Part shown: piece by piece, positions 1-64,000 of the stretch
How positions within the stretch are numbered: the first letter of the stretch is position 1
Layout of the letters: every line of letters begins with the position of its first letter
DNA from: Phreatobacter cathodiphilus
GTDB taxonomy: Bacteria > Pseudomonadota > Alphaproteobacteria > Rhizobiales > Phreatobacteraceae
Reading direction: 5' to 3'
Length of the DNA stretch: 64,000 nucleotides
Assembly: GCF_003008515.1 (NCBI RefSeq)
Contig: NZ_CP027668.1
Coordinates: 1,046,001-1,110,000, forward strand
Notes under the pieces: generated by a model
Told to the model about the DNA's origin: nothing
Databases searched by the model: none
What the model saw: only the letters and a program-made list of their open reading frames with translations
Translations under genes and position numbers: made by a program

Positions 1-1
1 T

Positions 2-1645
2 GCCGGCACGAAGCTCTCCTTCGACAGCGTCAACCGCTCCTTCGCCCACACCTATACGGGCGCCGCCCGCCGCGGCCCGTTCGAGTTCCTTCTGCAGTAC
101 ACCCGCCGCGACGGCACCGAGACGCTGATCAACTCGGACACCCGCCGGGCCAATCCGCAGACCTTCCAGTCCAACAACATCCTGACCAAGCTGATCTACG
201 AGACCCCGGATTCGGGTCGCTGGCGCCTGACCGGCGAGGCGACCTGGCGCGGCTACTCCACCGACATCGTCTCGGCGCGCACCTCGACCATCACCCAGCA
301 GATCGCCCACGACACCAACAAGCGCTTCCGGCTCAGCCTCGACTGGACGCAGCAGCTCTCCTGGGCCATCGCCGACGAGATCAAGCTGGCGGCCTATGCC
401 ACCGATTTCGACCGGCAAGAGCATCTCGACGAGTACCGCCGCTCCGGCGTCGTGGCGCCGGCCCCGGCGAACCGCCTGCGCGCCTCCGATTTCGACTTCC
501 GCCAGCAGATCTTCGGCGCCAATGCGCAGTTCACGGCCCAGCGCCAGTGGGGCGGCTGGGAGCACCGGTTCATCTACGGCGCCACCGTCGACTTCACCAT
601 GACCTCGCGCCCGCGCAACCGCACAGAGACGGACCTGACCACGGGCCTTCCGATTCCGGGGACGATCGGCGGCGAGACCTTCCCGAACAAGAACTTCCCC
701 GACACCCACACGACCCAGGCGGCGTTCTACATCCAGGACATCATGCAGTGGGGCGCCCTGCGCATCATCCCGGCCGTGCGCTTCGACTACTACCACCTGA
801 CGCCGAAGCCCGATCAGGCCTTCTACAACTCCAACCCCGGCTTCGCGATCGGCAACGTCTCGGCCTTCGCCGTCTCGCCCAAGCTCGGCGCCACCTATGA
901 CCTGACCGAGAACTTCCGCGTCTTCGGCCAGTACGCCCGCGGCTTCCGCGCGCCGCCCTACGACAATGCCAACTTCGCCTACCGCAACACCGCGCAGTTC
1001 TACGAGATCCTGCCGAACTTCGGCCTGCGTCCGGAAACGGTGGACAGCTTCGAGGCCGGCCTGCGCGGCCGCTTCGCCGATGGCTCGTCGTTCCAGGTGT
1101 CCGGCTTCTACAATCTCTACAAGGACTTCATCGACACGGTGACGGTCTGCGCGCCGCCGACTTGCACGCTGACCACCTTCCAGTACCAGAACGTCTCCTC
1201 GGTCCGGATCTGGGGCTTCGAGGCCCGCGGCGAATATCGCATGACGCCCGAATGGTCGTTCCACGGTGCGCTCGCCTATGCCAACGGCACCAACCAGACC
1301 ACCGGCGCGCCGATCGACTCCGTCGATCCGCTCACCGGCGTCGCCTCCGTCCGCTACACCAGCCCCCACAACTGGCAGATCGAGGCCCGCATGAAGGCCG
1401 CCCTCGCCAAGACCCGCGTCAGCGCCGCCAACATCTACCAGCCGGGCGGCTACGCCACCTTCGACCTCCTCGGCTCCTACGAGATCAACAAGAACCTGAC
1501 GCTCAGGGCCGGCATCTTCAACATCTTCAACGCGAGCTACTTCAACGCCATCGACGTGGCGGGGCTGACCTCCAACAACGCCAATCTCGAACTGTTCCGC
1601 GCGCCCGGCCGCTCCGTCTCGGCCAGCCTGTCGGCGAAGTTCTGA
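2..1645 (+). CDS. TonB-dependent haem/haemoglobin-type outer-membrane receptor, 3' part only
   Basis: The reading frame is open from base 2, so the N-terminal plug lies outside the window; 547 residues of the beta-barrel are visible. The receptor would import haem across the outer membrane using energy from TonB. The segment YARGFRAPPYDN followed by LRPETVDSFEAGLRG is the FRAP/NPxL-type block found in haem receptors of the HemR/HmuR/HutA group. The chain ends in SAKF, with the terminal Phe typical of outer-membrane barrels. The next genes encode TonB, a haem-degrading monooxygenase and HutX, which supports haem over a ferric siderophore as ligand. The exact ligand is inferred. Confidence 0.88.
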   Translation, partial: AGTKLSFDSVNRSFAHTYTGAARRGPFEFLLQYTRRDGTETLINSDTRRANPQTFQSNNILTKLIYETPDSGRWRLTGEATWRGYSTDIVSARTSTITQQIAHDTNKRFRLSLDWTQQLSWAIADEIKLAAYATDFDRQEHLDEYRRSGVVAPAPANRLRASDFDFRQQIFGANAQFTAQRQWGGWEHRFIYGATVDFTMTSRPRNRTETDLTTGLPIPGTIGGETFPNKNFPDTHTTQAAFYIQDIMQWGALRIIPAVRFDYYHLTPKPDQAFYNSNPGFAIGNVSAFAVSPKLGATYDLTENFRVFGQYARGFRAPPYDNANFAYRNTAQFYEILPNFGLRPETVDSFEAGLRGRFADGSSFQVSGFYNLYKDFIDTVTVCAPPTCTLTTFQYQNVSSVRIWGFEARGEYRMTPEWSFHGALAYANGTNQTTGAPIDSVDPLTGVASVRYTSPHNWQIEARMKAALAKTRVSAANIYQPGGYATFDLLGSYEINKNLTLRAGIFNIFNASYFNAIDVAGLTSNNANLELFRAPGRSVSASLSAKF

Positions 1646-1653
1646 GGCGCGGA

Positions 1654-3099
1654 ATGGCAGGCCGCTCGACAGCGCGCAGGACGGAAACGGGCCGGAGCCA
1701 TCCGGCCCGTCCGGCAGGTCGCGGAAAGTCGGAACCGGTCTTTTCGAGCCTGCGCGCAGGGTCGCCCGATGCGGGCCTGCCAACCGCCATCGTGACCCTC
1801 TCGCTTCCCGCCTCGCGCGCGGAGCCCGTCTCCAGTGCGGCTCCCGCCGTCGTCGTGGTGCCGGGACCTGCGGACGCGGCCCCGGCCCCCGCCGTCGTCG
1901 TCGTGCCCGCACCCGCTCCGGAAGGGGCGGCGGCCCCCCTTCCGGTCGTCGAGACCGACCTTTCGGCGAGGGGATGCCCCCATCCCGTCGCGGCCCGCAT
2001 CTCCCTGTCGGTGATCGCCTCGTTCATGCTTCATGCCGGGGCTGCCGCCGCCTTCGTCTGGCTGAGCTGGACGGCGGCGCCGCCGATCTCCGCCGGCGAG
2101 GAGGGCATTCCGGTCGAGCTGGTCGTCGCCGCCGACACGGGCTCGGCCTCGCAGCAGGAGGCGGCGAGCGGCCGCCACGAGAGCCAGACCCCCTCCGCCG
2201 ACAGCCAGGCTTTGCAGAAGGTCGAAGCGCCGCCCGCCGAGACGCCGCCCGAGCCCACCGTCAGCGAGCCGGTCGAGACGGCGTCCGAGGAGCCGCCCGT
2301 CGCCCAGCCCGATCCCGTGACCACGGCCGAGCGCATTCTGGATCAGTTGCCGCCGCCGCCCATGCCGGACACGCTGCCGATCCTCGACAAGCCGGCCGAG
2401 CCGGTCGTGGTGGCGGCGCCGCCGCCGCCCCCGCCGGCCGAGACAGCCGCCAAGGTCGAGACCCTCGAGCCCGCCGAGGTCCAGGCAGCCCTCGCTCCGC
2501 CGGTCGAGCCGCCGCCCGCTCCGGTCGTCGAGCCGCCGCCCCAGGTGACGCCTCCGCCGGTGCCGAGGGTCCAGCAGCCGCCCCCGCCCGTCCGCCGCGA
2601 GGCGACGCGTCCGCCGCCGACCCGCCGCGAGGCCCCCACCACCCGCGAGTCCCGTCGCCCGACGCGGCAGGTGGCGGCGACGCCGCAGCGCGAACGCCCG
2701 TCCCGGGCAGCCCGCCAGGCCGAGGCGCGCGCCAGCGTCGCCGAGCGCGGCGAGGGGGCCGGCCAGCGCAACCGCCAGCAGTCCGACGCCACCGGCGCGT
2801 CGGGCGCCAGCACGGTCGCCGCAGTGGCGGCGTGGCGCCAGCGCGTCCTCGCCCATCTGGCCCGTCACAAGGTCTATCCGGAGCAGGCGCGCGAACGCGG
2901 CATCCGCGGGCGCACCGGCATCGCCTTCACCCTGACCGCCAACGGGTCCGTGGCCTCGGTCTCCATCGCCTCGTCCTCGGGGGCGGCCATTCTCGATCAG
3001 GCGACGCTCGCCATGGTGCGTCGCGCCCAGCCCTTCCCGCCGAATCCGGCCGGAGGTTCCGCCAGTTTCACGGCGGGAATTAACTACAGTCTCTATTGA
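1654..3099 (+). CDS. tonB: TonB energy-transducing protein with long N-terminal extension
   Basis: TonB couples the proton-motive force from ExbB/ExbD to outer-membrane receptors. From the ATG at 1654 the protein has 481 residues. One membrane segment lies at about residues 115-140, followed by a very long Pro/Glu-rich periplasmic spacer (about 150-340) with PPPPP runs and an Arg-rich stretch. A C-terminal TonB domain (about 390-481) contains HKVYPEQARERG and ends in YSLY. The start is uncertain. GTG codons at 1792 and 1903 are in frame and would shorten an unusual cytoplasmic leader that contains AVVVVP twice. The gene begins 8 bases after the receptor stop, so it is probably cotranscribed and dedicated to haem uptake. 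Confidence 0.85.
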   Translation: MAGRSTARRTETGRSHPARPAGRGKSEPVFSSLRAGSPDAGLPTAIVTLSLPASRAEPVSSAAPAVVVVPGPADAAPAPAVVVVPAPAPEGAAAPLPVVETDLSARGCPHPVAARISLSVIASFMLHAGAAAAFVWLSWTAAPPISAGEEGIPVELVVAADTGSASQQEAASGRHESQTPSADSQALQKVEAPPAETPPEPTVSEPVETASEEPPVAQPDPVTTAERILDQLPPPPMPDTLPILDKPAEPVVVAAPPPPPPAETAAKVETLEPAEVQAALAPPVEPPPAPVVEPPPQVTPPPVPRVQQPPPPVRREATRPPPTRREAPTTRESRRPTRQVAATPQRERPSRAARQAEARASVAERGEGAGQRNRQQSDATGASGASTVAAVAAWRQRVLAHLARHKVYPEQARERGIRGRTGIAFTLTANGSVASVSIASSSGAAILDQATLAMVRRAQPFPPNPAGGSASFTAGINYSLY

Positions 3100-3140
3100 T
3101 GCCAGCCAGTCCGCAGGACGAGCCAGGAGGAAGACTTGCC

Positions 3141-3488
3141 ATGTATATCGCCATGAACCGTTTCAAGGTCATCAAGGGCGCCGAGGCCGATTTCGAGACG
3201 ATCTGGCGCACCCGCCAGTCCTACCTCAACGAACTCAAGGGCTTCGTCGAGTTCGCCCTGCTCAAGGGTCCGGAGCGTGAGGACCACACCCTCTACGCCT
3301 CGCACACCGTGTGGGAGACCAAGGAGGACTTCACAGCCTGGACCCAGTCCGAGCAGTTCCGCAAGTCGCATGCCCGCGCCGGCATGGCCGATGCGAAGCC
3401 GACCTCCATGGGCCACCCCGAGTTCGAGGGCTTCGAGGCGGTGCTCGTCGACGACAACCGCGGTAAGCCGTCTCTGGCGGCCGAGTGA
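3141..3488 (+). CDS. HmuQ/IsdG-like haem-degrading monooxygenase (antibiotic biosynthesis monooxygenase fold)
   Basis: A 115-residue cytoplasmic protein of the ABM/IsdG fold. It probably opens the haem ring and releases iron after import. The pattern VIKGAEADFE, GFVEFALLKG, LYASHTVWE and SEQFRKSHARAG matches the HmuQ/HmuD group known from Bradyrhizobium; His77 in the last motif is at the position of the haem-ligand histidine. The start at 3141 is set by a strong AGGAGG site at 3125-3130. A longer open frame from 3096 lacks such a site. It lies between tonB and hutX in one operon. The alternative is a haem-binding protein without enzyme activity. Confidence 0.85.
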   Translation: MYIAMNRFKVIKGAEADFETIWRTRQSYLNELKGFVEFALLKGPEREDHTLYASHTVWETKEDFTAWTQSEQFRKSHARAGMADAKPTSMGHPEFEGFEAVLVDDNRGKPSLAAE

Positions 3489-4024
3489 GCGCCATGACGG
3501 CTCAGATGTCTGCGGAACTCCCCGCCGCGGCCGACCGGCTGGCGGCGGCCCGCGCCGCCCTCGCCGCCAAGCCGGACGGGGTGATCGAGGCCGTCGCGCG
3601 CGAGCACGGCGTGCCGCCCCGCGACGTGCTGGCCATGCTGCCGCCGGGCGAGAGCGTCGGCGCCCCCGCCGAGGCCTTCGAGGCGATCTGGACCGACGTG
3701 ACGGAGTGGGGGGAAATCCTCTTCATCGTCAACACGCCGGACATCGTGCTCGAATGCCACGGCAGGCTCGTCCCCGGCACCGCCGGCCACGGCTGGTTCA
3801 ACGTCCACGGCGACAGCCCCATCGGCGGTCACATCAAGGCGTCGAACTGCAGCGAGATCTGCTTCGTTGACCGCGTGTTCCACGGCCGCCGCTCGCTGTC
3901 GATCCAGTTCTACAACGCGGCCGGCGAGGCCATGTTCAAGATCTTCGTCCGCCGCGACAAGGAGCGGGCGCTGCTGCCCGACCAGATCGTGAAGTTCGAG
4001 GCGCTGAGGGCGAAATACGCCTGA
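3485..4024 (+). CDS. hutX: HutX/ChuX-family haem utilisation carrier protein
   Basis: A cytosolic haem-binding protein that receives imported haem and passes it to storage or degradation. The 179-residue frame from GTG 3485 overlaps the previous stop codon by four bases; ATG 3494 would give 176 residues. The N-terminal part LAAKPDGVIEAVAREHGV is the helix typical of the family. It is followed by WGEILFIVNTPDIVLE, the HGWFNVHGDSPIGGH segment and a C-terminal MFKIFVRRD. Length fits HutX/HuvX, about half of HmuS. Translational coupling to the monooxygenase gene supports a shared pathway. No Fe-regulator box was recognised inside the window, so any promoter would be upstream of base 1. Confidence 0.9.
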   Translation: MSAMTAQMSAELPAAADRLAAARAALAAKPDGVIEAVAREHGVPPRDVLAMLPPGESVGAPAEAFEAIWTDVTEWGEILFIVNTPDIVLECHGRLVPGTAGHGWFNVHGDSPIGGHIKASNCSEICFVDRVFHGRRSLSIQFYNAAGEAMFKIFVRRDKERALLPDQIVKFEALRAKYA

Positions 4025-4050
4025 GCGACGCGCGGCCTCGAAGAGAAGAA

Positions 4051-4084
4051 GGGCGCGGCCTCGGCTGCGCCCTTTGTTGTTTTG
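4051..4084 (+). terminator. Rho-independent terminator after hutX
   Basis: GGGCGC and GCGCCC arms (with adjacent G/C) form a hairpin around GCCTCGGCT. They are followed by TTTGTTGTTTT. It lies 27 bases after the hutX stop and would end the haem operon. Confidence 0.75.
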
Positions 4085-4101
4085 CGGAGTGGCTACGAAA
4101 C

Positions 4102-4271
4102 GGTCACCCCACCCCGATCTCGCTGATGCTCGATCGACCCTCCCCCTCCAGGGGAGGGTGAATGCCGCCGATGGGGCAGCCGTCATTGACACAGGCGCGT
4201 CGGGTGGCGCTCCTTCACCCTCCCCTGGAGGGGGAGGGTCGGCGCCCGAAGGGCGACGGGGTGGGGTGACC
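4102..4271. repeat. Nested inverted-repeat intergenic element (two head-to-head copies of a GC-rich palindromic module)
   Basis: GGTCACCCCACCCCG at 4102-4116 is perfectly complementary to 4257-4271. A 27-base segment at 4136-4162, beginning GACCCTCCCCCTCC, is perfectly complementary to 4214-4240. Each 27-base arm also contains its own short palindrome, CCCTCC/GGAGGG. The two modules differ only in the short linker between the arms (4117-4135 versus 4241-4256), so this is two inverted copies of one repeat of about 60 bases. No gene lies between 4025 and 4315. This resembles the REP/RIME-like repeats of Rhizobiales. Confidence 0.85.
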
Positions 4272-4315
4272 AAAAGGATCGATCCCCACCCAAGGCGCCC
4301 TGCAACGGCGCCCCG

Positions 4316-5248
4316 TCAGAAATTGACCTTGTCGCCGCCCTTCAGGCCGAGGATCTCGCGGGCGTCGTCGGGCGTCGCGATCTCCAGGCCCATGCCCTCG
4401 ATGATCTGGCGCACCTTGGTGACCTGCTCGGCGTTGTTCTTCGCGAGCTTGCCCGGGCCGATCCACAGCGAATCCTCGAGGCCGACGCGCACGTTGCCGC
4501 CCATGGCCAGCGACATCGCGGCGATCGGCATCTGGTTGCGCCCGGCACCGAGCACGGACCACTGATACTGGTCGCCGAACAGCCGGTCGGCGGTGCGCTT
4601 CATCATCACCACGTCCTCGTAATGGCCGCCGATGCCGCCGAGGATGCCGAACACCGACTGGATGAAGAAGGGCGGCTTGATGATGCCGCGGTCGGCGAAG
4701 TGGCGCAGCGTGTAGAGGTGGCCGATGTCGTAGCACTCCACCTCGAAGCGGGTGCCGTTGTTGGCGCAGGTGGTGAGGATGTATTCGATGTCGGCCAGCG
4801 TGTTCTTGAACATGCCGGCGCGCGAGCCCTCCAGATAGGGCTTCTCCCAGTCGTATTTGAACTCCTTGTAGCGGTCGAGCATCGGATAGAGGCCAAAGTT
4901 CATCGTGCCCATGTTGAGGCTCGCCACCTCCGGCGCGTAATGCGCGGCGGGCTTGACCCGCTCGTCCACCGTCATCGTCTGCGACCCGCCGGTGGTGATG
5001 TTGATGGCGACGTTCGAGCGCTGCTTGATCACCTTCAGGAAGGGCGCATAGGCCTCGATCGACTGGTCGGGGCGACCGTCCTTGGGGTCGCGCGCGTGCA
5101 GGTGGACGATGGCCGCCCCCGCTTCCGCCGCCGCGATGGCGTTGTCGGCGATCTCCTGCGCCGTGATCGGCAGGTGCTCCGACATGGTCGGCGTATGGAT
5201 GGAGCCGGTGATGGCGCAGGTGATGATGACTTTCTTCGACTTCGCCAT
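4316..5248 (-). CDS. BKACE-family beta-keto acid cleavage enzyme (Kce-like)
   Basis: A 310-residue member of PF05853. Family enzymes condense a beta-keto acid with acetyl-CoA and cleave it to acetoacetate (or an analogue) and a new CoA ester. Substrates known in the family include 3-keto-5-aminohexanoate and dehydrocarnitine. Expected zinc ligands are present: IVHLHARDP gives His49 and His51, and VGLEDS gives Glu258. GGSQTMTVDERV and FGILGGIGG are further family motifs. The gene is last in a minus-strand series with a 3-hydroxyacid-type dehydrogenase and a Liv-type transporter. That context suggests import of a 3-hydroxy compound, oxidation to the 3-keto acid, then cleavage. The substrate cannot be read from the sequence. 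Confidence 0.9.
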   Translation of the reverse strand: MAKSKKVIITCAITGSIHTPTMSEHLPITAQEIADNAIAAAEAGAAIVHLHARDPKDGRPDQSIEAYAPFLKVIKQRSNVAINITTGGSQTMTVDERVKPAAHYAPEVASLNMGTMNFGLYPMLDRYKEFKYDWEKPYLEGSRAGMFKNTLADIEYILTTCANNGTRFEVECYDIGHLYTLRHFADRGIIKPPFFIQSVFGILGGIGGHYEDVVMMKRTADRLFGDQYQWSVLGAGRNQMPIAAMSLAMGGNVRVGLEDSLWIGPGKLAKNNAEQVTKVRQIIEGMGLEIATPDDAREILGLKGGDKVNF

Positions 5249-5285
5249 GAGAGGCTCCTTCGTCGGACTGCGGATGGGATGAGGA

Positions 5286-6212
5286 TCAGGCCGGCTTCTT
5301 CTTCGCGCCGCGCTTGTGCGCCTTCAAGGCCGCCAATCGGCCGTCGCGCCATTTCGACAGGCGCGCTATGCGTTCGGGGGACTGCTCGCCCGGCCACTCC
5401 GCCATGATCGCCGCCTCGTTCTGGGGTGTGAAGACCTTGCGGCCGGTCAGGCGCGTCAGGCTCGGGCCGTAGCGCCGGTTGTAGTCGGGGATGCCGCCGG
5501 GGGCGTTGAGCTCGATGGTTTCGAAGGGGCCCATGAAGGACCAGCGCAGACCGAGCCCGTCGCGGATGGTCTTGTCGAGGTCCTCCGGCGAGACGACGCC
5601 CGAGCCCACGAGGTCGAAGGCCTCCGCCATCAGCACTGCCTGCAGGCGGTTGAGCACGAAGCCGTCGATCTCCTTCTTCACGGTCACCGCCACCTGGCCG
5701 ACCTTCTCGTAGATGGCGCGGGCCTTCTCCACGAGCTTGGGGTCGGTCCAGGGCGCCGGGCAGAGCTCGACGATGGGCACGAGGTGAGGGGGGTTCACCG
5801 GATGGGCGACGAGCACGCGCGAGCGGTGCTTGAGGTCCTTCGCCCAGAGCGAGGAGAACAGGAACGAGGTGGAGGAGACGACGATGGCCGAGGGCGGGGC
5901 GAGGGCGTCGATCTCGCCGTGGATGGCGATCTTCGCCTCCACCGTCTCCGGCCCGTTCTCCTGCACGAAGGCGCAGCCCTTGAGGGCTTCGGCGAGGGTG
6001 GTGCAGGCGACGAGGTTTTTCGCCGATCCCTTCGCGTCCTTCACGAGATCGAGGTCGGCGAGTTCCTTCAGGTTCTTCGCGATATGGGCTTTCGCCGCCT
6101 CGGCGACGCCGGGGACCGGGTCGTAGAGGGCGGTTCTCCAGCCGTGGCTGCAGAAGACCGTGGCCCAGGCCCGGCCGATCAGGCCCGATCCGACGATGGC
6201 GATGGTGGGCAT
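5286..6212 (-). CDS. 3-hydroxyacyl-CoA dehydrogenase-like NAD-dependent enzyme (lambda-crystallin/L-carnitine dehydrogenase type)
   Basis: A 308-residue NAD-dependent dehydrogenase. The N-terminal Rossmann motif is IAIVGSGLIGRAW. The catalytic block is VLVAHPVNPPHLVPIVE, with the His and Glu expected for this superfamily. The C-terminal helical domain begins near KKEIDGFVLNRLQ. The start at 6212 opens directly on the Rossmann strand and has GAGG upstream. A longer frame to 6404 would only add translated palindromic repeat. The length fits lambda-crystallin/L-gulonate or single-domain carnitine dehydrogenases more than the fatty acid oxidation enzyme FadB. It is 37 bases upstream of the BKACE gene and probably makes its keto-acid substrate. 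Confidence 0.85.
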   Translation of the reverse strand: MPTIAIVGSGLIGRAWATVFCSHGWRTALYDPVPGVAEAAKAHIAKNLKELADLDLVKDAKGSAKNLVACTTLAEALKGCAFVQENGPETVEAKIAIHGEIDALAPPSAIVVSSTSFLFSSLWAKDLKHRSRVLVAHPVNPPHLVPIVELCPAPWTDPKLVEKARAIYEKVGQVAVTVKKEIDGFVLNRLQAVLMAEAFDLVGSGVVSPEDLDKTIRDGLGLRWSFMGPFETIELNAPGGIPDYNRRYGPSLTRLTGRKVFTPQNEAAIMAEWPGEQSPERIARLSKWRDGRLAALKAHKRGAKKKPA

Positions 6213-6213
6213 G

Positions 6214-6702
6214 TCAGGAACCTCGTGTCGTATGGGTCGTCTTGTGCTTCGCGCGTGGATTCGCGTGAGCGTCGGCGGATGTGGCGCTTTCCCCTCCCCC
6301 CGCTTGCGGCGGGGAGGGGTCAGGGGTGGGGGGCATGATTGCGCCAGCCCGTGTGTGGCATGCCGCAAGGATCGTCTCGACCGCGCCGTCGATGCTTTCG
6401 GCAATGTGCTGGTTGCTCAACCGGACGATTTCGTAACCGCGCGATCTCAAGTCGGCGTCACGCCTCTGATCATTCCGCGCCTGCGCGCCGTATCCATGGT
6501 GATCACCGTCGATCTCGATGACCAACTTCAGTCCGTGGCAGGTGAAATCGACGATGTACGGCCCGACCGGCGCCTGCCGCCGCGGATGGAAGCCGGCAAT
6601 GTCGAACTGCCGGATGGCGTTCCAGATCAGCCGCTCTTGAAAGGTCGCTTCCCGCCTCAGCCGGCGGGCGAGGGGGATCCGGCGATCGCGGCGTCTGTCC
6701 AT
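6214..6702 (-). CDS. DUF559 endonuclease-fold protein with repeat-encoded C-terminal tail
   Basis: A 162-residue protein whose core (about residues 10-115) carries the DUF559/Vsr-like pattern. It shows FQERLIWNAIRQ, FHPRRQAPVGPYIVDF, KLVIEIDGDHHG, DLRSRGYEIVRLSN. The acidic residues in VDF and EIDG are the likely metal-binding site of a PD-(D/E)XK-like fold; activity on DNA is inferred. The start at 6702 is the first Met before the core. From about residue 123 the frame runs into a palindromic repeat (PPTPDPSPPQAGGGE) and stops one base before the dehydrogenase start. The gene splits a catabolic operon and is bracketed by 44-base inverted repeats, which suggests an inserted unit. Confidence 0.75.
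   Translation of the reverse strand: MDRRRDRRIPLARRLRREATFQERLIWNAIRQFDIAGFHPRRQAPVGPYIVDFTCHGLKLVIEIDGDHHGYGAQARNDQRRDADLRSRGYEIVRLSNQHIAESIDGAVETILAACHTRAGAIMPPTPDPSPPQAGGGESATSADAHANPRAKHKTTHTTRGS
6289..6332. repeat. GC-rich palindromic repeat, left copy bracketing the DUF559 gene
   Basis: 44 bases beginning TTCCCCTCCCCCCGCTTGCG, with an internal CCCCTCCCC...GGGGAGGGG palindrome. It is the exact reverse complement of 6709-6752. It lies within the 3' part of the DUF559 reading frame. Confidence 0.9.
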
Positions 6703-6708
6703 CGCGGG

Positions 6709-6752
6709 CCCCCACCCCTGACCCCTCCCCGCCGCAAGCGGGGGGAGGGGAA
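6709..6752. repeat. GC-rich palindromic repeat, right copy bracketing the DUF559 gene
   Basis: The perfect 44-base inverted copy of 6289-6332. It ends six bases before the DUF559 start codon on the minus strand. Confidence 0.9.
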
Positions 6753-6810
6753 TGGAGCCATTCCCGGAGCGCGAGCGCAAGGTCGCGGCGACCGAGACGT
6801 TCGAGCGCTT

Positions 6811-6858
6811 TTCCCCTCCCGCCCGCTTGGCGAGCGGGGAGGGGGCAGGGGTGGGGGG
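6811..6858. repeat. Diverged third copy of the same palindromic repeat
   Basis: It starts TTCCCCTCCCGCCCGCTTGG and ends CAGGGGTGGGGGG, in the same orientation as 6289-6332 but with several substitutions. It sits between the DUF559 unit and the end of the LivM-LivG-LivF gene. Confidence 0.8.
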
Positions 6859-6896
6859 AAGATGTTCTACTGTCCCCGACCGATTTATGCGCCCCC

Positions 6897-9431
6897 TCAC
6901 AGCCACAACACCTTGCGCCGCAGCTCCTGGTCCTCGCGCAGGTCCTTCGACGCGCCGTGCCAGGTCACCGCGCCGCGCTCCAGCGCCACGGTGCGGTCCG
7001 ACAGCGCCAGGGCGAGGTCGAGATGGTGGTCGACGATGATGATCGACACCTCGTGGCGCAGCTTGTCGAAGGCCTCGAAGAGCTCCTCGGTGATGGCCGG
7101 CGACAGGCCCTCGAAGGGCTCGTCCAGCAGCAGCAGGCGGGTGTCGCCGACGAGGGCGCGGGCCACCGCCACCATCTGCTGCTCGCCGCCCGACAGGAAG
7201 TCGGCGGACGTCGTCCAGCGCTCCTTCAGCCGCGGGAAGAACGCCAGCACCCGGTCCTCGTCCCAGTGGCGGCCGGCGCCGGTCAGGCGCTTCAGGCGGC
7301 CGAGCATCAGGTTGTCCTTGACGGAGAGCCCGGCGAAGAGACCGCGGCCCTGCGGTACGTAGCCGACGCCACGCCGCGCCACCTGGTCGGCAGGCAGGCC
7401 CGAGAGCCGGTCGCCGGCCAGCGTCACCGTGCCCGAGGCGGGCGGTGCGATGCCCGTGATGGTCTTCAGAACCGTCGACTTGCCCGCGCCGTTCCGGCCA
7501 AGCAGGGCGACGATCTCGCCGCCCTTCACGTCGAAGGTCACGTCGTTGAGGATGTGGCTCTTGCCGTAGAAGGTGTTGACCCCGTCGAGGGTCAGCAGCG
7601 TCTCGGCCGTCGCCGCCGAGGCCCGCTCCTTCGCCGCCACAGCATGAGCGCCCGAGCCGAGATAGACGGCCTGGACCCGCTCCGAGGACCGGGCCTCCTC
7701 GACCGTGCCGTCCACCAGAACCTCGCCGTCGTTCATGACGGTGACGTGGTCGGCGAGCTGGAACACCCGGTCGATGTCGTGCTCGACCAGCAGCACGGGG
7801 ATGTCGCCGGAGATCGTCTTGACGATGTCGCCGACGCGCTTCCTCTCGGCCGCCGCGAGACCCGCCAGCGGCTCGTCGAGGAGCAGGATGCGCGGCCGTG
7901 TCGCCAGCGCCAGCGCCATGTCGACGAGGCGCTGGCCGCCATAGGAGAGCGATCCCGCCTCCGCCTGCTCGATGCCACCGAGGCCGAGATAGCGGATGAG
8001 CGTGGCGGTATCCTCGCCGATGCTGGGCAGGGTGCTCGCCTCGGCCCAGACCCCGAACCGGCCGGGATGGCGCGCCTGCACGGCGAGACGCACGTTCTCC
8101 TCGATGGTGAGGCCGGGGAAGAGATTGGTGATCTGGAAGGAGCGGCCGACGCCGGCCTGCGTGATCGCCTGGGGGCTGAGGCCGCCGACCTCGCCGCCGT
8201 CGAGCGTTACCGTGCCGCGGTCGGGCGGGAACATGCCGGACAGGAGGTTGAAGGCCGTGGTCTTGCCGGCGCCGTTGGGGCCGATCAGGGCATGCAGGGT
8301 GCGGTCCCGGACGGTGAAGCCGATGCCGCGCACCGCTCTGATGCCGCCGAAGCTCTTGGCGATGTCGTCGACCACCAGGACCGCGTCGTTGCCGGTCTCG
8401 GTCGGCGTCCGCGTCTCGCGGACGAACTGCGGCGGCACGGGACCCACCGCCTCGACGCGTCGCGCCGCCATGGCGGCATCGGTCTCGATGCGCTTGCGGA
8501 AGGGCGCGAGGACGCGCTCGGCGACGCCGATGAGGCCGGTGGGCGAAAAGACGATGAAGCCGACGAAGAGCAGGCCGAAGACCAGCAGCCAGCTCGAGGT
8601 GAAGAGCGAGAGGTACTCGCGGAACAGCATGAAGAACAGCGCGCCGAGCGCCGGGCCCATGAAGGAGCGCATGCCGCCGATCACCACCATGGCAAGGAGC
8701 TCGCCGGAGAACTGGATGGCGATCGGGTCGGCCGAGGTGAAGCGGTGGTGGAAGGCGGAGAGCACGCCGGCAAAGCCCGTCAGGGTGGCCGAGATGGTGA
8801 AGGCGATCAGCTTGTAGCGGTCGGTGTCGTAGCCGACGAAGCGGGCACGCACCTCGTTCTCGCGCACCGCCACCAGCACGCTGCCGACGGGTGAACGGTG
8901 GAAGCGCTGGAGGAGGAAGACCACGGCGAAGCCGATGGCGGCGACGAGGACGTAGAAGGCCCAGGGGTTGTTGAGATCGGCGATGCCCCAGTGCGGCCTG
9001 ACGACGCCGCCGAGACCGTTCTCACCGCCGGTGAGCTCGGTCCAGCGGAAGGAAACCGTGTAGGCGACGGCCGTCATGGCGAGGGTGAGGAGCGAGAAAT
9101 AGACGCCGCGCCGCCTGAGGATCAGCAGGCCGAGCAGGGTGGAGACCACACCGACGAAGAGGATCGAGAACCCCGCCGGCAGCAGCATCTGGCCGGGGAA
9201 GAAATGGCGTTGCGCCAGCACCGCCGCATAGGCGCCGATGCCGAAGAAGGCGCCGTGGCCGAAGGAGACGAGGCCGGTATGGCCGACCAGGATGTTCAGC
9301 GCCATGGCGGCGATGGCGAAGATCACGACGTCGGTGGCCGAGGTCAGCGTCAGGCCGATCGACAGCATGAAGACCGGCAGGACGACGAGCGCCGCGATGG
9401 CCGCGAGGAGGTTGCGGAGGGTCGGGGTCAT
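6897..9431 (-). CDS. LivM-LivG-LivF triple-fusion ABC transporter protein (permease plus two ATPases)
   Basis: One uninterrupted 844-residue protein holds three subunits normally encoded separately. Residues 1-310 are a LivM-type permease with many membrane spans and VGHTGLVSFGHGAFFG. Residues 348-595 are a LivG-type ATPase with Walker A GPNGAGKTT (384-392), an unusual signature LSYGGQRLVD (495-504) and Walker B ILLLDEP. Residues 611-844 are a LivF-type ATPase with GRNGAGKST, LSGGEQQM (746-753) and LLLLDEP. The two linkers (about 311-347 and 596-610) are Ala/Arg/Glu-rich. LivM-LivG fusions are known; all three together is less common. It would pair with LivH, whose gene ends 4 bases from this start, and with LivK. 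The substrate is unknown. Confidence 0.92.
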   Translation of the reverse strand: MTPTLRNLLAAIAALVVLPVFMLSIGLTLTSATDVVIFAIAAMALNILVGHTGLVSFGHGAFFGIGAYAAVLAQRHFFPGQMLLPAGFSILFVGVVSTLLGLLILRRRGVYFSLLTLAMTAVAYTVSFRWTELTGGENGLGGVVRPHWGIADLNNPWAFYVLVAAIGFAVVFLLQRFHRSPVGSVLVAVRENEVRARFVGYDTDRYKLIAFTISATLTGFAGVLSAFHHRFTSADPIAIQFSGELLAMVVIGGMRSFMGPALGALFFMLFREYLSLFTSSWLLVFGLLFVGFIVFSPTGLIGVAERVLAPFRKRIETDAAMAARRVEAVGPVPPQFVRETRTPTETGNDAVLVVDDIAKSFGGIRAVRGIGFTVRDRTLHALIGPNGAGKTTAFNLLSGMFPPDRGTVTLDGGEVGGLSPQAITQAGVGRSFQITNLFPGLTIEENVRLAVQARHPGRFGVWAEASTLPSIGEDTATLIRYLGLGGIEQAEAGSLSYGGQRLVDMALALATRPRILLLDEPLAGLAAAERKRVGDIVKTISGDIPVLLVEHDIDRVFQLADHVTVMNDGEVLVDGTVEEARSSERVQAVYLGSGAHAVAAKERASAATAETLLTLDGVNTFYGKSHILNDVTFDVKGGEIVALLGRNGAGKSTVLKTITGIAPPASGTVTLAGDRLSGLPADQVARRGVGYVPQGRGLFAGLSVKDNLMLGRLKRLTGAGRHWDEDRVLAFFPRLKERWTTSADFLSGGEQQMVAVARALVGDTRLLLLDEPFEGLSPAITEELFEAFDKLRHEVSIIIVDHHLDLALALSDRTVALERGAVTWHGASKDLREDQELRRKVLWL

Positions 9432-9435
9432 CGCC

Positions 9436-10314
9436 TCACTCGAACTTCTGGATGCGCTCGCCGAAGAGGCCGCGCGGCCGCGTCAGCAGCACCAGCACCA
9501 TCAGCAGGTAGACCGAGGCTTCCGTCGCCGCGGGGTAGAAATGGGCGGCGACGCCGCGGGTCATGCCGACGATGGCGGCGGCCGCCACGACGCCCCAGAA
9601 GGAGCCGAGGCCGCCGATCACCACCACGACGAAGGCGAAGGTGATGATCTCCTGGCCCATGGCCGGATGCACGCCGGCGATGGGGGCGATGAGCACGCCG
9701 GCGAGCGCCGCGAGGCCGACGCCGATCATCACCACCGCGGTCATGTAGGGCTTCAGCGAGATGCCGAGCGCGCCGACCATGTCCGGGTTCTGCACGCCGG
9801 CCCGCACCACCTTGCCGAAGGCCGTTTTCGTCAGGAGGATCCACAGGCCGAGCACGGCCAGCGCCGTGATGCCGAGGGTGACCAGCCGGTAGCGCGAATA
9901 GACGAAGTCGCCGAGGAAGACCTGGCCGCGCAGCGCCTGCGGGATGGAAAAGGGGATCGGCGCCGCCCCGTAGAGGATGCGAAGGGTCTGCTCCGCCACC
10001 ATGGCGAGGCCGAAGGTGAGCAGCAGCCCGAGGATCGGATCGGCGGTGTAGAAGCGCCGGAGCAGGAACCGCTCCACGATCATGCCGATCACCGCCACGA
10101 TCAGCGGCGAGACGACGAGGGCCCCGCCGAAGCCGATGCGGTCGGCGAGCGTCACCGCGAGATAGGCGCCGATGGCATAGAAGGCGCCATGGGCGAGGTT
10201 CACGATGCCGCCGAGCGAGAAGATCATCGACAGCCCGAGGGCGATCATCAGGTAGTAGGACCCGGCGAGCAGGCCGTTGAGGATCTGCGACAGGAGCGGG
10301 ATCAGGTCAGGCAC
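9436..10314 (-). CDS. livH: Branched-chain amino acid-type ABC transporter permease LivH
   Basis: A 292-residue inner-membrane permease with about eight hydrophobic segments. The block SMIFSLGGIVNLAHGAFYAIGAYLAV near residue 30 is the LivH family signature; LLRRFYTADPILGLLLTFGLAM is also typical. It forms the translocation pore with the LivM domain of the fusion protein encoded directly downstream. Members of this family carry amino acids but also amides, urea and aromatic acids. Here the neighbouring BKACE and dehydrogenase genes point to an organic or amino acid substrate. Confidence 0.92.
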   Translation of the reverse strand: MPDLIPLLSQILNGLLAGSYYLMIALGLSMIFSLGGIVNLAHGAFYAIGAYLAVTLADRIGFGGALVVSPLIVAVIGMIVERFLLRRFYTADPILGLLLTFGLAMVAEQTLRILYGAAPIPFSIPQALRGQVFLGDFVYSRYRLVTLGITALAVLGLWILLTKTAFGKVVRAGVQNPDMVGALGISLKPYMTAVVMIGVGLAALAGVLIAPIAGVHPAMGQEIITFAFVVVVIGGLGSFWGVVAAAAIVGMTRGVAAHFYPAATEASVYLLMVLVLLTRPRGLFGERIQKFE

Positions 10315-10429
10315 GGAATCCGTCCAGATTGCGGGATGGCATCGGCGATCGGCATGGCGGGCCTGAAAGGACGCACTGCAGCCATGGAGGGCGACCGGGG
10401 CGCCGCGGCGCCCCGGTACCCGGCTCGGC

Positions 10430-11686
10430 TCAGGCCGAGCGGAACGTGCACTTGTTCTCGTCGTCGGTCGCCGCGATCACCTCGAGGCTCTCGTTGGCGG
10501 CCGGAACGGGCGGCGAGGACGAGAAGATGTCGTACTGGTTCTTGATCTGCGCCGCCGGCAGCGCGGTGATCGCGTACATCTCCATCATCATCTGATGGTC
10601 CTTGGCGCGGAAATAGCCCTCGCGGGTCTTCAGGAGGTCGAACTTGGCGCCCTTCTCGAAATGCTCGACGATCTTCATCGGATCGGTCGACTTCGTTTCG
10701 GTGATCGCCTGCGCCACGACCTTCATCGAGCAATAGTCGCCCCAGGCCTGGTTCTCCGGCATGCGGTTCCACTTCTTCTGGAAGCCGGTGACGAAAGCCT
10801 TGGAACCGGGAGTGTCGATGAGGTGATGCCAGACGACAGGCCAGGTGCCGCCGAAATTGCCCTTGCCGGCGCCCCAGGCGAGCGCCGTGTCGAAGCCGAA
10901 GCCGGCGACCGGGAAGGTCAGGCCGAACTCGACATACTGCTTGAGGAAGTTGGTGATCTGCGTACCCGCCAGGTTGAGGCAGACCACGTCCGGCCGCGCC
11001 TGCCGGATCTTCAGGAGGAAGGGCGAGAAGTCGGCGAGATCGGTCGGGATCAGGTCGTCGCCGGCATGATTGCCGCCGTTCGCTGCCATGTAGCGCTTGG
11101 CGACGTTGAGGAGGTCGTGGCCGAAGGCATAGTCCGCCGTCAGCGAGTACCATTTCTTGCCGGTGACCAGGCCGTCGCGGATCAGCGAGCGGCCCACCGC
11201 CTTCACGTACATCGAGTTCTGCGCCTCGATGTGGAACATGAACTTCTGGCAGTCCGAGCCGCGCAGCGCGTCCGAATTGGCGCCGGTGTTGATGAACAGC
11301 ACCTTCTCGCGCTGCACGACCTGGGCGATGGCCAGCGCCGAGGCCGAGGAGATCTCGCCCAGCAGCGCGACGATCTTGTCGCGCTGGACGAGGCGCTCCG
11401 CCTTGGCCGAGGCCTGCTGCGGGTTGGGGCTGTCGTCGAGGATGAGTTCGAGCTTGCGACCCATGATGCCGCCGCTCGCATTGATCTCCTCAGCAGCGAG
11501 CTGGGCGGCCTGGGCGGCATATTCGCCCAAGGGGCCGAGAAAGCCGGTGCGCGGCGTGATGTGGCCGATCTTGATGGCTTCCGCCTGGGCGTAGCTGATG
11601 GCGGGTGCGCCCAGCGTGCCCAGCGCCGTGGCGCCGGCCGTGGCCTTGATGAGGGTGCGGCGTGACAGGCTCGTGTCGAGCGGCAT
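10430..11686 (-). CDS. livK: Periplasmic substrate-binding protein of a Liv-type ABC transporter (LivK family, Tat-type signal)
   Basis: A 418-residue extracellular binding protein. The N-terminus LSRRTLIKATAG followed by a hydrophobic Ala-rich stretch and SYAQA is a likely twin-arginine signal peptide. Mature residues IKIGHITPRTGFLGPLGEY begin the type I periplasmic binding fold, and AEEINASGGIMGRKLELI is characteristic of the family. The start at 11686 has AAGGAGA upstream; the longer frame to 11719 does not improve on this. It is first in the order livK-livH-livMGF, 115 bases from livH. It determines the substrate of the system, which remains unknown. Confidence 0.9.
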   Translation of the reverse strand: MPLDTSLSRRTLIKATAGATALGTLGAPAISYAQAEAIKIGHITPRTGFLGPLGEYAAQAAQLAAEEINASGGIMGRKLELILDDSPNPQQASAKAERLVQRDKIVALLGEISSASALAIAQVVQREKVLFINTGANSDALRGSDCQKFMFHIEAQNSMYVKAVGRSLIRDGLVTGKKWYSLTADYAFGHDLLNVAKRYMAANGGNHAGDDLIPTDLADFSPFLLKIRQARPDVVCLNLAGTQITNFLKQYVEFGLTFPVAGFGFDTALAWGAGKGNFGGTWPVVWHHLIDTPGSKAFVTGFQKKWNRMPENQAWGDYCSMKVVAQAITETKSTDPMKIVEHFEKGAKFDLLKTREGYFRAKDHQMMMEMYAITALPAAQIKNQYDIFSSSPPVPAANESLEVIAATDDENKCTFRSA

Positions 11687-11769
11687 CGGACGTCTCCTTG
11701 GCAGTGTTTCCAGGCCCAAATCACCCCAGCGGAGGCGTTGATCGCCCCTCGCGGACGGCAGGCGGTGGC

Positions 11770-11798
11770 TTGCCGTGATCTGTGATCACAGTTATGGT
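11770..11798 (+). promoter_or_regulatory. Putative gntR promoter with embedded operator palindrome
   Basis: A perfect 12-base palindrome CTGTGATCACAG at 11780-11791 lies in the 17-base spacer between TTGCCG (11770-11775) and TATGGT (11793-11798). It is about midway between the divergent livK and gntR starts. GntR/FadR proteins bind short palindromes of this kind, so it is the best candidate operator for autoregulation and control of the transport operon. Confidence 0.5.
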
Positions 11799-11879
11799 TT
11801 CTCAAACGGCGGAGTTTGTCCAGCCCTCTTGTCAGGCTGCGGGCCGCGCCCCATGGATCACCGGGATGAGTGACGCCGC

Positions 11880-12581
11880 ATGACCGTCGCAGAGGCCCTG
11901 ACCACCATCGGTCCGCTGGAGCGCGAGACGCTCGGCGACCGTGTCTATGGTCACCTGCGCGAGCTCCTGATGTCCGGCCGCCTGGCGCCCGGCGACAAGC
12001 TGTCGCTGCGCGGCACGGCGGAGGCCATGGGTGTCAGCATGATGCCGGTGCGCGAGGCCGTGAGCCGGCTCGTCGCCGACCGCGCGCTCGAGGTCGCCCC
12101 GAACCGGGCGGTGCGGGTGCCGATCATGACGGTGGAGCAGTTCCGCGAACTCACCACGGTGCGGATCGAGATCGAGGGCTTCGCGGCAGAGCGCGCCGCC
12201 TCGGCGGCCGGCCCGGAGGACATCGCCCGTATCGCGTCGCTGGAAGCGGCCTTCCGCGCCCTCAGCCTCCTCGCCCGGCCCGATCTCGCCGAGGCCGTCA
12301 GGCTGAACAAGGACCTGCATTTCTCCATCTACGAGGCGACCGGCCTGCCGACCCTCGCCGAAATCATCGGCGCCCTCTGGCTGAAGGCGGGTCCGGTGCT
12401 CAACCTCGACCTCGGCGCCAATCCCGACCGCCTCGCCACCGGCGGGGCCGTCCGCTTCCATGCCGATGCGCTCGCCGCCATCCGCGCCGGGGACGGGCAG
12501 GGGGCCCGCGCCGCCATCGCCGCCGACATCCGCAGCGCCGCCGACTTCATCATCGCTCGGGGCGGTCTCGCCGCAGCCTAG
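11880..12581 (+). CDS. GntR-family transcriptional regulator, FadR/FCD subfamily
   Basis: A 233-residue repressor-type regulator. The winged helix occupies about residues 18-82 and includes RGTAEAMGVSMMPVREAVSRLVAD followed by the wing NRAVRVP. The rest is a helical FCD ligand-binding domain with ELTTVRIEIEGFAAERAA and DLHFSIYEATG; His in DLHF and in VRFHADALAAI are likely metal or ligand contacts. It is divergent from the livK operon and 26 bases upstream of the SDR gene. It most likely responds to a metabolite of the imported substrate. Confidence 0.9.
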   Translation: MTVAEALTTIGPLERETLGDRVYGHLRELLMSGRLAPGDKLSLRGTAEAMGVSMMPVREAVSRLVADRALEVAPNRAVRVPIMTVEQFRELTTVRIEIEGFAAERAASAAGPEDIARIASLEAAFRALSLLARPDLAEAVRLNKDLHFSIYEATGLPTLAEIIGALWLKAGPVLNLDLGANPDRLATGGAVRFHADALAAIRAGDGQGARAAIAADIRSAADFIIARGGLAAA

Positions 12582-12607
12582 AGCCACAGCAGCAGGGAGA
12601 GCGAACC

Positions 12608-13384
12608 ATGGATCTCGGCATCAAGGGCCTGCGCGTCCTCGTCACGGCGGGGGCGAACGGCATCGGCCGCGAGGTGGCGCGCGCCTTCGTGGAGGAGGGC
12701 GCCCGCGTCCATATCTGCGACGTCGACCGCGAGGCCATCGCCGACCTCGCCCGCACCGACCCCGCCATCACCTCGTCATTCTGCGACGTCGCCGACCGCA
12801 AGCAGGTGGCCGACCTCTTCGCCACCACCATCGACCGTCTCGGCGGCCTCGACGTCCTCGTCAACAATGCCGGAATCGCCGGCCCCACGGGACGCGTCGA
12901 GGAGATCAATCCGGAGGACTGGGACCGTTGCATCGAGGTTTGCCTCACCAGCCAGTTCAACTGTGCCCGCCTCGCCGTGCCGCATCTGAAGGCGAGCACC
13001 AACGCCTCGATCATCAACCTCGCCTCCGTCGCCGGGCGCTTCGGCTTTGCCCTGCGCACGCCCTATGCGGCGGCCAAGTGGGGCGTCGTCGGCTTCACCA
13101 AATCGCTCGCCATCGAGCTCGGCGAGTTCGGCATCCGCGTCAACGCCATCCTGCCCGGTCTGGTCGAGGGAGACCGAATCCGCCGCGTGCTGGAGGCCAA
13201 GGCGCAGTCGCGCGGCGTCTCGTTCCGCGAGATGGAGGAGCAGGCCGTCGCCTATACCTCGCTGAAGACCTTCGTCACCGCACGCCAGCTCGCCGACCAG
13301 ATGCTGTTCCTCGCCTCGCCGAAGGGCCAGACCATCTCCGGGCAGGCGCTGTCCATCTGCGGCGACATGCAGATGCTGACGTAA
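12608..13384 (+). CDS. Short-chain dehydrogenase/reductase (SDR)
   Basis: A 258-residue classical SDR. The NAD(P) motif TAGANGIGREVA is near residue 15, with NNAGIAG at about 90. The catalytic Ser/Tyr/Lys set lies in LASVAGRFGFALRTPYAAAKWG. The acidic pair in ICDVDRE after the second strand suggests NAD rather than NADP. ATG 12608 is preceded by AGGGAGAG. It follows the GntR gene closely and probably belongs to the same regulon. A dehydrogenase for the imported hydroxy compound is plausible. The substrate is not determined. Confidence 0.88.
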   Translation: MDLGIKGLRVLVTAGANGIGREVARAFVEEGARVHICDVDREAIADLARTDPAITSSFCDVADRKQVADLFATTIDRLGGLDVLVNNAGIAGPTGRVEEINPEDWDRCIEVCLTSQFNCARLAVPHLKASTNASIINLASVAGRFGFALRTPYAAAKWGVVGFTKSLAIELGEFGIRVNAILPGLVEGDRIRRVLEAKAQSRGVSFREMEEQAVAYTSLKTFVTARQLADQMLFLASPKGQTISGQALSICGDMQMLT

Positions 13385-13455
13385 GGGGCGGCGCAGCAAC
13401 CGACCGCCACCTCCCGCCCTTGGAATCGCGGCCTATCCATGCGAGGCCAGCGGGC

Positions 13456-14289
13456 GTGACCGTCATCGCCCATGTCTCCGACCTGCACCTGACGCCCGTG
13501 CCCTTTCCCATCGGCGAGGGGCTGAAGCCGGCGCTCGGCTGGATCAACTGGGCGCGCAAGCCCGGTGCCCATGACAATGCCATCGGCGAACGAACGCTGG
13601 CGGCAATCGCCGCCGCGCGGCCCGATCACGTCGCCCTGACCGGCGACCTGATCGAGCTCGGCCTGGCCTCGGAATATGCCGCCGCCGGTGCCGCCCTCGC
13701 GGAGCTCGGGGATCCCGACCGGGTCTCCTGGGCCCCCGGCAACCACGACGTCTATACCCGGCGGGCGGAACAGCGGCTGCAGGCGGTCCTCGGGGACTGG
13801 CTGTCGCTACCCGTCGGGGCAGGGGACCTGCGTGCCCGTTTTCCCAGTGTCGCCCTCGCCGGCCGGGCTGCCGTCGTCACCCTCTGCTCGGGCACCCCGA
13901 CCTGGCTCTTCTCGGCGGAAGGCGAACTCGGGCGCGACCAGCTCGCCCGCCTCGACGCGCTGCTCGACGGCCTCGACCGCACCGCCCATCTTCCCGTCAT
14001 CGCCGTCCACCACCCGCCCCACGCGCCGGGACTGTCGCGGCTGAAGCGGCTGCGCGACGGCGAGGCGCTGATGGCGCTTCTCGCCCGCCACGGCTGCCCG
14101 CTCGTCCTCCATGGTCACCTTCATCGCGCCTGCGACACCGTCTGGACGGGCGGCGCCCGGACCATCAGCCTCGCTGGCGCGCCCTCCGCCTCCGCGGCCG
14201 GACGTCACGGCGACGACCCCGCCGGCTTCACCCTCGTCCATGTCGACGCCGATCTCGGCTTCCGGCTGGAGCGCCGGACACTCCCCTGA
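13456..14289 (+). CDS. Calcineurin-like metallophosphoesterase
   Basis: A 277-residue protein with all five metal-binding motifs of the superfamily. They are SDLHL (about residue 7), TGDLIE (about 60), APGNHDVY (about 93), AVHHPP (about 180) and LHGHLH (about 218). It probably hydrolyses a phosphodiester or phosphomonoester with two metal ions. The only start in frame that keeps the first motif is GTG at 13456. It starts 72 bases after the SDR stop. There is no sign that it belongs to the catabolic operon. Confidence 0.85.
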   Translation: MTVIAHVSDLHLTPVPFPIGEGLKPALGWINWARKPGAHDNAIGERTLAAIAAARPDHVALTGDLIELGLASEYAAAGAALAELGDPDRVSWAPGNHDVYTRRAEQRLQAVLGDWLSLPVGAGDLRARFPSVALAGRAAVVTLCSGTPTWLFSAEGELGRDQLARLDALLDGLDRTAHLPVIAVHHPPHAPGLSRLKRLRDGEALMALLARHGCPLVLHGHLHRACDTVWTGGARTISLAGAPSASAAGRHGDDPAGFTLVHVDADLGFRLERRTLP

Positions 14290-14386
14290 TTTCGCAACGG
14301 CCCCCTGCAACAAGCCGGTTGGAATCCGCCCCGCTTGGTGCTCTTGATGTCGGCCCCCCGCCGCCCGCCCAACACGGTTGAGACCC

Positions 14387-15781
14387 ATGAACGCTCCCCT
14401 CGCGGCCTCGCAGATCGATCCCGCCCTGCTGGAGGGCCTGCGCGCCCTCCTCGGCGCCCGCGTCTCGACCTCCGAATCGGATCGCGCCCAGCACGGCCGC
14501 GACGAGTCGCGCCACGCCGCCCGCCTGCCGGATGCGGTCTGCCGCGCCATGTCGACCGAAGAGGTCGCGGCCATCGTCAAGCTCTGCGCCGCCCACGACA
14601 CGCCCATCGTCGCCTATGGCGCGGGGTCGTCGCTGGAGGGGGCCCTGATCCCGTTGAAGGGCGGCGTCTCCCTCGACCTCACCAGCATGAATCAGATCCT
14701 CAGCGTCCGGGCCGAAGACCTTGATGCGACGGTGCAAGCCGGCGTGACGCGCAAGCAGCTCAACGCCCATCTGCGCGACACCGGCCTGTTCTTCCCCGTC
14801 GATCCCGGTGCCGACGCCACCATCGGCGGCATGGCCGCGACCCGCGCCTCCGGCACCAACGCGGTGCGCTACGGCACCATGCGGGAGAACGTCGTCAACC
14901 TCACCGTCGTGCTCTCCGACGGCCGCGTCATCCGCACCCGCTCGCGCGCCAAGAAGTCCTCCGCCGGCTACGACCTCACCGGCCTCTTCGTCGGCCAGGA
15001 GGGCACCCTCGGCATCATCACCGAGGTGACGGTCAGGCTCTACGGCATTCCCGAGGTCATGGCCGCGGCGACCTGCTCCTTCCCCACGGTGGAGGCGGCG
15101 GTCGACACCGTCATCCAGACGATCCAGATGGGCATTCCCATCTCGCGCGTCGAACTCCTCGACGACCGCGCCATTGAGGCGGTCAACGCCTATTCCAAGC
15201 TTACCCTGCCGGTGACGCCGACCCTCTTCTTCGAATTCGCCGGCAGCCAGTCCGGCGTCGAGGAACAGGCCGCCATCGTCGAGGAACTCGCCAAGGGGGA
15301 GGGCGCCAGCAACTGGCGCTGGTCCACCGATGCCGACGAGCGCTCGAAGCTCTGGCAGGCCCGCCACGACATCCACTGGGCCATCCGCGCCCTGCGTCCC
15401 GGCGCCAAGGGCTGGGGCACCGACGTCTGTGTGCCGATCTCGGCGCTGGCCGAGGTCATCCGCGAGGTGCGCAAGGAAACCTCGCAGCAGAGCTTCGGCA
15501 CCACCCTCGTCGGCCATGTCGGCGACGGCAATTTCCACCTTGGCATGCAGATCGACCCGGACGATCCGGCCGAATGGGCCAAGGCCAACGAAATCAACGA
15601 CCGCATGGTCAAACACGCCATCCGCCTCGGCGGCACCTGCACCGGCGAGCACGGCGTCGGCATCGGCAAGATGAAGTTCATGCGCGAGGAGCACGGCGAG
15701 GCGCTCGACGTGATGCATCTGATCAAGAATGCCCTCGATCCCAAGGGCATCTTCAATCCCGGCAAGGTGCTGCCGGCCTGA
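14387..15781 (+). CDS. FAD-linked dehydrogenase of the D-lactate/glycolate oxidase (GlcD) family
   Basis: A 464-residue flavoprotein. The FAD-binding PCMH domain is at about 35-215, with IVAYGAGSSLEGALIPLKGG and DPGADATIGGMAATRASGTN. The C-terminal FAD oxidase domain ends with GTCTGEHGVGIGKMKFM, the His-containing motif near the substrate site. The length fits the D-lactate dehydrogenase (cytochrome) group, which feeds electrons to cytochrome c or quinone. No GlcE/GlcF genes are adjacent, so this is a single-subunit enzyme. ATG 14387 is chosen; TTG 14378 is in frame. The actual 2-hydroxyacid is uncertain. Confidence 0.88.
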   Translation: MNAPLAASQIDPALLEGLRALLGARVSTSESDRAQHGRDESRHAARLPDAVCRAMSTEEVAAIVKLCAAHDTPIVAYGAGSSLEGALIPLKGGVSLDLTSMNQILSVRAEDLDATVQAGVTRKQLNAHLRDTGLFFPVDPGADATIGGMAATRASGTNAVRYGTMRENVVNLTVVLSDGRVIRTRSRAKKSSAGYDLTGLFVGQEGTLGIITEVTVRLYGIPEVMAAATCSFPTVEAAVDTVIQTIQMGIPISRVELLDDRAIEAVNAYSKLTLPVTPTLFFEFAGSQSGVEEQAAIVEELAKGEGASNWRWSTDADERSKLWQARHDIHWAIRALRPGAKGWGTDVCVPISALAEVIREVRKETSQQSFGTTLVGHVGDGNFHLGMQIDPDDPAEWAKANEINDRMVKHAIRLGGTCTGEHGVGIGKMKFMREEHGEALDVMHLIKNALDPKGIFNPGKVLPA

Positions 15782-15840
15782 TCATCGGGAGCAGGCCGGA
15801 ATAAATCGGACTCCGCCGTGGCAAAGTGCTACCATGGCGC

Positions 15841-16101
15841 ATGTCTCAGACGGATTTCACCGCCGCAGCGGAGCTCTTCGCCAACAAGCGAAAGTCGTTC
15901 CGCTCCCGCGTGCCCCTCAAGTACAAGCGCTTCGACAGCCTGGCCGAGGCCGTTCGCTTCGCCGTCGAGGAACTCGGCGACGACCTCAACGGCATCAACA
16001 TCCGCACCGAGAACGACGACGTCTCCGGAGCGGCCATCCGCACGCTCTACGACGACGCCGATTACCCCCTCGAGCGAAAGGCGCTTCGGCAGGCATCATG
16101 A
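15841..16101 (+). CDS. Small conserved-looking hypothetical protein (86 aa)
   Basis: An 86-residue charged soluble protein without signal or membrane segment. It has a basic stretch NKRKSFRSRVPLKYKRF and then an acidic helix SLAEAVRFAVEELGDDLNG. No family was recognised. Its stop overlaps the next start (ATGA at 16098-16101), so the two are probably translated together. Confidence 0.6.
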   Translation: MSQTDFTAAAELFANKRKSFRSRVPLKYKRFDSLAEAVRFAVEELGDDLNGINIRTENDDVSGAAIRTLYDDADYPLERKALRQAS

Positions 16102-16322
16102 CCCATCCCCTCATCGCCGCCGCCCCCACGGGCGTCGCGGCTCTCGTCGAGGTGCGCAGTCTGGGCGGCGTCAATTTCGTCCGCCCCGACCGGGTCATCG
16201 CCATCCAGACGTCGCCCACCGGCACGTCCCTGATCGTCATGGAGGGGGGCACGACCGTCCATTCCTCCGAGACGACGAAGGTCATCGCCGAGCGCATCGC
16301 CGCCGCCGATCGCGACCGCTGA
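16098..16322 (+). CDS. Small hypothetical protein, FlbD-like pattern (74 aa)
   Basis: A 74-residue protein coupled by ATGA overlap to the preceding gene. The arrangement VEVRSLGGVNFVRPDRVIAI, SLIVMEGGTTV and SSETTKVIAERI resembles the layout of the small FlbD family (two beta strands, a short turn, then a helix). Similarity is by eye only, and no flagellar genes are nearby. Confidence 0.55.
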   Translation: MTHPLIAAAPTGVAALVEVRSLGGVNFVRPDRVIAIQTSPTGTSLIVMEGGTTVHSSETTKVIAERIAAADRDR

Positions 16323-16391
16323 CCGCTCCGTCCGGCCTCTCCCGGCGCCGCCCGCGGGGTCGGCGCATCCATCGAAACGACAGGTGACATC

Positions 16392-16580
16392 ATGGCTCAG
16401 CACAGGTTCAAGGTCGGCGACGTCGTCACCCTCGGCCGCTCCTTCCTCAAGATGCCGGAAGGCCCCTTCGAGGTGATCCGTCTTCTGCCGTCGGATTCCG
16501 CCGATCCCGCCTACCGCATCAAGAGCCGCTCGGAATCCTACGAGCGCGCGGTGCGCGAATACGAGATCAAGGCGGCCTGA
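16392..16580 (+). CDS. Small hypothetical protein with SH3-like beta pattern (62 aa)
   Basis: A 62-residue soluble protein. HRFKVGDVVTLGRS, GPFEVIRLLP and AYRIKSRSESYERAVREYEI suggest a small beta-barrel (SH3/KOW-like) rather than an enzyme. It starts 69 bases after the previous small gene. CAGGTGACATC precedes the ATG as a weak ribosome-binding site. No family was identified. Confidence 0.55.
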   Translation: MAQHRFKVGDVVTLGRSFLKMPEGPFEVIRLLPSDSADPAYRIKSRSESYERAVREYEIKAA

Positions 16581-16681
16581 TCGGCCGCTGCATGGCTCCC
16601 ATGGCGCGCCGGCCTTGCCGGCCCGCCCCTTCCGCCGCTCACTGTCGCCCCCTTGACGTCACGTGAGCGAACGAGCCGGCC

Positions 16682-17827
16682 ATGCAGACCCTGACATCCG
16701 AAGGACTTCTCGATGCCGTCCGCCGCTGGGTCGCCATCGAGAGCCCGACCCAGGACGTCGCGGCGGTCAACCGCATGGCGGACCATGCGGAGGCGCTGCT
16801 GCGCGGCGCCGGCGCCGGCATCGAGCGCATCCCCGGCACGATGGGCTACGGCGACATCCTGATCGGCCGCATCCCCGGTGAGACCGAGGGCCCAGGCATC
16901 CTGCTGCTGGGCCATATCGACACGGTCCATCCCGTCGGTACGCTGACATCGGCCCTGCCCTGGCGGATCGAGGGCGATCGCGCCTACGGCCCCGGCATCT
17001 ACGACATGAAGGGCGGCAACGCCATCGCCGTGGCGGCACTCGCCCATCTCCGTGCCACCGGCCGGCGCCCGCACATGCCCGTCACCGTGATGTTCATTCC
17101 CGACGAGGAGGCCGGCAGTCCGTCCTCGCGCGCGCGCATCGAGGCGGAAGCCCGCCGCCACACCATCGTGCTGGTGGCCGAGCCCTCGGGGGATGGCGGC
17201 AGGCTCACCGTCGCCCGCCACGGCATCGCCCGCTATTACCTGAAGACCACGGGCATCCCGGCCCATGCCGGCGCCTATCACGCCAAGGGCCGCAGCGCGA
17301 TCCGCGAGATGGCCCGCCAGATTCTCGCCGTCGAGGCGATGACCGACTACGATCGCACCATCACCCTGAACGTCGGAACCATGTCCGGCGGCACCCACGA
17401 GAACATGGTGCCGATCCACGCCGAGGCCTGCGTCTACGTGCTGGTGCCCTCGGCCGAGGCGGAGGCCGAGGTGCGGGCGAAGCTCCTCGCGCTGACGCCG
17501 CACGATCCCGACGTCGAGCTGGAGGTGACGCTCGGCCTCTACCGGCCGTCCTACGGGAAGACGCCGGCCATCCAGGCGCTCTACGACCACGCCGCGGGGC
17601 TCGCGCGCGAACTCGGCTTCGAGGTGGCCGGCGAGCGCGTCGCGGGCGGCGGTTCGGACGGCAATTTCACCGGCGCACTCGGCATCCCGACGCTCGACGG
17701 ACTGGGGGTGATCGGCGACGGCCCCCACACCCACCACGAGCACCTGCTGATCTCGTGCCTCGTTCCCCGCACCAGGCTCTACGTGCGCCTGTTCGAGACC
17801 CTGACCCCGGGGGTCGTCGCCGGCTGA
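16682..17827 (+). CDS. M20-family metallopeptidase (CPG2/ArgE-like)
   Basis: A 381-residue cytoplasmic di-zinc hydrolase. Expected metal ligands are visible: GHIDTVHP, YDMKGGN (bridging Asp), FIPDEEAGS (catalytic Glu pair), VAEPS and the C-terminal THHEHL. The dimerisation domain lies at about residues 185-290, with HAGAYHAKGRSAI and MSGGTHENMVP. Likely substrates are N-acyl or peptidyl amino acids, as in carboxypeptidase G2. No signal peptide is seen. It stands alone between the small-gene trio and the DUF2478 gene. Confidence 0.9.
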   Translation: MQTLTSEGLLDAVRRWVAIESPTQDVAAVNRMADHAEALLRGAGAGIERIPGTMGYGDILIGRIPGETEGPGILLLGHIDTVHPVGTLTSALPWRIEGDRAYGPGIYDMKGGNAIAVAALAHLRATGRRPHMPVTVMFIPDEEAGSPSSRARIEAEARRHTIVLVAEPSGDGGRLTVARHGIARYYLKTTGIPAHAGAYHAKGRSAIREMARQILAVEAMTDYDRTITLNVGTMSGGTHENMVPIHAEACVYVLVPSAEAEAEVRAKLLALTPHDPDVELEVTLGLYRPSYGKTPAIQALYDHAAGLARELGFEVAGERVAGGGSDGNFTGALGIPTLDGLGVIGDGPHTHHEHLLISCLVPRTRLYVRLFETLTPGVVAG

Positions 17828-17843
17828 AGGGCTGCGGCGCGGC

Positions 17844-18365
17844 CTATTCCGCCGCTTCGGACAGGGCCCGGCGGCTCCACCAGTCCTCGAGTGCGGAGCG
17901 CGTGCAGGCGAGCTTCACGTCCATGCCGCCGGCAAAGGCGTCCCAGGCGGCGGCGAAGCGCTGCGGCACCCCGATCAGCAGCGGCATGTCCGCCGCCACC
18001 GCGGCCCCGATCTCGCTCACGAGCCCGCCGCCCTCCGCCTCCATCCGCCCGAACTTGTTGATGACGACGAGCTCGGCAGGCTGGTCCAGGGCCTGCCTGA
18101 GCGCAGCGGCGGCCTCCGCCAGCCCGGCCGGGTCGAGCCGGCAGGCATTGGCGCTGCCGGGTCCGAGGTCCTGGCAGATGTTGATCCGCCGGCCGGAGCC
18201 GAGGGCTTCCAGCTCCATGTCGAGCTCGGCGCAGCCCGCGCCGGCATTGATCTGGATGAGCCCGGCCACCGCGACGCCCGCGCCCAGCAGGTCGTGGGCG
18301 AAAGCTGCGAGCAGGGCGTCGCAGTCGTCGTCGGGGCCGTAGGTGACGGCGGCAATCAGGCTCAT
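17844..18365 (-). CDS. DUF2478 family protein
   Basis: A 173-residue protein with the features of PF10649. The N-terminal AAVTYGPDDDCDALLAAFA replaces a P-loop-like segment, with LELEALGSG-like charged strands in the middle. ELVVINKFGRMEAEGGG lies at about 98-114 and MPLLIGVP near 130. Relatives are often encoded near molybdate transport genes and are predicted nucleotide-binding proteins. No molybdate genes lie here. It is convergent with the M20 peptidase gene. Confidence 0.75.
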   Translation of the reverse strand: MSLIAAVTYGPDDDCDALLAAFAHDLLGAGVAVAGLIQINAGAGCAELDMELEALGSGRRINICQDLGPGSANACRLDPAGLAEAAAALRQALDQPAELVVINKFGRMEAEGGGLVSEIGAAVAADMPLLIGVPQRFAAAWDAFAGGMDVKLACTRSALEDWWSRRALSEAAE

Positions 18366-18516
18366 GCGGGCGATCCCGTTTTGGGCGATAGGATGGGTCG
18401 GGATCGCTCCCGCGTAAAGCGCCTCGGCTGCCGTGGGGCTCGGCAGAAGGCGGGACTCATGGTTTGATGCCGCCGATCACGGCGAGCCCGCAGGTCGGCC
18501 GCCACGGCAGGGATGA

Positions 18517-18810
18517 ATGGACATGCTCAAGCTTTCGATGGTCACCCTGGTGGTTGCGGCGGGTTTCGCCGCGGCCGCTCCCGGCAGCGCCGAGGCGAGC
18601 CACCGGCGACTCGGGATGCACGGCTGGTGCAGGGCGGATGCGGCCCGGATGATGGGCGTCAGCCGCCGCGCCGTCCTGCTCGACCGTCACGTCGTGCGCA
18701 CCGGCGGCGGCCGCTACGAAATCCGCGGCCTCGCCTCCCACGGCCGCTACGGCTCCCGCGCCTTCACCTGCCAGTTCAACGCCCACGGCGTCCTGCAGGG
18801 CGCCGTCTGA
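18517..18810 (+). CDS. Small secreted hypothetical protein (97 aa)
   Basis: A 97-residue protein with a clear signal peptide. MLKLSMVTLVVAAGFAAAAPG is followed by GSAEAS as cleavage region. The mature part is basic with two cysteines (HGWCRAD and FTCQF). GRYEIRGLASHGRYG may form a small beta-sheet. ATG 18523 is an alternative start. No family was recognised. It is convergent with the TusA-like gene, five bases away. Confidence 0.65.
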   Translation: MDMLKLSMVTLVVAAGFAAAAPGSAEASHRRLGMHGWCRADAARMMGVSRRAVLLDRHVVRTGGGRYEIRGLASHGRYGSRAFTCQFNAHGVLQGAV

Positions 18811-18815
18811 ACCGT

Positions 18816-19079
18816 TCACGCTTTGCGGACCAGGAAGGTCAGGGTTCCCTCGCCCTTCTGCTGATCCTCCAGCACGTCCCCCGTCTCCCTGAGGAGGTGG
18901 GGGATGTCGATGCCGGCCATGGGGTCTGTGCAGACCACGGAGACCCGCTGTCCCGCAGCCATCCGGCTCAGCGCCTTGCGGGTCTTGAGGGCGGGCAGGG
19001 GGCATTTCAGCCCCTTGAGGTCGAGGATAGCGACATCCGCCGGCGGGGGCGCGCCCGCGCCGGGCGAGGTCGTGGTCAT
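18816..19079 (-). CDS. TusA-family sulfurtransferase
   Basis: An 87-residue protein of the TusA/SirA/YedF family. It carries the diagnostic Cys-Pro motif LDLKGLKCPLPALKTRKAL, then AAGQRVSVVCTDPMAGIDIPHLL. Such proteins pass persulfide sulfur on the motif Cys, for tRNA thiolation or sulfur metabolism. The start at 19079 gives the normal length. It begins 5 bases after the stop of an upstream small membrane protein gene on the same strand. Confidence 0.85.
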   Translation of the reverse strand: MTTTSPGAGAPPPADVAILDLKGLKCPLPALKTRKALSRMAAGQRVSVVCTDPMAGIDIPHLLRETGDVLEDQQKGEGTLTFLVRKA

Positions 19080-19084
19080 CAGGT

Positions 19085-19282
19085 TCAGCGCGTCGCCGTC
19101 GGGGCGTTCATGCCGTCCCAGGACTTGCCGACGAGGTTGTAGCCGGCCTCGGAGCCGCGCAGCTGCGCGCCGGTCGTGCTGAAGCGCGCGTCTGCCGTCG
19201 TCTGGTAGGTCGTGTTGAGAAGGTAGCCGGCGCCCACCGCGATGACGATGGCGGCAGCGAATGCGAGCACGATGGCCTTCAT
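19085..19282 (-). CDS. Small single-pass membrane or secreted hypothetical protein (65 aa)
   Basis: A 65-residue protein. Residues 1-23 (MKAIVLAFAAAIVIAVGAGYLL) form a signal peptide or anchor. The remainder NTTYQTTADARFSTTGAQLRG to GMNAPTATR is polar. It is upstream of and adjacent to the TusA-like gene. No function is assigned. Confidence 0.65.
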   Translation of the reverse strand: MKAIVLAFAAAIVIAVGAGYLLNTTYQTTADARFSTTGAQLRGSEAGYNLVGKSWDGMNAPTATR

Positions 19283-19369
19283 GGTGGTCCCCTCTCGGAA
19301 GTTCTTGTTTCCGCGCGCAATTTATCATGCGTCTGGAACCGTTCAAGGGCCGCGGCGTCGCAGCCCCGC

Positions 19370-20518
19370 CTATTCGATGACGATCGCCGGCGGCGGCTTG
19401 ATCGTCACGTCGCCGGTGCCCGACAGGCTCGCCCAGACCTGCCGCGCCACGTCGCGATAGACCAGGGAATGCGGGCTCGACGGGTCCGTGGCGACGATCG
19501 GCCGGCCGGTATCGGACCGCTCGCGCAGCGCCATGTCGAGCGGCACCTCGCCGAGGAACGGCACGCCCAGCCGCGCGGCCTCCTTGCGGGCGCCGCCATG
19601 GCCGAAGATGTCGTAGCGGTTGCCGGTGTCGGGGGCGATGAAATAGCTCATGTTCTCGACGATCCCGAGGATCGGCACCTCGGTCTTGCGGAACATGGCG
19701 ACGCCGCGCCGGGCGTCGATCAGGGCGAGGTCCTGCGGCGTCGAGACGATGACGGCGCCCGCCAGCGGCGTCGCCTGCGCCATGGTGAGCTGTGCATCGC
19801 CGGTGCCGGGCGGCATGTCGACCACGAGCACGTCGAGCTCGCCCCAGGCGACCTCGCGCAGCATCTGGGTGATGGCGCTCATCACCATGGGGCCGCGCCA
19901 GATCATCGGCGTCTCTTCCTCGACCAGGAAGCCGATGGACATGACCTTGACGCCGAAGCCCTCCAGCGGGGCGAGGGTGCGCCCGCTCACGACGCGGGGC
20001 TTGCCGTGCAGGCCGAAGAGCTTGGGGAGCGAGGGGCCGTAGATGTCGGCGTCGAGGATGCCGACGCGCTGGCCGTTCGCCGCCAGCGCCAGGGCGAGGT
20101 TGCAGGCCGTGGTCGACTTTCCGACGCCGCCCTTGCCGGAGGCGACGGCAATGACGTGCCGGACGCCGGGAATGGTCGCCGCCTTCGGGGACGGCGGCTG
20201 GGAGGGGCGACCCGGCGCCACATGCGGCTGGGTGGAGGGCGGGGGGCGCGTCGCCCCCGCAACGGGGCCGGCGGGCCGGTCGGCCGTCAGCGACACGAGG
20301 GCCTGTCCGACCCCCGGCACGCCGCCGATGGCCGACTGGGCGGCGGCCCGCACCGGCTCCATGGCGGCGGCCTCCGTCGGGTCGATGGCGATGGCGACCA
20401 TGACCTTGTCGCCGCTGACGAGAATGTCCGAGAGCCGACCGGAGGCCGTCAGCGACTGGCCGCTGGCCGGCAGCTTCACCTGTTCGAGCGCCCGCGCAAC
20501 TTCTTCGCGTGTGACCAT
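19370..20518 (-). CDS. apbC: Mrp/ApbC-type P-loop ATPase, iron-sulfur cluster carrier
   Basis: A 382-residue protein. A DUF59/MIP18-like N-terminal domain (about 1-85) with GRLSDILVSGDKVMVAI is joined to an NBP35/Mrp ATPase. The deviant Walker A is ASGKGGVGKSTTACNL (about 133-148) and the downstream block is DMPPGTGDAQLTMAQ. It assembles or delivers Fe-S clusters in the cytosol. The C-terminal CxxC of eukaryotic NBP35 was not seen; many bacterial ApbC proteins have one, so cluster binding is less certain. Between the domains is a Pro/Ala-rich linker. Confidence 0.9.
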   Translation of the reverse strand: MVTREEVARALEQVKLPASGQSLTASGRLSDILVSGDKVMVAIAIDPTEAAAMEPVRAAAQSAIGGVPGVGQALVSLTADRPAGPVAGATRPPPSTQPHVAPGRPSQPPSPKAATIPGVRHVIAVASGKGGVGKSTTACNLALALAANGQRVGILDADIYGPSLPKLFGLHGKPRVVSGRTLAPLEGFGVKVMSIGFLVEEETPMIWRGPMVMSAITQMLREVAWGELDVLVVDMPPGTGDAQLTMAQATPLAGAVIVSTPQDLALIDARRGVAMFRKTEVPILGIVENMSYFIAPDTGNRYDIFGHGGARKEAARLGVPFLGEVPLDMALRERSDTGRPIVATDPSSPHSLVYRDVARQVWASLSGTGDVTIKPPPAIVIE

Positions 20519-20582
20519 GATGACCCCGTGAGACGAGGGGTCACATAGGGCATCGACACGGGTTGCGGAAGGGCGGGGGCCG

Positions 20583-21047
20583 TCAGGGCGTGACGGTGAG
20601 GCGCAGCACGTAGGAATCGAGCGGCATGGCCCGGTTCGCGGTCGTCAGCTCGCGCGGCGGCGAGACGAGCTCGCCGAAGGCGACGAAGCGGCCCTGTACC
20701 GGCACGAAGGGCGCGCCGAGATGGGCGGCCGGCGAGAGCCGGAAGGTCGGCGCCTGGGACCCGACGGCCTCGATCTCGACGACCGGCGCGCCGGTGCGGG
20801 TGCAACCGCGGGGCGAGGCGCACTGTCCGTCGGCGACCACCTTGCTGAACCGCAGCTTCATGGCGCGGCCGTTCGGCCCCGTGACCTCGACGGTTTCGCC
20901 GCCGCGGATTTCCACGCGCTGCGGCTGCGGCGCCTGGGCCTTGCTCGGCCCGGTGACGAGCAGGAGCACGGTGCTGGCGGCGAGGAACATCAGCGTGGGG
21001 GCAGCGATCATGGTCACGTTCGCGATCGTCGGGCTGTTCAGCGTCAT
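20583..21047 (-). CDS. Secreted or membrane-anchored hypothetical protein (154 aa)
   Basis: A 154-residue protein. The hydrophobic segment at about 13-35 (MIAAPTLMFLAASTVLLLVTG) is a signal or anchor. The mature part has VEIRGGETVEVTGPNGRAMKL and a Cys pair in GQCASPRGC that could form a disulfide. The start at 21047 has GGAG upstream. An internal Met at about residue 14 is an alternative. It is divergent from guaB. No family was recognised. Confidence 0.6.
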   Translation of the reverse strand: MTLNSPTIANVTMIAAPTLMFLAASTVLLLVTGPSKAQAPQPQRVEIRGGETVEVTGPNGRAMKLRFSKVVADGQCASPRGCTRTGAPVVEIEAVGSQAPTFRLSPAAHLGAPFVPVQGRFVAFGELVSPPRELTTANRAMPLDSYVLRLTVTP

Positions 21048-21266
21048 ATGCGGCTCCGGATATTGCACCCGTGTGTCGCGATGACGCCGTGAATGGTTCA
21101 ATGCCCATGTGGCGAGGCGGTTGCCGAGCCGCCACGTCGTTCGGCGGTCACGACTCCGCGAGCCGCGCCACGGGCATGGCAGGTCCGGCGGCAATAGGAG
21201 CGCCGACCTGCAAATCCATGTTGGACCTGTCATCGAGTCGTGGTAGCAGGCTGCGCCAACCCATAA

Positions 21267-22829
<1,563 letters not shown>

Positions 22830-22853
22830 GCCGGCCCTCAGCCGTTCTCCCAT

Positions 22854-22880
22854 AAAAAAGGCGGCCCGCGGGCCGCCTTT
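22854..22880. terminator. Bidirectional Rho-independent terminator between guaB and a convergent gene
   Basis: The perfect 18-base palindrome GGCGGCCCGCGGGCCGCC is preceded by AAAAAA and followed by TTT. It can therefore serve guaB on plus and, less well, the convergent gene on minus. Confidence 0.85.
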
Positions 22881-22900
22881 CGTCGTCGTGGAGAGGAGGA

Positions 22901-23338
22901 TCAGTCGCAGACGCGCACGCGCCGCACTTCCGGGCCCCAGGGGGTGTCGACCCAGCGGCGCTCGATCCAGCACTCGCGGTAGGGCGAGGCGGCCGCGGCG
23001 GCCGCGCCGCCGATGATCAGGGCCGCGGCACCGGCGCCGACCCACGGGCCGGGACCGCGCCAGCCGCGACCACGATAGTAGCCGGGACCGGGGCGGAAGC
23101 CGGGACGGCCGGCAAAACCGGGACCCGGACGGAAGCCCGAACGGCCGCCGAAGCCGGGTCCGCCACGGAAGCCGCCGCCGCGGCGCTGCATCTCGACCGG
23201 CTGGCTGTGGTCGACGGCGGCGCCGGTCGCCGCACGCTCCGCGGCGAGGGCGGACGACGGCGCGAGGGTGGCACCGCCGAGGGCGAGCGCACCGAAGGCG
23301 GCGGAGAGCGCGAGGCTCCTGAAGGAATTCTGACGCAT
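22901..23338 (-). CDS. Gly/Arg-rich secreted protein with C-terminal VDTPxG motif
   Basis: A 145-residue protein. The signal peptide is ALSAAFGALALGGATLAP with ALAAE. Next come tandem repeats of the type RPGPGFxGRxGF (residues about 50-90), a hydrophobic segment VGAGAAALIIGGAAAAAA and a C-terminus ECWIERRWVDTPWGPEVRR ending VRVCD. The C-terminal motif recurs in the protein at 24020-24355. It is probably exported or surface-exposed; the function is unknown. The start at 23338 is the Met directly before the signal peptide. Confidence 0.7.
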   Translation of the reverse strand: MRQNSFRSLALSAAFGALALGGATLAPSSALAAERAATGAAVDHSQPVEMQRRGGGFRGGPGFGGRSGFRPGPGFAGRPGFRPGPGYYRGRGWRGPGPWVGAGAAALIIGGAAAAAASPYRECWIERRWVDTPWGPEVRRVRVCD

Positions 23339-23526
23339 GACGAAGTCTCCCCGAGTACACGACGGGCGTCCTGCCCGCCGGGCCGCGACGCAGTGGGCGC
23401 GCCGTCTCGGCCATAGGACCGGCCAATTCCGGTATTTCCTTGACCAACCCGCCGGCAGCATGCTCGGTTCCGCCGCGTTGACAAGATCGGCTCCCGCTTT
23501 TGCGGGGTCGTGATGGAGAAAATTCG

Positions 23527-23955
23527 ATGGGTTTGATGAATCCCGGCGGCGCTTCGCTCGTCTGGCCCGTGCTCGCCCAGGTGGCCCTGACCTTCGTGGT
23601 CCTCTTCATCATGGGCTTCTACCGGCGCCAGGCCCTCTATGCCCGAGAGGTGCGCCTGAAGGACATCGCCCTGTCGTCGGAAACCTGGCCGCCGAAGGCC
23701 CGGCAGGCGGCCAACAACTTCTCCAACCAGTTCGAGACGCCGGTGCTCTTCTACGTGCTGGCCATCATGGCGATCCATGTCGGCGCCACGGGCTGGGTCA
23801 TGGCCACCTTCGCCTGGCTCTTCGTCGCGACCCGCATCGTGCACGCCTATGTCCATATCGGCTCGAACGACCTGCGCCTGCGCCCGCTCGTCTTCCTGAT
23901 CGGCTGCCTCGCGCTGGTCGCCATGCTCGTCGGCGTCCTCATCGCCGCGCTTTGA
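23527..23955 (+). CDS. MAPEG-family integral membrane protein
   Basis: A 142-residue inner-membrane protein with four hydrophobic segments. The family block KARQAANNFSNQFETPVLFY is followed by the segment ending in ATRIVHAYVHIGSND. MAPEG proteins include glutathione-dependent membrane enzymes, but the bacterial members of this type are uncharacterised. TTGACA occurs upstream at 23478-23483 but no convincing -10 was seen. Confidence 0.85.
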   Translation: MGLMNPGGASLVWPVLAQVALTFVVLFIMGFYRRQALYAREVRLKDIALSSETWPPKARQAANNFSNQFETPVLFYVLAIMAIHVGATGWVMATFAWLFVATRIVHAYVHIGSNDLRLRPLVFLIGCLALVAMLVGVLIAAL

Positions 23956-23962
23956 CGACAAG

Positions 23963-23986
23963 GACCCCGGTCTCGCGACCGGGGTC
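23963..23986. terminator. Strong hairpin between convergent genes, no U-tract
   Basis: GACCCCGGTC and GACCGGGGTC form a perfect inverted repeat around TCGC, 7 bases after the MAPEG stop. The lack of a T-run means termination is only a possibility. Confidence 0.5.
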
Positions 23987-24019
23987 GAAGTCGGGCAGGG
24001 AAGCCGGGTCGGGCTCGGC

Positions 24020-24355
24020 TCACCAGGCGCAGACGTTCACGAGGCGGCGCTGCAGCCCGTAGGGGGTGTCCACCAGGCGGTAGCGGTAGCAGCTCGCCCC
24101 GACGGTGGCGACGCCGAGCCCGCCCACCCAGACGCCGTGGCGCCAGACGCGGTGCCGGTGGCCGTGGCCGTGGCGGTGGAAGCCGAGGTGACGCCCGCCG
24201 AAGTGGCGACCGCCGCCGAAATGCATGCCGCCGCCGCGGTGGAAGCCGCCGCCACCACCGCCACGGAAGCCGCGCGCCTCGGCGTCGGTCGTGGCGTAGA
24301 GGCTGAGGCCGGCAACGGCGGCGCCCGCGAGGGCCATCGTCTTGAGATTGAACAT
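24020..24355 (-). CDS. Gly/His-rich secreted protein with C-terminal VDTPxG motif
   Basis: A 111-residue protein. The signal peptide is MALAGAAVAGLSLYATTDAEA. A Gly-rich stretch (GFRGGGGGGFHRGGG) and a His-rich stretch (HRHGHGHRHRVWRHG) follow at about 25-75. The C-terminus CYRYRLVDTPYGLQRRLVNVC matches the pattern of the 22901-23338 product. The His-rich part could bind metal ions, but this is only inferred. Confidence 0.7.
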   Translation of the reverse strand: MFNLKTMALAGAAVAGLSLYATTDAEARGFRGGGGGGFHRGGGMHFGGGRHFGGRHLGFHRHGHGHRHRVWRHGVWVGGLGVATVGASCYRYRLVDTPYGLQRRLVNVCAW

Positions 24356-24550
24356 GGTCGTCGTTCCTTGAGCTTGGGTTCGAGGGAGGAAGCCACCCTT
24401 CCTCCTTGAGTGCTCGCGGGGCCGGAAAAGGTTCACCCGAAAAATGCCGGCGAGGGCACGGCATATTTTACGCAATCCGTCCCGGTGAAATTAAGCCGGT
24501 GTTCAGCGTCGCGGGCGCATGCTCCAGTCGTCTCCCGTCTGGCAGAGGAC

Positions 24551-25789
24551 ATGACCGAGGTCACCGGCATCACGGCGCAGGACATTGCCGAGGCGAAGGC
24601 TGCACGGCGTTGGGACCTGACGTTTCCCGAACCGATCGAACGGCGATTCGCCGCCGAGATGGACCTCCGGCGCGGCCAGGCCATCCGGCGCGTGCTGCCG
24701 CGCACCCTCGTCATCTACAACGCCTTCCTGCTCGGCGATCACCTGCTGACACCGGATGCCGTCTGGCTGTCCTGGATCGTCCATGTGGCCTTGGTGACCC
24801 CCTGGATCATCGTCGCCATCGTCCTGATGCCGAAAATCCGGTCGCGGCCCTGTCGCGATCTCCTGGTGGCGAGCCTGCCGCTGTCGATCATCGCCGGCAT
24901 TCTCGCGGTCTATTCCGTCTCCCGCTCGCCGCTCGCGGCCCACTACCAGTATTTCGTCGTCATCGCGCTGCTCTACGGCAATGCCGTGCTGAGGCCGCGC
25001 CTGACCCTGACCCTCGCCATTTCGGCCGTCACCGTCGCCGCCCATGCGCTGGCGCTGGCCACCCACCCGGGCATGGAGCCCGTCGTCGCTCTCTCCGCGG
25101 TCTCCTGTCTGGTCGTGGCGGCCTATGTGTCGCTCTCGACCAATGCCGCCATGGAGCGCGACCTGCGCCGGCTCTATCTCATGAGCCTGTCGGAGAGCCT
25201 CGTCGCCAGCGATCTTGGCCGCACGGCCGCCGACCTGCACCGCATGTCGTTGGTCGATCCGCTCACGGGCCTCGCCAACCGCCGGGGCATCGATGTCCGC
25301 TCGGCCGGTCTTGCCGCGAGTCCCGATGCGGGTTGTGCCGTGTTGATGATCGACGTCGATCGGTTCAAACCCTTCAACGACCGCTACGGCCACCCCGCGG
25401 GTGACCGCTGCCTCGTGGCGGTGGCGGGCGCCATCCGCGAGTCGGTGCGGGGCGGATTGGACATCGCCGGCCGCTACGGCGGCGAGGAGTTCCTGGTCCT
25501 GCTGCACGCCGCCGGCCTGGAAGAGGCCCTGCGAACCGCCGAGCGGATCCGCTCGACCGTGGAGTCACTCGCCATTCCACACGAGGCCTCGGAGGCGGGG
25601 CGGGTGACGGTCAGCGTCGGCCTCGCCATGGCCGAGCCCGGCGCTGGAGACCTCTGCCCGACCGTCGGCGAGGCGGATGCGGCCCTCTACGAGGCCAAAC
25701 AGGCCGGCCGCAACCGGGTCCGCGCCTGGATTCCCGGCGCCGTGTCCCGGCGCCGGCCGCCCGGCGGCATCGTGCCGGACGCCGCCTGA
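24551..25789 (+). CDS. Membrane-bound diguanylate cyclase (GGDEF domain)
   Basis: A 412-residue protein. An N-terminal membrane module of about six helices (about 50-205) is followed by a helical linker and a GGDEF domain at about 235-395. The substrate loop is GRYGGEEFLVLL, and DPLTGLANRRG opens the domain. It should make cyclic di-GMP. The residue three before the Asp in GGLDIAGRYGGEEF is Gly, so the RxxD inhibitory site is not present in standard form. ATG 24551 has AGAGG upstream and fits the protein better than an in-frame start at 24410. Confidence 0.88.
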   Translation: MTEVTGITAQDIAEAKAARRWDLTFPEPIERRFAAEMDLRRGQAIRRVLPRTLVIYNAFLLGDHLLTPDAVWLSWIVHVALVTPWIIVAIVLMPKIRSRPCRDLLVASLPLSIIAGILAVYSVSRSPLAAHYQYFVVIALLYGNAVLRPRLTLTLAISAVTVAAHALALATHPGMEPVVALSAVSCLVVAAYVSLSTNAAMERDLRRLYLMSLSESLVASDLGRTAADLHRMSLVDPLTGLANRRGIDVRSAGLAASPDAGCAVLMIDVDRFKPFNDRYGHPAGDRCLVAVAGAIRESVRGGLDIAGRYGGEEFLVLLHAAGLEEALRTAERIRSTVESLAIPHEASEAGRVTVSVGLAMAEPGAGDLCPTVGEADAALYEAKQAGRNRVRAWIPGAVSRRRPPGGIVPDAA

Positions 25790-25869
25790 ACCCCGAAGGG
25801 TCCTTGCCGGCGGTGCCCGTCAGCGGCTAACACCCCGTCTCTGGCGGCCGAGACCGCCCCGGAGCCGCC

Positions 25870-27174
25870 GTGACCCCTTCAGCCCGCCTGTCCGCTGCCA
25901 TCGAGGTCCTCGCCGATATCGAGGCGCGCCGGCGTCCCGCCCCGGACGCCCTGAAGGACTGGGGCCTCGCCCACCGTTTCGCCGGGTCGAAGGACCGCGC
26001 CGCCATCGCCAGTCTGGTCTATGACGCGCTGCGCCGCCGCGCCTCGGCGGCGCACGTCATGGGGGAGGCGGGCCCGCGGGCGGTGCTTCTCGGCGCCCTC
26101 GCCCTCGGCCGCGGCATGGACGTCGAGGCCATCGCAGGCCTGTGCACGGGCGAGCGCTTCGCGCCGGAGCCGCTGACGGCGGAGGAGCGGCGGCGCCTCG
26201 CCGCCCTCGACCTCTCCGGCGCCCCGCCGGCCGTGGCGGGCGACTTCCCGGACTGGCTGGCGGATGACCTCGCTGCCGCCTTCGGCGACCGGCTCGTGCC
26301 GGAGATGGCCGCCCTGGCGGAGCGCGCCCCCATCGACATCCGTGTCAACACGCTGAAGACCGAGCGCATGCGGCTCCTGCCGGAGCTCGCCCATCTCGGC
26401 CCCGAACTGACGCCCCATGCGCCCACCGGCCTGCGCTTCGGCCATGGCGAGGACGGCCGCGGCCCGACTCTTCAGGTGACGCCGGAATTCCTCAAGGGCC
26501 TGTTCGAGATCCAGGACGAGGGCTCGCAGCTCGTCGCCGCCCTGACCGGCGCCGGCCCCGACATGCAGGTCGTCGACCTCTGCGCCGGTGGCGGCGGCAA
26601 GACGCTGGAGCTGGCGGCGCTCATGGACAATTCCGGCCAGATCTACGCGACCGACGCCGATGCGCGCCGCCTCGCTCCCATCCACGATCGTCTCGCCCGC
26701 GCCGGCGTCCGCAACGTGCAGGTACGCACCCCCAAGGGCAGGGGAGACGAGCCGCTGGCCGACCTCGCCGGCAAGATCGATCTCGTTGTGGTGGATGCCC
26801 CCTGCACCGGCATCGGCACCTGGCGGCGCAACCCCGACACCAAGTGGCGGGTGCGCCCCGGCGCCCTCGACGAACGGATGAAGGACCAGGACCTCGTCCT
26901 CGACCGCGCGGCGAAGCTGGTGAAGAAGGGCGGCCGCATCGCCTACATCACCTGCTCGGTCATCCCGCGCGAGAACGACCAGCGCGTTGCCGCCTTCCTG
27001 AAGGGGAATCGCGACTTCACGGCCGTCGACCCCCGCGAGGTTCTGGCGCTTGCACCCGACACGCTCTCCGAGCGCGACGACCTCGTCACGCCCGCCGGCC
27101 TCGGCCTGCAGCTGTCGCCGCTCAGGACGAGGACGGACGGCTTCTATTGCGCGGTCCTGGAACGATCCCGATGA
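25870..27174 (+). CDS. rsmB: RsmB-family 16S rRNA m5C methyltransferase
   Basis: A 434-residue SAM-dependent methyltransferase. An N-terminal NusB-like helical region (about 1-130) precedes a Rossmann methyltransferase with DLCAGGGGKTLELAAL. Two active-site cysteines are visible: Cys312 in DAPCTGIGTWRRNPD and Cys362 in YITCSVIPREN. This pairing is diagnostic of the Fmu/NOL1/NOP2 family. The start is GTG 25870. The stop overlaps the start of the downstream CAP-domain gene. It lies between guaB and guaA, as is common in Rhizobiales. Confidence 0.9.
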   Translation: MTPSARLSAAIEVLADIEARRRPAPDALKDWGLAHRFAGSKDRAAIASLVYDALRRRASAAHVMGEAGPRAVLLGALALGRGMDVEAIAGLCTGERFAPEPLTAEERRRLAALDLSGAPPAVAGDFPDWLADDLAAAFGDRLVPEMAALAERAPIDIRVNTLKTERMRLLPELAHLGPELTPHAPTGLRFGHGEDGRGPTLQVTPEFLKGLFEIQDEGSQLVAALTGAGPDMQVVDLCAGGGGKTLELAALMDNSGQIYATDADARRLAPIHDRLARAGVRNVQVRTPKGRGDEPLADLAGKIDLVVVDAPCTGIGTWRRNPDTKWRVRPGALDERMKDQDLVLDRAAKLVKKGGRIAYITCSVIPRENDQRVAAFLKGNRDFTAVDPREVLALAPDTLSERDDLVTPAGLGLQLSPLRTRTDGFYCAVLERSR

Positions 27175-27632
27175 GCGGCCGACATCTCTCCCGCCGCCTC
27201 GTCCTGGCTGCTGCGCTCGGCGTCGCGCCGGTCGTCGCGCAGGCCCAGCCGGTCGCCCGCGTCTCCACGCGCGAGGCCGCGGCGGCGGCCCGCCTCATCA
27301 ATGCCTATCGGGCCAGCCGGCGGCTCGGCGCGTTGCGGGTCGATGCCCGCCTCAACGCGGTCGCCGCCGAACATGCCCGCGCCATGGCGGGGGTCGATCT
27401 CCTGTCCCACGACATCGGCGAGGCCTATGCGGTCCGGATGCGCCGGCACGGACTTCCCACGGCTTCGGAAAATCTCGGCTGGGGCTACGAGACGGTCGCC
27501 GAGGCGGTCACTGCCTGGCGCGCCTCGCCGCCGCACCACGCCAACCTGGTGAAGGCGCACGTCCGCATGGGTCTCGCCCGCGCCGTGGCGCCGGGCATGC
27601 GCCCCTACTGGGTGCTGGTCCTCGCCCCCTGA
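27171..27632 (+). CDS. Secreted CAP-domain (SCP-like) protein
   Basis: A 153-residue exported protein. The signal segment LSRRLVLAAALGVAPVVAQA may be of the Tat type, as it carries SRR. The CAP domain shows LINAYRASRRLGALRVDARL, AAEHARAMAGVDLLSHD, SENLGWGYETVAEAVTAW and HHANLVKAHVRMGLA. The two His of SHD and HHAN match the conserved CAP cleft. Bacterial members may act in the envelope, but no activity is established. It is translationally coupled to rsmB by ATGA overlap and ends 77 bases before guaA. Confidence 0.85.
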   Translation: MSGRHLSRRLVLAAALGVAPVVAQAQPVARVSTREAAAAARLINAYRASRRLGALRVDARLNAVAAEHARAMAGVDLLSHDIGEAYAVRMRRHGLPTASENLGWGYETVAEAVTAWRASPPHHANLVKAHVRMGLARAVAPGMRPYWVLVLAP

Positions 27633-27709
27633 CGTCCTGCTGCCATTCCCGTGTTGACGGCGCGAAGCCCGGACTTGCGCCATTCCCGGCATGGTCGTAA
27701 CGCAGGGCC

Positions 27710-29263
27710 ATGACCCAGCACGACTCCATTCTCATCATCGACTTCGGCTCGCAGGTGACCCAGCTCATCGCACGGCGCGTCCGCGAGGCGGGCGTCTATT
27801 GCGAGATCCATCCCTTCCAGTCGGCGGAAGCCGCCTATCGCAGGCTGAAGCCGAAGGGGGTCATCCTGTCCGGTGGCCCCGCCTCGGTCACGGAGGACTT
27901 CTCGCCCCGCGCCCCGCAGTTGATCTTCGACGAGAAGCTCCCCGTCTTCGGCATCTGCTACGGCGAGCAGACCATGGCCGAGCAGCTCGGCGGCAAGGTC
28001 GAGGCCGGCCATCACCGGGAGTTCGGCCGCGCCTTCCTCGAGGTGCAGAAGCCGAGCAAGCTGTTCGAGGGCGTCTGGGAGCCGGGCAGCCGTCACCAGG
28101 TATGGATGAGCCACGGCGACCGCGTGACCCGCCTGCCCGAGGGCTTTGAGGTGGTGGCGACCTCCGACAACGCCCCCTATGCCGCCATCGCCGACGAGAA
28201 GCGCAACTACTACGCCGTCCAGTTCCACCCGGAGGTCGTCCACACGCCGGACGGCGCCAAGCTCATCGGCAATTTCGTCCACAACATTGCCGGCGCGAAA
28301 TCCGACTGGACCATGTCGGCCTATCGTCAGGAGATGATCGCCAAGATCCGCGCCCAGGTCGGCAAGGGCAAGGTGATCTGCGGCCTGTCCGGCGGCGTCG
28401 ATTCCTCCGTCGCGGCCGTGCTCATCCACGAGGCCATCGGCGACCAGCTCACCTGCGTCTTCGTCGACCACGGCCTGATGCGCCAGAACGAGGCAAGGGA
28501 GGTCGTCGACCTCTTCCGCGGCCACTACAATATCCCGCTAGTCCACGTGGACGCGGCCGACCTCTTCCTCGGCGAACTCGCCGGGGTCACCGATCCGGAG
28601 ACCAAGCGCAAAACCATCGGCCGCCTCTTCATCGAGGTCTTCGAGAAGGAGGCCAAGGCCATCGGCGGCGCGGAGTTCCTCGCCCAGGGCACGCTCTATC
28701 CCGACGTGATCGAGAGCGTCTCCTTCACCGGCGGCCCCTCGGTCACCATCAAGAGCCACCACAATGTCGGCGGCCTGCCCGAGCGCATGAACATGAAGCT
28801 CGTGGAGCCGCTGCGCGAGCTCTTCAAGGACGAAGTGCGGGCGCTCGGCCGCGAGCTCGGCCTTCCCGACAGCTTCGTCGGCCGTCATCCCTTCCCGGGA
28901 CCGGGCCTCGCCATCCGCATCCCCGGCGACATCACGCGCGAGAAGCTCGACATCCTGCGCCAGGCGGACGCCATCTATCTCGACGAGATCCGCAAGGCCG
29001 GCCTCTACGACATCATCTGGCAGGCCTTCGCCGTGCTGCTCCCCGTGCGCACCGTCGGCGTCATGGGCGACGGACGCACCTACGACCACGTCTGTGCGCT
29101 TCGCGCCGTGACCTCCGTCGACGGCATGACCGCCGACTTCTACCCCTTCGACATGAACTTCCTCGGCCGCGCCGCCACCCGCATCATCAACGAGGTGCGC
29201 GGCATCAACCGGGTCGTCTATGACGTGACCTCGAAGCCGCCGGGGACCATCGAGTGGGAGTGA
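27710..29263 (+). CDS. guaA: GMP synthase (glutamine-hydrolysing)
   Basis: Converts XMP to GMP with glutamine and ATP. The 517-residue protein has a class I glutamine amidotransferase at 1-195 (Cys83 in FGICYGEQT, His in QFHPEVVHT), an ATP-pyrophosphatase domain with [11 protein letters not shown] at about 225, and a C-terminal dimerisation domain ending KPPGTIEWE. The sequence is complete and collinear with the family. Downstream, two small genes follow on the same strand. Confidence 0.97.
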
Positions 29264-29294
29264 GGCGGTCCATCCTGAAGGCGCCCGCGCTGCG

Positions 29295-29522
29295 ATGAGC
29301 CAGAAGTCGTCGACCCCGTCCCGCGAGCGCCGCATCAAGCGCATCTGCGTGCGCCAGGGCCTGCATCTGATGACGGCGCAGAAGCCCGACAAGCAGGTCC
29401 TGGCCCATGGCGGCTATATGCTGCGCGATGCCGAGACCATGGCCATCGTGCTGGGCGACAAGGGCTATCTCTTCTCCGCCGACCTCGACGACGTCGAGGC
29501 CTATCTCGACGCCCTGGAATGA
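29295..29522 (+). CDS. Small hypothetical protein (75 aa)
   Basis: A 75-residue soluble protein with a basic N-terminus (RERRIKRICVRQGLHL) and an acidic C-terminus (SADLDDVEAYLDALE). It starts 31 bases after guaA and ends 10 bases before an ArsC-like gene, so all three may be cotranscribed. No family was recognised. Confidence 0.6.
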   Translation: MSQKSSTPSRERRIKRICVRQGLHLMTAQKPDKQVLAHGGYMLRDAETMAIVLGDKGYLFSADLDDVEAYLDALE

Positions 29523-29532
29523 GGCGAGCCCG

Positions 29533-29883
29533 ATGACTGTGACGATCTACGGGATCACCACCTGCGACACCGTCCGCAAGGCGAGGACCTGGCTCGACCA
29601 GAAGGGCATCACCTACCACTTCCACGACTTCCGCAAGGACGGGCTGGATGCCGCACGTCTGGGCGGCTGGCTCGACGGGCTCGGCTGGGAGACGGTGCTG
29701 AACCGCGCCGGCACCTCCTTCCGCGCGCTTCCCGAGGCGGAGCGCACGGGCCTCGACCGCGACAAGGCGGCGGCGCTGATCCTCGCCAACCCCACGCTGG
29801 TGAAGCGCCCGGTTCTGGATGCGGACGGCAGGGTCACCGTCGGCTTCAAGCCGGACACCTACGCGGCTCTCTTCAGCCGCTGA
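29533..29883 (+). CDS. ArsC/Spx-family (YffB-like) thioredoxin-fold protein
   Basis: A 116-residue protein of the ArsC family. TIYGITTCDTVRKARTWL carries a single N-terminal Cys, and NPTLVKRPVL is the conserved Arg-containing strand. The ending GFKPDTYAALF is typical of YffB. It lacks the second Cys expected of an arsenate reductase working with thioredoxin. It is more likely a glutathione-dependent reductase of unknown substrate. Its last 11 bases overlap the convergent gene. Confidence 0.85.
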   Translation: MTVTIYGITTCDTVRKARTWLDQKGITYHFHDFRKDGLDAARLGGWLDGLGWETVLNRAGTSFRALPEAERTGLDRDKAAALILANPTLVKRPVLDADGRVTVGFKPDTYAALFSR

Positions 29884-30370
29884 CGCCGGCCGCTGGCCCC
29901 CGGTCCCGCAGCGCCACCCACAGGCCGAGCCCGCAGCCGGCCGCAGCCGTGACAAAGGGCGCCCAGGACGCTGCGAGCGCCCATCCATAGCTTGTAAAGT
30001 ACGGCGTGCCTCTGAGCTGGTAGAAGGCGAAGAGCCCGAGCACCGCCGCTCCATAGCCGCCGACGAGGCCGAGCCCGCCGCCGATGGCCGCGCGGACGCC
30101 CCGCGGGGCAGGTTGGCGCGGCGCGACGTCGCCGCCCTCGCGGCGGAGTTCCCGCCGCCGCGTCACCACGGCCGCCGTCGCGCCGGTGGCGAGCGCGGTG
30201 AGGCAGGCGACGAAGGGGCCGATGACGAAGACCAGCCCCATGGCCGCGGCGCCCTCGCGCTGCGACACATCGAAGACCTCGAACAGGACGAGCCCGATCG
30301 CCACCGCCGCGAGGAATCCGCCGACGAGGCCGATCACCGCCCAGAGCAGGGCCCAACCGAATATGCGCAT
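29873..30370 (-). CDS. Integral membrane hypothetical protein (165 aa)
   Basis: A 165-residue protein with about four hydrophobic segments (near 8-30, 45-65, 92-112 and 128-150) and a short cytoplasmic Arg-rich loop (RRRELRREGGD). No family was recognised. Its 3' end overlaps the ArsC-like gene by 11 bases, tail to tail. Confidence 0.65.
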   Translation of the reverse strand: MRIFGWALLWAVIGLVGGFLAAVAIGLVLFEVFDVSQREGAAAMGLVFVIGPFVACLTALATGATAAVVTRRRELRREGGDVAPRQPAPRGVRAAIGGGLGLVGGYGAAVLGLFAFYQLRGTPYFTSYGWALAASWAPFVTAAAGCGLGLWVALRDRGPAAGVSG

Positions 30371-30481
30371 CGACAGTCCTCCGCCGTCGTCTCCGGCGCA
30401 GGCCTGATTAGGACGCGTGCGTTGCCGGGCCGTGGCTCGCGCCCGGCCCCGTGTTTCGGAATGGAAGGAAAGGGCGGGCGC

Positions 30482-31051
30482 TCAGGGCGCGCGGGCGGGC
30501 CGCGGTGCCGGCAGCGGCGCAAAGCCGATGGCGGCAGAGGGCAGGGGGGCCTCCTCGGTCGCCGCCGGAACTGTGGCCGGGGGCGCCGCCGACAGCGAGA
30601 TCGTGCGCGGCGCGGTGGCGGGAGGCGCCTGCATCTGGATCGGCGGCGGGCCCGCCGGGGCAGCGGCGACCGGCGGCGGGGCCGGATCGGCCGGCACGAT
30701 GACCCGCGCCTGGACCTTGTTCGGGTCGGCCTCCGTGCCCGGCAGCGTGACCGGCCTCGACTGGCTGGAGGCGAGCGCCGGAGCCTCGGGCGCCGGCGGC
30801 GGTGCAGCCGGAAGCAGGACCGGCGCGAGTTCGGCCTGGATCATCTCGCGGTTGGCGAGGGTGAACACCGCGGCCGATCCGCCGGCGAGGGCGATGGCGA
30901 AGACCGTGAAGGCGAGACGTCGCCAGCGCGCACCGCGCAGGCGGCGGGCCATCGCGCGTTCGCGCGCCGGGTCATAGGCCGTCGCGAAATCATCCGCGTC
31001 GTTCGGGAGGGTCTGCGCTGCGTCGGGCAATGTCACTGGAACGTGTTTCAT
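30482..31051 (-). CDS. Single-pass membrane protein with Pro/Ala-rich periplasmic region
   Basis: A 189-residue protein. A charged N-terminus precedes one membrane segment at about 46-66 (LAFTVFAIALAGGSAAVFTL). The rest is low-complexity Pro/Ala-rich sequence (LLPAAPPPAPEAPAL, PPPVAAAPAGPPP). The topology is like an envelope linker or scaffold, but no domain is visible. It is divergent from the YfgM-like gene. Confidence 0.65.
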   Translation of the reverse strand: MKHVPVTLPDAAQTLPNDADDFATAYDPARERAMARRLRGARWRRLAFTVFAIALAGGSAAVFTLANREMIQAELAPVLLPAAPPPAPEAPALASSQSRPVTLPGTEADPNKVQARVIVPADPAPPPVAAAPAGPPPIQMQAPPATAPRTISLSAAPPATVPAATEEAPLPSAAIGFAPLPAPRPARAP

Positions 31052-31352
31052 TCGACCAAGGGCAGGTGATGCAATGGACCGCTACCACGTCCCGCCGCGG
31101 CGAGAAAGCTTCAGGACGATGGCGATGAAAGCTCCCCCTGAATGATCTCCAAATGTGGCGGGGATGGGGAGCCGGCGGAATTTGTCGGCGGCCGCCACGA
31201 ATCCGCCGCCGGAGCCCCCGATCAGCAGGCCTCGCGCCTCCCGCCGCCGCGCTCGTGCCGCGTTTGCGTCGGACAGGGGGAGTTGATAGGTTCCGCCGCT
31301 TCCGACAGGGGCTTGCGCGACCCGCATCGGGGCACCGCAGCTGGATGAGACC
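31052..31352. other. Divergent intergenic region
   Basis: 301 bases between two divergent genes. It must hold both promoters, but no convincing -35/-10 pair was seen. No long repeat or extra gene was recognised. Confidence 0.4.
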
Positions 31353-32000
31353 ATGGCCGATATTTTCGACGAAGTAGAAGAAGACCTGCGCCGGGCGCGG
31401 TTCGAAAGGCTGTGGTCGAAATACTGGCCCGTCATGCTCGGCTTCGCCGTGGTGGTCGTGGTGGTCGTCGGCGGCTGGCGCTTCTACGACTATCTCCAGG
31501 CTCAGCGATCCGCCGCCGCCGGCGCGAAGTTCGAGGCGGCGCTGCGCCTGTCCCGCACCAGCGGCAGCGAGGCGGAGCAGCAGTTCGCCGCCCTCGCCTC
31601 CGACGCGCCGTCGGGTTACCGGATCCTCGCCCGCTTCCGTCAGGCGACCGAGCTCGCCGCGCGCGACAAGGCGGCCGGGGCCGCCGCCTTCGACGCCCTC
31701 GCCGCCGACGGCGGCATCGGCCCTGTTCTGCAGGACCTCGCCCGCCTGCGCGCCGCCTATGCCCTGGTCGACAGTGCGCCGCCGGCCGAACTCGTCCGCC
31801 GCGCCGAGCCGCTCGCCTCCGCCGACGGCCCCTTCCGCCACTCGGCGCGGGAGATTCTCGCCCTCGCCGCGCTCAAGGCGGGTGATCGCCCGGCGGCCGA
31901 GCGCTGGATCAAGGCCATCCAGGACGACCGCGAGACGCCCCAGGGGGTGCGCGGCCGCGCCGACCTCATGTCCACCGTCTTCTCCGCCAGCGGCAGCTGA
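31353..32000 (+). CDS. YfgM-like tetratricopeptide membrane protein
   Basis: A 215-residue protein. A short N-terminal cytoplasmic part ([21 protein letters not shown]) and one membrane helix [20 protein letters not shown] precede an Ala-rich alpha-helical periplasmic domain of TPR type. The alphaproteobacterial YfgM-like family starts with the same DEVxEDLRRxR pattern and lies upstream of bamB and der. E. coli YfgM works at the Sec translocon with chaperones; the same role is inferred here. Confidence 0.85.
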
Positions 32001-32020
32001 GCGCTTTCGGGAACAACGCT

Positions 32021-32287
32021 ATGACCATCGATCGACCCGACCGCCGACTGATCCTGCGCACCGGCATGCTCGCCGCCCTCGGCCTCGGCCTCGCCGGGTG
32101 CGAGACGCTGCAGGACCTTCCCTCCATGTTCGAGCGCCGCCAGCCGCCGCTCGCCGGCGACCGCCGCGCCGTCTTCCCCGAAGGCGTCCCCGGCATCGAT
32201 CGGTCGATCCAGCAGCCCGCCAACTCGCCCGTCGGCGCCGCACCGCCGCCCGAGCCTGCGCCGTCGGCGCCGGCGCGCGGCCGCTGA
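32021..32287 (+). CDS. Short lipoprotein in the usual bamB position
   Basis: An 88-residue lipoprotein. A signal peptide with lipobox LGLAGC is followed by [20 protein letters not shown] and [13 protein letters not shown], then a Pro/Ala-rich tail. In related genomes bamB, encoding a beta-propeller subunit of the outer-membrane assembly machinery, often lies between the YfgM-like gene and der. The segment [16 protein letters not shown] resembles the region just after the lipid anchor of BamB, but no propeller follows and the frame ends normally. The gene starts 20 bases after the YfgM-like stop and ends 17 before der. Confidence 0.7.
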
Positions 32288-32304
32288 CCCGCATCGCACC
32301 CCTC

Positions 32305-33711
32305 ATGACCTTCACGCTCGCCATCGTCGGCCGGCCCAATGTCGGCAAGTCGACGCTGTTCAACCGTCTCGTCGGCAAGCGCATCGCGCTGGTCGACGAC
32401 CGGCCGGGCGTGACCCGCGACCGCCGCGAGGGCGAGGCGAGCCTGGGCGACCTCGAGTTCACCATCATCGACACGGCCGGCCTCGAGGACACCCGCGAGG
32501 GCAGCCTCGAGAGCCGCATGCGGGCGCAGACCGAGGAAGCCATCCGCCTCGCCGACGCCGTGCTCTTCATGATCGACGCCCGCATCGGCCTCACCCCCGA
32601 CGACCGCTCCTTCGCCGAGCTCGTGCGCAAGTCGGGCAAGCCGGTGATCCTCGCCGCCAACAAGAGCGAGGGGAAGGTCGGCATGGCCGGCGCCTACGAG
32701 GCCTTCGGCCTCGGCCTCGGCGATCCCGTGCCGCTTTCGGCCGAGCACGGCGAAGGCATCAACGAGCTCTACGAGGCCCTCGCCGCCCTCATGCCGCCGC
32801 CGGTCTTCGCCGACGAGGACGAGGACGAGCAGGCGGAGGACGACCTGCCCGCCGGCGACCAGGAGGCGCCGCCCGAGGACCTGTCGAAGCCGATTCCGGT
32901 GGCCATCGTCGGCCGACCGAATGCCGGCAAGTCCACCCTCGTCAACGCCCTCATCGGCGAGGACCGCCTGCTCACCGGCCCGGAGGCCGGCATCACCCGC
33001 GATTCCATCTCCGTCGACTGGGAGTGGGGCGGCCGCAAGTTCCGCCTCGTCGACACGGCGGGCCTGAGGAAGCGGGCGCGCATCGAGGACAAGCTGGAGA
33101 AGCTCTCCGTCGCCGACGCGCTGCGCTCCATCCGCTTCGCCGAAGTGGTGGTCGTCTGCATGGACGCCACCAAGCCCTTCGAGGACCAGGACCTCAGGAT
33201 CGCCGACCTCGCCTCCAAGGAGGGCAGGGCGGTGGTCCTCGCCTTCACCAAATGGGACCTTGTGCCGCACAAGGGCGGCAAGGCGGCGAAGCTGCGCGAG
33301 GAGACCGATCACTGGCTGCCGCAGATCAAGGGCTGCCCCGTCGTCGCCAACTCGGCCGAGACCGGACAGGGCCTCGACCGGCTGATGCAGGCGATCCTCG
33401 ATGCCCGGGTGCCGTGGCAGAAGCGCATCTCCACCAGCACGCTGGTGCGCTGGCTGCAGGAGACTATCGACCACCATCCGCCGCCGGCGGTCACCGGCCG
33501 CCGCATCAAGCTGCGCTACATGACGCAGGCCAAGACGCGGCCGCCGACCTTCGTCGCCTTCTGCTCGCGCCCCGAGGCGCTGCCCGAGAGCTATCTGCGC
33601 TATCTGGTCAACGGCCTGCGGGAGAGCTTCGACCTCCAGGGCACCCCGATCCGCTTCCACCTGAAGAAGACGGACAATCCCTACGAGGAAAAGGGCCGGA
33701 AGATCCGGTAG
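32305..33711 (+). CDS. der: GTPase Der (EngA), ribosome assembly
   Basis: An essential double-GTPase for 50S subunit assembly, 468 residues. The first G domain begins [15 protein letters not shown], with DTAGLED as switch II. The second starts at about residue 203 with [15 protein letters not shown], with [13 protein letters not shown] and TKWD. The linker between them is acidic ([12 protein letters not shown]). The C-terminal KH-like domain contains [12 protein letters not shown] and ends [18 protein letters not shown]. All motifs are intact. Confidence 0.97.
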
Positions 33712-33741
33712 AGGGCGTCGCCGGCGCGCTGCCGTCCGATT

Positions 33742-34353
33742 TCAATACCCCAGGGTGAACCGCATGCGCGCGTGCTTGCCCGTCTCCAGTTCGTCCACCA
33801 TCGCCACCGCGAAGTCCTCGGCCGAGATGGCGCTGTTGCCGGCGGCGTCCACGATCAACTGGTCGGTCCCGAGCCGGAAGCGCCCGGTGCGCTCGCCCGG
33901 CTGGATCACCGCGGCGGGCGAGAGGAAGGTCCAGTTGAGCGCCGGCTCGGCCTTCAGCTTGTCCAGGAAGGCGCCGCCGGCCTTGGCCTCGCCGAGGTAG
34001 AGCGCCGGGAACTGCGGCGTGTCGAAGAGCTTCACGCCGGGAGCGACCTCGAGGCTGCCGGCGCCGCCCACGACCAGATAGCGCGCCACGCCCGAAGCCT
34101 TGGCGGCACCGATCAACGTGTCGGCGTCGGAGGCGAGATAATGCACCGACGAGATGACCGCGTCGTGGCCGGCATAGGCGGCGGCGAGCGCCTTTCCGTC
34201 GAAGGCGTCTACGGCCCTGGCGGTTACGCCGGGCAGGGCGGCGATCTTCGCGGTGTCGCGGGCAAGCGCCGTCACCTGGTGGCCGCGGGCCGAGAGTTCG
34301 GCGAGGATGCGCGATCCGACCATGCCGGAGGCGCCGAGGAGAGCGACTTTCAT
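33742..34353 (-). CDS. NAD(P)-binding protein (YwnB/atypical SDR type)
   Basis: A 203-residue protein with a Rossmann motif LLGASGMVGSRI at the N-terminus and a later block ARYLVVGGAGSLEVAPG. The pattern matches NmrA/YwnB-like NAD(P)H-binding proteins. The catalytic Tyr-x3-Lys of classical SDRs is absent. The start at 34353 opens directly on the Rossmann strand. It is divergent from an HxlR regulator and probably its target. The reaction is unknown; redox or quinone stress is a usual context. Confidence 0.85.
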   Translation of the reverse strand: MKVALLGASGMVGSRILAELSARGHQVTALARDTAKIAALPGVTARAVDAFDGKALAAAYAGHDAVISSVHYLASDADTLIGAAKASGVARYLVVGGAGSLEVAPGVKLFDTPQFPALYLGEAKAGGAFLDKLKAEPALNWTFLSPAAVIQPGERTGRFRLGTDQLIVDAAGNSAISAEDFAVAMVDELETGKHARMRFTLGY

Positions 34354-34367
34354 CGAGGATGTCCCTA

Positions 34368-34379
34368 TGGTAGTTACCA
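34368..34379. promoter_or_regulatory. Putative HxlR operator palindrome
   Basis: TGGTA-GT-TACCA is a perfect inverted repeat, 14 bases upstream of the minus-strand start and 79 bases from the hxlR start. It is placed to block transcription of the oxidoreductase gene. The binding protein is inferred. Confidence 0.45.
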
Positions 34380-34458
34380 ATGGAGACCAGATAGCTGCTG
34401 GAGAGCGCCTGCGTAAGAAGGCACTTTCCGCTCACGAGGTCACCGGGAAGGAACCGCC

Positions 34459-34884
34459 ATGGCCGCGACGATCAGGATCGAGGAACCCGCAAAGGCGATG
34501 GGCGCGAGCGCCCATCTTTCGCCCGACGTCTTCGCGGCCGATTGCCCCACCCGCCGCGTCCTCGACCGGATCGGCGACAAATGGGCGGTGCTGATCCTGA
34601 TCCTGCTGGCCCGCGGCACCACGCGCTTCAACGAGCTGCGGCGTCTCATCGACGGCATCTCGCAGAAGATGCTGTCGCAGACTCTGAAGAGCCTGGAGCG
34701 CGACGGCCTCGTCTCCCGCCGCGTCATCCCCACCGTGCCGGTGGCGGTGGAATATGCGATCACGCCGCTGGGGCGGACGCTGCACGATGCGGTCGATCCG
34801 CTGCGCATCTGGGCCGAGACCCATATCGCCGCCGTGGAGGCGGCGCAGAAGCGCTACGACGGGGGCGGGCAGGCCAGCGCCTGA
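34459..34884 (+). CDS. HxlR-family transcriptional regulator
   Basis: A 141-residue winged-helix regulator. CPTRRVLDRIGDKWAVLILI is the family signature, with Cys29 as a possible redox sensor. It is followed by TRFNELRRLIDGISQKMLSQ and TLKSLERDGLVSRR (recognition helix) and VEYAITPLGRTL (wing). HxlR proteins of the YodB/QorR kind respond to quinones or thiol stress and control adjacent oxidoreductases. The divergent NAD(P)-binding gene fits that model. Confidence 0.92.
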   Translation: MAATIRIEEPAKAMGASAHLSPDVFAADCPTRRVLDRIGDKWAVLILILLARGTTRFNELRRLIDGISQKMLSQTLKSLERDGLVSRRVIPTVPVAVEYAITPLGRTLHDAVDPLRIWAETHIAAVEAAQKRYDGGGQASA

Positions 34885-34918
34885 GCGACGGCACTCTCGT
34901 GAGACGTCCGGAGCCGCC

Positions 34919-35665
34919 TCAGGCCGGGTCGCGGAAGCTCTTCCAGCTCCGGGTGGGGTAGTCGTAGAGGCGACCGCTCTCGGTCACCGAGGTGAGGCAC
35001 ATGGCGACGATGGCCTCGGCGGCGGCCTCGGGCGGCTCCAGCGTCTGCGGATCCTCACCCGGCATGGCCTGCGCCCGCATGGTGGTGCGGATCGGCCCGG
35101 GATTGAACAGGTTCACCCGGATCGCCGTCCTCTCGGTCTCGGCCGCATAGGTGCGGGCGAGGGCGTCGACGGCGGCCTTGGTCGAGGAATAGGGACCCCA
35201 GAAAGGCCGGCACTTGGTGGCGGCGCCGGAGGTCACGAAGACGGCGCGGCCCGCAACGGATGCCTGCAGCAGCGGGTCGAAGGAGCGGATCAGCCGCCAC
35301 TGCGCCGTCAGGTTCACCGCGACGATCTGGTCCCAGTCCTTCGGCACCACATGGCCGAGCGGCGAGATCGGGCCGAGGATGGCGCCGTTGGCGACGAGCA
35401 CATCGAGCTTTCCCCAACGCTCGTGGATGGCGAGGCCGAGCCTGTCGAGACCGTCGCCGTCGCGGATGTCGAGCGGCACCAGGGTGGGCGCGAGGCCGCC
35501 CGCCTGGCGGATGGCGTCGTCGAGGGATTCCAGGCCCCCCTGCGTGCGGGCCACGGCGACCACCTGCGCGCCGCCGGCGGCCAGCGCCAGGGCGGTGGCG
35601 CGGCCGATGCCGCGCGAGGCGCCGGTGACGCAGGCGATGCGTCCGGAAAAGGGCTTGTCGGTCAT
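34919..35665 (-). CDS. Short-chain dehydrogenase/reductase downstream of purF
   Basis: A 248-residue SDR. The cofactor motif is VTGASRGIGRATALAL, with VANGAI in place of NNAG. The catalytic Tyr and Lys lie in YSSTKAAVDALARTYAAE. It starts 19 bases after the purF stop, so it is the distal gene of that operon; this neighbourhood is common in Rhizobiales. The substrate is unknown. Confidence 0.88.
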   Translation of the reverse strand: MTDKPFSGRIACVTGASRGIGRATALALAAGGAQVVAVARTQGGLESLDDAIRQAGGLAPTLVPLDIRDGDGLDRLGLAIHERWGKLDVLVANGAILGPISPLGHVVPKDWDQIVAVNLTAQWRLIRSFDPLLQASVAGRAVFVTSGAATKCRPFWGPYSSTKAAVDALARTYAAETERTAIRVNLFNPGPIRTTMRAQAMPGEDPQTLEPPEAAAEAIVAMCLTSVTESGRLYDYPTRSWKSFRDPA

Positions 35666-35684
35666 GGGATTGTCGTAGCCGTCC

Positions 35685-37211
<1,527 letters not shown>

Positions 37212-37311
37212 CGGTCGTCGGCCCGTCGCGTCATATGCGGGCTGATGCGCCGGAACGATAGGTCCACCCCATGCACGGCGACCATGCGCCGGAAGAACAG
37301 CGGGCGCCAGA

Positions 37312-37941
37312 TCAGGGCTGGCGCGGCGGCGTCGCGCCCGGCGCCGGCGTCGCCGGCGGCGTGCCGGGAGCGGCGGGGGCCGTGGTCGCCGGAGGCGTCG
37401 TCGCGGGCGGCGTCCCGCCCGGGGTCGACCGGTTCAGGCGGCGCAGGATGTCGGACCCTTCGATGTCCTGCGGCAACTGCGCGATCAGCCAGTCCTTGGT
37501 CTGCTCGAGCAGGGCGTAGGACTTGGCCCGCGTCACCCAGTCGGGGCGGTTCGGGCCGGGGACGAGCCAGGTGAAGAAGGCGAAGGCGACGACCACGATG
37601 ACGAGGCCGCGGCCGAGGCCGAAGACGAAGCCGAGGGTGCGGTCGAGCACGCCGATCTTGGAATCGAGGATGGCGTCGGAAATCTTGATGGTGATGAGCG
37701 AGACGATGACGAGCACTGTCAGGAAGACGCCGGCGATGACGATCGCCTTGGCGAGGAGCTCGTTGGTGATCTGCGTCTGCGCGATCGGCAGCAGCCGCGG
37801 ATAGGCGTACCACGTCGCGATCGCCGCCAGCGCCCAGGATGCGATGGACAGGACCTCGCGGACGAAGCCGCGAACCATCGCCAGCAGCGCGGAGATCAGC
37901 ATGATCGCGGCGAGGCCGATATCGAGATAGGTCACCGGCAT
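37312..37941 (-). CDS. cvpA: CvpA-family membrane protein
   Basis: A 209-residue inner-membrane protein with four hydrophobic segments, including LDIGLAAIMLISALLAMVRG and GFVFGLGRGLVIVVVAFAFF. It has a Pro/Thr/Ala-rich C-terminal tail (about 173-209) that is longer than in E. coli CvpA. In E. coli the gene precedes purF, as here. The role is not settled; colicin V export and envelope stress have been proposed. Confidence 0.9.
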   Translation of the reverse strand: MPVTYLDIGLAAIMLISALLAMVRGFVREVLSIASWALAAIATWYAYPRLLPIAQTQITNELLAKAIVIAGVFLTVLVIVSLITIKISDAILDSKIGVLDRTLGFVFGLGRGLVIVVVAFAFFTWLVPGPNRPDWVTRAKSYALLEQTKDWLIAQLPQDIEGSDILRRLNRSTPGGTPPATTPPATTAPAAPGTPPATPAPGATPPRQP

Positions 37942-38107
37942 CGATTTCGGCTCCGGAATGCGAGGTTCGGGCGCTGCGAGTCGGAAAACCCGCGCGCGAC
38001 CCCGCGCTTATAGCGAGGCGGGTGGCCCGCGTCACCCCGTCACGGGCGCGAGCGATCCTCACCACGCGGACCGGTCCGAATTGTGGCGGCGGGACGCGCT
38101 CGGCCGC

Positions 38108-38758
38108 TCACGGCTGGGGCGTCGCGGGGAGGGCGGAGACCGCCTTCGGCGGCGTCACGCCCATGGAGACATAGATGCTCATCAACTGGTCGATGCCGAT
38201 GTCGGCCGGGCTCACCCAGGTCTCCGGCACGTAGATCAGGCCGCCGCCGATGGGCACCGGCGCGGTGGGCACGAGAATGCCGAGATAGCGCTGCTCTCCA
38301 ACCATCACCGCCTCGTGCGACGGCAGCAGGGCGAGCACCGCCGCGCCGCCCGGCTCGCCGCCGAAGAAACACCAGACCGGGCTCATGCTCTTCAGCCCGT
38401 CGGCGTCCTTGCGGTCCACCATGGAGACGAAGCGCCGCGACAGGTCGTAGACCGTTCCGATCAGCGGAATGCGCCGCATGATGCGGTCGAGCGCATCCTG
38501 CAGACGCTCCTGCAGCACGATGGCGACGAGGCCGAGGAGGTAGATGACGCCGACGACGATCAGGATGCCGATGAGATAGGCGGCGAGCGACGACGACGAG
38601 AAGCCGAGGCCGAGGGACGTCAGGAACCGCCCCACCACCGTGCCGGGGCCGACGAAGCCGTAGATGAAGCTCACCGACCAGCCGACGACGAAGGCGGTGA
38701 CCGCCAGCGGCAGCAGCAGCAGGACGCCCGCCAGGAAGACGCGCCTCAGATTGCCCAT
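38108..38758 (-). CDS. DUF502 family membrane protein
   Basis: A 216-residue protein of PF04367. Two membrane helices, LAGVLLLLPLAVTAFVVGWS (about 9-28) and YLIGILIVVGVIYLLGLVAI (about 61-80), precede the family blocks RRIPLIGTVYDLSRRF and GILVPTAPVPIGGGLIYVP. A short segment near VYVSMG-like sequence closes the domain. The function is unknown. It lies between radA and cvpA in the same direction. Confidence 0.88.
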   Translation of the reverse strand: MGNLRRVFLAGVLLLLPLAVTAFVVGWSVSFIYGFVGPGTVVGRFLTSLGLGFSSSSLAAYLIGILIVVGVIYLLGLVAIVLQERLQDALDRIMRRIPLIGTVYDLSRRFVSMVDRKDADGLKSMSPVWCFFGGEPGGAAVLALLPSHEAVMVGEQRYLGILVPTAPVPIGGGLIYVPETWVSPADIGIDQLMSIYVSMGVTPPKAVSALPATPQP

Positions 38759-38807
38759 CCTTGCTCCCCCTCACGGGGCTTGCGCCCCGGCTGCCCCCGC
38801 ACGGGGA

Positions 38808-40223
38808 TCACTCCCCCGCTGCCGCCTTCGGCCGCTCCCGCGCCACGCCCGAGGCCGCGATATCCGCGACCAGGGTCGACAGGCCGGTGACGGCCTGCAC
38901 CGCAAGCCCGGTCTCGCCGGTCTCGCCGCGTGCGATCTCCGGCACCACGGCCCTGGTGAAGCCGAGCTTCTTGGCTTCCTTGAGGCGGGCCGCCGCCTGG
39001 GCCACGGGCCGGACCGCCCCGGAGAGGCTCACCTCGCCGAAATAGACCGCATCCGCCGGCAGCACGGCGCCGGAGAGCGAGGAGACGAGGGCCGCCGCCA
39101 CCGCCAGGTCCGCCGCCGGCTCGGCGATCCTCAGGCCCCCCGCGACGTTGAGATAGACGTCGTGGCCGCCGAGCCGCACGCCGCAATGGGCGTCGAGCAC
39201 GGCGAGCACCATGGAGAGCCGCGCCGGGTCCCAGCCCACCACCGCCCGCCGCGGCGTGCCGAGGGTGGAGGGGGCGACGAGGGCCTGGATCTCCACGAGA
39301 ACCGGCCGCGTGCCCTCCATGCCGGCGAAGACGGCGGTGCCCGGTGCGCCGAGGTCGCGCCCCGCGAGGAACAGTTCGGAGGGGTTCGGCACCTCGCGCA
39401 GACCCTTGCCGGTCATCTCGAAGACGCCGATCTCGTCGGTCGGGCCGAAGCGGTTCTTCACCGCCCGCAGGATGCGGAAATGGTGGCCGCCTTCGCCCTC
39501 GAAGCTCATGACCGCGTCGACCATGTGCTCGACCACCCGCGGGCCGGCGATCTGGCCGTCCTTGGTGACGTGACCGACGAGGATCACCGCGGCCCCGGAC
39601 TTCTTCGCGAAGCGGATCAGCACCTGGGCGGCCGAGCGCACCTGGCTCACCGTTCCCGGCGCGCTCTCCACCGAATCCGTCCACATGGTCTGGATCGAAT
39701 CGATCACCACCAGCCGCGGCGTCACGCCTTCCGACAGGGTGGCGACGATGTCCTCGACATTGGTCTCCGCCGCGAGCTCCACGGGGGAGGCGGTGAGTCC
39801 GAGCCGCTCCGCCCTCAGCCGCACCTGGCCGACGGCCTCCTCGCCCGAGATGTAGACGACCCGGTGGCCCATGCGGGCGAGCCGGGCCGAGGCCTGGATC
39901 AGCAGTGTCGACTTGCCGATGCCGGGATCGCCGCCGATCAGGATCACCGAGCCCTTGACGAGTCCGCCGCCGAAGACCCGGTCGAGCTCGCCGACCTGCG
40001 TCTCCGTCCGGGGCGCCTGGTCGTTGACGCCGTCGAGGCCGGCGAGGGCGAAAGCCCGCCCGCGTGTCTTGCCGGCCTTGGCCGGTGCGCCGCCGACGCC
40101 GGTGGCTGCCACGCTCTCCTCGGCGATGGTGTTCCAGGCCCCGCAGCTCTCGCACTTGCCCTGCCAGCGGCCGTAGGTCGCGCCGCAGGACTGGCAGACA
40201 TAGGTGGTGGTGGAGCGGGCCAT
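38808..40223 (-). CDS. radA: DNA repair/recombination ATPase RadA
   Basis: A 471-residue branch-migration ATPase. The N-terminal zinc finger is CQSCGATYGRWQGKCESCG (residues 10-28). The RecA-like core has GGDPGIGKSTLL, and the RadA-specific KNRFGPTDE is followed by a Lon-like C-terminal domain with GHDVYLNVAGGLRI. It helps process recombination intermediates. It starts one base after the alr stop codon, indicating an operon with dnaB and alr. Confidence 0.95.
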   Translation of the reverse strand: MARSTTTYVCQSCGATYGRWQGKCESCGAWNTIAEESVAATGVGGAPAKAGKTRGRAFALAGLDGVNDQAPRTETQVGELDRVFGGGLVKGSVILIGGDPGIGKSTLLIQASARLARMGHRVVYISGEEAVGQVRLRAERLGLTASPVELAAETNVEDIVATLSEGVTPRLVVIDSIQTMWTDSVESAPGTVSQVRSAAQVLIRFAKKSGAAVILVGHVTKDGQIAGPRVVEHMVDAVMSFEGEGGHHFRILRAVKNRFGPTDEIGVFEMTGKGLREVPNPSELFLAGRDLGAPGTAVFAGMEGTRPVLVEIQALVAPSTLGTPRRAVVGWDPARLSMVLAVLDAHCGVRLGGHDVYLNVAGGLRIAEPAADLAVAAALVSSLSGAVLPADAVYFGEVSLSGAVRPVAQAAARLKEAKKLGFTRAVVPEIARGETGETGLAVQAVTGLSTLVADIAASGVARERPKAAAGE

Positions 40224-40224
40224 G

Positions 40225-41328
40225 TCAGCCGGTATAGCGCCTGTGGTAGCGCCTGCCGAGGCTCGTCAGGATCTCATAGCCGATGGTGCCGGCCGCTTCC
40301 GCCACGTCGTCGACGCCGATTCCGTCGCCGATGAGGGTCGCGGTGTCGCCGGCTGCGACCGCACCCGCATCCGTCACGTCGATGGCGATGAGGTCCATGG
40401 AGACGCGGCCGGCGGGCTGGCAGAGGACGCCGTTGACCCGCATCGGCGCGCCGGTCTTCCGGTCGGTCGAGCCCGCCTGGCGCAGGTAGCCGTCGGCATA
40501 GCCGACCGAGACCACGGCGATGCGGCTGTTGCGCCCGGCCGTCCACGCGGCGCCGTAGCCGACGGTGTCGCCCACCCGCACGCTGCGCACCTGCACGATG
40601 GGCGCTTCCAGCGTCACGACCGGCGCGAGCGGGTCGCGGCCGGCGACGTAGCGGGCGCCGTAGAGCGCGACGCCCGGCCGCATCAGGTCGTGGCGGGCCG
40701 CGGGCAGGGTGCAACCGGCGGAATTGGCGAGCGAGCCGGGAATGCCCGGAAACAGGCCGCGGATCTGCTGGAACCGGTCGATCTGCCGGGCGGTGAGCGG
40801 ATGGCCCGGCTCGTCGGCGCAGGCGAAGTGGCTCATCAACAGGGCCGGCTCGAAGGCGAGGGCGTTGGCACCGGGTTCGGCGAGCAGGGCGGCCTCGGCG
40901 AGGTCGAGCCCCAGCCGGTTCATGCCGGTGTCGACATGGATGGCGGCGGGAAGGCGGCGGCCGACCGTCTCGCAATGGGCGGCGAAGATCTCCACGTCCT
41001 CGCGGCTGCCGAGTACCGGGCGGATGTCGTGGGCCGTATAGGTGTCCAGGGCCGCGCCGAAAAGACCGTTGAGCACGTAGACGGTCGCGGCGGGAAGCGC
41101 GGCGCGCAGCCGCTTCGCCTCCGACAGATGCGCGACGAAGAAGGTCGTGCAGCCCGCGCCGGCGAGCGCCGGGCCGGCCCGCTCGATGCCGAGCCCGTAG
41201 GCGTCGGCCTTCACCACCGCCGCCGTGGCGACGCCGCCGCCCATGCCGACGATCGCCCGGTAATTGGCGGCCAGGGCCGCGAGGTCGATGGTCAGGACCG
41301 CGCCGGCCTCGCTCTGCGGAATGGTCAT
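40225..41328 (-). CDS. alr: Alanine racemase
   Basis: A PLP enzyme that makes D-alanine for peptidoglycan; 367 residues. The PLP lysine is Lys40 in VVKADAYGLG. Other family blocks are HVDTGMNRLGL, NSAGC, DLMRPGVALYG and, for the catalytic Tyr region, GDTVGYGAAW. The start at 41328 gives the usual length; a frame to 41364 would overlap dnaB. It starts 4 bases after the dnaB stop. Confidence 0.95.
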   Translation of the reverse strand: MTIPQSEAGAVLTIDLAALAANYRAIVGMGGGVATAAVVKADAYGLGIERAGPALAGAGCTTFFVAHLSEAKRLRAALPAATVYVLNGLFGAALDTYTAHDIRPVLGSREDVEIFAAHCETVGRRLPAAIHVDTGMNRLGLDLAEAALLAEPGANALAFEPALLMSHFACADEPGHPLTARQIDRFQQIRGLFPGIPGSLANSAGCTLPAARHDLMRPGVALYGARYVAGRDPLAPVVTLEAPIVQVRSVRVGDTVGYGAAWTAGRNSRIAVVSVGYADGYLRQAGSTDRKTGAPMRVNGVLCQPAGRVSMDLIAIDVTDAGAVAAGDTATLIGDGIGVDDVAEAAGTIGYEILTSLGRRYHRRYTG

Positions 41329-41332
41329 GGGC

Positions 41333-42826
41333 CTACTCGAAGCGTTCGGGCAGCCGGTCGGCATCGGCGAGATCGGAGAAGCGCGTCACCGAATCCTCGA
41401 ACTGCAGCATGACCGTGCCGGTGGGGCCGTGGCGCTGCTTGCCGATGATCACCTCGGCGCGGCCGTGGACCTGCGCCATGTCGGTCTGCCACTTCAGGTG
41501 TTCCTCGGTGCCGGGCTTCGGCTCCTTGTTCTTCAGATAGTATTCCTCGCGGAACACGAACATCACGGCGTCGGCGTCCTGCTCGATGGAGCCGGATTCG
41601 CGCAGGTCCGAGAGCTGGGGACGCTTGTCGTCGCGGTTCTCGACCTGACGCGAGAGCTGCGACAGCGCCATGATCGGCACGTGCAGCTCCTTGGCCAGCG
41701 CCTTGAGGCCGGTCGTGATCTCGGTCAGCTCCTGCACGCGGTTGTCGCCCTTCTTCGACGAGCCGGAGAGGAGCTGGAGATAGTCCACCACCATGAAGTC
41801 GAGGCCGCGCTGGCGCTTCAGGCGCCGGGCGCGCGCCGCGAGCTGGACGATGGACAGGCCGCCCGTGTCGTCGATGTAGAGCGGCAGCGACTGGATCTCC
41901 TGCGCCGCCTGGGTGAGCTTGTAGAACTCGTCCTCGCGCATGTCGCCGCGACGGATCTTGTAGGAAGGGATGGCCGCCTGCTCGGCGACGATACGGGTGG
42001 CGAGCTGGTCGGCGCTCATTTCCAGCGAGAAGAAGCCGACGATGCCGCCGTTGGTGGTCTTGTGGGTGCCGTCGGGCTCGACCTCGAACTTGTAGGCCTT
42101 GGCGATGTTGAAGGCGATGTTGGTGGCGAGCGCCGTCTTGCCCATGCCCGGGCGTCCCGCGAGGATGACGAGGTCGGAATGCTGCAGGCCGCCGAGGCGC
42201 TGGTCGAGATCGTTCAGTCCGGTCGAGATGCCCGACAGCTTGCCGTCGCGCTGATAGGCCGCCGCCGCCATGTCGATGGCGCGCGCCATGGCGTCGGTGA
42301 AGCGGCGGAAGCCGCCGTCGTAGCGGCCGGTCTCGGCGAGCTCGAACAGGCTCTTCTCGGCGTCCTCGATCTGCTGGCGCGGCGGCATGTCCACCGGCGC
42401 GTCGTAGGCGACGTTGACCATGCCCTCGCCGATGAGGATCAGGTTGCGGCGGATGGCGAGGTCGTAGATCGCCCGGCCGTAATCCTCGGCGTTGATGATC
42501 GTCGTGGCTTCCGCCGCGAGGCGCCCGAGATATTGCGCCACGGTCATGCCGCCGACCTCGATGGCCGCGTCGTTCATGAAGGTCTTGAGCGTCACCGGCG
42601 TCGCGATCTTGCCGGCGCGGATGAGCTGCGAGGCGATCTCGTGGATCTTCTGGTGCAGCGGGTCGAAGAAGTGCTTCGGCTCCAGGAAGTCGGAGACACG
42701 GTAGAAGGCCTCGTTGTTGACGAGGATCGCGCCCAGCAGCGCCTGCTCCGCCTCGATGTTGTGCGGCGCCTGGCGAAACGGCAGGTCGGACGGGCCGACG
42801 GATTTCAGGGCGGGCAGTGCGGACAT
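41333..42826 (-). CDS. dnaB: Replicative DNA helicase DnaB
   Basis: A hexameric helicase that unwinds the chromosome at the fork; 497 residues. The N-terminal domain begins PFRQAPHNIEAEQALLGAIL. The RecA-like C-terminal domain has Walker A GRPGMGKTAL at about residue 221, with FMVVDYLQLL as Walker B. RELGEIT-like and LSQLSRQVE motifs follow. No intein or insertion was seen. It is the first gene of dnaB-alr-radA-DUF502-cvpA-purF-SDR. Confidence 0.97.
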   Translation of the reverse strand: MSALPALKSVGPSDLPFRQAPHNIEAEQALLGAILVNNEAFYRVSDFLEPKHFFDPLHQKIHEIASQLIRAGKIATPVTLKTFMNDAAIEVGGMTVAQYLGRLAAEATTIINAEDYGRAIYDLAIRRNLILIGEGMVNVAYDAPVDMPPRQQIEDAEKSLFELAETGRYDGGFRRFTDAMARAIDMAAAAYQRDGKLSGISTGLNDLDQRLGGLQHSDLVILAGRPGMGKTALATNIAFNIAKAYKFEVEPDGTHKTTNGGIVGFFSLEMSADQLATRIVAEQAAIPSYKIRRGDMREDEFYKLTQAAQEIQSLPLYIDDTGGLSIVQLAARARRLKRQRGLDFMVVDYLQLLSGSSKKGDNRVQELTEITTGLKALAKELHVPIMALSQLSRQVENRDDKRPQLSDLRESGSIEQDADAVMFVFREEYYLKNKEPKPGTEEHLKWQTDMAQVHGRAEVIIGKQRHGPTGTVMLQFEDSVTRFSDLADADRLPERFE

Positions 42827-43170
42827 GGGGCTTCTGAGTCTGTGCTGGGGCAGGCCTGTCTAGCAGAGCGGAGCAGTGCCGGGGCCAATCCTTTGGCAGC
42901 AGCGGCCATCATCGCCCGCTCTCCCCGATTCTCACAGGCCCATCCGGGAAGGGCGCGCATCGCAGGTGGACGCTTGACTCGCGCCGCCTGATCGGAACGG
43001 CGCCCTGTGGCCCCGGCGCCACGCCGCTGCGCAAGCAATCCGACGTCGAGCCAAGAATACAACCTGCGGGTTACTTGCGCCACGTTTGGAAACCTAACGT
43101 TAAGATTAACGTGCGATCCCTCATGCGAGCCGCAATCGCGGTGAATCGTTCATTTCCAAGGGGCGCTCCC
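42827..43170. other. Divergent dnaB/porin intergenic region
   Basis: 344 bases without a credible gene. It must contain promoters for dnaB and the porin gene. The one clear element is the palindrome at 43097-43112, described separately. A plus-strand frame runs through from 43075, but the signal peptide starts only at 43171. Confidence 0.45.
43097..43112. promoter_or_regulatory. Operator-like palindrome upstream of the porin gene
   Basis: ACGTTAA-GA-TTAACGT is a perfect inverted repeat 58 bases before the porin start. It stands in an AT-rich patch unlike the surrounding sequence. The spacing does not match the CtrA consensus (TTAA-N7-TTAA). The regulator is unknown. Confidence 0.45.
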
Positions 43171-44025
43171 ATGTTCAAGCGTGTCGCAATACCCATGGCC
43201 GCCGCTGCGGTTCTCATGACATCCAGCGTCGCCGGCGCTGCCGATCTCGGCGGGCCGGTCCTGCGCGGCTCCGAGGTCGTCGCGCCGTCCTACGAGTACA
43301 GTGACCACTGGAGCGGCGTCTATCTGGGCGGCCATGTCGGCACCCAGTTCGTCCACAACCGCGGCTTCCACAGCGATGCCACCGGCACGACGATCGACGA
43401 TGGTACCGGCCGCCAGGTCTGGAACTTCGAGTACGACTACATGAAGGCGCAGTTCAACTACGGCGTCCACCTCGGCATCCAGCGCCTGTTCGGCGCCTTC
43501 CTGCTCGGCGCCGAGTTCAGCCTCGACGGTCCCAGCGGCAAGGCCAACTCGCCCTGGTACAACGGCCACGTCGCCTTCACCGTCCCGCCCAACGGCGGCA
43601 ACCAGTACCAGCAGCGCATCGGCATCAACTGGCAGGCTTCGCTGGTGGCCCGCGCCGGCTTCGTGCACCACAAGTCGCTCTACTATGTGCTCGGCGGCTT
43701 CGCGGCGGCGAGCATGACCGCCTGCACCGTGCTCGACGACTGCAACAACCCCGTCGGCCACGTGGTGAAGTATTCCGCGACGCGCTGGGGCTGGGTGATC
43801 GGCGCCGGCATGGAGCACAGGCTGACCCACAACTGGTCCATCCGCGCCGAGTATCGCTACACCAGCTACGGCTCGCGCACCTGCCTTGCCACCGATCCCT
43901 GCGCGATCAACGCCAACGCTTCCGACGTCCGCAACCGCGTCGACACCCATGCCGTGCGCGTGGGCGTCAGCTACCTCTTCGGTGCACCGGCCCTGCCGGC
44001 GGCCCCGATCATCGCCCGCTACTGA
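43171..44025 (+). CDS. Outer-membrane beta-barrel protein, Omp31/porin-like
   Basis: A 284-residue protein. The signal peptide FKRVAIPMAAAAVLMTSSV ends at AGAAD, followed by the linker and DHWSGVYLGGHVGTQF, the start typical of Omp25/Omp31 barrels of Rhizobiales. Alternating amphipathic strands fill the rest. WSIRAEYRYTSYGSR is the penultimate barrel motif and VRVGVSYLFG the last strand. There is an unusual Pro/Ala tail after the last strand (APALPAAPIIARY). Two Cys pairs (CTVLDDC and CLATDPC) may form disulfides in loops. A strong terminator follows. Confidence 0.85.
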   Translation: MFKRVAIPMAAAAVLMTSSVAGAADLGGPVLRGSEVVAPSYEYSDHWSGVYLGGHVGTQFVHNRGFHSDATGTTIDDGTGRQVWNFEYDYMKAQFNYGVHLGIQRLFGAFLLGAEFSLDGPSGKANSPWYNGHVAFTVPPNGGNQYQQRIGINWQASLVARAGFVHHKSLYYVLGGFAAASMTACTVLDDCNNPVGHVVKYSATRWGWVIGAGMEHRLTHNWSIRAEYRYTSYGSRTCLATDPCAINANASDVRNRVDTHAVRVGVSYLFGAPALPAAPIIARY

Positions 44026-44070
44026 TCGGGGAGGGCGGGCCGCGCAGGCCCGCCGGTCCCCCTCCGATGC

Positions 44071-44103
44071 AAAACGCCCGGTCGCGAGACCGGGCGTTTT
44101 TTT
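44071..44103. terminator. Bidirectional Rho-independent terminator between the porin gene and rplI
   Basis: AACGCCCGGTC and GACCGGGCGTT form the stem around GCGA. AAAA on one side and TTTTTTT on the other allow termination of both convergent genes. Confidence 0.92.
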
Positions 44104-44141
44104 GATGGGATCGATGGTGCCGCCCGGAGGCGGCGCCGGGC

Positions 44142-44690
44142 TCAGCCCTCGGAGTCGCCGAACTCTTCCGGGTTGAAGGTCTCGAAGGTCGGCTCGTCGG
44201 CGCGCTGGGTGAGATCCTCGCCCTCGGTCTGCCGGTCGGCCTCGCCCTCGGAGCGCGCGACGTTGACGGTGACGGTGGCCTCGACCTCCGGGTGCAGCGA
44301 CACGGTGACCTTGTGGAGGCCGATCGTCTTGATCGGCGTGTCGAGCTGGATCATGGCGCGCGACACGGTGATGCCGGCGGCGGTGATGGCGTCCGACAGG
44401 TCGCGGGCCGAGACCGAGCCGTAGAGCTGGCCGGTCTCGCCAGCCTGGCGGATCAGCACGTAGGAGGTGCCGTCGAGCTCGGCGGCGACGGCCTCGGCTT
44501 CCTTCTTCATCTCGAGGTTGCGGGCCTCGAGCTGGGCCTTCATCGTCTCGAACTTCTTGCGGTTGGCCTCGGTGGCGCGCAGCGCCTTGCCGGTGGTGAG
44601 GAGGAAGTTGCGGGCGTAGCCCGGCTTCACGTCCACCACTTCGCCCATGTAGCCGAGCTTGGCGACGCGCTCGAGAAGAATGACCTGCAT
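44142..44690 (-). CDS. rplI: 50S ribosomal protein L9
   Basis: A 182-residue ribosomal protein. The N-terminal rRNA-binding domain starts [20 protein letters not shown] and contains [15 protein letters not shown]. The central helix is followed by the C-terminal domain with [16 protein letters not shown]. An acidic C-terminal extension of about 35 residues ([20 protein letters not shown] and beyond) makes it longer than E. coli L9 (149). It is last in rpsF-rpsR-DUF2232-rplI. Confidence 0.96.
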
Positions 44691-44719
44691 GATGATGCTC
44701 CTTGTTCAGTCGGTCGGTG

Positions 44720-45664
44720 TCAGGTGTTGAAGGGAGGCGCGGGCGGCTTGCGCCGCGCCCGGATGTCGAAGAGCACGTCGGCGAGGCCGGCGAGCGCCAC
44801 GAAGATCATCGGCCAGCCGATGACGAAGGTGAGGGCATAGAGCAGGCCCAGCGCGAAGCCGCGCATGCCCCAGCCGCGGGTGATGTCGTGCGCCAGCGCG
44901 AAGCCCTGCAGCGCGTAGATGGCGAGCCCGACCGCCAGCATGATGGCGGCGAGCTGGCCCGGAAAGCCGGAGGCGAAGGATCCGATGGAGCCGGCGAGGA
45001 GGACGAGCGAGGTCCATTTGGGAAGCTTCAGCGACGGCAGGTCGGGCCAGGGCCGGATCAGCCGGCCCGAGGCGCGGACGATGCGGCCGGCGAAATAGAG
45101 GTTGATGGTGGTGACGAAGGTCCAGACCACCGCCGCCGCCACCGGCACGGCCGCCGCCATCAGCGCCACCAGCGCCTCCCGATCGGTATTGCCGGCGCGC
45201 ATCTGGTCGAGCGTGCGGCCCACGGCCTGGCGGATGGAGGCCTGGAACGCGGTGTAGTCGAGGCCGTAGAGGGCGACGATGGCGAAGAGCGTCAGCAGCA
45301 CCGCGCAGGCGCCGACGAGCGTGAGGATCATGCCGGCCGGCATCCATTCGACCGCCTGCGGATCGTCCTCCCGCGGCGCCGGCCGCAGCGACAGCGCCGC
45401 ATAGGTGAGCACCCAGGCGGGCAGGCCGATCGAGAAGAAGAAGAACAGGCCGAACTGCGAGCGCAGCGCCACCGACAGGGCGAGCGCGCCGATGGTTCCG
45501 GCGAAGGCACCGGCATAGTGGCCCCAGCCGAGCCCGGCGATGAGCACGGGCAGCGCGGCGAAATAGAACAGGATGAGCGCCATCGGGCTCCCCGACGCGA
45601 GCGTCGCGAAGAGCAGTGCGGAGGCAAGTCCTGCCCCGAAGGCGATGGCCAGGGTCGGTCCCAT
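44720..45664 (-). CDS. DUF2232 integral membrane protein
   Basis: A 314-residue membrane protein with about eight hydrophobic segments. It has SPMALILFYFAALPVLIAGL near the N-terminus and VVWTFVTTINLYFAGRIVRA in the middle, and ends in a short Arg/Pro tail. The position between rpsR and rplI is conserved in Rhizobiales. The function is unknown; distant relatives in other phyla also lie beside ribosomal genes. Confidence 0.85.
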   Translation of the reverse strand: MGPTLAIAFGAGLASALLFATLASGSPMALILFYFAALPVLIAGLGWGHYAGAFAGTIGALALSVALRSQFGLFFFFSIGLPAWVLTYAALSLRPAPREDDPQAVEWMPAGMILTLVGACAVLLTLFAIVALYGLDYTAFQASIRQAVGRTLDQMRAGNTDREALVALMAAAVPVAAAVVWTFVTTINLYFAGRIVRASGRLIRPWPDLPSLKLPKWTSLVLLAGSIGSFASGFPGQLAAIMLAVGLAIYALQGFALAHDITRGWGMRGFALGLLYALTFVIGWPMIFVALAGLADVLFDIRARRKPPAPPFNT

Positions 45665-45796
45665 CGTCAGCTGTCCCGCTCATGGCAGAGGGTTAGGGGA
45701 GGATCCCCAGCTTCAGCCGCGGCGGTTCTGACCGGCACGGCCGACGATTACGTCAGGCGGTTGCGGCGGGGCGCTGGCGCGTCCCGCCGCAGGAAA

Positions 45797-46042
45797 TCAC
45801 TTGATCACGTAGGGCAGCAGGCCGAGGAAGCGGGCGCGCTTGATCGCCTGGGCGAGCTCGCGCTGCTTCTTGGCGGAAACCGCCGTGATGCGGGACGGGA
45901 CGATCTTGCCGCGCTCGGAAATGTAGCGCTGCAGGAGACGCACGTCCTTGTAGTCGATCTTCGGCGCGTTCGGGCCGGAGAAGGGGCAGGTCTTGCGACG
46001 GCGGAAGAAGGGGCGACGGGCGCCACCGGCTGCGGCAGACAT
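45797..46042 (-). CDS. rpsR: 30S ribosomal protein S18
   Basis: An 81-residue ribosomal protein. [20 protein letters not shown] and [20 protein letters not shown] are the family core, and the chain ends [15 protein letters not shown] 46042 is chosen; GTG 46048 in frame overlaps the rpsF stop. It binds S6 in the platform of the small subunit, so coupling to rpsF is expected. Confidence 0.96.
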
Positions 46043-46044
46043 GG

Positions 46045-46542
46045 TCACTCCTCCGTCTGTTCGACATCGGCGGAGGCTTCGACATCCCCGCCATCACGAT
46101 CGCGGAAACGGCGCGCGCCGCCGCCACCGCCACCACCGCCGCCGAAGCCGCGGTCACGACCGCCACCGCCGCCGAAGCCGCGGTCGCCGCCGAAGCCGCG
46201 CTCGCCGCGATCGTCGCGGTCGCGCTTCTGCAGCATGGCCGACGGGCCTTCCTCGAGCTCCTCGACCTTCACGGTCATGAAGCGCAGGATGTCCTCGTTG
46301 ATCGCCATCTGGCGCTCCATCTCGGAGATCGCCGCCGGCGGAGCATCGATGTTCATCAGCGTGTAGTGGGCCTTGCGGTTCTTGCGGACGCGGAAGGCGA
46401 TCGACTTCAGGCCCCAGGGCTCGACCTTGGGCACCGAGCCGCCATGGGCCTCGATGACGCCCTTGTACTGCTCGGCAAGCGCTTCCGCCTGCTGAGAGGT
46501 CACGTCCTGGCGCGCCAGGAACACATGTTCATAGAGAGGCAT
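46045..46542 (-). CDS. rpsF: 30S ribosomal protein S6 with Gly/Arg-rich tail
   Basis: A 165-residue ribosomal protein. The core (about 1-110) begins [20 protein letters not shown] and includes [20 protein letters not shown]. The tail (about 115-155) is built of [17 protein letters not shown]-like repeats, similar to RGG RNA-binding tails, and ends acidic. E. coli S6 has a Glu-rich tail instead. It is the first gene of the operon, with a long structured leader and a good promoter upstream. Confidence 0.95.
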
Positions 46543-46642
46543 TCGGCCTGTCTCCGGTTCGAGTGACGCTTTGTCCGGCGCGAAGCCCCCCGAGCCCTGG
46601 ACAGGCCCGACAGTTTTCTCGAAGGCGGAGACACCGGACGAC

Positions 46643-46675
46643 GGATGGAAAACACCATCCTGCAGGCGAGCCTGC
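46643..46675 (-). promoter_or_regulatory. Structured 5' leader of rpsF (two adjacent hairpins)
   Basis: In the minus-strand transcript, GCAGGC-TC-GCCTGC (46662-46675, 2-base minimal loop so partly open) and GGATGG-TGTTTT-CCATCC (46643-46660) form adjacent hairpins about 100 bases before the start codon. Many bacteria regulate rpsF by binding of the S6:S18 complex to such a leader. A match to the known motif is not shown. Confidence 0.4.
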
Positions 46676-46713
46676 CGTCCGTTCAGCCACCGGCCGTCCG
46701 AAGCGAAGGCGGC

Positions 46714-46741
46714 CTTATACGCGATCGCCGCACGGATTCAA
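46714..46741 (-). promoter_or_regulatory. Putative sigma-70 promoter of the rpsF operon
   Basis: On the minus strand, TTGAAT (46741-46736) and TATAAG (46719-46714) are separated by 16 bases. This gives a leader of about 165 bases to the rpsF start. It is among the best promoter-like pairs in this GC-rich window. Confidence 0.55.
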
Positions 46742-46838
46742 GGCCGTTTCCGCAGGAGCGCTGCGGTTTTCGTCGCCGCGACGGGAACCACGGGGCCCGG
46801 CACCGGGTTGTGAGACGCGGATGAATGGGGAGACGACC

Positions 46839-47054
46839 ATGGCCACCACGCCCAAGGCGGGAACACCTCGACCGGAAACCGGGCGCGGAACCGCCCATCC
46901 CGACGGGCGGACGAGCCCCGGCAATCGTGGCGAGGACCGGGTCGGTGGCGACGAGGTCGGCGAGGGCACCTTCGCCGACCGCCAGGCCGGGCCGGAGGAC
47001 GTCATCCGCGGCGCGCCGCCGAAGAAGAAGAAGCGTTACAGCCTCGCCGACTGA
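46839..47054 (+). CDS. Small hydrophilic hypothetical protein (71 aa)
   Basis: A 71-residue, very polar Gly/Arg/Asp/Pro-rich protein that is probably disordered. It ends in a basic PPKKKKRYSLAD. GGGGAG precedes ATG 46839; ATG 46821 is also in frame. No family was recognised. It is followed 23 bases later by another small gene. Confidence 0.5.
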   Translation: MATTPKAGTPRPETGRGTAHPDGRTSPGNRGEDRVGGDEVGEGTFADRQAGPEDVIRGAPPKKKKRYSLAD

Positions 47055-47077
47055 CGCCATGATCCTGCCGTGATGCG

Positions 47078-47407
47078 ATGAAACAAGAAGAAATAGTTCG
47101 CGAGGCGGACCTTTCCGGGAGCGAATCCATGGCCGATGTCCATCACATGCAAAGTCGCGGCTGCGTCCTGACGGCGCGCGACCTCACCCTCATCAAGCGC
47201 AAGTTCGACCGGACCTGCGAGGAACTCGGCGTCTTCGCCGAGGACGAGTCGGCCCGCCGTTCACTCGGCCGGGCCCTGGTCGAGGCCGTCGCCCGCGGCG
47301 AGGTCGAACTCGCTATTGCCGACGACGCGGTTCCCACCGGCACCGAGACGCTTTATTTCGAGGGCGAGGAACTCGTCGTCGCCATCACCGACCGCGTTGG
47401 ACACTGA
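47078..47407 (+). CDS. Small hypothetical protein (109 aa)
   Basis: A 109-residue soluble protein. Residues 30-75 (CVLTARDLTLIKRKFDRTCE and following) look like an alpha-helical region of regulators or cyclase-associated proteins. The end TETLYFEGEELVVAITDRV is a beta hairpin. A later Met (about residue 18 or 24) may be the start. It is convergent with the COG0523 gene, 6 bases away. No function is assigned. Confidence 0.6.
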   Translation: MKQEEIVREADLSGSESMADVHHMQSRGCVLTARDLTLIKRKFDRTCEELGVFAEDESARRSLGRALVEAVARGEVELAIADDAVPTGTETLYFEGEELVVAITDRVGH

Positions 47408-47413
47408 AGCCGG

Positions 47414-48637
47414 TCAGGCCGCGTCCGCCTCCCGCCGCCAGGCGGGGAAGGGGTCCGGCAACCCCTCAAACGCCGCGGGATCGAAGCGCGTCGCCGAAGC
47501 GCGGCCGACGAGGCATCCGTCGAGCGCCGCGCGCATCGCCGCCTCGTCCATGCCCGTGCCGATGAAGACCAGTTCCTGCCGCCTGTCGCCATAGACCGGA
47601 TGCCAGTGGCGCTTGAGCATCTGGCGCCACTCCTCCGATTGCGGCCAGCGCGCCTTCGGCACCGCGGTCCACCAGAAGCCCATGGCGGAGGTCCGGCACA
47701 CCGCGCCGGCGATCGACAGTTCCCCGCACCAGTCCGGCCGCGTCGCCAGCCAGAAATGACCTTTCGCGCGGATCAGGCCCGGCCACGTCGTCTTCAGGAC
47801 GGCGTCGAAGGCCCCGGGGTCGAAGGGGCGGGAGGCGCGATAGACGAAGGAGGAGATGCCGTATTCCTCCGTCTCCGGCACATGGTCCTTGAAGCCGTAG
47901 AGTTCCTTGGCCCAGAGCGGGTGCATCTCGGCCTTCTCGGCATCGAAGCGGCCGGTGTCCAGCACCTCGGCGAGGTCGACGGACGCAAAGTCGGTGGTGA
48001 TGACATGGGCATCGGGGTTCAGCCCGCGCACCACCTTCAGCACGAGGTCGCGCCGCTCGGCGTCGACGTCGGAGATCTTGTTGACGATGACCACGTCGGC
48101 GAACTCGATCTGGTCGGTGAGGAGATCGGCGAGGGTGCGCTCGTCCTCGCCGCCGGCGGTCTCGCCGCGGTCTCTCAGGAAATCCCGGCTGCCGAAATCG
48201 GTCAGCAGGTTGATGGCATCGACCACCGTCACCATCGTGTCGAGCCGCGCCACGTCCTCCAGCGCCCGGTCCTTCTCGTCACGGAAGGAGAAGGTCGCGG
48301 CGATCGGCAGCGGCTCGGCGATGCCGGTGCCCTCGATCAAGAGGTAGTCGTAGCGCCCGGCCTCCGCGAGGCGGCGCACCTCCGTCAGCAGATCATCGCG
48401 CAGGGTGCAGCAGATGCAGCCATTCGTCATCTCGACCAGCTTCTCGTCCGTCCGCGACAGGTCGGCGCCGCCCTCGCGGACCAGGTCGGCGTCGATGTTC
48501 ACCTCCGACATGTCGTTGACGATGACCGCCACCCGCCGTCCCTCGCGATTGTTGAGGATGTGGTTGAGCAGGGTCGTCTTGCCGGCGCCGAGGAAGCCGG
48601 AAAGGACGGTGACGGGCAGGCGCTGGTCGCGGGCCAT
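47414..48637 (-). CDS. COG0523/CobW-family zinc metallochaperone GTPase (ZigA/ZagA-like)
   Basis: A 407-residue GTPase. Walker A is [16 protein letters not shown] at the N-terminus. The metal-binding CxCC motif lies in [14 protein letters not shown], with TGIAEP and VNKISDVD in the G domain. The C-terminal CobW_C domain has [20 protein letters not shown]. Family members move zinc to client proteins in zinc shortage. A Zur-like box overlaps the promoter region, which fits the ZigA/ZagA branch over cobalamin synthesis. ATG 48637 opens directly on the G domain. Confidence 0.92.
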
Positions 48638-48648
48638 GGGATCCTCAT

Positions 48649-48668
48649 AGGTTATAATGTAACATATC
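48649..48668 (-). promoter_or_regulatory. Putative Zur box upstream of the COG0523 gene
   Basis: Read on the minus strand this is GATATGTTACATTATAACCT. It matches most positions of the alphaproteobacterial Zur-box consensus (GAAATGTTATAnTATAACATTTC). It lies 12-31 bases before the start codon, so Zur with zinc would block expression. Confidence 0.65.
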
Positions 48669-48803
48669 GTGGATGACGGGGCGTCTGGCAAGAGGCGGCT
48701 GGTACCGCTCCAGACTGTCGATAAGGGTCGCTCGCGCTTGACTCCGCGCCAGCCCGATGCCAGTCCCGCGCACCTTCTCCAGGGGCGTCGCGAGGTCCGG
48801 TCC

Positions 48804-49748
48804 ATGACAGCCGCATTCACCTTTCCCGGTCAGGGCAGCCAGAGCGTCGGCATGGGCAAGGCGCTGGCCGATGCCTTTCCCGTCGCCCGCGCGGTCTTCG
48901 ACGAGGTCGATGCGGCGCTCGGCCAGAAGCTCTCGGCCGTCATGTGGGACGGGCCGATCGAGACCCTGACGCTGACCGAGAACGCCCAGCCGGCGCTGAT
49001 GGCGGTGTCCCTCGCCACCATCCGCGTGCTCGAGGCCGAGGCCGGCCTCGACCTCGCCCGCGACGCCGCCTTCGTCGCCGGCCATTCGCTCGGCGAGTAT
49101 TCGGCGCTCGCCGCCGCCGGCACCTTCTCCATCGCCGATGCCGCGCGCCTCCTGCGCATCCGCGGCAATGCCATGCAGGCGGCGACGCCGGTCGGCACCG
49201 GCGCCATGGCCGCCATTCTCGGTCTCGATTTCGAGGCTGTCGTGGCGGTGGCCGCCGAGGCGGCGGAGGGCGAGGTCTGTCAGGCCGCCAACGACAACGG
49301 CGGCGGCCAGGTCGTCATCTCCGGCCACAAGGCCGCCGTCGACCGGGCCTGCGAACTCGCCAAGGCCAAGGGCGCCAAGCGCGCGATACCCTTGCCCGTC
49401 TCCGCCCCCTTCCACTGCGCTTTGATGCAGCCGGCGGCCGACGCCATGGCCGAGGCCCTTGCGAAGGTGACGGTGAAGGCACCGGTCGTGCCCGTCGTCG
49501 CCAATGTCGTCGCCGCGCCCGTTAGCGACCCCGCCGAGATCGTCCGCCGCCTCGTCGAGCAGGTGACCGGCACGGTGCGTTGGCGCGAATGCGTCGCCGC
49601 CATGGCCGGGGCGGGGGTCACCACCTTCTACGAGATCGGCTCCGGCAAGGTGCTGACCGGCCTCGTCAAGCGCATCGCCGACGGCGCCACCGGAACCGCC
49701 ATAGGAACGCCCGACGACGTCGCGGCGTTCAAAGCCGCGCGCGGCTGA
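48804..49748 (+). CDS. fabD: Malonyl-CoA:ACP transacylase
   Basis: Loads malonyl groups onto ACP for fatty acid synthesis; 314 residues. [13 protein letters not shown] starts the protein, the active-site Ser95 is in [11 protein letters not shown], and the second catalytic residue His is in [13 protein letters not shown] 48804 is preceded by CGAGGTCCGGTCC. It is the first of fabD-fabG-acpP-fabF-mltG-yicC-gmk on the plus strand. Confidence 0.96.
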
Positions 49749-49762
49749 CAGGGAGATCGACC

Positions 49763-50500
49763 ATGTTCGACTTGACCGGCAAGACCGCCCTCGTCACCGG
49801 CGCGACCGGCGGCATCGGCAGCGCCATCGCCCGCGCGCTGCACGGCCGCGGCGCCACCGTCGCCCTTTCGGGCACGCGGCGCGAGAAGCTCGACGAGCTC
49901 GCCGCCGCCCTCGGCAGCCGCGCCCATGTCCTTCCCGCCAACCTCTCCGCCCTCGACGAGGTCGACGCGCTGGTGCCGGCCGCGGAAGCGGCCATGGGCG
50001 GGCTCGACATCCTCGTCAACAATGCCGGCATCACCCGCGACAACCTCTTCATTCGTATGAAGGACGAGGAGTGGGACCAGGTGATCCAGGTGAACCTCAC
50101 CGCCAACTTCCGCCTGAGCCGCGCCGCCGCCAAGCTGATGATGCGCAAGCGCTGGGGCCGGATCGTGCAGATCACCTCCGTGGTCGGCGTCACCGGCAAT
50201 CCCGGCCAGGGCAATTACGCGGCCGCCAAGGCCGGCCTCATCGGCATGTCGAAGTCGCTCGCGGCCGAGATCGCCAGCCGCAACGTCACGGTCAACTGCC
50301 TCGCGCCCGGCTTCATCGAAACCGCCATGACCGACGTCCTGAACGACAAGCAGAAGGAAACGATCCTGACGCGCGTTCCGGCCGGCCGGCTTGGCCGGGC
50401 GGATGAAATCGCCGCCGCTGTCGTCTATCTTGCGTCGGAGGAAGCGGCCTACGTCACCGGGCAGACACTCCACGTGAACGGTGGTATGGCCATGATCTAG
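49763..50500 (+). CDS. fabG: 3-oxoacyl-ACP reductase
   Basis: NADPH-dependent reduction of 3-oxoacyl-ACP; 245 residues. The cofactor motif VTGATGGIGSAIA and NNAGITRDNL are present. The catalytic Tyr152 and Lys156 are in NYAAAKAG after the Ser-containing ITSVVGVTGNPGQG. The ending TLHVNGGMAMI is typical of FabG. ATG 49763 has AGGGAGA upstream, and the gene follows fabD by 14 bases. Confidence 0.96.
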   Translation: MFDLTGKTALVTGATGGIGSAIARALHGRGATVALSGTRREKLDELAAALGSRAHVLPANLSALDEVDALVPAAEAAMGGLDILVNNAGITRDNLFIRMKDEEWDQVIQVNLTANFRLSRAAAKLMMRKRWGRIVQITSVVGVTGNPGQGNYAAAKAGLIGMSKSLAAEIASRNVTVNCLAPGFIETAMTDVLNDKQKETILTRVPAGRLGRADEIAAAVVYLASEEAAYVTGQTLHVNGGMAMI

Positions 50501-50698
50501 TTGGCTAATTCACTCTTTGGGAGGCAAGCTGGCAAAACCGGAAGGCCTGTGATAGAGAGCCTTCAGGTTCGGGCAAGGGGCTTCCCAAACGATCCGGAAT
50601 TCACGGCGACGCGGCGCGCCGCCTGCAAGACTACTAAGCCGCACACCGCATCCGTTCGAGAGCGGTGCCTCATCGTCGGATGGAACGAGGATAATCTA

Positions 50699-50938
50699 AT
50701 GAGCGATACCGCTGAACGCGTGAAGAAGATCGTCGTGGAACAGCTCGGCGTCGATGCCGAGAAGGTCGTTCCGACCGCGAGCTTCATCGACGACCTCGGG
50801 GCCGACAGCCTCGACACCGTCGAACTCGTGATGGCGTTCGAAGAAGAGTTCGGCGTGGAAATCCCGGATGACGCGGCCGAGACGATCCTGACGGTCGGCG
50901 ACGCCGTGAAGTTCCTCGACAAGGCCGCCAGCGCCTGA
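50699..50938 (+). CDS. acpP: Acyl carrier protein
   Basis: A 79-residue acidic carrier. Ser37 in [20 protein letters not shown] is the phosphopantetheine site. Length and acidity are as in E. coli ACP. The gene has its own 198-base leader after fabG and a strong GAGGA ribosome-binding site at 50687-50691. A terminator follows at 50974-51005, which suggests acpP is expressed at a higher level than its neighbours. Confidence 0.98.
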
Positions 50939-50973
50939 TTTCAGCACCGTCAAATTCGACTTTGACGTCCAAA

Positions 50974-51005
50974 GAGCCGGGGAGCGCGCAGCGTCTCCGG
51001 CTTTT
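50974..51005 (+). terminator. Terminator between acpP and fabF
   Basis: GAGCCGGGGA and TCTCCGGCTT pair (with one G-U) around a GCGCGCAGCG loop, ending in TTTT. It lies 36 bases after the acpP stop. Confidence 0.75.
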
Positions 51006-51022
51006 CGTTCACCGGGCGGGAC

Positions 51023-52291
51023 ATGGGTGAGACGATGATGCGCCGCGTAGTTGTGACGGGAATGGGCCTTCTCACGCCGCTCGGCTGCGGCGTGGAGGAA
51101 ACCTGGTCGCGTCTCATCAAGGGCGAGAGCGGGGCCTCCAAGGTCGAGCGCTTCGACGTCTCCGACATCGCCGCCAAGATCGCTTGCCAGATCCCGCGCG
51201 AAGGCGCCGGCGCCTTCAATCCAGACGACTGGATGGAGCCGAAGGAGCAGCGCAAGGTCGACGAGTTCATCGTCTTCGCCATGTGCGCCGCCAAGCAGGC
51301 TCTCGACGACGCCGGCTGGCATCCCAGGACTCCCGACGACCAGAACACCACCGGCGTCCTCATCGGCTCGGGCATCGGCGGCATCGACGGCATCGCCGAG
51401 GCGGCGATGATCCTCCGCGACAAGGGCCCGCGCCGCATCTCGCCCTTCTTCATTCCGGGCCGCCTGATCAATCTCGCCGGCGGCTACGTCTCCATCGCCC
51501 ACGGCCTCAAGGGCCCGAACCACGCGGTGGTCACCGCCTGCTCGACGGGCGCCCACGCCATCGGCGACGCCGCCCGCCTCGTCGCCTTCGGTGATGCCGA
51601 CGTGATGGTGGCCGGCGGCACCGAATCGCCCATCAGCCGCCTGTCGCTCGCCGGCTTCGCCGCCTGCCGAGCGCTCTGCACCACCTTCAACGACGAGCCG
51701 ACCCGCGCCTCGCGCCCCTACGATCGCGACCGTGACGGATTCGTGATGGGCGAGGGCGCCGGCATGGTCGTGCTGGAGGAATACGAGCACGCCAAAGCCC
51801 GCGGCGCGAAGATCTATGCCGAGGTCATCGGCTATGGCCTCTCCGGCGACGCCCATCACATCACGGCGCCCGCCGAAGACGGCGACGGTGCCTTCCGCTG
51901 CATGCAGGCGGCGCTGAAGCGCGCCGGCATCAGCGCCTCCGACGTCGACTACATCAACGCCCACGGCACCTCGACCATGGCCGACGGCATCGAACTCGGG
52001 GCGGTCGAGCGCCTCGTCGGCAATGCCGCCTCGAAGATCTCCATGTCCTCGACCAAGTCCTCCATCGGCCACCTCCTCGGTGCGGCCGGCGCGGTCGAGG
52101 CGATCTTCTCCATCCTGGCGATCCGCGACCAGGTGGCGCCGCCCACCCTCAACCTCGACAATCCCTCGGTGGAAACGGCCATCGACCTCGTGCCGCACGT
52201 GGCCCGCAAGCGCCCCATCGAGACGGTCCTGTCCAATTCCTTCGGCTTCGGTGGAACCAACGCATCGGTCATCTTCCGCGCTGCGGCTTGA
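51023..52291 (+). CDS. fabF: 3-oxoacyl-ACP synthase II
   Basis: Chain-elongating condensing enzyme; 422 residues. The Cys-His-His triad is visible: Cys173 in VVTACSTGAHAIG, His in NAHGTSTMADG and His in SSIGHLLGAAG. FGFGGTNASVIF closes the thiolase fold. The product could also begin at ATG 51035 or 51038 (MRRVVVTGMG), as most homologues do; GGTGAG sits just upstream of these. It is cotranscribed with mltG, 79 bases later. Confidence 0.96.
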   Translation: MGETMMRRVVVTGMGLLTPLGCGVEETWSRLIKGESGASKVERFDVSDIAAKIACQIPREGAGAFNPDDWMEPKEQRKVDEFIVFAMCAAKQALDDAGWHPRTPDDQNTTGVLIGSGIGGIDGIAEAAMILRDKGPRRISPFFIPGRLINLAGGYVSIAHGLKGPNHAVVTACSTGAHAIGDAARLVAFGDADVMVAGGTESPISRLSLAGFAACRALCTTFNDEPTRASRPYDRDRDGFVMGEGAGMVVLEEYEHAKARGAKIYAEVIGYGLSGDAHHITAPAEDGDGAFRCMQAALKRAGISASDVDYINAHGTSTMADGIELGAVERLVGNAASKISMSSTKSSIGHLLGAAGAVEAIFSILAIRDQVAPPTLNLDNPSVETAIDLVPHVARKRPIETVLSNSFGFGGTNASVIFRAAA

Positions 52292-52370
52292 GGCGGGGAC
52301 CCGCCTTTCGCCACATTCCCTGCGCATCACTCCCCACCGTGATGCGAGCACCTGATCAGAGCGCGGCCCC

Positions 52371-53555
52371 ATGATCGATCGTCCCGGACCCAACCCGCAG
52401 AACGGGTCCCGCCCGGCCATCAAGTCGCCCCGAGCGGCCCTCGAGCCCGAATCGGCGCCGCCGCCGCCGCCGGCCTCGCGCCATGCCCGCAACCAGTGGG
52501 TCGTCATCGGCAACCTGATCATCACCATCCTGCTGGTCGGCCTCGTCGGCGGCATGGCGGCGTTCCTCTATGCCCGCCAGGCCTTCGTCGCCCAGGGTCC
52601 GCTGCAGCAGGATCGCGCCGTCTTCATCGAGCGCGGCTCGACCGCCGAGGCGATCGCCCAGACCCTGGAGCGCAACGGCGTCATCAACAGCGCGCTGCTC
52701 TTTTCGGCCGCCGTCCAGCTCTACGGCGTACGCGGCGACCTGAAATGGGGCGAGTATCTCTTCCCCCGCGGCGCCTCGACCGCCGAGGCCCTCGCCATCG
52801 TGCTCGACGGCAAGCCCATCGAATACCGCGTCACGATCCCGGAAGGCCTGACCTCGGAGCAGATCGTCGGGCGCCTGCGCGACAACGACGTGCTCACCGG
52901 CGACATCGCCCGCATCCCGCGCGAAGGCTCGCTGCTGCCGGACACCTACCGCTTCACCCGCGGCACCACCCGCCAGCAGATGATCGACCAGATGACGCAG
53001 TTCCAGACCCGGCTGCTGCAGCAGATATGGGCGCGCCGCAGCCAGGACCTGCCGCTGCGCACGCCGGAAGAGCTCGTCATCCTCGCCTCCATCGTCGAGA
53101 AGGAGACCGGCAAGGCCGAGGAGCGGCCGCGCGTCGCCGGCGTCTTCGTCAACCGCCTGAACCGCCGCATGCGCCTGCAGTCCGACCCGACCATCATCTA
53201 CGGCATCGTCGGCGGCCGCGGTGCTCTGGGCCGGCCGATCCTGCAGTCGGAAATCCAGCGTCTGACGCCCTACAACACCTACCAGATCGACGGCCTGCCG
53301 CCGACGCCGATCGCCAATCCTGGCCGCGCCGCCATGGAGGCCGTCGCCAACCCGGTTCGCCATCGCGATCTCTTCTTCGTCGCCGACGGCACCGGCGGCC
53401 ACGTCTTCGCCGAGACGCTGGAGCAGCACAACCGCAACGTCGCCAACTGGCGGCGCATCGAGCGCGAGCGCGCCGAGGCGGCGGGCACCCCCGCGGCCAC
53501 CGCCGATACGCCGGCAGCTCCCGCCGGCACGCCGCCCCGCGCCACCACCCGTTGA
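52371..53555 (+). CDS. mltG: Endolytic murein transglycosylase MltG (YceG)
   Basis: A membrane-bound lytic transglycosylase that may terminate glycan strands; 394 residues. A Pro-rich cytoplasmic N-terminus and a membrane helix at about 46-66 are followed by a LysM-like subdomain. The catalytic domain has Glu243 in LASIVEKETGKAEERP and NRLNRRMRLQSDPTIIYG. A Pro/Ala/Thr tail (about 360-394) follows. The position after fabF is typical of Rhizobiales. Confidence 0.95.
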   Translation: MIDRPGPNPQNGSRPAIKSPRAALEPESAPPPPPASRHARNQWVVIGNLIITILLVGLVGGMAAFLYARQAFVAQGPLQQDRAVFIERGSTAEAIAQTLERNGVINSALLFSAAVQLYGVRGDLKWGEYLFPRGASTAEALAIVLDGKPIEYRVTIPEGLTSEQIVGRLRDNDVLTGDIARIPREGSLLPDTYRFTRGTTRQQMIDQMTQFQTRLLQQIWARRSQDLPLRTPEELVILASIVEKETGKAEERPRVAGVFVNRLNRRMRLQSDPTIIYGIVGGRGALGRPILQSEIQRLTPYNTYQIDGLPPTPIANPGRAAMEAVANPVRHRDLFFVADGTGGHVFAETLEQHNRNVANWRRIERERAEAAGTPAATADTPAAPAGTPPRATTR

Positions 53556-53636
53556 CGGGTGCCCGCCACGGCGGTGCTTGACCTCGCCGCGGCGGCGACT
53601 TAACGCCCTCAGGGTCACTCCGCCTCAGAGGAATCC

Positions 53637-54524
53637 ATGGCCCTGTCCAGCATGACGGGATTTTCCCGTGCCGAAGGCGCGACGGGCGCAGCCCTCTGGG
53701 CCTGGGAGATCAAGTCCGTCAATTCCAAGGGTCTCGACGTCAAGCTCAAGCTGCCCCCCGGCCTCGATGCGGCCGAGCCGGCTGTCCGCCAGAAGATCTC
53801 CGCCGCGGTCGCCCGCGGGTCGGTCTTCGCTTCCCTCTCGGTGAAGCGCGAGACCGCCACCACCGAGGTTCGCATCAACGAGGCGGTCCTGGCGCAGGTC
53901 GCCGAGGCGGCGCGCCTCGTCGCCGAGCGGATCGACGCCCGTGCCCCCGCGATCGACGGCCTCCTCGCCATCAAGGGCGTCATCGACGTGGTGGAGGCCG
54001 AGGAGAGCGAGGAGGAGAAGGCCCGGCTCGTCGCCGACATTCTCGCCGGCCTCGACGTGGCGCTCGCCCGCCTCCTCGACATGCGCCGCAGCGAAGGCGC
54101 CGCTCTCGGCACCGTGCTCACCGAGCGTCTCGACGAGATCGCCGCCCTGAAGCGCGAGGCCGAGGACAATCCCTGCCGCCGCCCCGAGGCGATCCGCGCC
54201 AGGATCGCCGACCAGATCGCGGCGCTGCTCGAACCCGGCCGCAACTTCGATCCGGACAGGCTGCACCAGGAAGCCCTGATGGTCGCCTCCAAGGCCGACA
54301 TCCGGGAAGAGCTGGACCGGCTCGACGCCCATGTCGCCGCCGCCCGCAAGCTGATGGGAGAGGGTGGCGCCGTCGGCCGCAAGCTCGACTTCCTCGCCCA
54401 GGAGTTCAACCGCGAGACCAACACGCTCTGTTCCAAGGCCAACGACGTGACGCTCACGGCGACCGGCCTCGCCCTCAAGGCGGTGGTCGAGCAGTTCCGC
54501 GAGCAGGTCCAGAACCTGGAGTAG
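53637..54524 (+). CDS. YicC-family endoribonuclease
   Basis: A 295-residue protein of the YicC/YloC family. The start SSMTGFSRAEGATGAALWAWE and the strand KSVNSKGLDVKLKLP are the N-terminal domain. The DUF1732 C-terminal domain has GRKLDFLAQEFNRETNTLCSK and ends AVVEQFREQVQNLE. E. coli YicC has been described as an RNase. It is 2 bases upstream of gmk, which suggests coupling. Confidence 0.92.
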   Translation: MALSSMTGFSRAEGATGAALWAWEIKSVNSKGLDVKLKLPPGLDAAEPAVRQKISAAVARGSVFASLSVKRETATTEVRINEAVLAQVAEAARLVAERIDARAPAIDGLLAIKGVIDVVEAEESEEEKARLVADILAGLDVALARLLDMRRSEGAALGTVLTERLDEIAALKREAEDNPCRRPEAIRARIADQIAALLEPGRNFDPDRLHQEALMVASKADIREELDRLDAHVAAARKLMGEGGAVGRKLDFLAQEFNRETNTLCSKANDVTLTATGLALKAVVEQFREQVQNLE

Positions 54525-54526
54525 CC

Positions 54527-55210
54527 ATGGCCGACCCCGTTACGGCCCGCCGCGGCCTCATGCTCATCCTCACCTCGCCCTCGGGCGCGGGGAAATCGAC
54601 GCTCACCCGCCAGCTCCTCGCCGAGGAGACCGATATCGCGCTCTCCGTCTCGGTGACGACCCGCGCCCGCCGCAAGGACGAGATTGACGGCGTCCACTAC
54701 CACTTCATCGATCGCCCCACCTTCGAGCGCATGCGCGAGGCGAACGACCTGCTCGAATGGGCCGAGGTCCACGGCAATTGCTACGGCACGCCGCGCCGGG
54801 CGGTGGAGGAGGCCCTGTCCGCCGGCAAGGACGTGCTGTTCGACATCGACGTCGCCGGCGTGCGCCAGCTTGCCGCCATGGTGCGCGAGGACATGGCGAC
54901 CGTCTTCCTGCTGCCGCCCTCCGTCGCCGAGCAGATCGCCCGGCTGAAGCGCCGCGCCAGCGACGATGAGGCGGCCATCCTGAAGCGCCTGCGCACGGCG
55001 CGCGACGAGATCGGCCACTGGGCGGATTTCGACTACATCCTCGTCAACGACGACCTCGGCCGCGCCTTCGCCGAGCTGAAGGCCATCCTCCACGCCGAGC
55101 GGCTGAAGCAGCGCCGCCGCCCGAAGCTGGAGGCGCTGATCGCCGAGCTCGGCCGGGACCTGGATGCGGTGATCGCGAACGGTGTGTCGGGGCTGCCGGA
55201 GGCTCGTTGA
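54527..55210 (+). CDS. gmk: Guanylate kinase
   Basis: Phosphorylates GMP to GDP; 227 residues. The P-loop is LTSPSGAGKSTLTRQLL. The GMP-binding segment is SVTTRARRKDEIDGVHYHF, followed by FLEWAEVHGN-type sequence (here LLEWAEVHGNCYG). The lid and C-terminal helix are complete. It is the last gene of the fabD-gmk series and works downstream of guaB and guaA in the same window. Confidence 0.96.
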   Translation: MADPVTARRGLMLILTSPSGAGKSTLTRQLLAEETDIALSVSVTTRARRKDEIDGVHYHFIDRPTFERMREANDLLEWAEVHGNCYGTPRRAVEEALSAGKDVLFDIDVAGVRQLAAMVREDMATVFLLPPSVAEQIARLKRRASDDEAAILKRLRTARDEIGHWADFDYILVNDDLGRAFAELKAILHAERLKQRRRPKLEALIAELGRDLDAVIANGVSGLPEAR

Positions 55211-55243
55211 GGTCGGCTGGCCGACATGTCCGGCCGCGTCGGC

Positions 55244-56416
55244 TCAGCGCCGCCGCGTTTGGAGCACTGCGAGGAAGCCCAGAGCGACGAGGCTGAAGCC
55301 GAGGGCGCATCCGAGCACCGCCTGTGCCCCGACATGGACCAGCAAGGCCGAGAGCAGTGGCGGGGCCGCCGCGTAGATGAGATTGAGCGGCAGCCCGATG
55401 CGCGCCATGGCCAGGGCATAGGTGGCCTTGTCGTAGAAGACGAGCGGCATGGTAGCCCGGGCCACGGCGAAGGCGCCTCCGGCCAGGCCGAAGAGCAGGG
55501 CGAAGAGGCCCAGGGCCCAAAGCGCATCTCCGCCGACGAGCAGCGCGCCGATCCCCAGCGGCATGACCATGGCGGCGATCAGGCCCGTCGCCAGCCCGTC
55601 CCAGCGCCCGCCGCCGGCAATATCGAGCAACCGTCCGCCCACCTTCAGCAGACCGACCAGCGATCCCATCGCGATCGCCTCGGCCGCTCCGACCCCCAGT
55701 GCCTTGGCGGTTTCGATGATGACGGCCTCGAAGCCGACGGTGACGAAGCCGTTGCAGACGATGGCCCCGACGATCAGGCCGAATGTCCCGCGGGGCGGCC
55801 CCGCGCCTCCGCCGGTCTCCCTTGGCGAAGCGGGCTCCGCTGACCCGCCGCTGTCGCGCAGGCCGAACCGGATCAGAGGCAGAGCAACGACGATCAGCGC
55901 GACGGCATAGACGACCACCGTCGCCCGCCAGCCCATTTGGGAGGAGAGCGAGGCCGTCAGCGGCCAGAAGATGCTCGATGCGAGGCCTGTGACCAGCATG
56001 AGCGATCCGATCGCTGTCCTGGCGCGCTGCCCGCCGACGGCGTTGAGATGGACATAGGCGGAAGTGGTCAGGGACGATGCGCTGAAAAGCCCGAGAAGCG
56101 TCCAACCGGCGAAATAACCTGCAGGTCCGGACGCGGCGGCGAGAAGAAGCAGGCCGCCGGCGCCGGTTGCGAAGCCAGCCAGCATGAGCGTGCGCGCCCC
56201 CAACCGAACCAGCCAGCGTCCCAGCATCGGTGCCGCGAGCGCGGTGACGACATACATGGTCGATGTTCCGAGGAATACCGACGGCAAGGACATGCCGAGG
56301 TCGGTGGCGACGACAGGGCCGACCACCGGGAGCAGGCTGAGCACGCCCCATCCCAGGGTCTGGGTAACCGCCAGGACGGTGAGCGTCATCGCCAGAGGGG
56401 TGCCTTGGTACTGCAT
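55244..56416 (-). CDS. Major facilitator superfamily transporter
   Basis: A 390-residue protein with about twelve hydrophobic segments in two halves joined by a Gly/Pro-rich loop (about 190-215). LGTSTMYVVTALAAPMLGRWLVRLG contains the usual MFS loop 2-3 pattern, with few charges. The start at 56416 is the Met directly before the first helix. The substrate is unknown. It interrupts the otherwise conserved gmk-rsmA neighbourhood, is less constrained than its neighbours, and may have been added. Confidence 0.85.
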   Translation of the reverse strand: MQYQGTPLAMTLTVLAVTQTLGWGVLSLLPVVGPVVATDLGMSLPSVFLGTSTMYVVTALAAPMLGRWLVRLGARTLMLAGFATGAGGLLLLAAASGPAGYFAGWTLLGLFSASSLTTSAYVHLNAVGGQRARTAIGSLMLVTGLASSIFWPLTASLSSQMGWRATVVVYAVALIVVALPLIRFGLRDSGGSAEPASPRETGGGAGPPRGTFGLIVGAIVCNGFVTVGFEAVIIETAKALGVGAAEAIAMGSLVGLLKVGGRLLDIAGGGRWDGLATGLIAAMVMPLGIGALLVGGDALWALGLFALLFGLAGGAFAVARATMPLVFYDKATYALAMARIGLPLNLIYAAAPPLLSALLVHVGAQAVLGCALGFSLVALGFLAVLQTRRR

Positions 56417-56515
56417 GGCCGAATGATATGGCGGAGGCGGCGAGGGAAGGTGACCGGCGGGTGACAAAGAAGCCGTCAGCCTGCATGCCTGCTCTTCATC
56501 CGCCGGCAGGCTCGC

Positions 56516-57364
56516 CTAGGCCTCTCCGCCTTCGGCCAGCCGCGCCAACCGGCAGAAGTCCTCGATCGTCAGGTTCTCCGCCCGCTCGGTCGGGTCGAGC
56601 CCCGCCGCCTCGATCAGCGGCATGGGATCGCGGCCGAGGCCCTTGAGGCTCTGGCGGATCATCTTGCGGCGCTGGCCGAAGGCGGCGAGCGTCACCCGCT
56701 CCAGCATCTTCACCGAACAGGGCAGGGGTTCAGCCCGCGGCACGAGATGGACCACCGTCGAGGTGATCTTCGGCGGCGGCACGAAGGCCGAAGGCGCCAC
56801 GTCGAACACCATCTTCGCGCTCGTGCGCCAGCCGGCGAGCACCCCGAGGCGGCCGTAAGCGTCCGAGCCCGGCGCCGCGACGATGCGCTGCGCCACCTCC
56901 TTCTGGAACATCAGCGTCAGCGACTGGTACCAGGGCGGCCAGGCCTCTCCCGTGAGCCAGCCGGTGAGGAGGTTCGTCCCGACATTGTAGGGCAGATTGG
57001 CAACGATGCGGGCCGGCGCGCCGCCGGTGAGCGCGGCGAAGTCGACCCTCAAGGCATCGCCCTCGATCACCTCAAGCCGGCCGGGATAGGCCGCGGCGAT
57101 CTCCGCGAGGGCCGGCAGGCAGCGCGCGTCGCGCTCAATGGCGATGACCCGGCCCGCCCCGCCGGCGAGCAGCGCCCGGGTGAGGCCGCCGGGCCCCGGA
57201 CCCACCTCCACCACCGTCGCGCCCTCCAGCGGCCCGGAGGCGCGGGCGATGCGGCTCGTCAGGTTGAGGTCGAGCAGGAAGTTCTGGCCGAGCGCCTTCT
57301 TCGCCATCAGCCCGTGGCGGGCGATGACCTCGCGCAGCGGCGGCAGAGGGTCGATCGCGCTCAA
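56516..57364 (-). CDS. rsmA: 16S rRNA adenine dimethyltransferase
   Basis: Dimethylates A1518 and A1519 of 16S rRNA (KsgA); 282 residues. [18 protein letters not shown] is the N-terminal signature, [14 protein letters not shown] the SAM site and [15 protein letters not shown] the target-base motif. The C-terminal domain has [12 protein letters not shown]. The start overlaps the pdxA stop by four bases. Confidence 0.96.
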
Positions 57365-58371
57365 GCGGCGGGCTTCTTCTGGGCGAGCCGGCCGGCGAGC
57401 GCGATCGCCTGGATCATGCTGGTCGGGCGGGCCGTGCCGGTGCCGGCGAGGGAATAGGCCGTGCCATGGTCGGGCGAGGTGCGGATGAAGGGGAGGCCGA
57501 GCGTGACGTTGACGCCCTCGTCGAAGGCGATGGTCTTCACCGGCGCCAGCACCTGGTCGTGATACATGCCGAGCACCGCGTCATAGGTCTCGCGCGCTGC
57601 CGGGTGGAACAGCGTGTCGGCGGGATGGGGGCCGGTGGCGGCGATGCCGAGGCGCTGGAGTTCCGCCACGGCGGGAGCCACCACCTCGATGTCCTCGCGG
57701 CCGATCAGCCCGTCCTCGCCCGCGTGCGGGTTGAGCCCGCAGACCGCGAGCCGCGGGCGGGCGATGCCGAACTTGGTCGCGAGGTCGTGGGCGACGATGG
57801 CGCCGGTCTCGACGATCAGGTTCGTCGTCAGGCGCACGGGCACCGCGGCGACGGGGATGTGGATGGTGACGGGAACGACGGCCAGCGTCTCGCTCCAGAT
57901 CATCATCACCGGTCGCACCGGCCCGACGCGGAAAGCCCGCGCCAGTTCGCCGAGGAATTCGGTATGGCCCGGATGGGCGAAACCCGCCTCTGCCAGCACC
58001 GACTTGGAGATCGGTGCCGTGACGATCGCCCCCGCCCTGCCCGAGCGGATGTGGTCGACGCCCGTCCGGATCGCCTCGATGACCAAAATGCCCGTCTCCG
58101 AGGTCGGTTGGCCCGGCCGGTCGTCCATGCCCTCGCCGATATCGAGCACCGGCAGGCCGTAGGGAAAGGTCTCCACCGCCTCTTCCGGCAGGCAGGGGAC
58201 GACAGGCACGCCGATCCCGAGCCGTACGGCTCGAGCCTCCATCAGGCCCGCGTCGCCGATCACGTAAAAGGGGGGGAGGCGGTGTGCCGCCCGGTCCCGC
58301 CAGGCCATGAGGGCGACATCCGGACCGATGCCGGCCGGTTCGCCCATGGAGATGGCGAGGGGCAGGAGCAC
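57361..58371 (-). CDS. pdxA: 4-hydroxythreonine-4-phosphate dehydrogenase
   Basis: NAD-dependent step of pyridoxal phosphate synthesis; 336 residues. [17 protein letters not shown] starts the protein and [20 protein letters not shown] is the central motif with a metal-binding His. [20 protein letters not shown] includes the second metal-binding region. It lies 8 bases after the SurA-like gene, in the order lptD-surA-pdxA-rsmA. Confidence 0.96.
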
Positions 58372-58379
58372 GGCGCCGC

Positions 58380-59324
58380 TCAGCGCCGCTCGCCGCGGCC
58401 GTCGCGATAATTGATCACGGAGGTCTGCCGCAGCCGGGCGAGGTAGGTCTCGGAGATGCGCTTCATCTCGGCCGTGGTCATTTCTTCGCGCACCTGGTTG
58501 CGGGCGGCGGTATCGCTGGTGCTCGCCTCTTCCTTGGAGCAGACGGCGATCATCTCGATGCCCTGCTGGGTGCGGCTCGGCGGCGTCAGCTTGCCCACTG
58601 CAGTCTGGTCCAGCACCTGGCGGAAGGCGGGGCTAAGGTCGGTATTGAGGCGGCGGAACTGCTCGCGCACGGCGGCGTCGGGAATGGCCGCGACCTTCTC
58701 CATATCGGTGGCGCAACTGGAGAACCGGCCGCGCAGGGCGTTGGCCTCGGCCATCCGGCGCTGCACCTGGGCCGGCGGCGCGTTCGCCGCCACCAGAAGC
58801 ACGACCGGCCGGAGCACGTAGTTGACCGGGCGCGTCGCGCCCTGCCGGCGCGACAGGGCGTCGACGAGCTGGGTATCGGTGATGAAGATCGTGCGGCCGT
58901 AGCGGGCACCGATCAGGTTGGACCAGGACAGGTCGGCGCGCAGCTTGCCCTTGTAGACTCTGGGTTCGATGCCCTGGGAGCGCAGCACCTGGTCGAAACC
59001 GCGAGGGTCGAAGCCGGAGCGCTGGGCGACCTGGGCATAGGCAGCCGCCACCTGCTGCTCGTTGGCCTCGACGCGGTAGCGCCGGGCCTCGGCGAACTTG
59101 ATGCGGTCGTTGATCAGGTCCTGGAGCGCCTGCTCCGCCGAATGCGGCCGGCCCTCGCGGATTTGCAGCAGGCGCTGGCGCTGGGGGATGTCGAAGCTGG
59201 TGATCGGGACGCCGCCGACGGTGGCGATGACCCGGCCTTCCTGGGCGGAGGCGGAGCCGGCGACGACCCCGGCGGACAGGGCGACGGCGAGAGCAGCGGC
59301 GAGCAAGGGTCGCACGGGAACCAT
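58380..59324 (-). CDS. SurA-like periplasmic chaperone (SurA N-terminal domain)
   Basis: A 314-residue exported protein. The signal peptide is LLAAALAVALSAGVVAG with ASAQ. The SurA N-terminal fold includes GGVPITSFDIPQRQRLL and ALQDLINDRIKFAEARRYRVE. The middle part aligns in position with the parvulin domain (VNYVLRPVVLLV to QGIEMIAVC), but clear catalytic residues were not seen, so isomerase activity is uncertain. AAGGAGG precedes ATG 59324. It lies just downstream of lptD, whose product needs SurA-type chaperones. Confidence 0.88.
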   Translation of the reverse strand: MVPVRPLLAAALAVALSAGVVAGSASAQEGRVIATVGGVPITSFDIPQRQRLLQIREGRPHSAEQALQDLINDRIKFAEARRYRVEANEQQVAAAYAQVAQRSGFDPRGFDQVLRSQGIEPRVYKGKLRADLSWSNLIGARYGRTIFITDTQLVDALSRRQGATRPVNYVLRPVVLLVAANAPPAQVQRRMAEANALRGRFSSCATDMEKVAAIPDAAVREQFRRLNTDLSPAFRQVLDQTAVGKLTPPSRTQQGIEMIAVCSKEEASTSDTAARNQVREEMTTAEMKRISETYLARLRQTSVINYRDGRGERR

Positions 59325-59405
59325 GAGGGCGCCTCCTTGGACAGGGAACGAAAATGCCGAGCCTGCTCCCTCGCCCAAGAGGGTGGCGCAATCAGGGCAG
59401 GGGGG

Positions 59406-62069
59406 TCATTGCGAGGGCGGATTGAACCAGTTCGAGACGTTCTGGGACAGGGTCAGCTCGCCGATCGTGCGCAGGTTGAACCGGAACATGAAGCGGTGGA
59501 CGTCGCGCGTCGTCGCGACGTTGTTCAGCGTCACCACCTCGGCGGCGAAGTCGCGGGAATAGTAGAAGCCGAGCTGCATCGCGTCGTCGAGATAGTTCAC
59601 GCCAACGGTCAGGCCCTCGATCTTGTTGCGCTCGGTGAGGTCCGACGCCACCGTCGCAGCCAGGTTCTGCCGCTGGAAGGCGAAGCGCGCCGCGCCGTAG
59701 AGCGTCCAGTTGGTGGCGACCGTGTAGGAGAGGGCCGCGCCGACGGCGCTGCGCGACACGAGATAGCCGAGGTCGGGCTGCGGCGCGAGGAAGCCGTAGG
59801 TGCCGGTCAGGGCGAAATTGCCGAAGCGCCCGGTGGCGTCGATCTCGCCGCGCTGGACCGCGAAGGTCCGCTCGTCGAAGCGGCCGCGGGCCGAGAAGCG
59901 GAAGTTCCGATCGAGCTGGTACTGGAACCGCGCCACATAGTCGGAGCGCTGCTTGTCAAGACCGGAATTGGCCCCGGTCGCCGCCATGTCGTAGAGCGCG
60001 CCGGCCGAGAACGAGTTGATTCCGAACAGGTGGAGCGACTGGCCGAACATCACGTTCATCGACGAGCCGTTGGTGAAACGGTGGGTGACGTTGAGGCCGT
60101 AGTTCAGCCGCCCGCCGCCCTCGACCCGGTCCCAGCCCGAGAACTTGTTGACCTGGAACAGGTTGGTGTCGTCGAAGACGAGGCTCTGCGCGTCCTCGTT
60201 CGGGATGTAGCCGATGTTCTGCTCGCTCGGCCGCGCGATGATCTGGAGGATCGGCTCGACCGTCGTCGTGCCGTAGGCGTTCCCGGCGATCCAGGGATAG
60301 CGGTAGGTCATGCCGACGGCCGGCATGAACCGCGTGTAGATTCTGTCGTCCTGCGCCAGGCGCGAGAAGGAGCCGAGCACGGCACTCTCGTCCTTGAGAT
60401 GGTGATAGGTCACGTCGCCGCGCACCGAGACGAAGGGCTCCCAGACCTGGCCCATGGCGTCGATGACGCGGCGGCGCCAGGCCGCCTCGGCGGAAACGCG
60501 CGAGTAGTTGCCGTCGATGCCGTTCACGAGGCAGTTGCGCGGGTCGAGATTGGTGTAGAGAGCCGTCTGACCCCTGGGGAGGCTGCGATTGCAGATCATC
60601 GGCGCCAGCGGGTTCTGCGGGTTGGTCGTGTCCACCGCGAACGGGTTCCGGCGCGACACGTCCGCCGCCTCGCGCGACAGGCTGACGACGCTCGTCCGCC
60701 AGGAGAACTCACCCCCCATGACCGACTGGTCGAGAACCCGGAAATAATCGAGCACCGGGTGGGTGGTGGGCAGGATCTTGTTGTCGGTGTCGGTCGCGGT
60801 GATGCCGACATAGCGGGTCGCGGACAGGTCGAACCAGCTGCGCGATCCCTGTCCCCGCAGGAAGACGCGGGAATTGGCCTCGGTCTGACCCGGCAGCGAC
60901 AGGGAATAGTCCCTGAGGAAGGCCGTGTCCGACATGAGGTTGAGGTCCCAACCCACGGACCACCGCTCGGTGACGCGGAAGATGCCGGTCGTGTGCAGGA
61001 TGCCGCGGAACTCGCGGTTGCCCACCTCCCGTGTCACGCCGTCGTTGTACATGAACACGCCGGGGTCGTTCTGCCGGATGCCGGCGGCCCGGATCGAATA
61101 ATAGCCGCTCTCGAAGCCGTGCCGCCACTCGGCGATGGGCATGAAGCCCTGGCGCGAATAGTAGCGCGGCGCGATCAGGAGGTCGTAGTTCGGCTGGATG
61201 TTCCAGAAATAGGGCACCTCGACGCCGATGCCCGTGCGGTTGGAGCCGGCGATGCCGGGCACGAGGATGCCGGACGCCTTGCGCACGGTCGGGTCGGGCG
61301 ACCAGAAGCGCGGCATATAGGCGATCGGCACGCCGAACATCTCGAAGCGCGCGTCCTCGAAATAGATCGTCCGCTCGGATTCCCGGTGGATGATGCGCTT
61401 GGCCTTGATCACCCAGGTCGGCGGCTTCGACAGGTCGGCGCGGCAGGAGGCGCAGGCCGTATAGGCGGCACGTTCGAAGGTCGTCGTGTCGCCGCCCTCG
61501 CGCGTCACGTCGGTGGCGCCGATGAACCGGCGGTCCGGCGTCTCCAGGTTCAGCGAACGGATGAAGCCGTTGGTGAACTGCTGGTCGAACTCCATGTCCT
61601 GGCCGTGGGCGATGTTGCCCGACGGTTCGGTGATGCGGACGTTGCCGGTGGCCCGAACGCGGCCCGAGCGCTGGTCGTAGGTGACGACGTCGGCCTCGAT
61701 CGTGCGGCCGTCGTAATAGATCTGGACGTTGCCGCGCGCCGACACCCGGCTCGTCCGCTCATCATAGACGAGCTGGCCGGCATTGACCTGCATCGGCGTG
61801 CCCGGGGGCGTGGAGGAGAAGGTCGGCCCCGCGACGGCGGTGGGGGGACCGGCGGACCGCACGGGCGAGGGCGGCGCCGGCTGATTTTGCACCTGCGTCG
61901 GGTCGAGAATGTAGGACCGCCCCTCCACCGGCGCATCGGCCGTCTGGGCGCGCAGGGGTGCAAGTCCACCCGACGCGACGACCAGCGCCAAGAGGCTGGC
62001 GGTCGCGGTCAGGGCAGAGCGGGCGATTCGGGTCGTGGAAGCCGCCGGGCGGCGTGCTGCGCGAAGCAT
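59406..62069 (-). CDS. lptD: LPS-assembly protein LptD
   Basis: The outer-membrane barrel that inserts LPS; 887 residues. Signal segment LTATASLLALVVASGG is followed by a Pro-rich stretch. The OstA/LptA-like periplasmic domain (about 90-250) contains LVYDERTSRVSARGNVQIYY. The rest is the large beta-barrel, ending SNWFNPPSQ. CASC in AYTACASCRADLSKPP may form the disulfide that in E. coli is made by distant cysteines. ATG 62069 overlaps the lptG stop. A longer frame to 62921 is antisense noise over lptG. Confidence 0.94.
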   Translation of the reverse strand: MLRAARRPAASTTRIARSALTATASLLALVVASGGLAPLRAQTADAPVEGRSYILDPTQVQNQPAPPSPVRSAGPPTAVAGPTFSSTPPGTPMQVNAGQLVYDERTSRVSARGNVQIYYDGRTIEADVVTYDQRSGRVRATGNVRITEPSGNIAHGQDMEFDQQFTNGFIRSLNLETPDRRFIGATDVTREGGDTTTFERAAYTACASCRADLSKPPTWVIKAKRIIHRESERTIYFEDARFEMFGVPIAYMPRFWSPDPTVRKASGILVPGIAGSNRTGIGVEVPYFWNIQPNYDLLIAPRYYSRQGFMPIAEWRHGFESGYYSIRAAGIRQNDPGVFMYNDGVTREVGNREFRGILHTTGIFRVTERWSVGWDLNLMSDTAFLRDYSLSLPGQTEANSRVFLRGQGSRSWFDLSATRYVGITATDTDNKILPTTHPVLDYFRVLDQSVMGGEFSWRTSVVSLSREAADVSRRNPFAVDTTNPQNPLAPMICNRSLPRGQTALYTNLDPRNCLVNGIDGNYSRVSAEAAWRRRVIDAMGQVWEPFVSVRGDVTYHHLKDESAVLGSFSRLAQDDRIYTRFMPAVGMTYRYPWIAGNAYGTTTVEPILQIIARPSEQNIGYIPNEDAQSLVFDDTNLFQVNKFSGWDRVEGGGRLNYGLNVTHRFTNGSSMNVMFGQSLHLFGINSFSAGALYDMAATGANSGLDKQRSDYVARFQYQLDRNFRFSARGRFDERTFAVQRGEIDATGRFGNFALTGTYGFLAPQPDLGYLVSRSAVGAALSYTVATNWTLYGAARFAFQRQNLAATVASDLTERNKIEGLTVGVNYLDDAMQLGFYYSRDFAAEVVTLNNVATTRDVHRFMFRFNLRTIGELTLSQNVSNWFNPPSQ

Positions 62070-63151
62070 CAGCCGTCCTCCAGCTTCAGTAGAACCATGA
62101 AACCCATCAACGCACCGATAAATGCAGGCGACCAGGCGGCGAGAACCGGGGGCACGAGATTCGAGCGCCCCAGATTGCCGGCCAGTTCCGAACCCACGTA
62201 AAGCAAAAATCCGGCGACCACGCCACCCAGAATCGTCTTGCCCAATCCGCCGAGCCGGGCGAAGCGCAGGCTGGCGGCGGCGGCCACCAGCACCATCGCC
62301 ACCAGAAGCAGCGGTCTGGCGAGCAGAAGCTGGTACTGCAGCTCGAAACGGGCCGCCGGCAGGCCCGAACGGCGCGCGAGCTCGATGAATTGCGGCAGTT
62401 CCCAGAACGACACCTGCTCGGGCATCACGAAGCTTTGTCGGACCTGGTCGGCGGTGAGCTGGGTGGCGACCCGGTGGGTCTCGCGCTTCACCGGCTCTGC
62501 CCCGACGGGGGTGACGACCGCCTTGCGCAGCAGCCAGAATCCCTCGTCCAGCTCGGCGCTTTCCGCGTCGATCCGCTCCTTGAAGGCACCGTCGGCGCCA
62601 TAGACCAGCACGCTGACGCCGCTCAGGCGCTGGCCGCGCTCGGTTGCGGAGGCGGCGTTGATCACGGCCTGACCGTCGGGTGTCGCCTGGCGCAGCCAGA
62701 AATTGGTGCGCTGATCGCCCTGAAGGGCCCGGCCGAACAGATCGGACTCCAGCTTGAAGCTGCGCTCGCGGAAATCGGAGGCCACCGGATTGTAAACGGT
62801 GGCGGCGAAGACCCCGAGGAGCACCGCCACCACCACGGGGGGCGTCAGGAACTGCCAGGCCGACAGGCCCGCCGCCCGCGCCACCACAAGCTCCAGTTTC
62901 CGCGACAGCCCGAGGAAGCACAGCATGGCGCCGACGAGCACCGCGAAGGGCAGCACGATCTCGATGAAGGCGGGAACGCGGTAGACGGTCAGCAGCGCCA
63001 CCAGATGGGTCGGCGCGCGACTGGCATCCTCCACGCGGCGGAGCTGCTCCACGAAGTCGACGATGAGCACCAGGCCGAACGTGCCGAGGAAGGTGCCGCC
63101 CACCGCCGCCAGGAACTTGCGCGTCATATAGCGGGAGAAGGTCGACACCAT
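62069..63151 (-). CDS. lptG: LPS export permease LptG
   Basis: A 360-residue inner-membrane subunit of the LptB2FG exporter. FSRYMTRKFLAAVGGTFLGT is the N-terminal helix. IVLPFAVLVGAMLCFLGLSRK starts the next pair. A periplasmic jellyroll domain occupies about 130-260, and three helices with GLGKTILGGVVAGFLLYVG close the protein. Its start overlaps the lptF stop and its stop overlaps the lptD start. Confidence 0.94.
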   Translation of the reverse strand: MVSTFSRYMTRKFLAAVGGTFLGTFGLVLIVDFVEQLRRVEDASRAPTHLVALLTVYRVPAFIEIVLPFAVLVGAMLCFLGLSRKLELVVARAAGLSAWQFLTPPVVVAVLLGVFAATVYNPVASDFRERSFKLESDLFGRALQGDQRTNFWLRQATPDGQAVINAASATERGQRLSGVSVLVYGADGAFKERIDAESAELDEGFWLLRKAVVTPVGAEPVKRETHRVATQLTADQVRQSFVMPEQVSFWELPQFIELARRSGLPAARFELQYQLLLARPLLLVAMVLVAAAASLRFARLGGLGKTILGGVVAGFLLYVGSELAGNLGRSNLVPPVLAAWSPAFIGALMGFMVLLKLEDG

Positions 63152-64000
63152 CAGGCGCTGCCTCCCTGCGCCGTGCGTGCCGCGATCATCCGCGTGACGC
63201 GGTCGGTGATCTCGTTCGACAGGCGCGTGAGCACCTCGGGCGGGCGGACCTTGATCAACCCGAGCGACATGGCGCCGAAGAACACGATGGTGACGACGGG
63301 GAGGAGATAGACGAGGGGCACCGCCGCCGGCCGCGCCGCCACGATTCCGGACACGGCAAAGCCGCCGCCGCGGAAGGCGGCCATGATGATGATCGCACCG
63401 GCGATCGCGGCTCCGCGGCTCTGCCGCGTCGTACGGGCCTGTCCCAGCATGGCGAACGCAATACACAACATGGCCAGTGGGTAGAGCGGCGCGGCGAACC
63501 TGTCGTGCAGCTCCTGACGGAACCTCCCACGCCACCGCTCCAGCATGGGATCGGCGGGGTCGGGGCTCATGAGTTCGGACGTATAGCGCTCGGATGGTCT
63601 ATAAATCGTTTCGGCCGCCTGCGTGAGCTGCGACAGGTCGAAGGCGTAGCGGTCGAAGACGACGATCGACGTGGCCCCGTCCTTCGTCTCGCGCCGCTGC
63701 AGGTTGCCGTTCTCCAGCACGAAGAACGTGCCCTGCGGCTGTTCGCTGATCACGCCGCGCTCGGCCACGTAGATCATGTGTACCTGCGGATCGCGGGTGT
63801 CGGCCACCACGATGCCGAGGAGCACGCCGCCCGGGGCGCGGTCGCGGATGTGGAAGGTGAGGCCGCGATCCGCCTGGGTGAACTGGCCCGGCCGCACGAT
63901 GGCGGTGAGCAGGTTCGCCTGGACCTGCGTCAGCAGCAGGCGGAAGTGCCGGATGGAGGAGGGCGTCAGCCACAGCGACAGCGCGCCGACGAAGACCATG
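63151..64000 (-). CDS. lptF: LPS export permease LptF, 5' end outside the window
   Basis: The C-terminal 282 residues or so of LptF are visible; the frame is open to the window edge. LptF proteins have about 360-390 residues, so roughly 100 N-terminal residues including the first helices are missing. The visible part starts in the second or third helix and includes the jellyroll domain (GQFTQADRGLTFHIRDRAPG, VVFDRYAFDLSQL) and the last helices with YPLAMLCIAFAMLGQARTTR. It couples to lptG. Confidence 0.92.
   Translation of the reverse strand, partial: MVFVGALSLWLTPSSIRHFRLLLTQVQANLLTAIVRPGQFTQADRGLTFHIRDRAPGGVLLGIVVADTRDPQVHMIYVAERGVISEQPQGTFFVLENGNLQRRETKDGATSIVVFDRYAFDLSQLTQAAETIYRPSERYTSELMSPDPADPMLERWRGRFRQELHDRFAAPLYPLAMLCIAFAMLGQARTTRQSRGAAIAGAIIIMAAFRGGGFAVSGIVAARPAAVPLVYLLPVVTIVFFGAMSLGLIKVRPPEVLTRLSNEITDRVTRMIAARTAQGGSA

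Follow-up and report, generated by a model that had tools for sequence, protein, structure and literature searches.

REPs are among the commonest bacterial repeats, and to our knowledge an enzyme is known only for the GTAG-tagged ones. The protein family DUF559 is still named as a family of unknown function in Pfam. The homing endonuclease I-Bth0305I, the catalytic domain of which resembles DUF559 (see below), is intron-borne in a phage, and we know of no REP bracket around its gene. In the described RAYT systems, as far as the accessible parts of the reports tell, REPs of a gene-specific type flank a single nuclease gene, the REPs are dispersed as inverted pairs, and the gene copies are few and non-identical (PMC3116915, PMC2817692, PMC3733652). 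The DUF559 locus described here is like them in all these respects, i.e., bracketing by REPs of its own type, dispersal of inverted pairs, low copy number and non-identical copies. However, it differs in the nuclease, which has a predicted Vsr/homing-type fold and is not a Y1 HUH enzyme, and in the tag, which is GGGTGRGG-like and not GTAG. For a second class, the CGTC-tagged REPs, the accessible part of an earlier report states that there is no dedicated transposase (Di Nocera et al. 2013, PMC3733652). These, too, are palindromic repeats of alphaproteobacteria for which no transposase is known, but their tag is different and CGTC-type heads were found near GIY-YIG genes rather than near DUF559 genes.

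The DUF559 protein of the window resembles Vsr in its predicted fold. According to the accessible part of its account, Caulobacter VsrA carries a DUF559 domain and is needed for a DNA-damage response when a cytosine methyltransferase is missing, and the authors of that account propose that it is a mismatch-repair enzyme (PMC12907096). No mention of palindromic repeats was found in that part. In the open-access literature no paper was found that links DUF559 with REPs, and papers combining DUF559 with palindromic sequences dealt with CRISPR or NAD metabolism; a link of GIY-YIG with REP sequences was not found either. The available RepRanger paper (PMC12306157) mentions neither nuclease nor RAYT nor transposase.

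Layout of the DUF559 locus and its repeats

The analyzed stretch of the Phreatobacter cathodiphilus genome, called the window here, comprises 64,000 nucleotides, and the features of the locus are collected in Table 1. Orthologs of the dehydrogenase gene adjoin the site in 12 congeners, in one of them on a separate contig.

Table 1. Features at the DUF559 locus (positions within the window).
Feature	Position	Strand	Remarks
3-hydroxyacyl-CoA-dehydrogenase-like gene, downstream of the unit	5286..6212	-	ORF; start ATG 6210-6212; product name presumed from the sequence
DUF559 gene, 162 aa	6214..6702	-	likely start ATG 6702; DUF559 core residues 11-115
REP 3' of the DUF559 gene	6289..6332	+	tag (GGGGTGGGGG) toward the gene; partly translated as the C-terminus of the gene
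REP 5' of the DUF559 gene	6709..6752	-	tag 6 nt ahead of the ATG, at the position of a ribosome-binding site
REPIN	6709..6857	.	two inverted REPs, tags outward; predicted to form a single hairpin as ssDNA
Second REP of the REPIN, diverged	6811..6857	+	
Liv-type branched-chain transporter ORF, permease and ATPase parts	6897..9431	-	kept beside the site across the genus; name presumed from the sequence

The sequence-only reading had described the gene as bracketed by two perfect inverted repeats and accompanied by a third, diverged copy. This geometry was verified: the two arms of 44 nt are 100% complementary and lie 376 nt apart, the third copy has 24 of 25 nt in common with the first over the conserved part, and the C-terminal part of the DUF559 gene does run through the downstream repeat. 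One REPIN (6709-6857) plus one REP (6289-6332) describes the layout better than the two ends of a transposon do, and was preferred to a classical transposon carrying a terminal inverted repeat at either end. A classical insertion sequence did not fit either, since the four REP-type DUF559 proteins of the genome are only 39-52% identical pairwise and their repeats differ. A longer DUF559 ORF of 230 aa, starting with GTG 6906, was rejected as too long. In the orthologs, the frame begins with the ATG that immediately follows the upstream repeat; this ATG corresponds to position 6702 in the window, and therefore a length of 162 aa was assigned.

Within the window, the 22-nt core of the repeat was found at these three places only, with up to four mismatches allowed. 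The own genome is a single contig of 4,494,445 bases, and in it a BLAST search yielded 38 matches to the window repeat, 30 of which could be grouped into 15 pairs on opposite strands, their starts being separated by 67-105 bp, and the remaining eight were single. This pairing indicated that the repeats are organized as REPINs. The exact core had 25 matches, compared to none for the pattern read backwards. As single-stranded DNA, the REP pair of the window was predicted to form one hairpin (-70 kcal/mol, z -9.9), and the single REPs folded just slightly better than shuffled sequences (z -1.55, -2.27 and -1.17). Features that define REPs and REPINs were thus found for the window repeat, namely a short palindrome, dispersal, inverted pairs, and one long hairpin per pair. 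By eye, its tag is neither GTAG nor CGTC. A scan for promoters and terminators at the repeats did not call any promoter-like or terminator-like site.

The protein of the window was assigned to DUF559 (PF04480) over residues 11-115 with an E value of 3.1e-29 and 101.5 bits, compared to a Pfam cut-off of 20.6, and its best match on a genome contig was a protein of Phreatobacter sp. Bin_33_7 with 83% identity. A structure model (pLDDT 88) was compared with solved structures using Foldseek. The closest ones were 3hrl, annotated as endonuclease-like, and 3r3p, the catalytic domain of I-Bth0305I, and a profile search of the PDB agreed on both. For 3r3p the E values were 5.7e-5 for the sequence profile and 1.3e-4 for Foldseek. 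Vsr itself (1vsr) was a weaker structural match than these two and ranked sixth with an E value of 0.018. PDB profile matches with E values from 0.36 upward were set aside as chance, and PADLOC matches, weak and partial (best 3.6e-4), were not counted as evidence for a defense system. Eleven residues were invariant in 41 aligned DUF559 proteins (R6, W17, Q33, D42, F43, E53, D55, H59, D68, R71 and R84), and dN/dS was 0.08-0.29 across nine ortholog pairs, in some of which dS was saturated. In these alignments, DUF559 is under purifying selection and keeps its conserved acidic and histidine residues.

The Y1 transposase domain (PF01797) had no match in the own genome and was present in 15 of 61 relatives. 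A resident RAYT therefore does not explain the REPINs of this genome, and the mobilization of the window repeats by a RAYT in trans was likewise not supported. The earlier proposal of a RAYT/REP-like layout in which a Vsr-like nuclease replaces the transposase was supported by the recurrence of the bracket and by the occupied and empty sites (see below); the Pfam match of the gene is to DUF559 and not to Y1.

Recurrence of the bracket and lineage of the repeats

The same test was used throughout for the bracket, i.e., an inverted repeat with a score of at least 18, the two arms of which lie no more than 600 bp from the gene. It was applied to 97 DUF559 loci from relatives, other classes, plasmids and other phyla. 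A strong inverted repeat was present at 77 of them and spanned the gene at 61, and at 20 loci this test found none. Among the fetched loci of the relatives, 33 of 40 were positive (26 with gene-spanning arms), a count in which orthologous loci at the same site within the genus are not independent; outside the genus it was 19 of 25 (15 spanning). Of 64 DUF559 matches in the relatives 48 were used, 43 strong ones and five core paralogs, and of the best 43 in the 61 relatives 35 were bracketed (the 40 fetched loci plus L004, L067 and L074). The loci found on genome contigs with the window protein were positive in 11 of 12 cases and the phylum sample in 20 of 28, including 10 of 15 in classes other than Alphaproteobacteria; both sets consist of best-scoring loci and are not random. 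The test was also positive for 11 of 14 plasmid loci, among which all three of Deinococcus, one of three of Cyanobacteria and not the single one of Bacillota were positive, and a Latescibacterota contig (L142) was negative. On a plasmid of Sphingomonas parapaucimobilis (L310), a REP-bracketed DUF559 gene was observed between sufB and sufC of an Fe-S assembly operon. Inverted repeats also bracket the DUF559 genes of three Deinococcus plasmids (L305, L306, L314); in two of these the repeats are long and near-perfect with the tags outward, which places the gene within a pair resembling a REPIN.

Several controls were performed. Of 30 cold-shock genes from these 61 genomes, one had a strong inverted repeat nearby and none a spanning one, and none of 30 ParE genes was bracketed (Fisher test against 33/40 DUF559 loci, 2e-13). 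The core DUF559 paralogs, i.e., L005 and, in relatives, four matches that are weak or L005-like, were also free of brackets (0/5). The own genome was sampled in 40 stretches of 20 kb at even spacing; of 14,560 sliding positions there, 601 (4.1%) had a comparable inverted repeat within 600 bp and 41 (0.28%) had one spanning a gene-sized gap. GIY-YIG genes (PF01541) had been picked as a neutral control. They turned out to be bracketed themselves, with a strong inverted repeat near 17 of 30 and spanning 11 of 30, and they were dropped as a control and replaced by cold-shock and ParE genes. This result showed that brackets are not peculiar to DUF559. Taken together, the bracket geometry is real, recurrent and, among the families tried, specific to nuclease genes. 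The expectation that DUF559 genes elsewhere would be associated with repeats was thereby borne out (77/97 against 0/30, 1/30, 0/5 and 4% of random positions), and the controls also showed that such repeats are not equally common beside all genes.

The usual bracket contains a hairpin (CCCTCTCCC...GGGAGAGGG or relatives), a short spacer or a second hairpin, and then the tag GG(G/A)TG(A/G)GG. Within 200 bp, the tag GGRTGRGG was present at 34 of 40 DUF559 loci of the relatives versus 2 of 30 cold-shock genes, at 15 of 28 loci of the phylum sample and at 3 of 12 contig loci. It was also found at 11 of 30 GIY-YIG loci, in part via the CCTCATCCTGAGG repeat, which holds the complement of the tag. CGTCATnC heads were detected at 11 of 30 GIY-YIG loci, rather than at DUF559 loci (relatives 2/40, phylum sample 3/28, contig set 0/12), and at 3 of 30 cold-shock genes. 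The 17 arms at GIY-YIG genes (among L144-L173, e.g., L145, L152, L166) included five with a GTCATnC head as in CGTC-tagged REPs and five, in Phreatobacter, of the CCTCATCCTGAGG type, the remainder being mixed. The CCTCATCCTGAGG-type repeat beside one GIY-YIG gene (L164) was the commonest of five repeats counted in the 40 sampled stretches of the own genome (L262-L301), with 44 places in 800 kb. The polarity of the bracket could be classed for 62 of 95 loci with spanning arms, with the result that 27 had the tag inward, 8 outward, 14 were symmetric and 13 fell in no class; owing to this mixture no single polarity rule is claimed.

The own genome contains five DUF559 genes, four of which are flanked by palindromic repeats, each of another type. 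The fifth (L005), within a frame of 932 aa, has no palindromic repeat. Dispersal elsewhere in the genome was found for the window type and for the L128 type, the latter at six places in a sample of 18% of the genome; in this sample no L127-type repeat turned up away from its own gene, and the L110 type was seen a single time, as a partial copy. At 16 loci of the genus, the two flanks of the same gene had a median alignment score of 31.5 (range 11-50), compared to 17.5 (13-27) for flanks of different genes within one genome, and the flanks did not match at L101 and L106 (scores 15 and 11). Between genomes, the median was 38 (n=32) for proteins sharing 65% identity or more and 16 (n=186) for the rest, a contrast that is partly explained by shared sites; the contrast within genomes is unaffected by them. 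Judged from these alignments, the repeat type within the genus tracks the DUF559 lineage and not the genome. As in the REP-RAYT systems, a nuclease gene is flanked by its own REP type, and that each gene has its own type was seen within the genus.

Repeats were also counted per taxon with a REP pattern that misses some types, including that of the window, and that is present in several DUF559-free genomes. With this pattern, at least three copies were found in 11 of the 18 families that have a strong DUF559 match and in 5 of the 32 that do not (Fisher 0.0016), and in 16 of 26 genomes with versus 8 of 35 without (p 0.0034). The DUF559-free genomes with repeats include G007, G010, G012, G016 and G051. 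In G007 and G010 window-type REPs are present, and the orthologous gene is missing from the site between livF and the dehydrogenase gene.

Occupied and empty sites in the genus

The site between the transporter and dehydrogenase genes was compared in 12 Phreatobacter genomes. The unit was present in five and missing from six, and in one case the end of a contig cut the site. The gap between livF and the dehydrogenase gene was 665-683 bases in the five occupied genomes and 32, 47, 47, 143, 189 and 272 bases in the six without the unit. Another palindromic repeat, by eye of the CGTC type, was seen in three of these six gaps. In a genus tree based on 2.45 kb, occupied and empty sites alternated between sisters (G005/G011, G006/G010, and G002 with G009/G004), and the site was empty in the outgroup trio. 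This patchy presence would be explained equally well by repeated gain or by one old insertion that was cleanly lost at least three times.

The distribution of two REPINs of the window type points to insertion. REPIN1 was found in G000 and G001 only, and its flanking genes abut in nine of the ten other congeners, with no clear result for the tenth (G007). Compared between G000 and G001, REPIN1 has 93% identity in its REP arms and 55% in its loop. A complete REPIN2 was found in G000 alone; G001 retains roughly the first 10 of its bases, and it is missing from the ten others. Based on this comparison, both REPINs are young insertions. The remnant of REPIN2 in G001 (L318) looks like what would be left after removal of the other bases from a tag edge. 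Both young REPINs (L316, 1140-1470 and 6400-6720) lie at overlapping stop and start codons, and GCATGA-like short direct repeats were seen by eye at both of their edges. Empty and occupied sites, which the sequence-only reading had suggested comparing, were thus found for the DUF559 unit as well as for two REPINs.

Possible functions of the nuclease

The explanation that we favor, with a probability of roughly two in three, is that DUF559 is a nuclease dedicated to the REP that brackets it, i.e., a functional analog of RAYT with an unrelated Vsr/homing-endonuclease fold. DUF559 would then presumably cut REPs. It might recognize the hairpin and the flanking tag (GGGTGRGG, or GGGGTGGGGG in the window) and nick or break the DNA there. 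Strand exchange or break repair could then excise a REPIN, folded as one long hairpin, or copy it into a different intergenic site, and gene conversion due to this cutting could keep the REP arms alike. The DUF559 gene itself would persist where it is, as a helper that has been partly domesticated, with its translation start behind a REP tag.

As a rather unlikely alternative, DUF559 could be a homing-type nuclease that stands alone and inserts itself between genes, the REPs being landing sites or borders for its spread that are themselves spread otherwise and not mobilized by DUF559. I-Bth0305I is indeed among the closest solved folds, DUF559 genes are found between genes of operons (e.g., sufB/sufC and paaD/paaZ), and GIY-YIG, another homing-type family, is bracketed too. 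However, each gene has its own repeat type, which follows the nuclease lineage, and this would not be predicted by landing on pre-existing REPs; in addition, the repeats are more numerous in families with DUF559.

It is quite improbable that DUF559 is a Vsr-like host nuclease for repair or quality control and that the bracket is an expression cassette, in which the 5' hairpin and tag control translation and the 3' REP forms the mRNA end. The position of the REP tag 6 nt ahead of ATG 6702, and directly ahead of the start elsewhere (e.g., L092), would be in accordance with such a role, as would the mismatch-repair function proposed in the accessible part of the VsrA account (PMC12907096). Against it stand the lack of called promoter-like or terminator-like sites at the repeats, the dispersal of the same repeats away from DUF559, and the core DUF559 paralogs, which occupy conserved positions without repeats (0/5). 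That the bracket is a by-product, REPs being common in short intergenic spaces where small acquired genes land, is hardly credible and already disfavored. It would agree with the abundance of REPs in these genomes and with the brackets at GIY-YIG genes, but other small genes show nothing comparable (cold-shock 1/30; ParE, often acquired, 0/30), and random positions reach 4.1%, or 0.28% for spanning repeats.

The view of DUF559 as a REP-dedicated nuclease can be extended to a more general proposal, for which we regard the odds as even: several unrelated dedicated nucleases, and not RAYT alone, may serve bacterial REPs, with DUF559 acting on GGGTGRGG-tagged REPs and single-domain GIY-YIG proteins on CGTC-tagged and other REPs. 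If true, this would supply what was missing in the report of 2013, in which the CGTC REPs had no dedicated transposase, and it would mean that REP mobilization arose more than once, by the capture of different nuclease folds. A second, and perhaps a third, nuclease family acting on other REP classes would make the spread of repeats testable in non-pathogenic alphaproteobacteria and Deinococcus. A REP-dedicated role would also supply a function for DUF559, and the link between DUF559 and REPs would bear on how VsrA of Caulobacter damages DNA. Repeats of a familiar, spreading kind may thus have an enzyme partner that was not recognized before.
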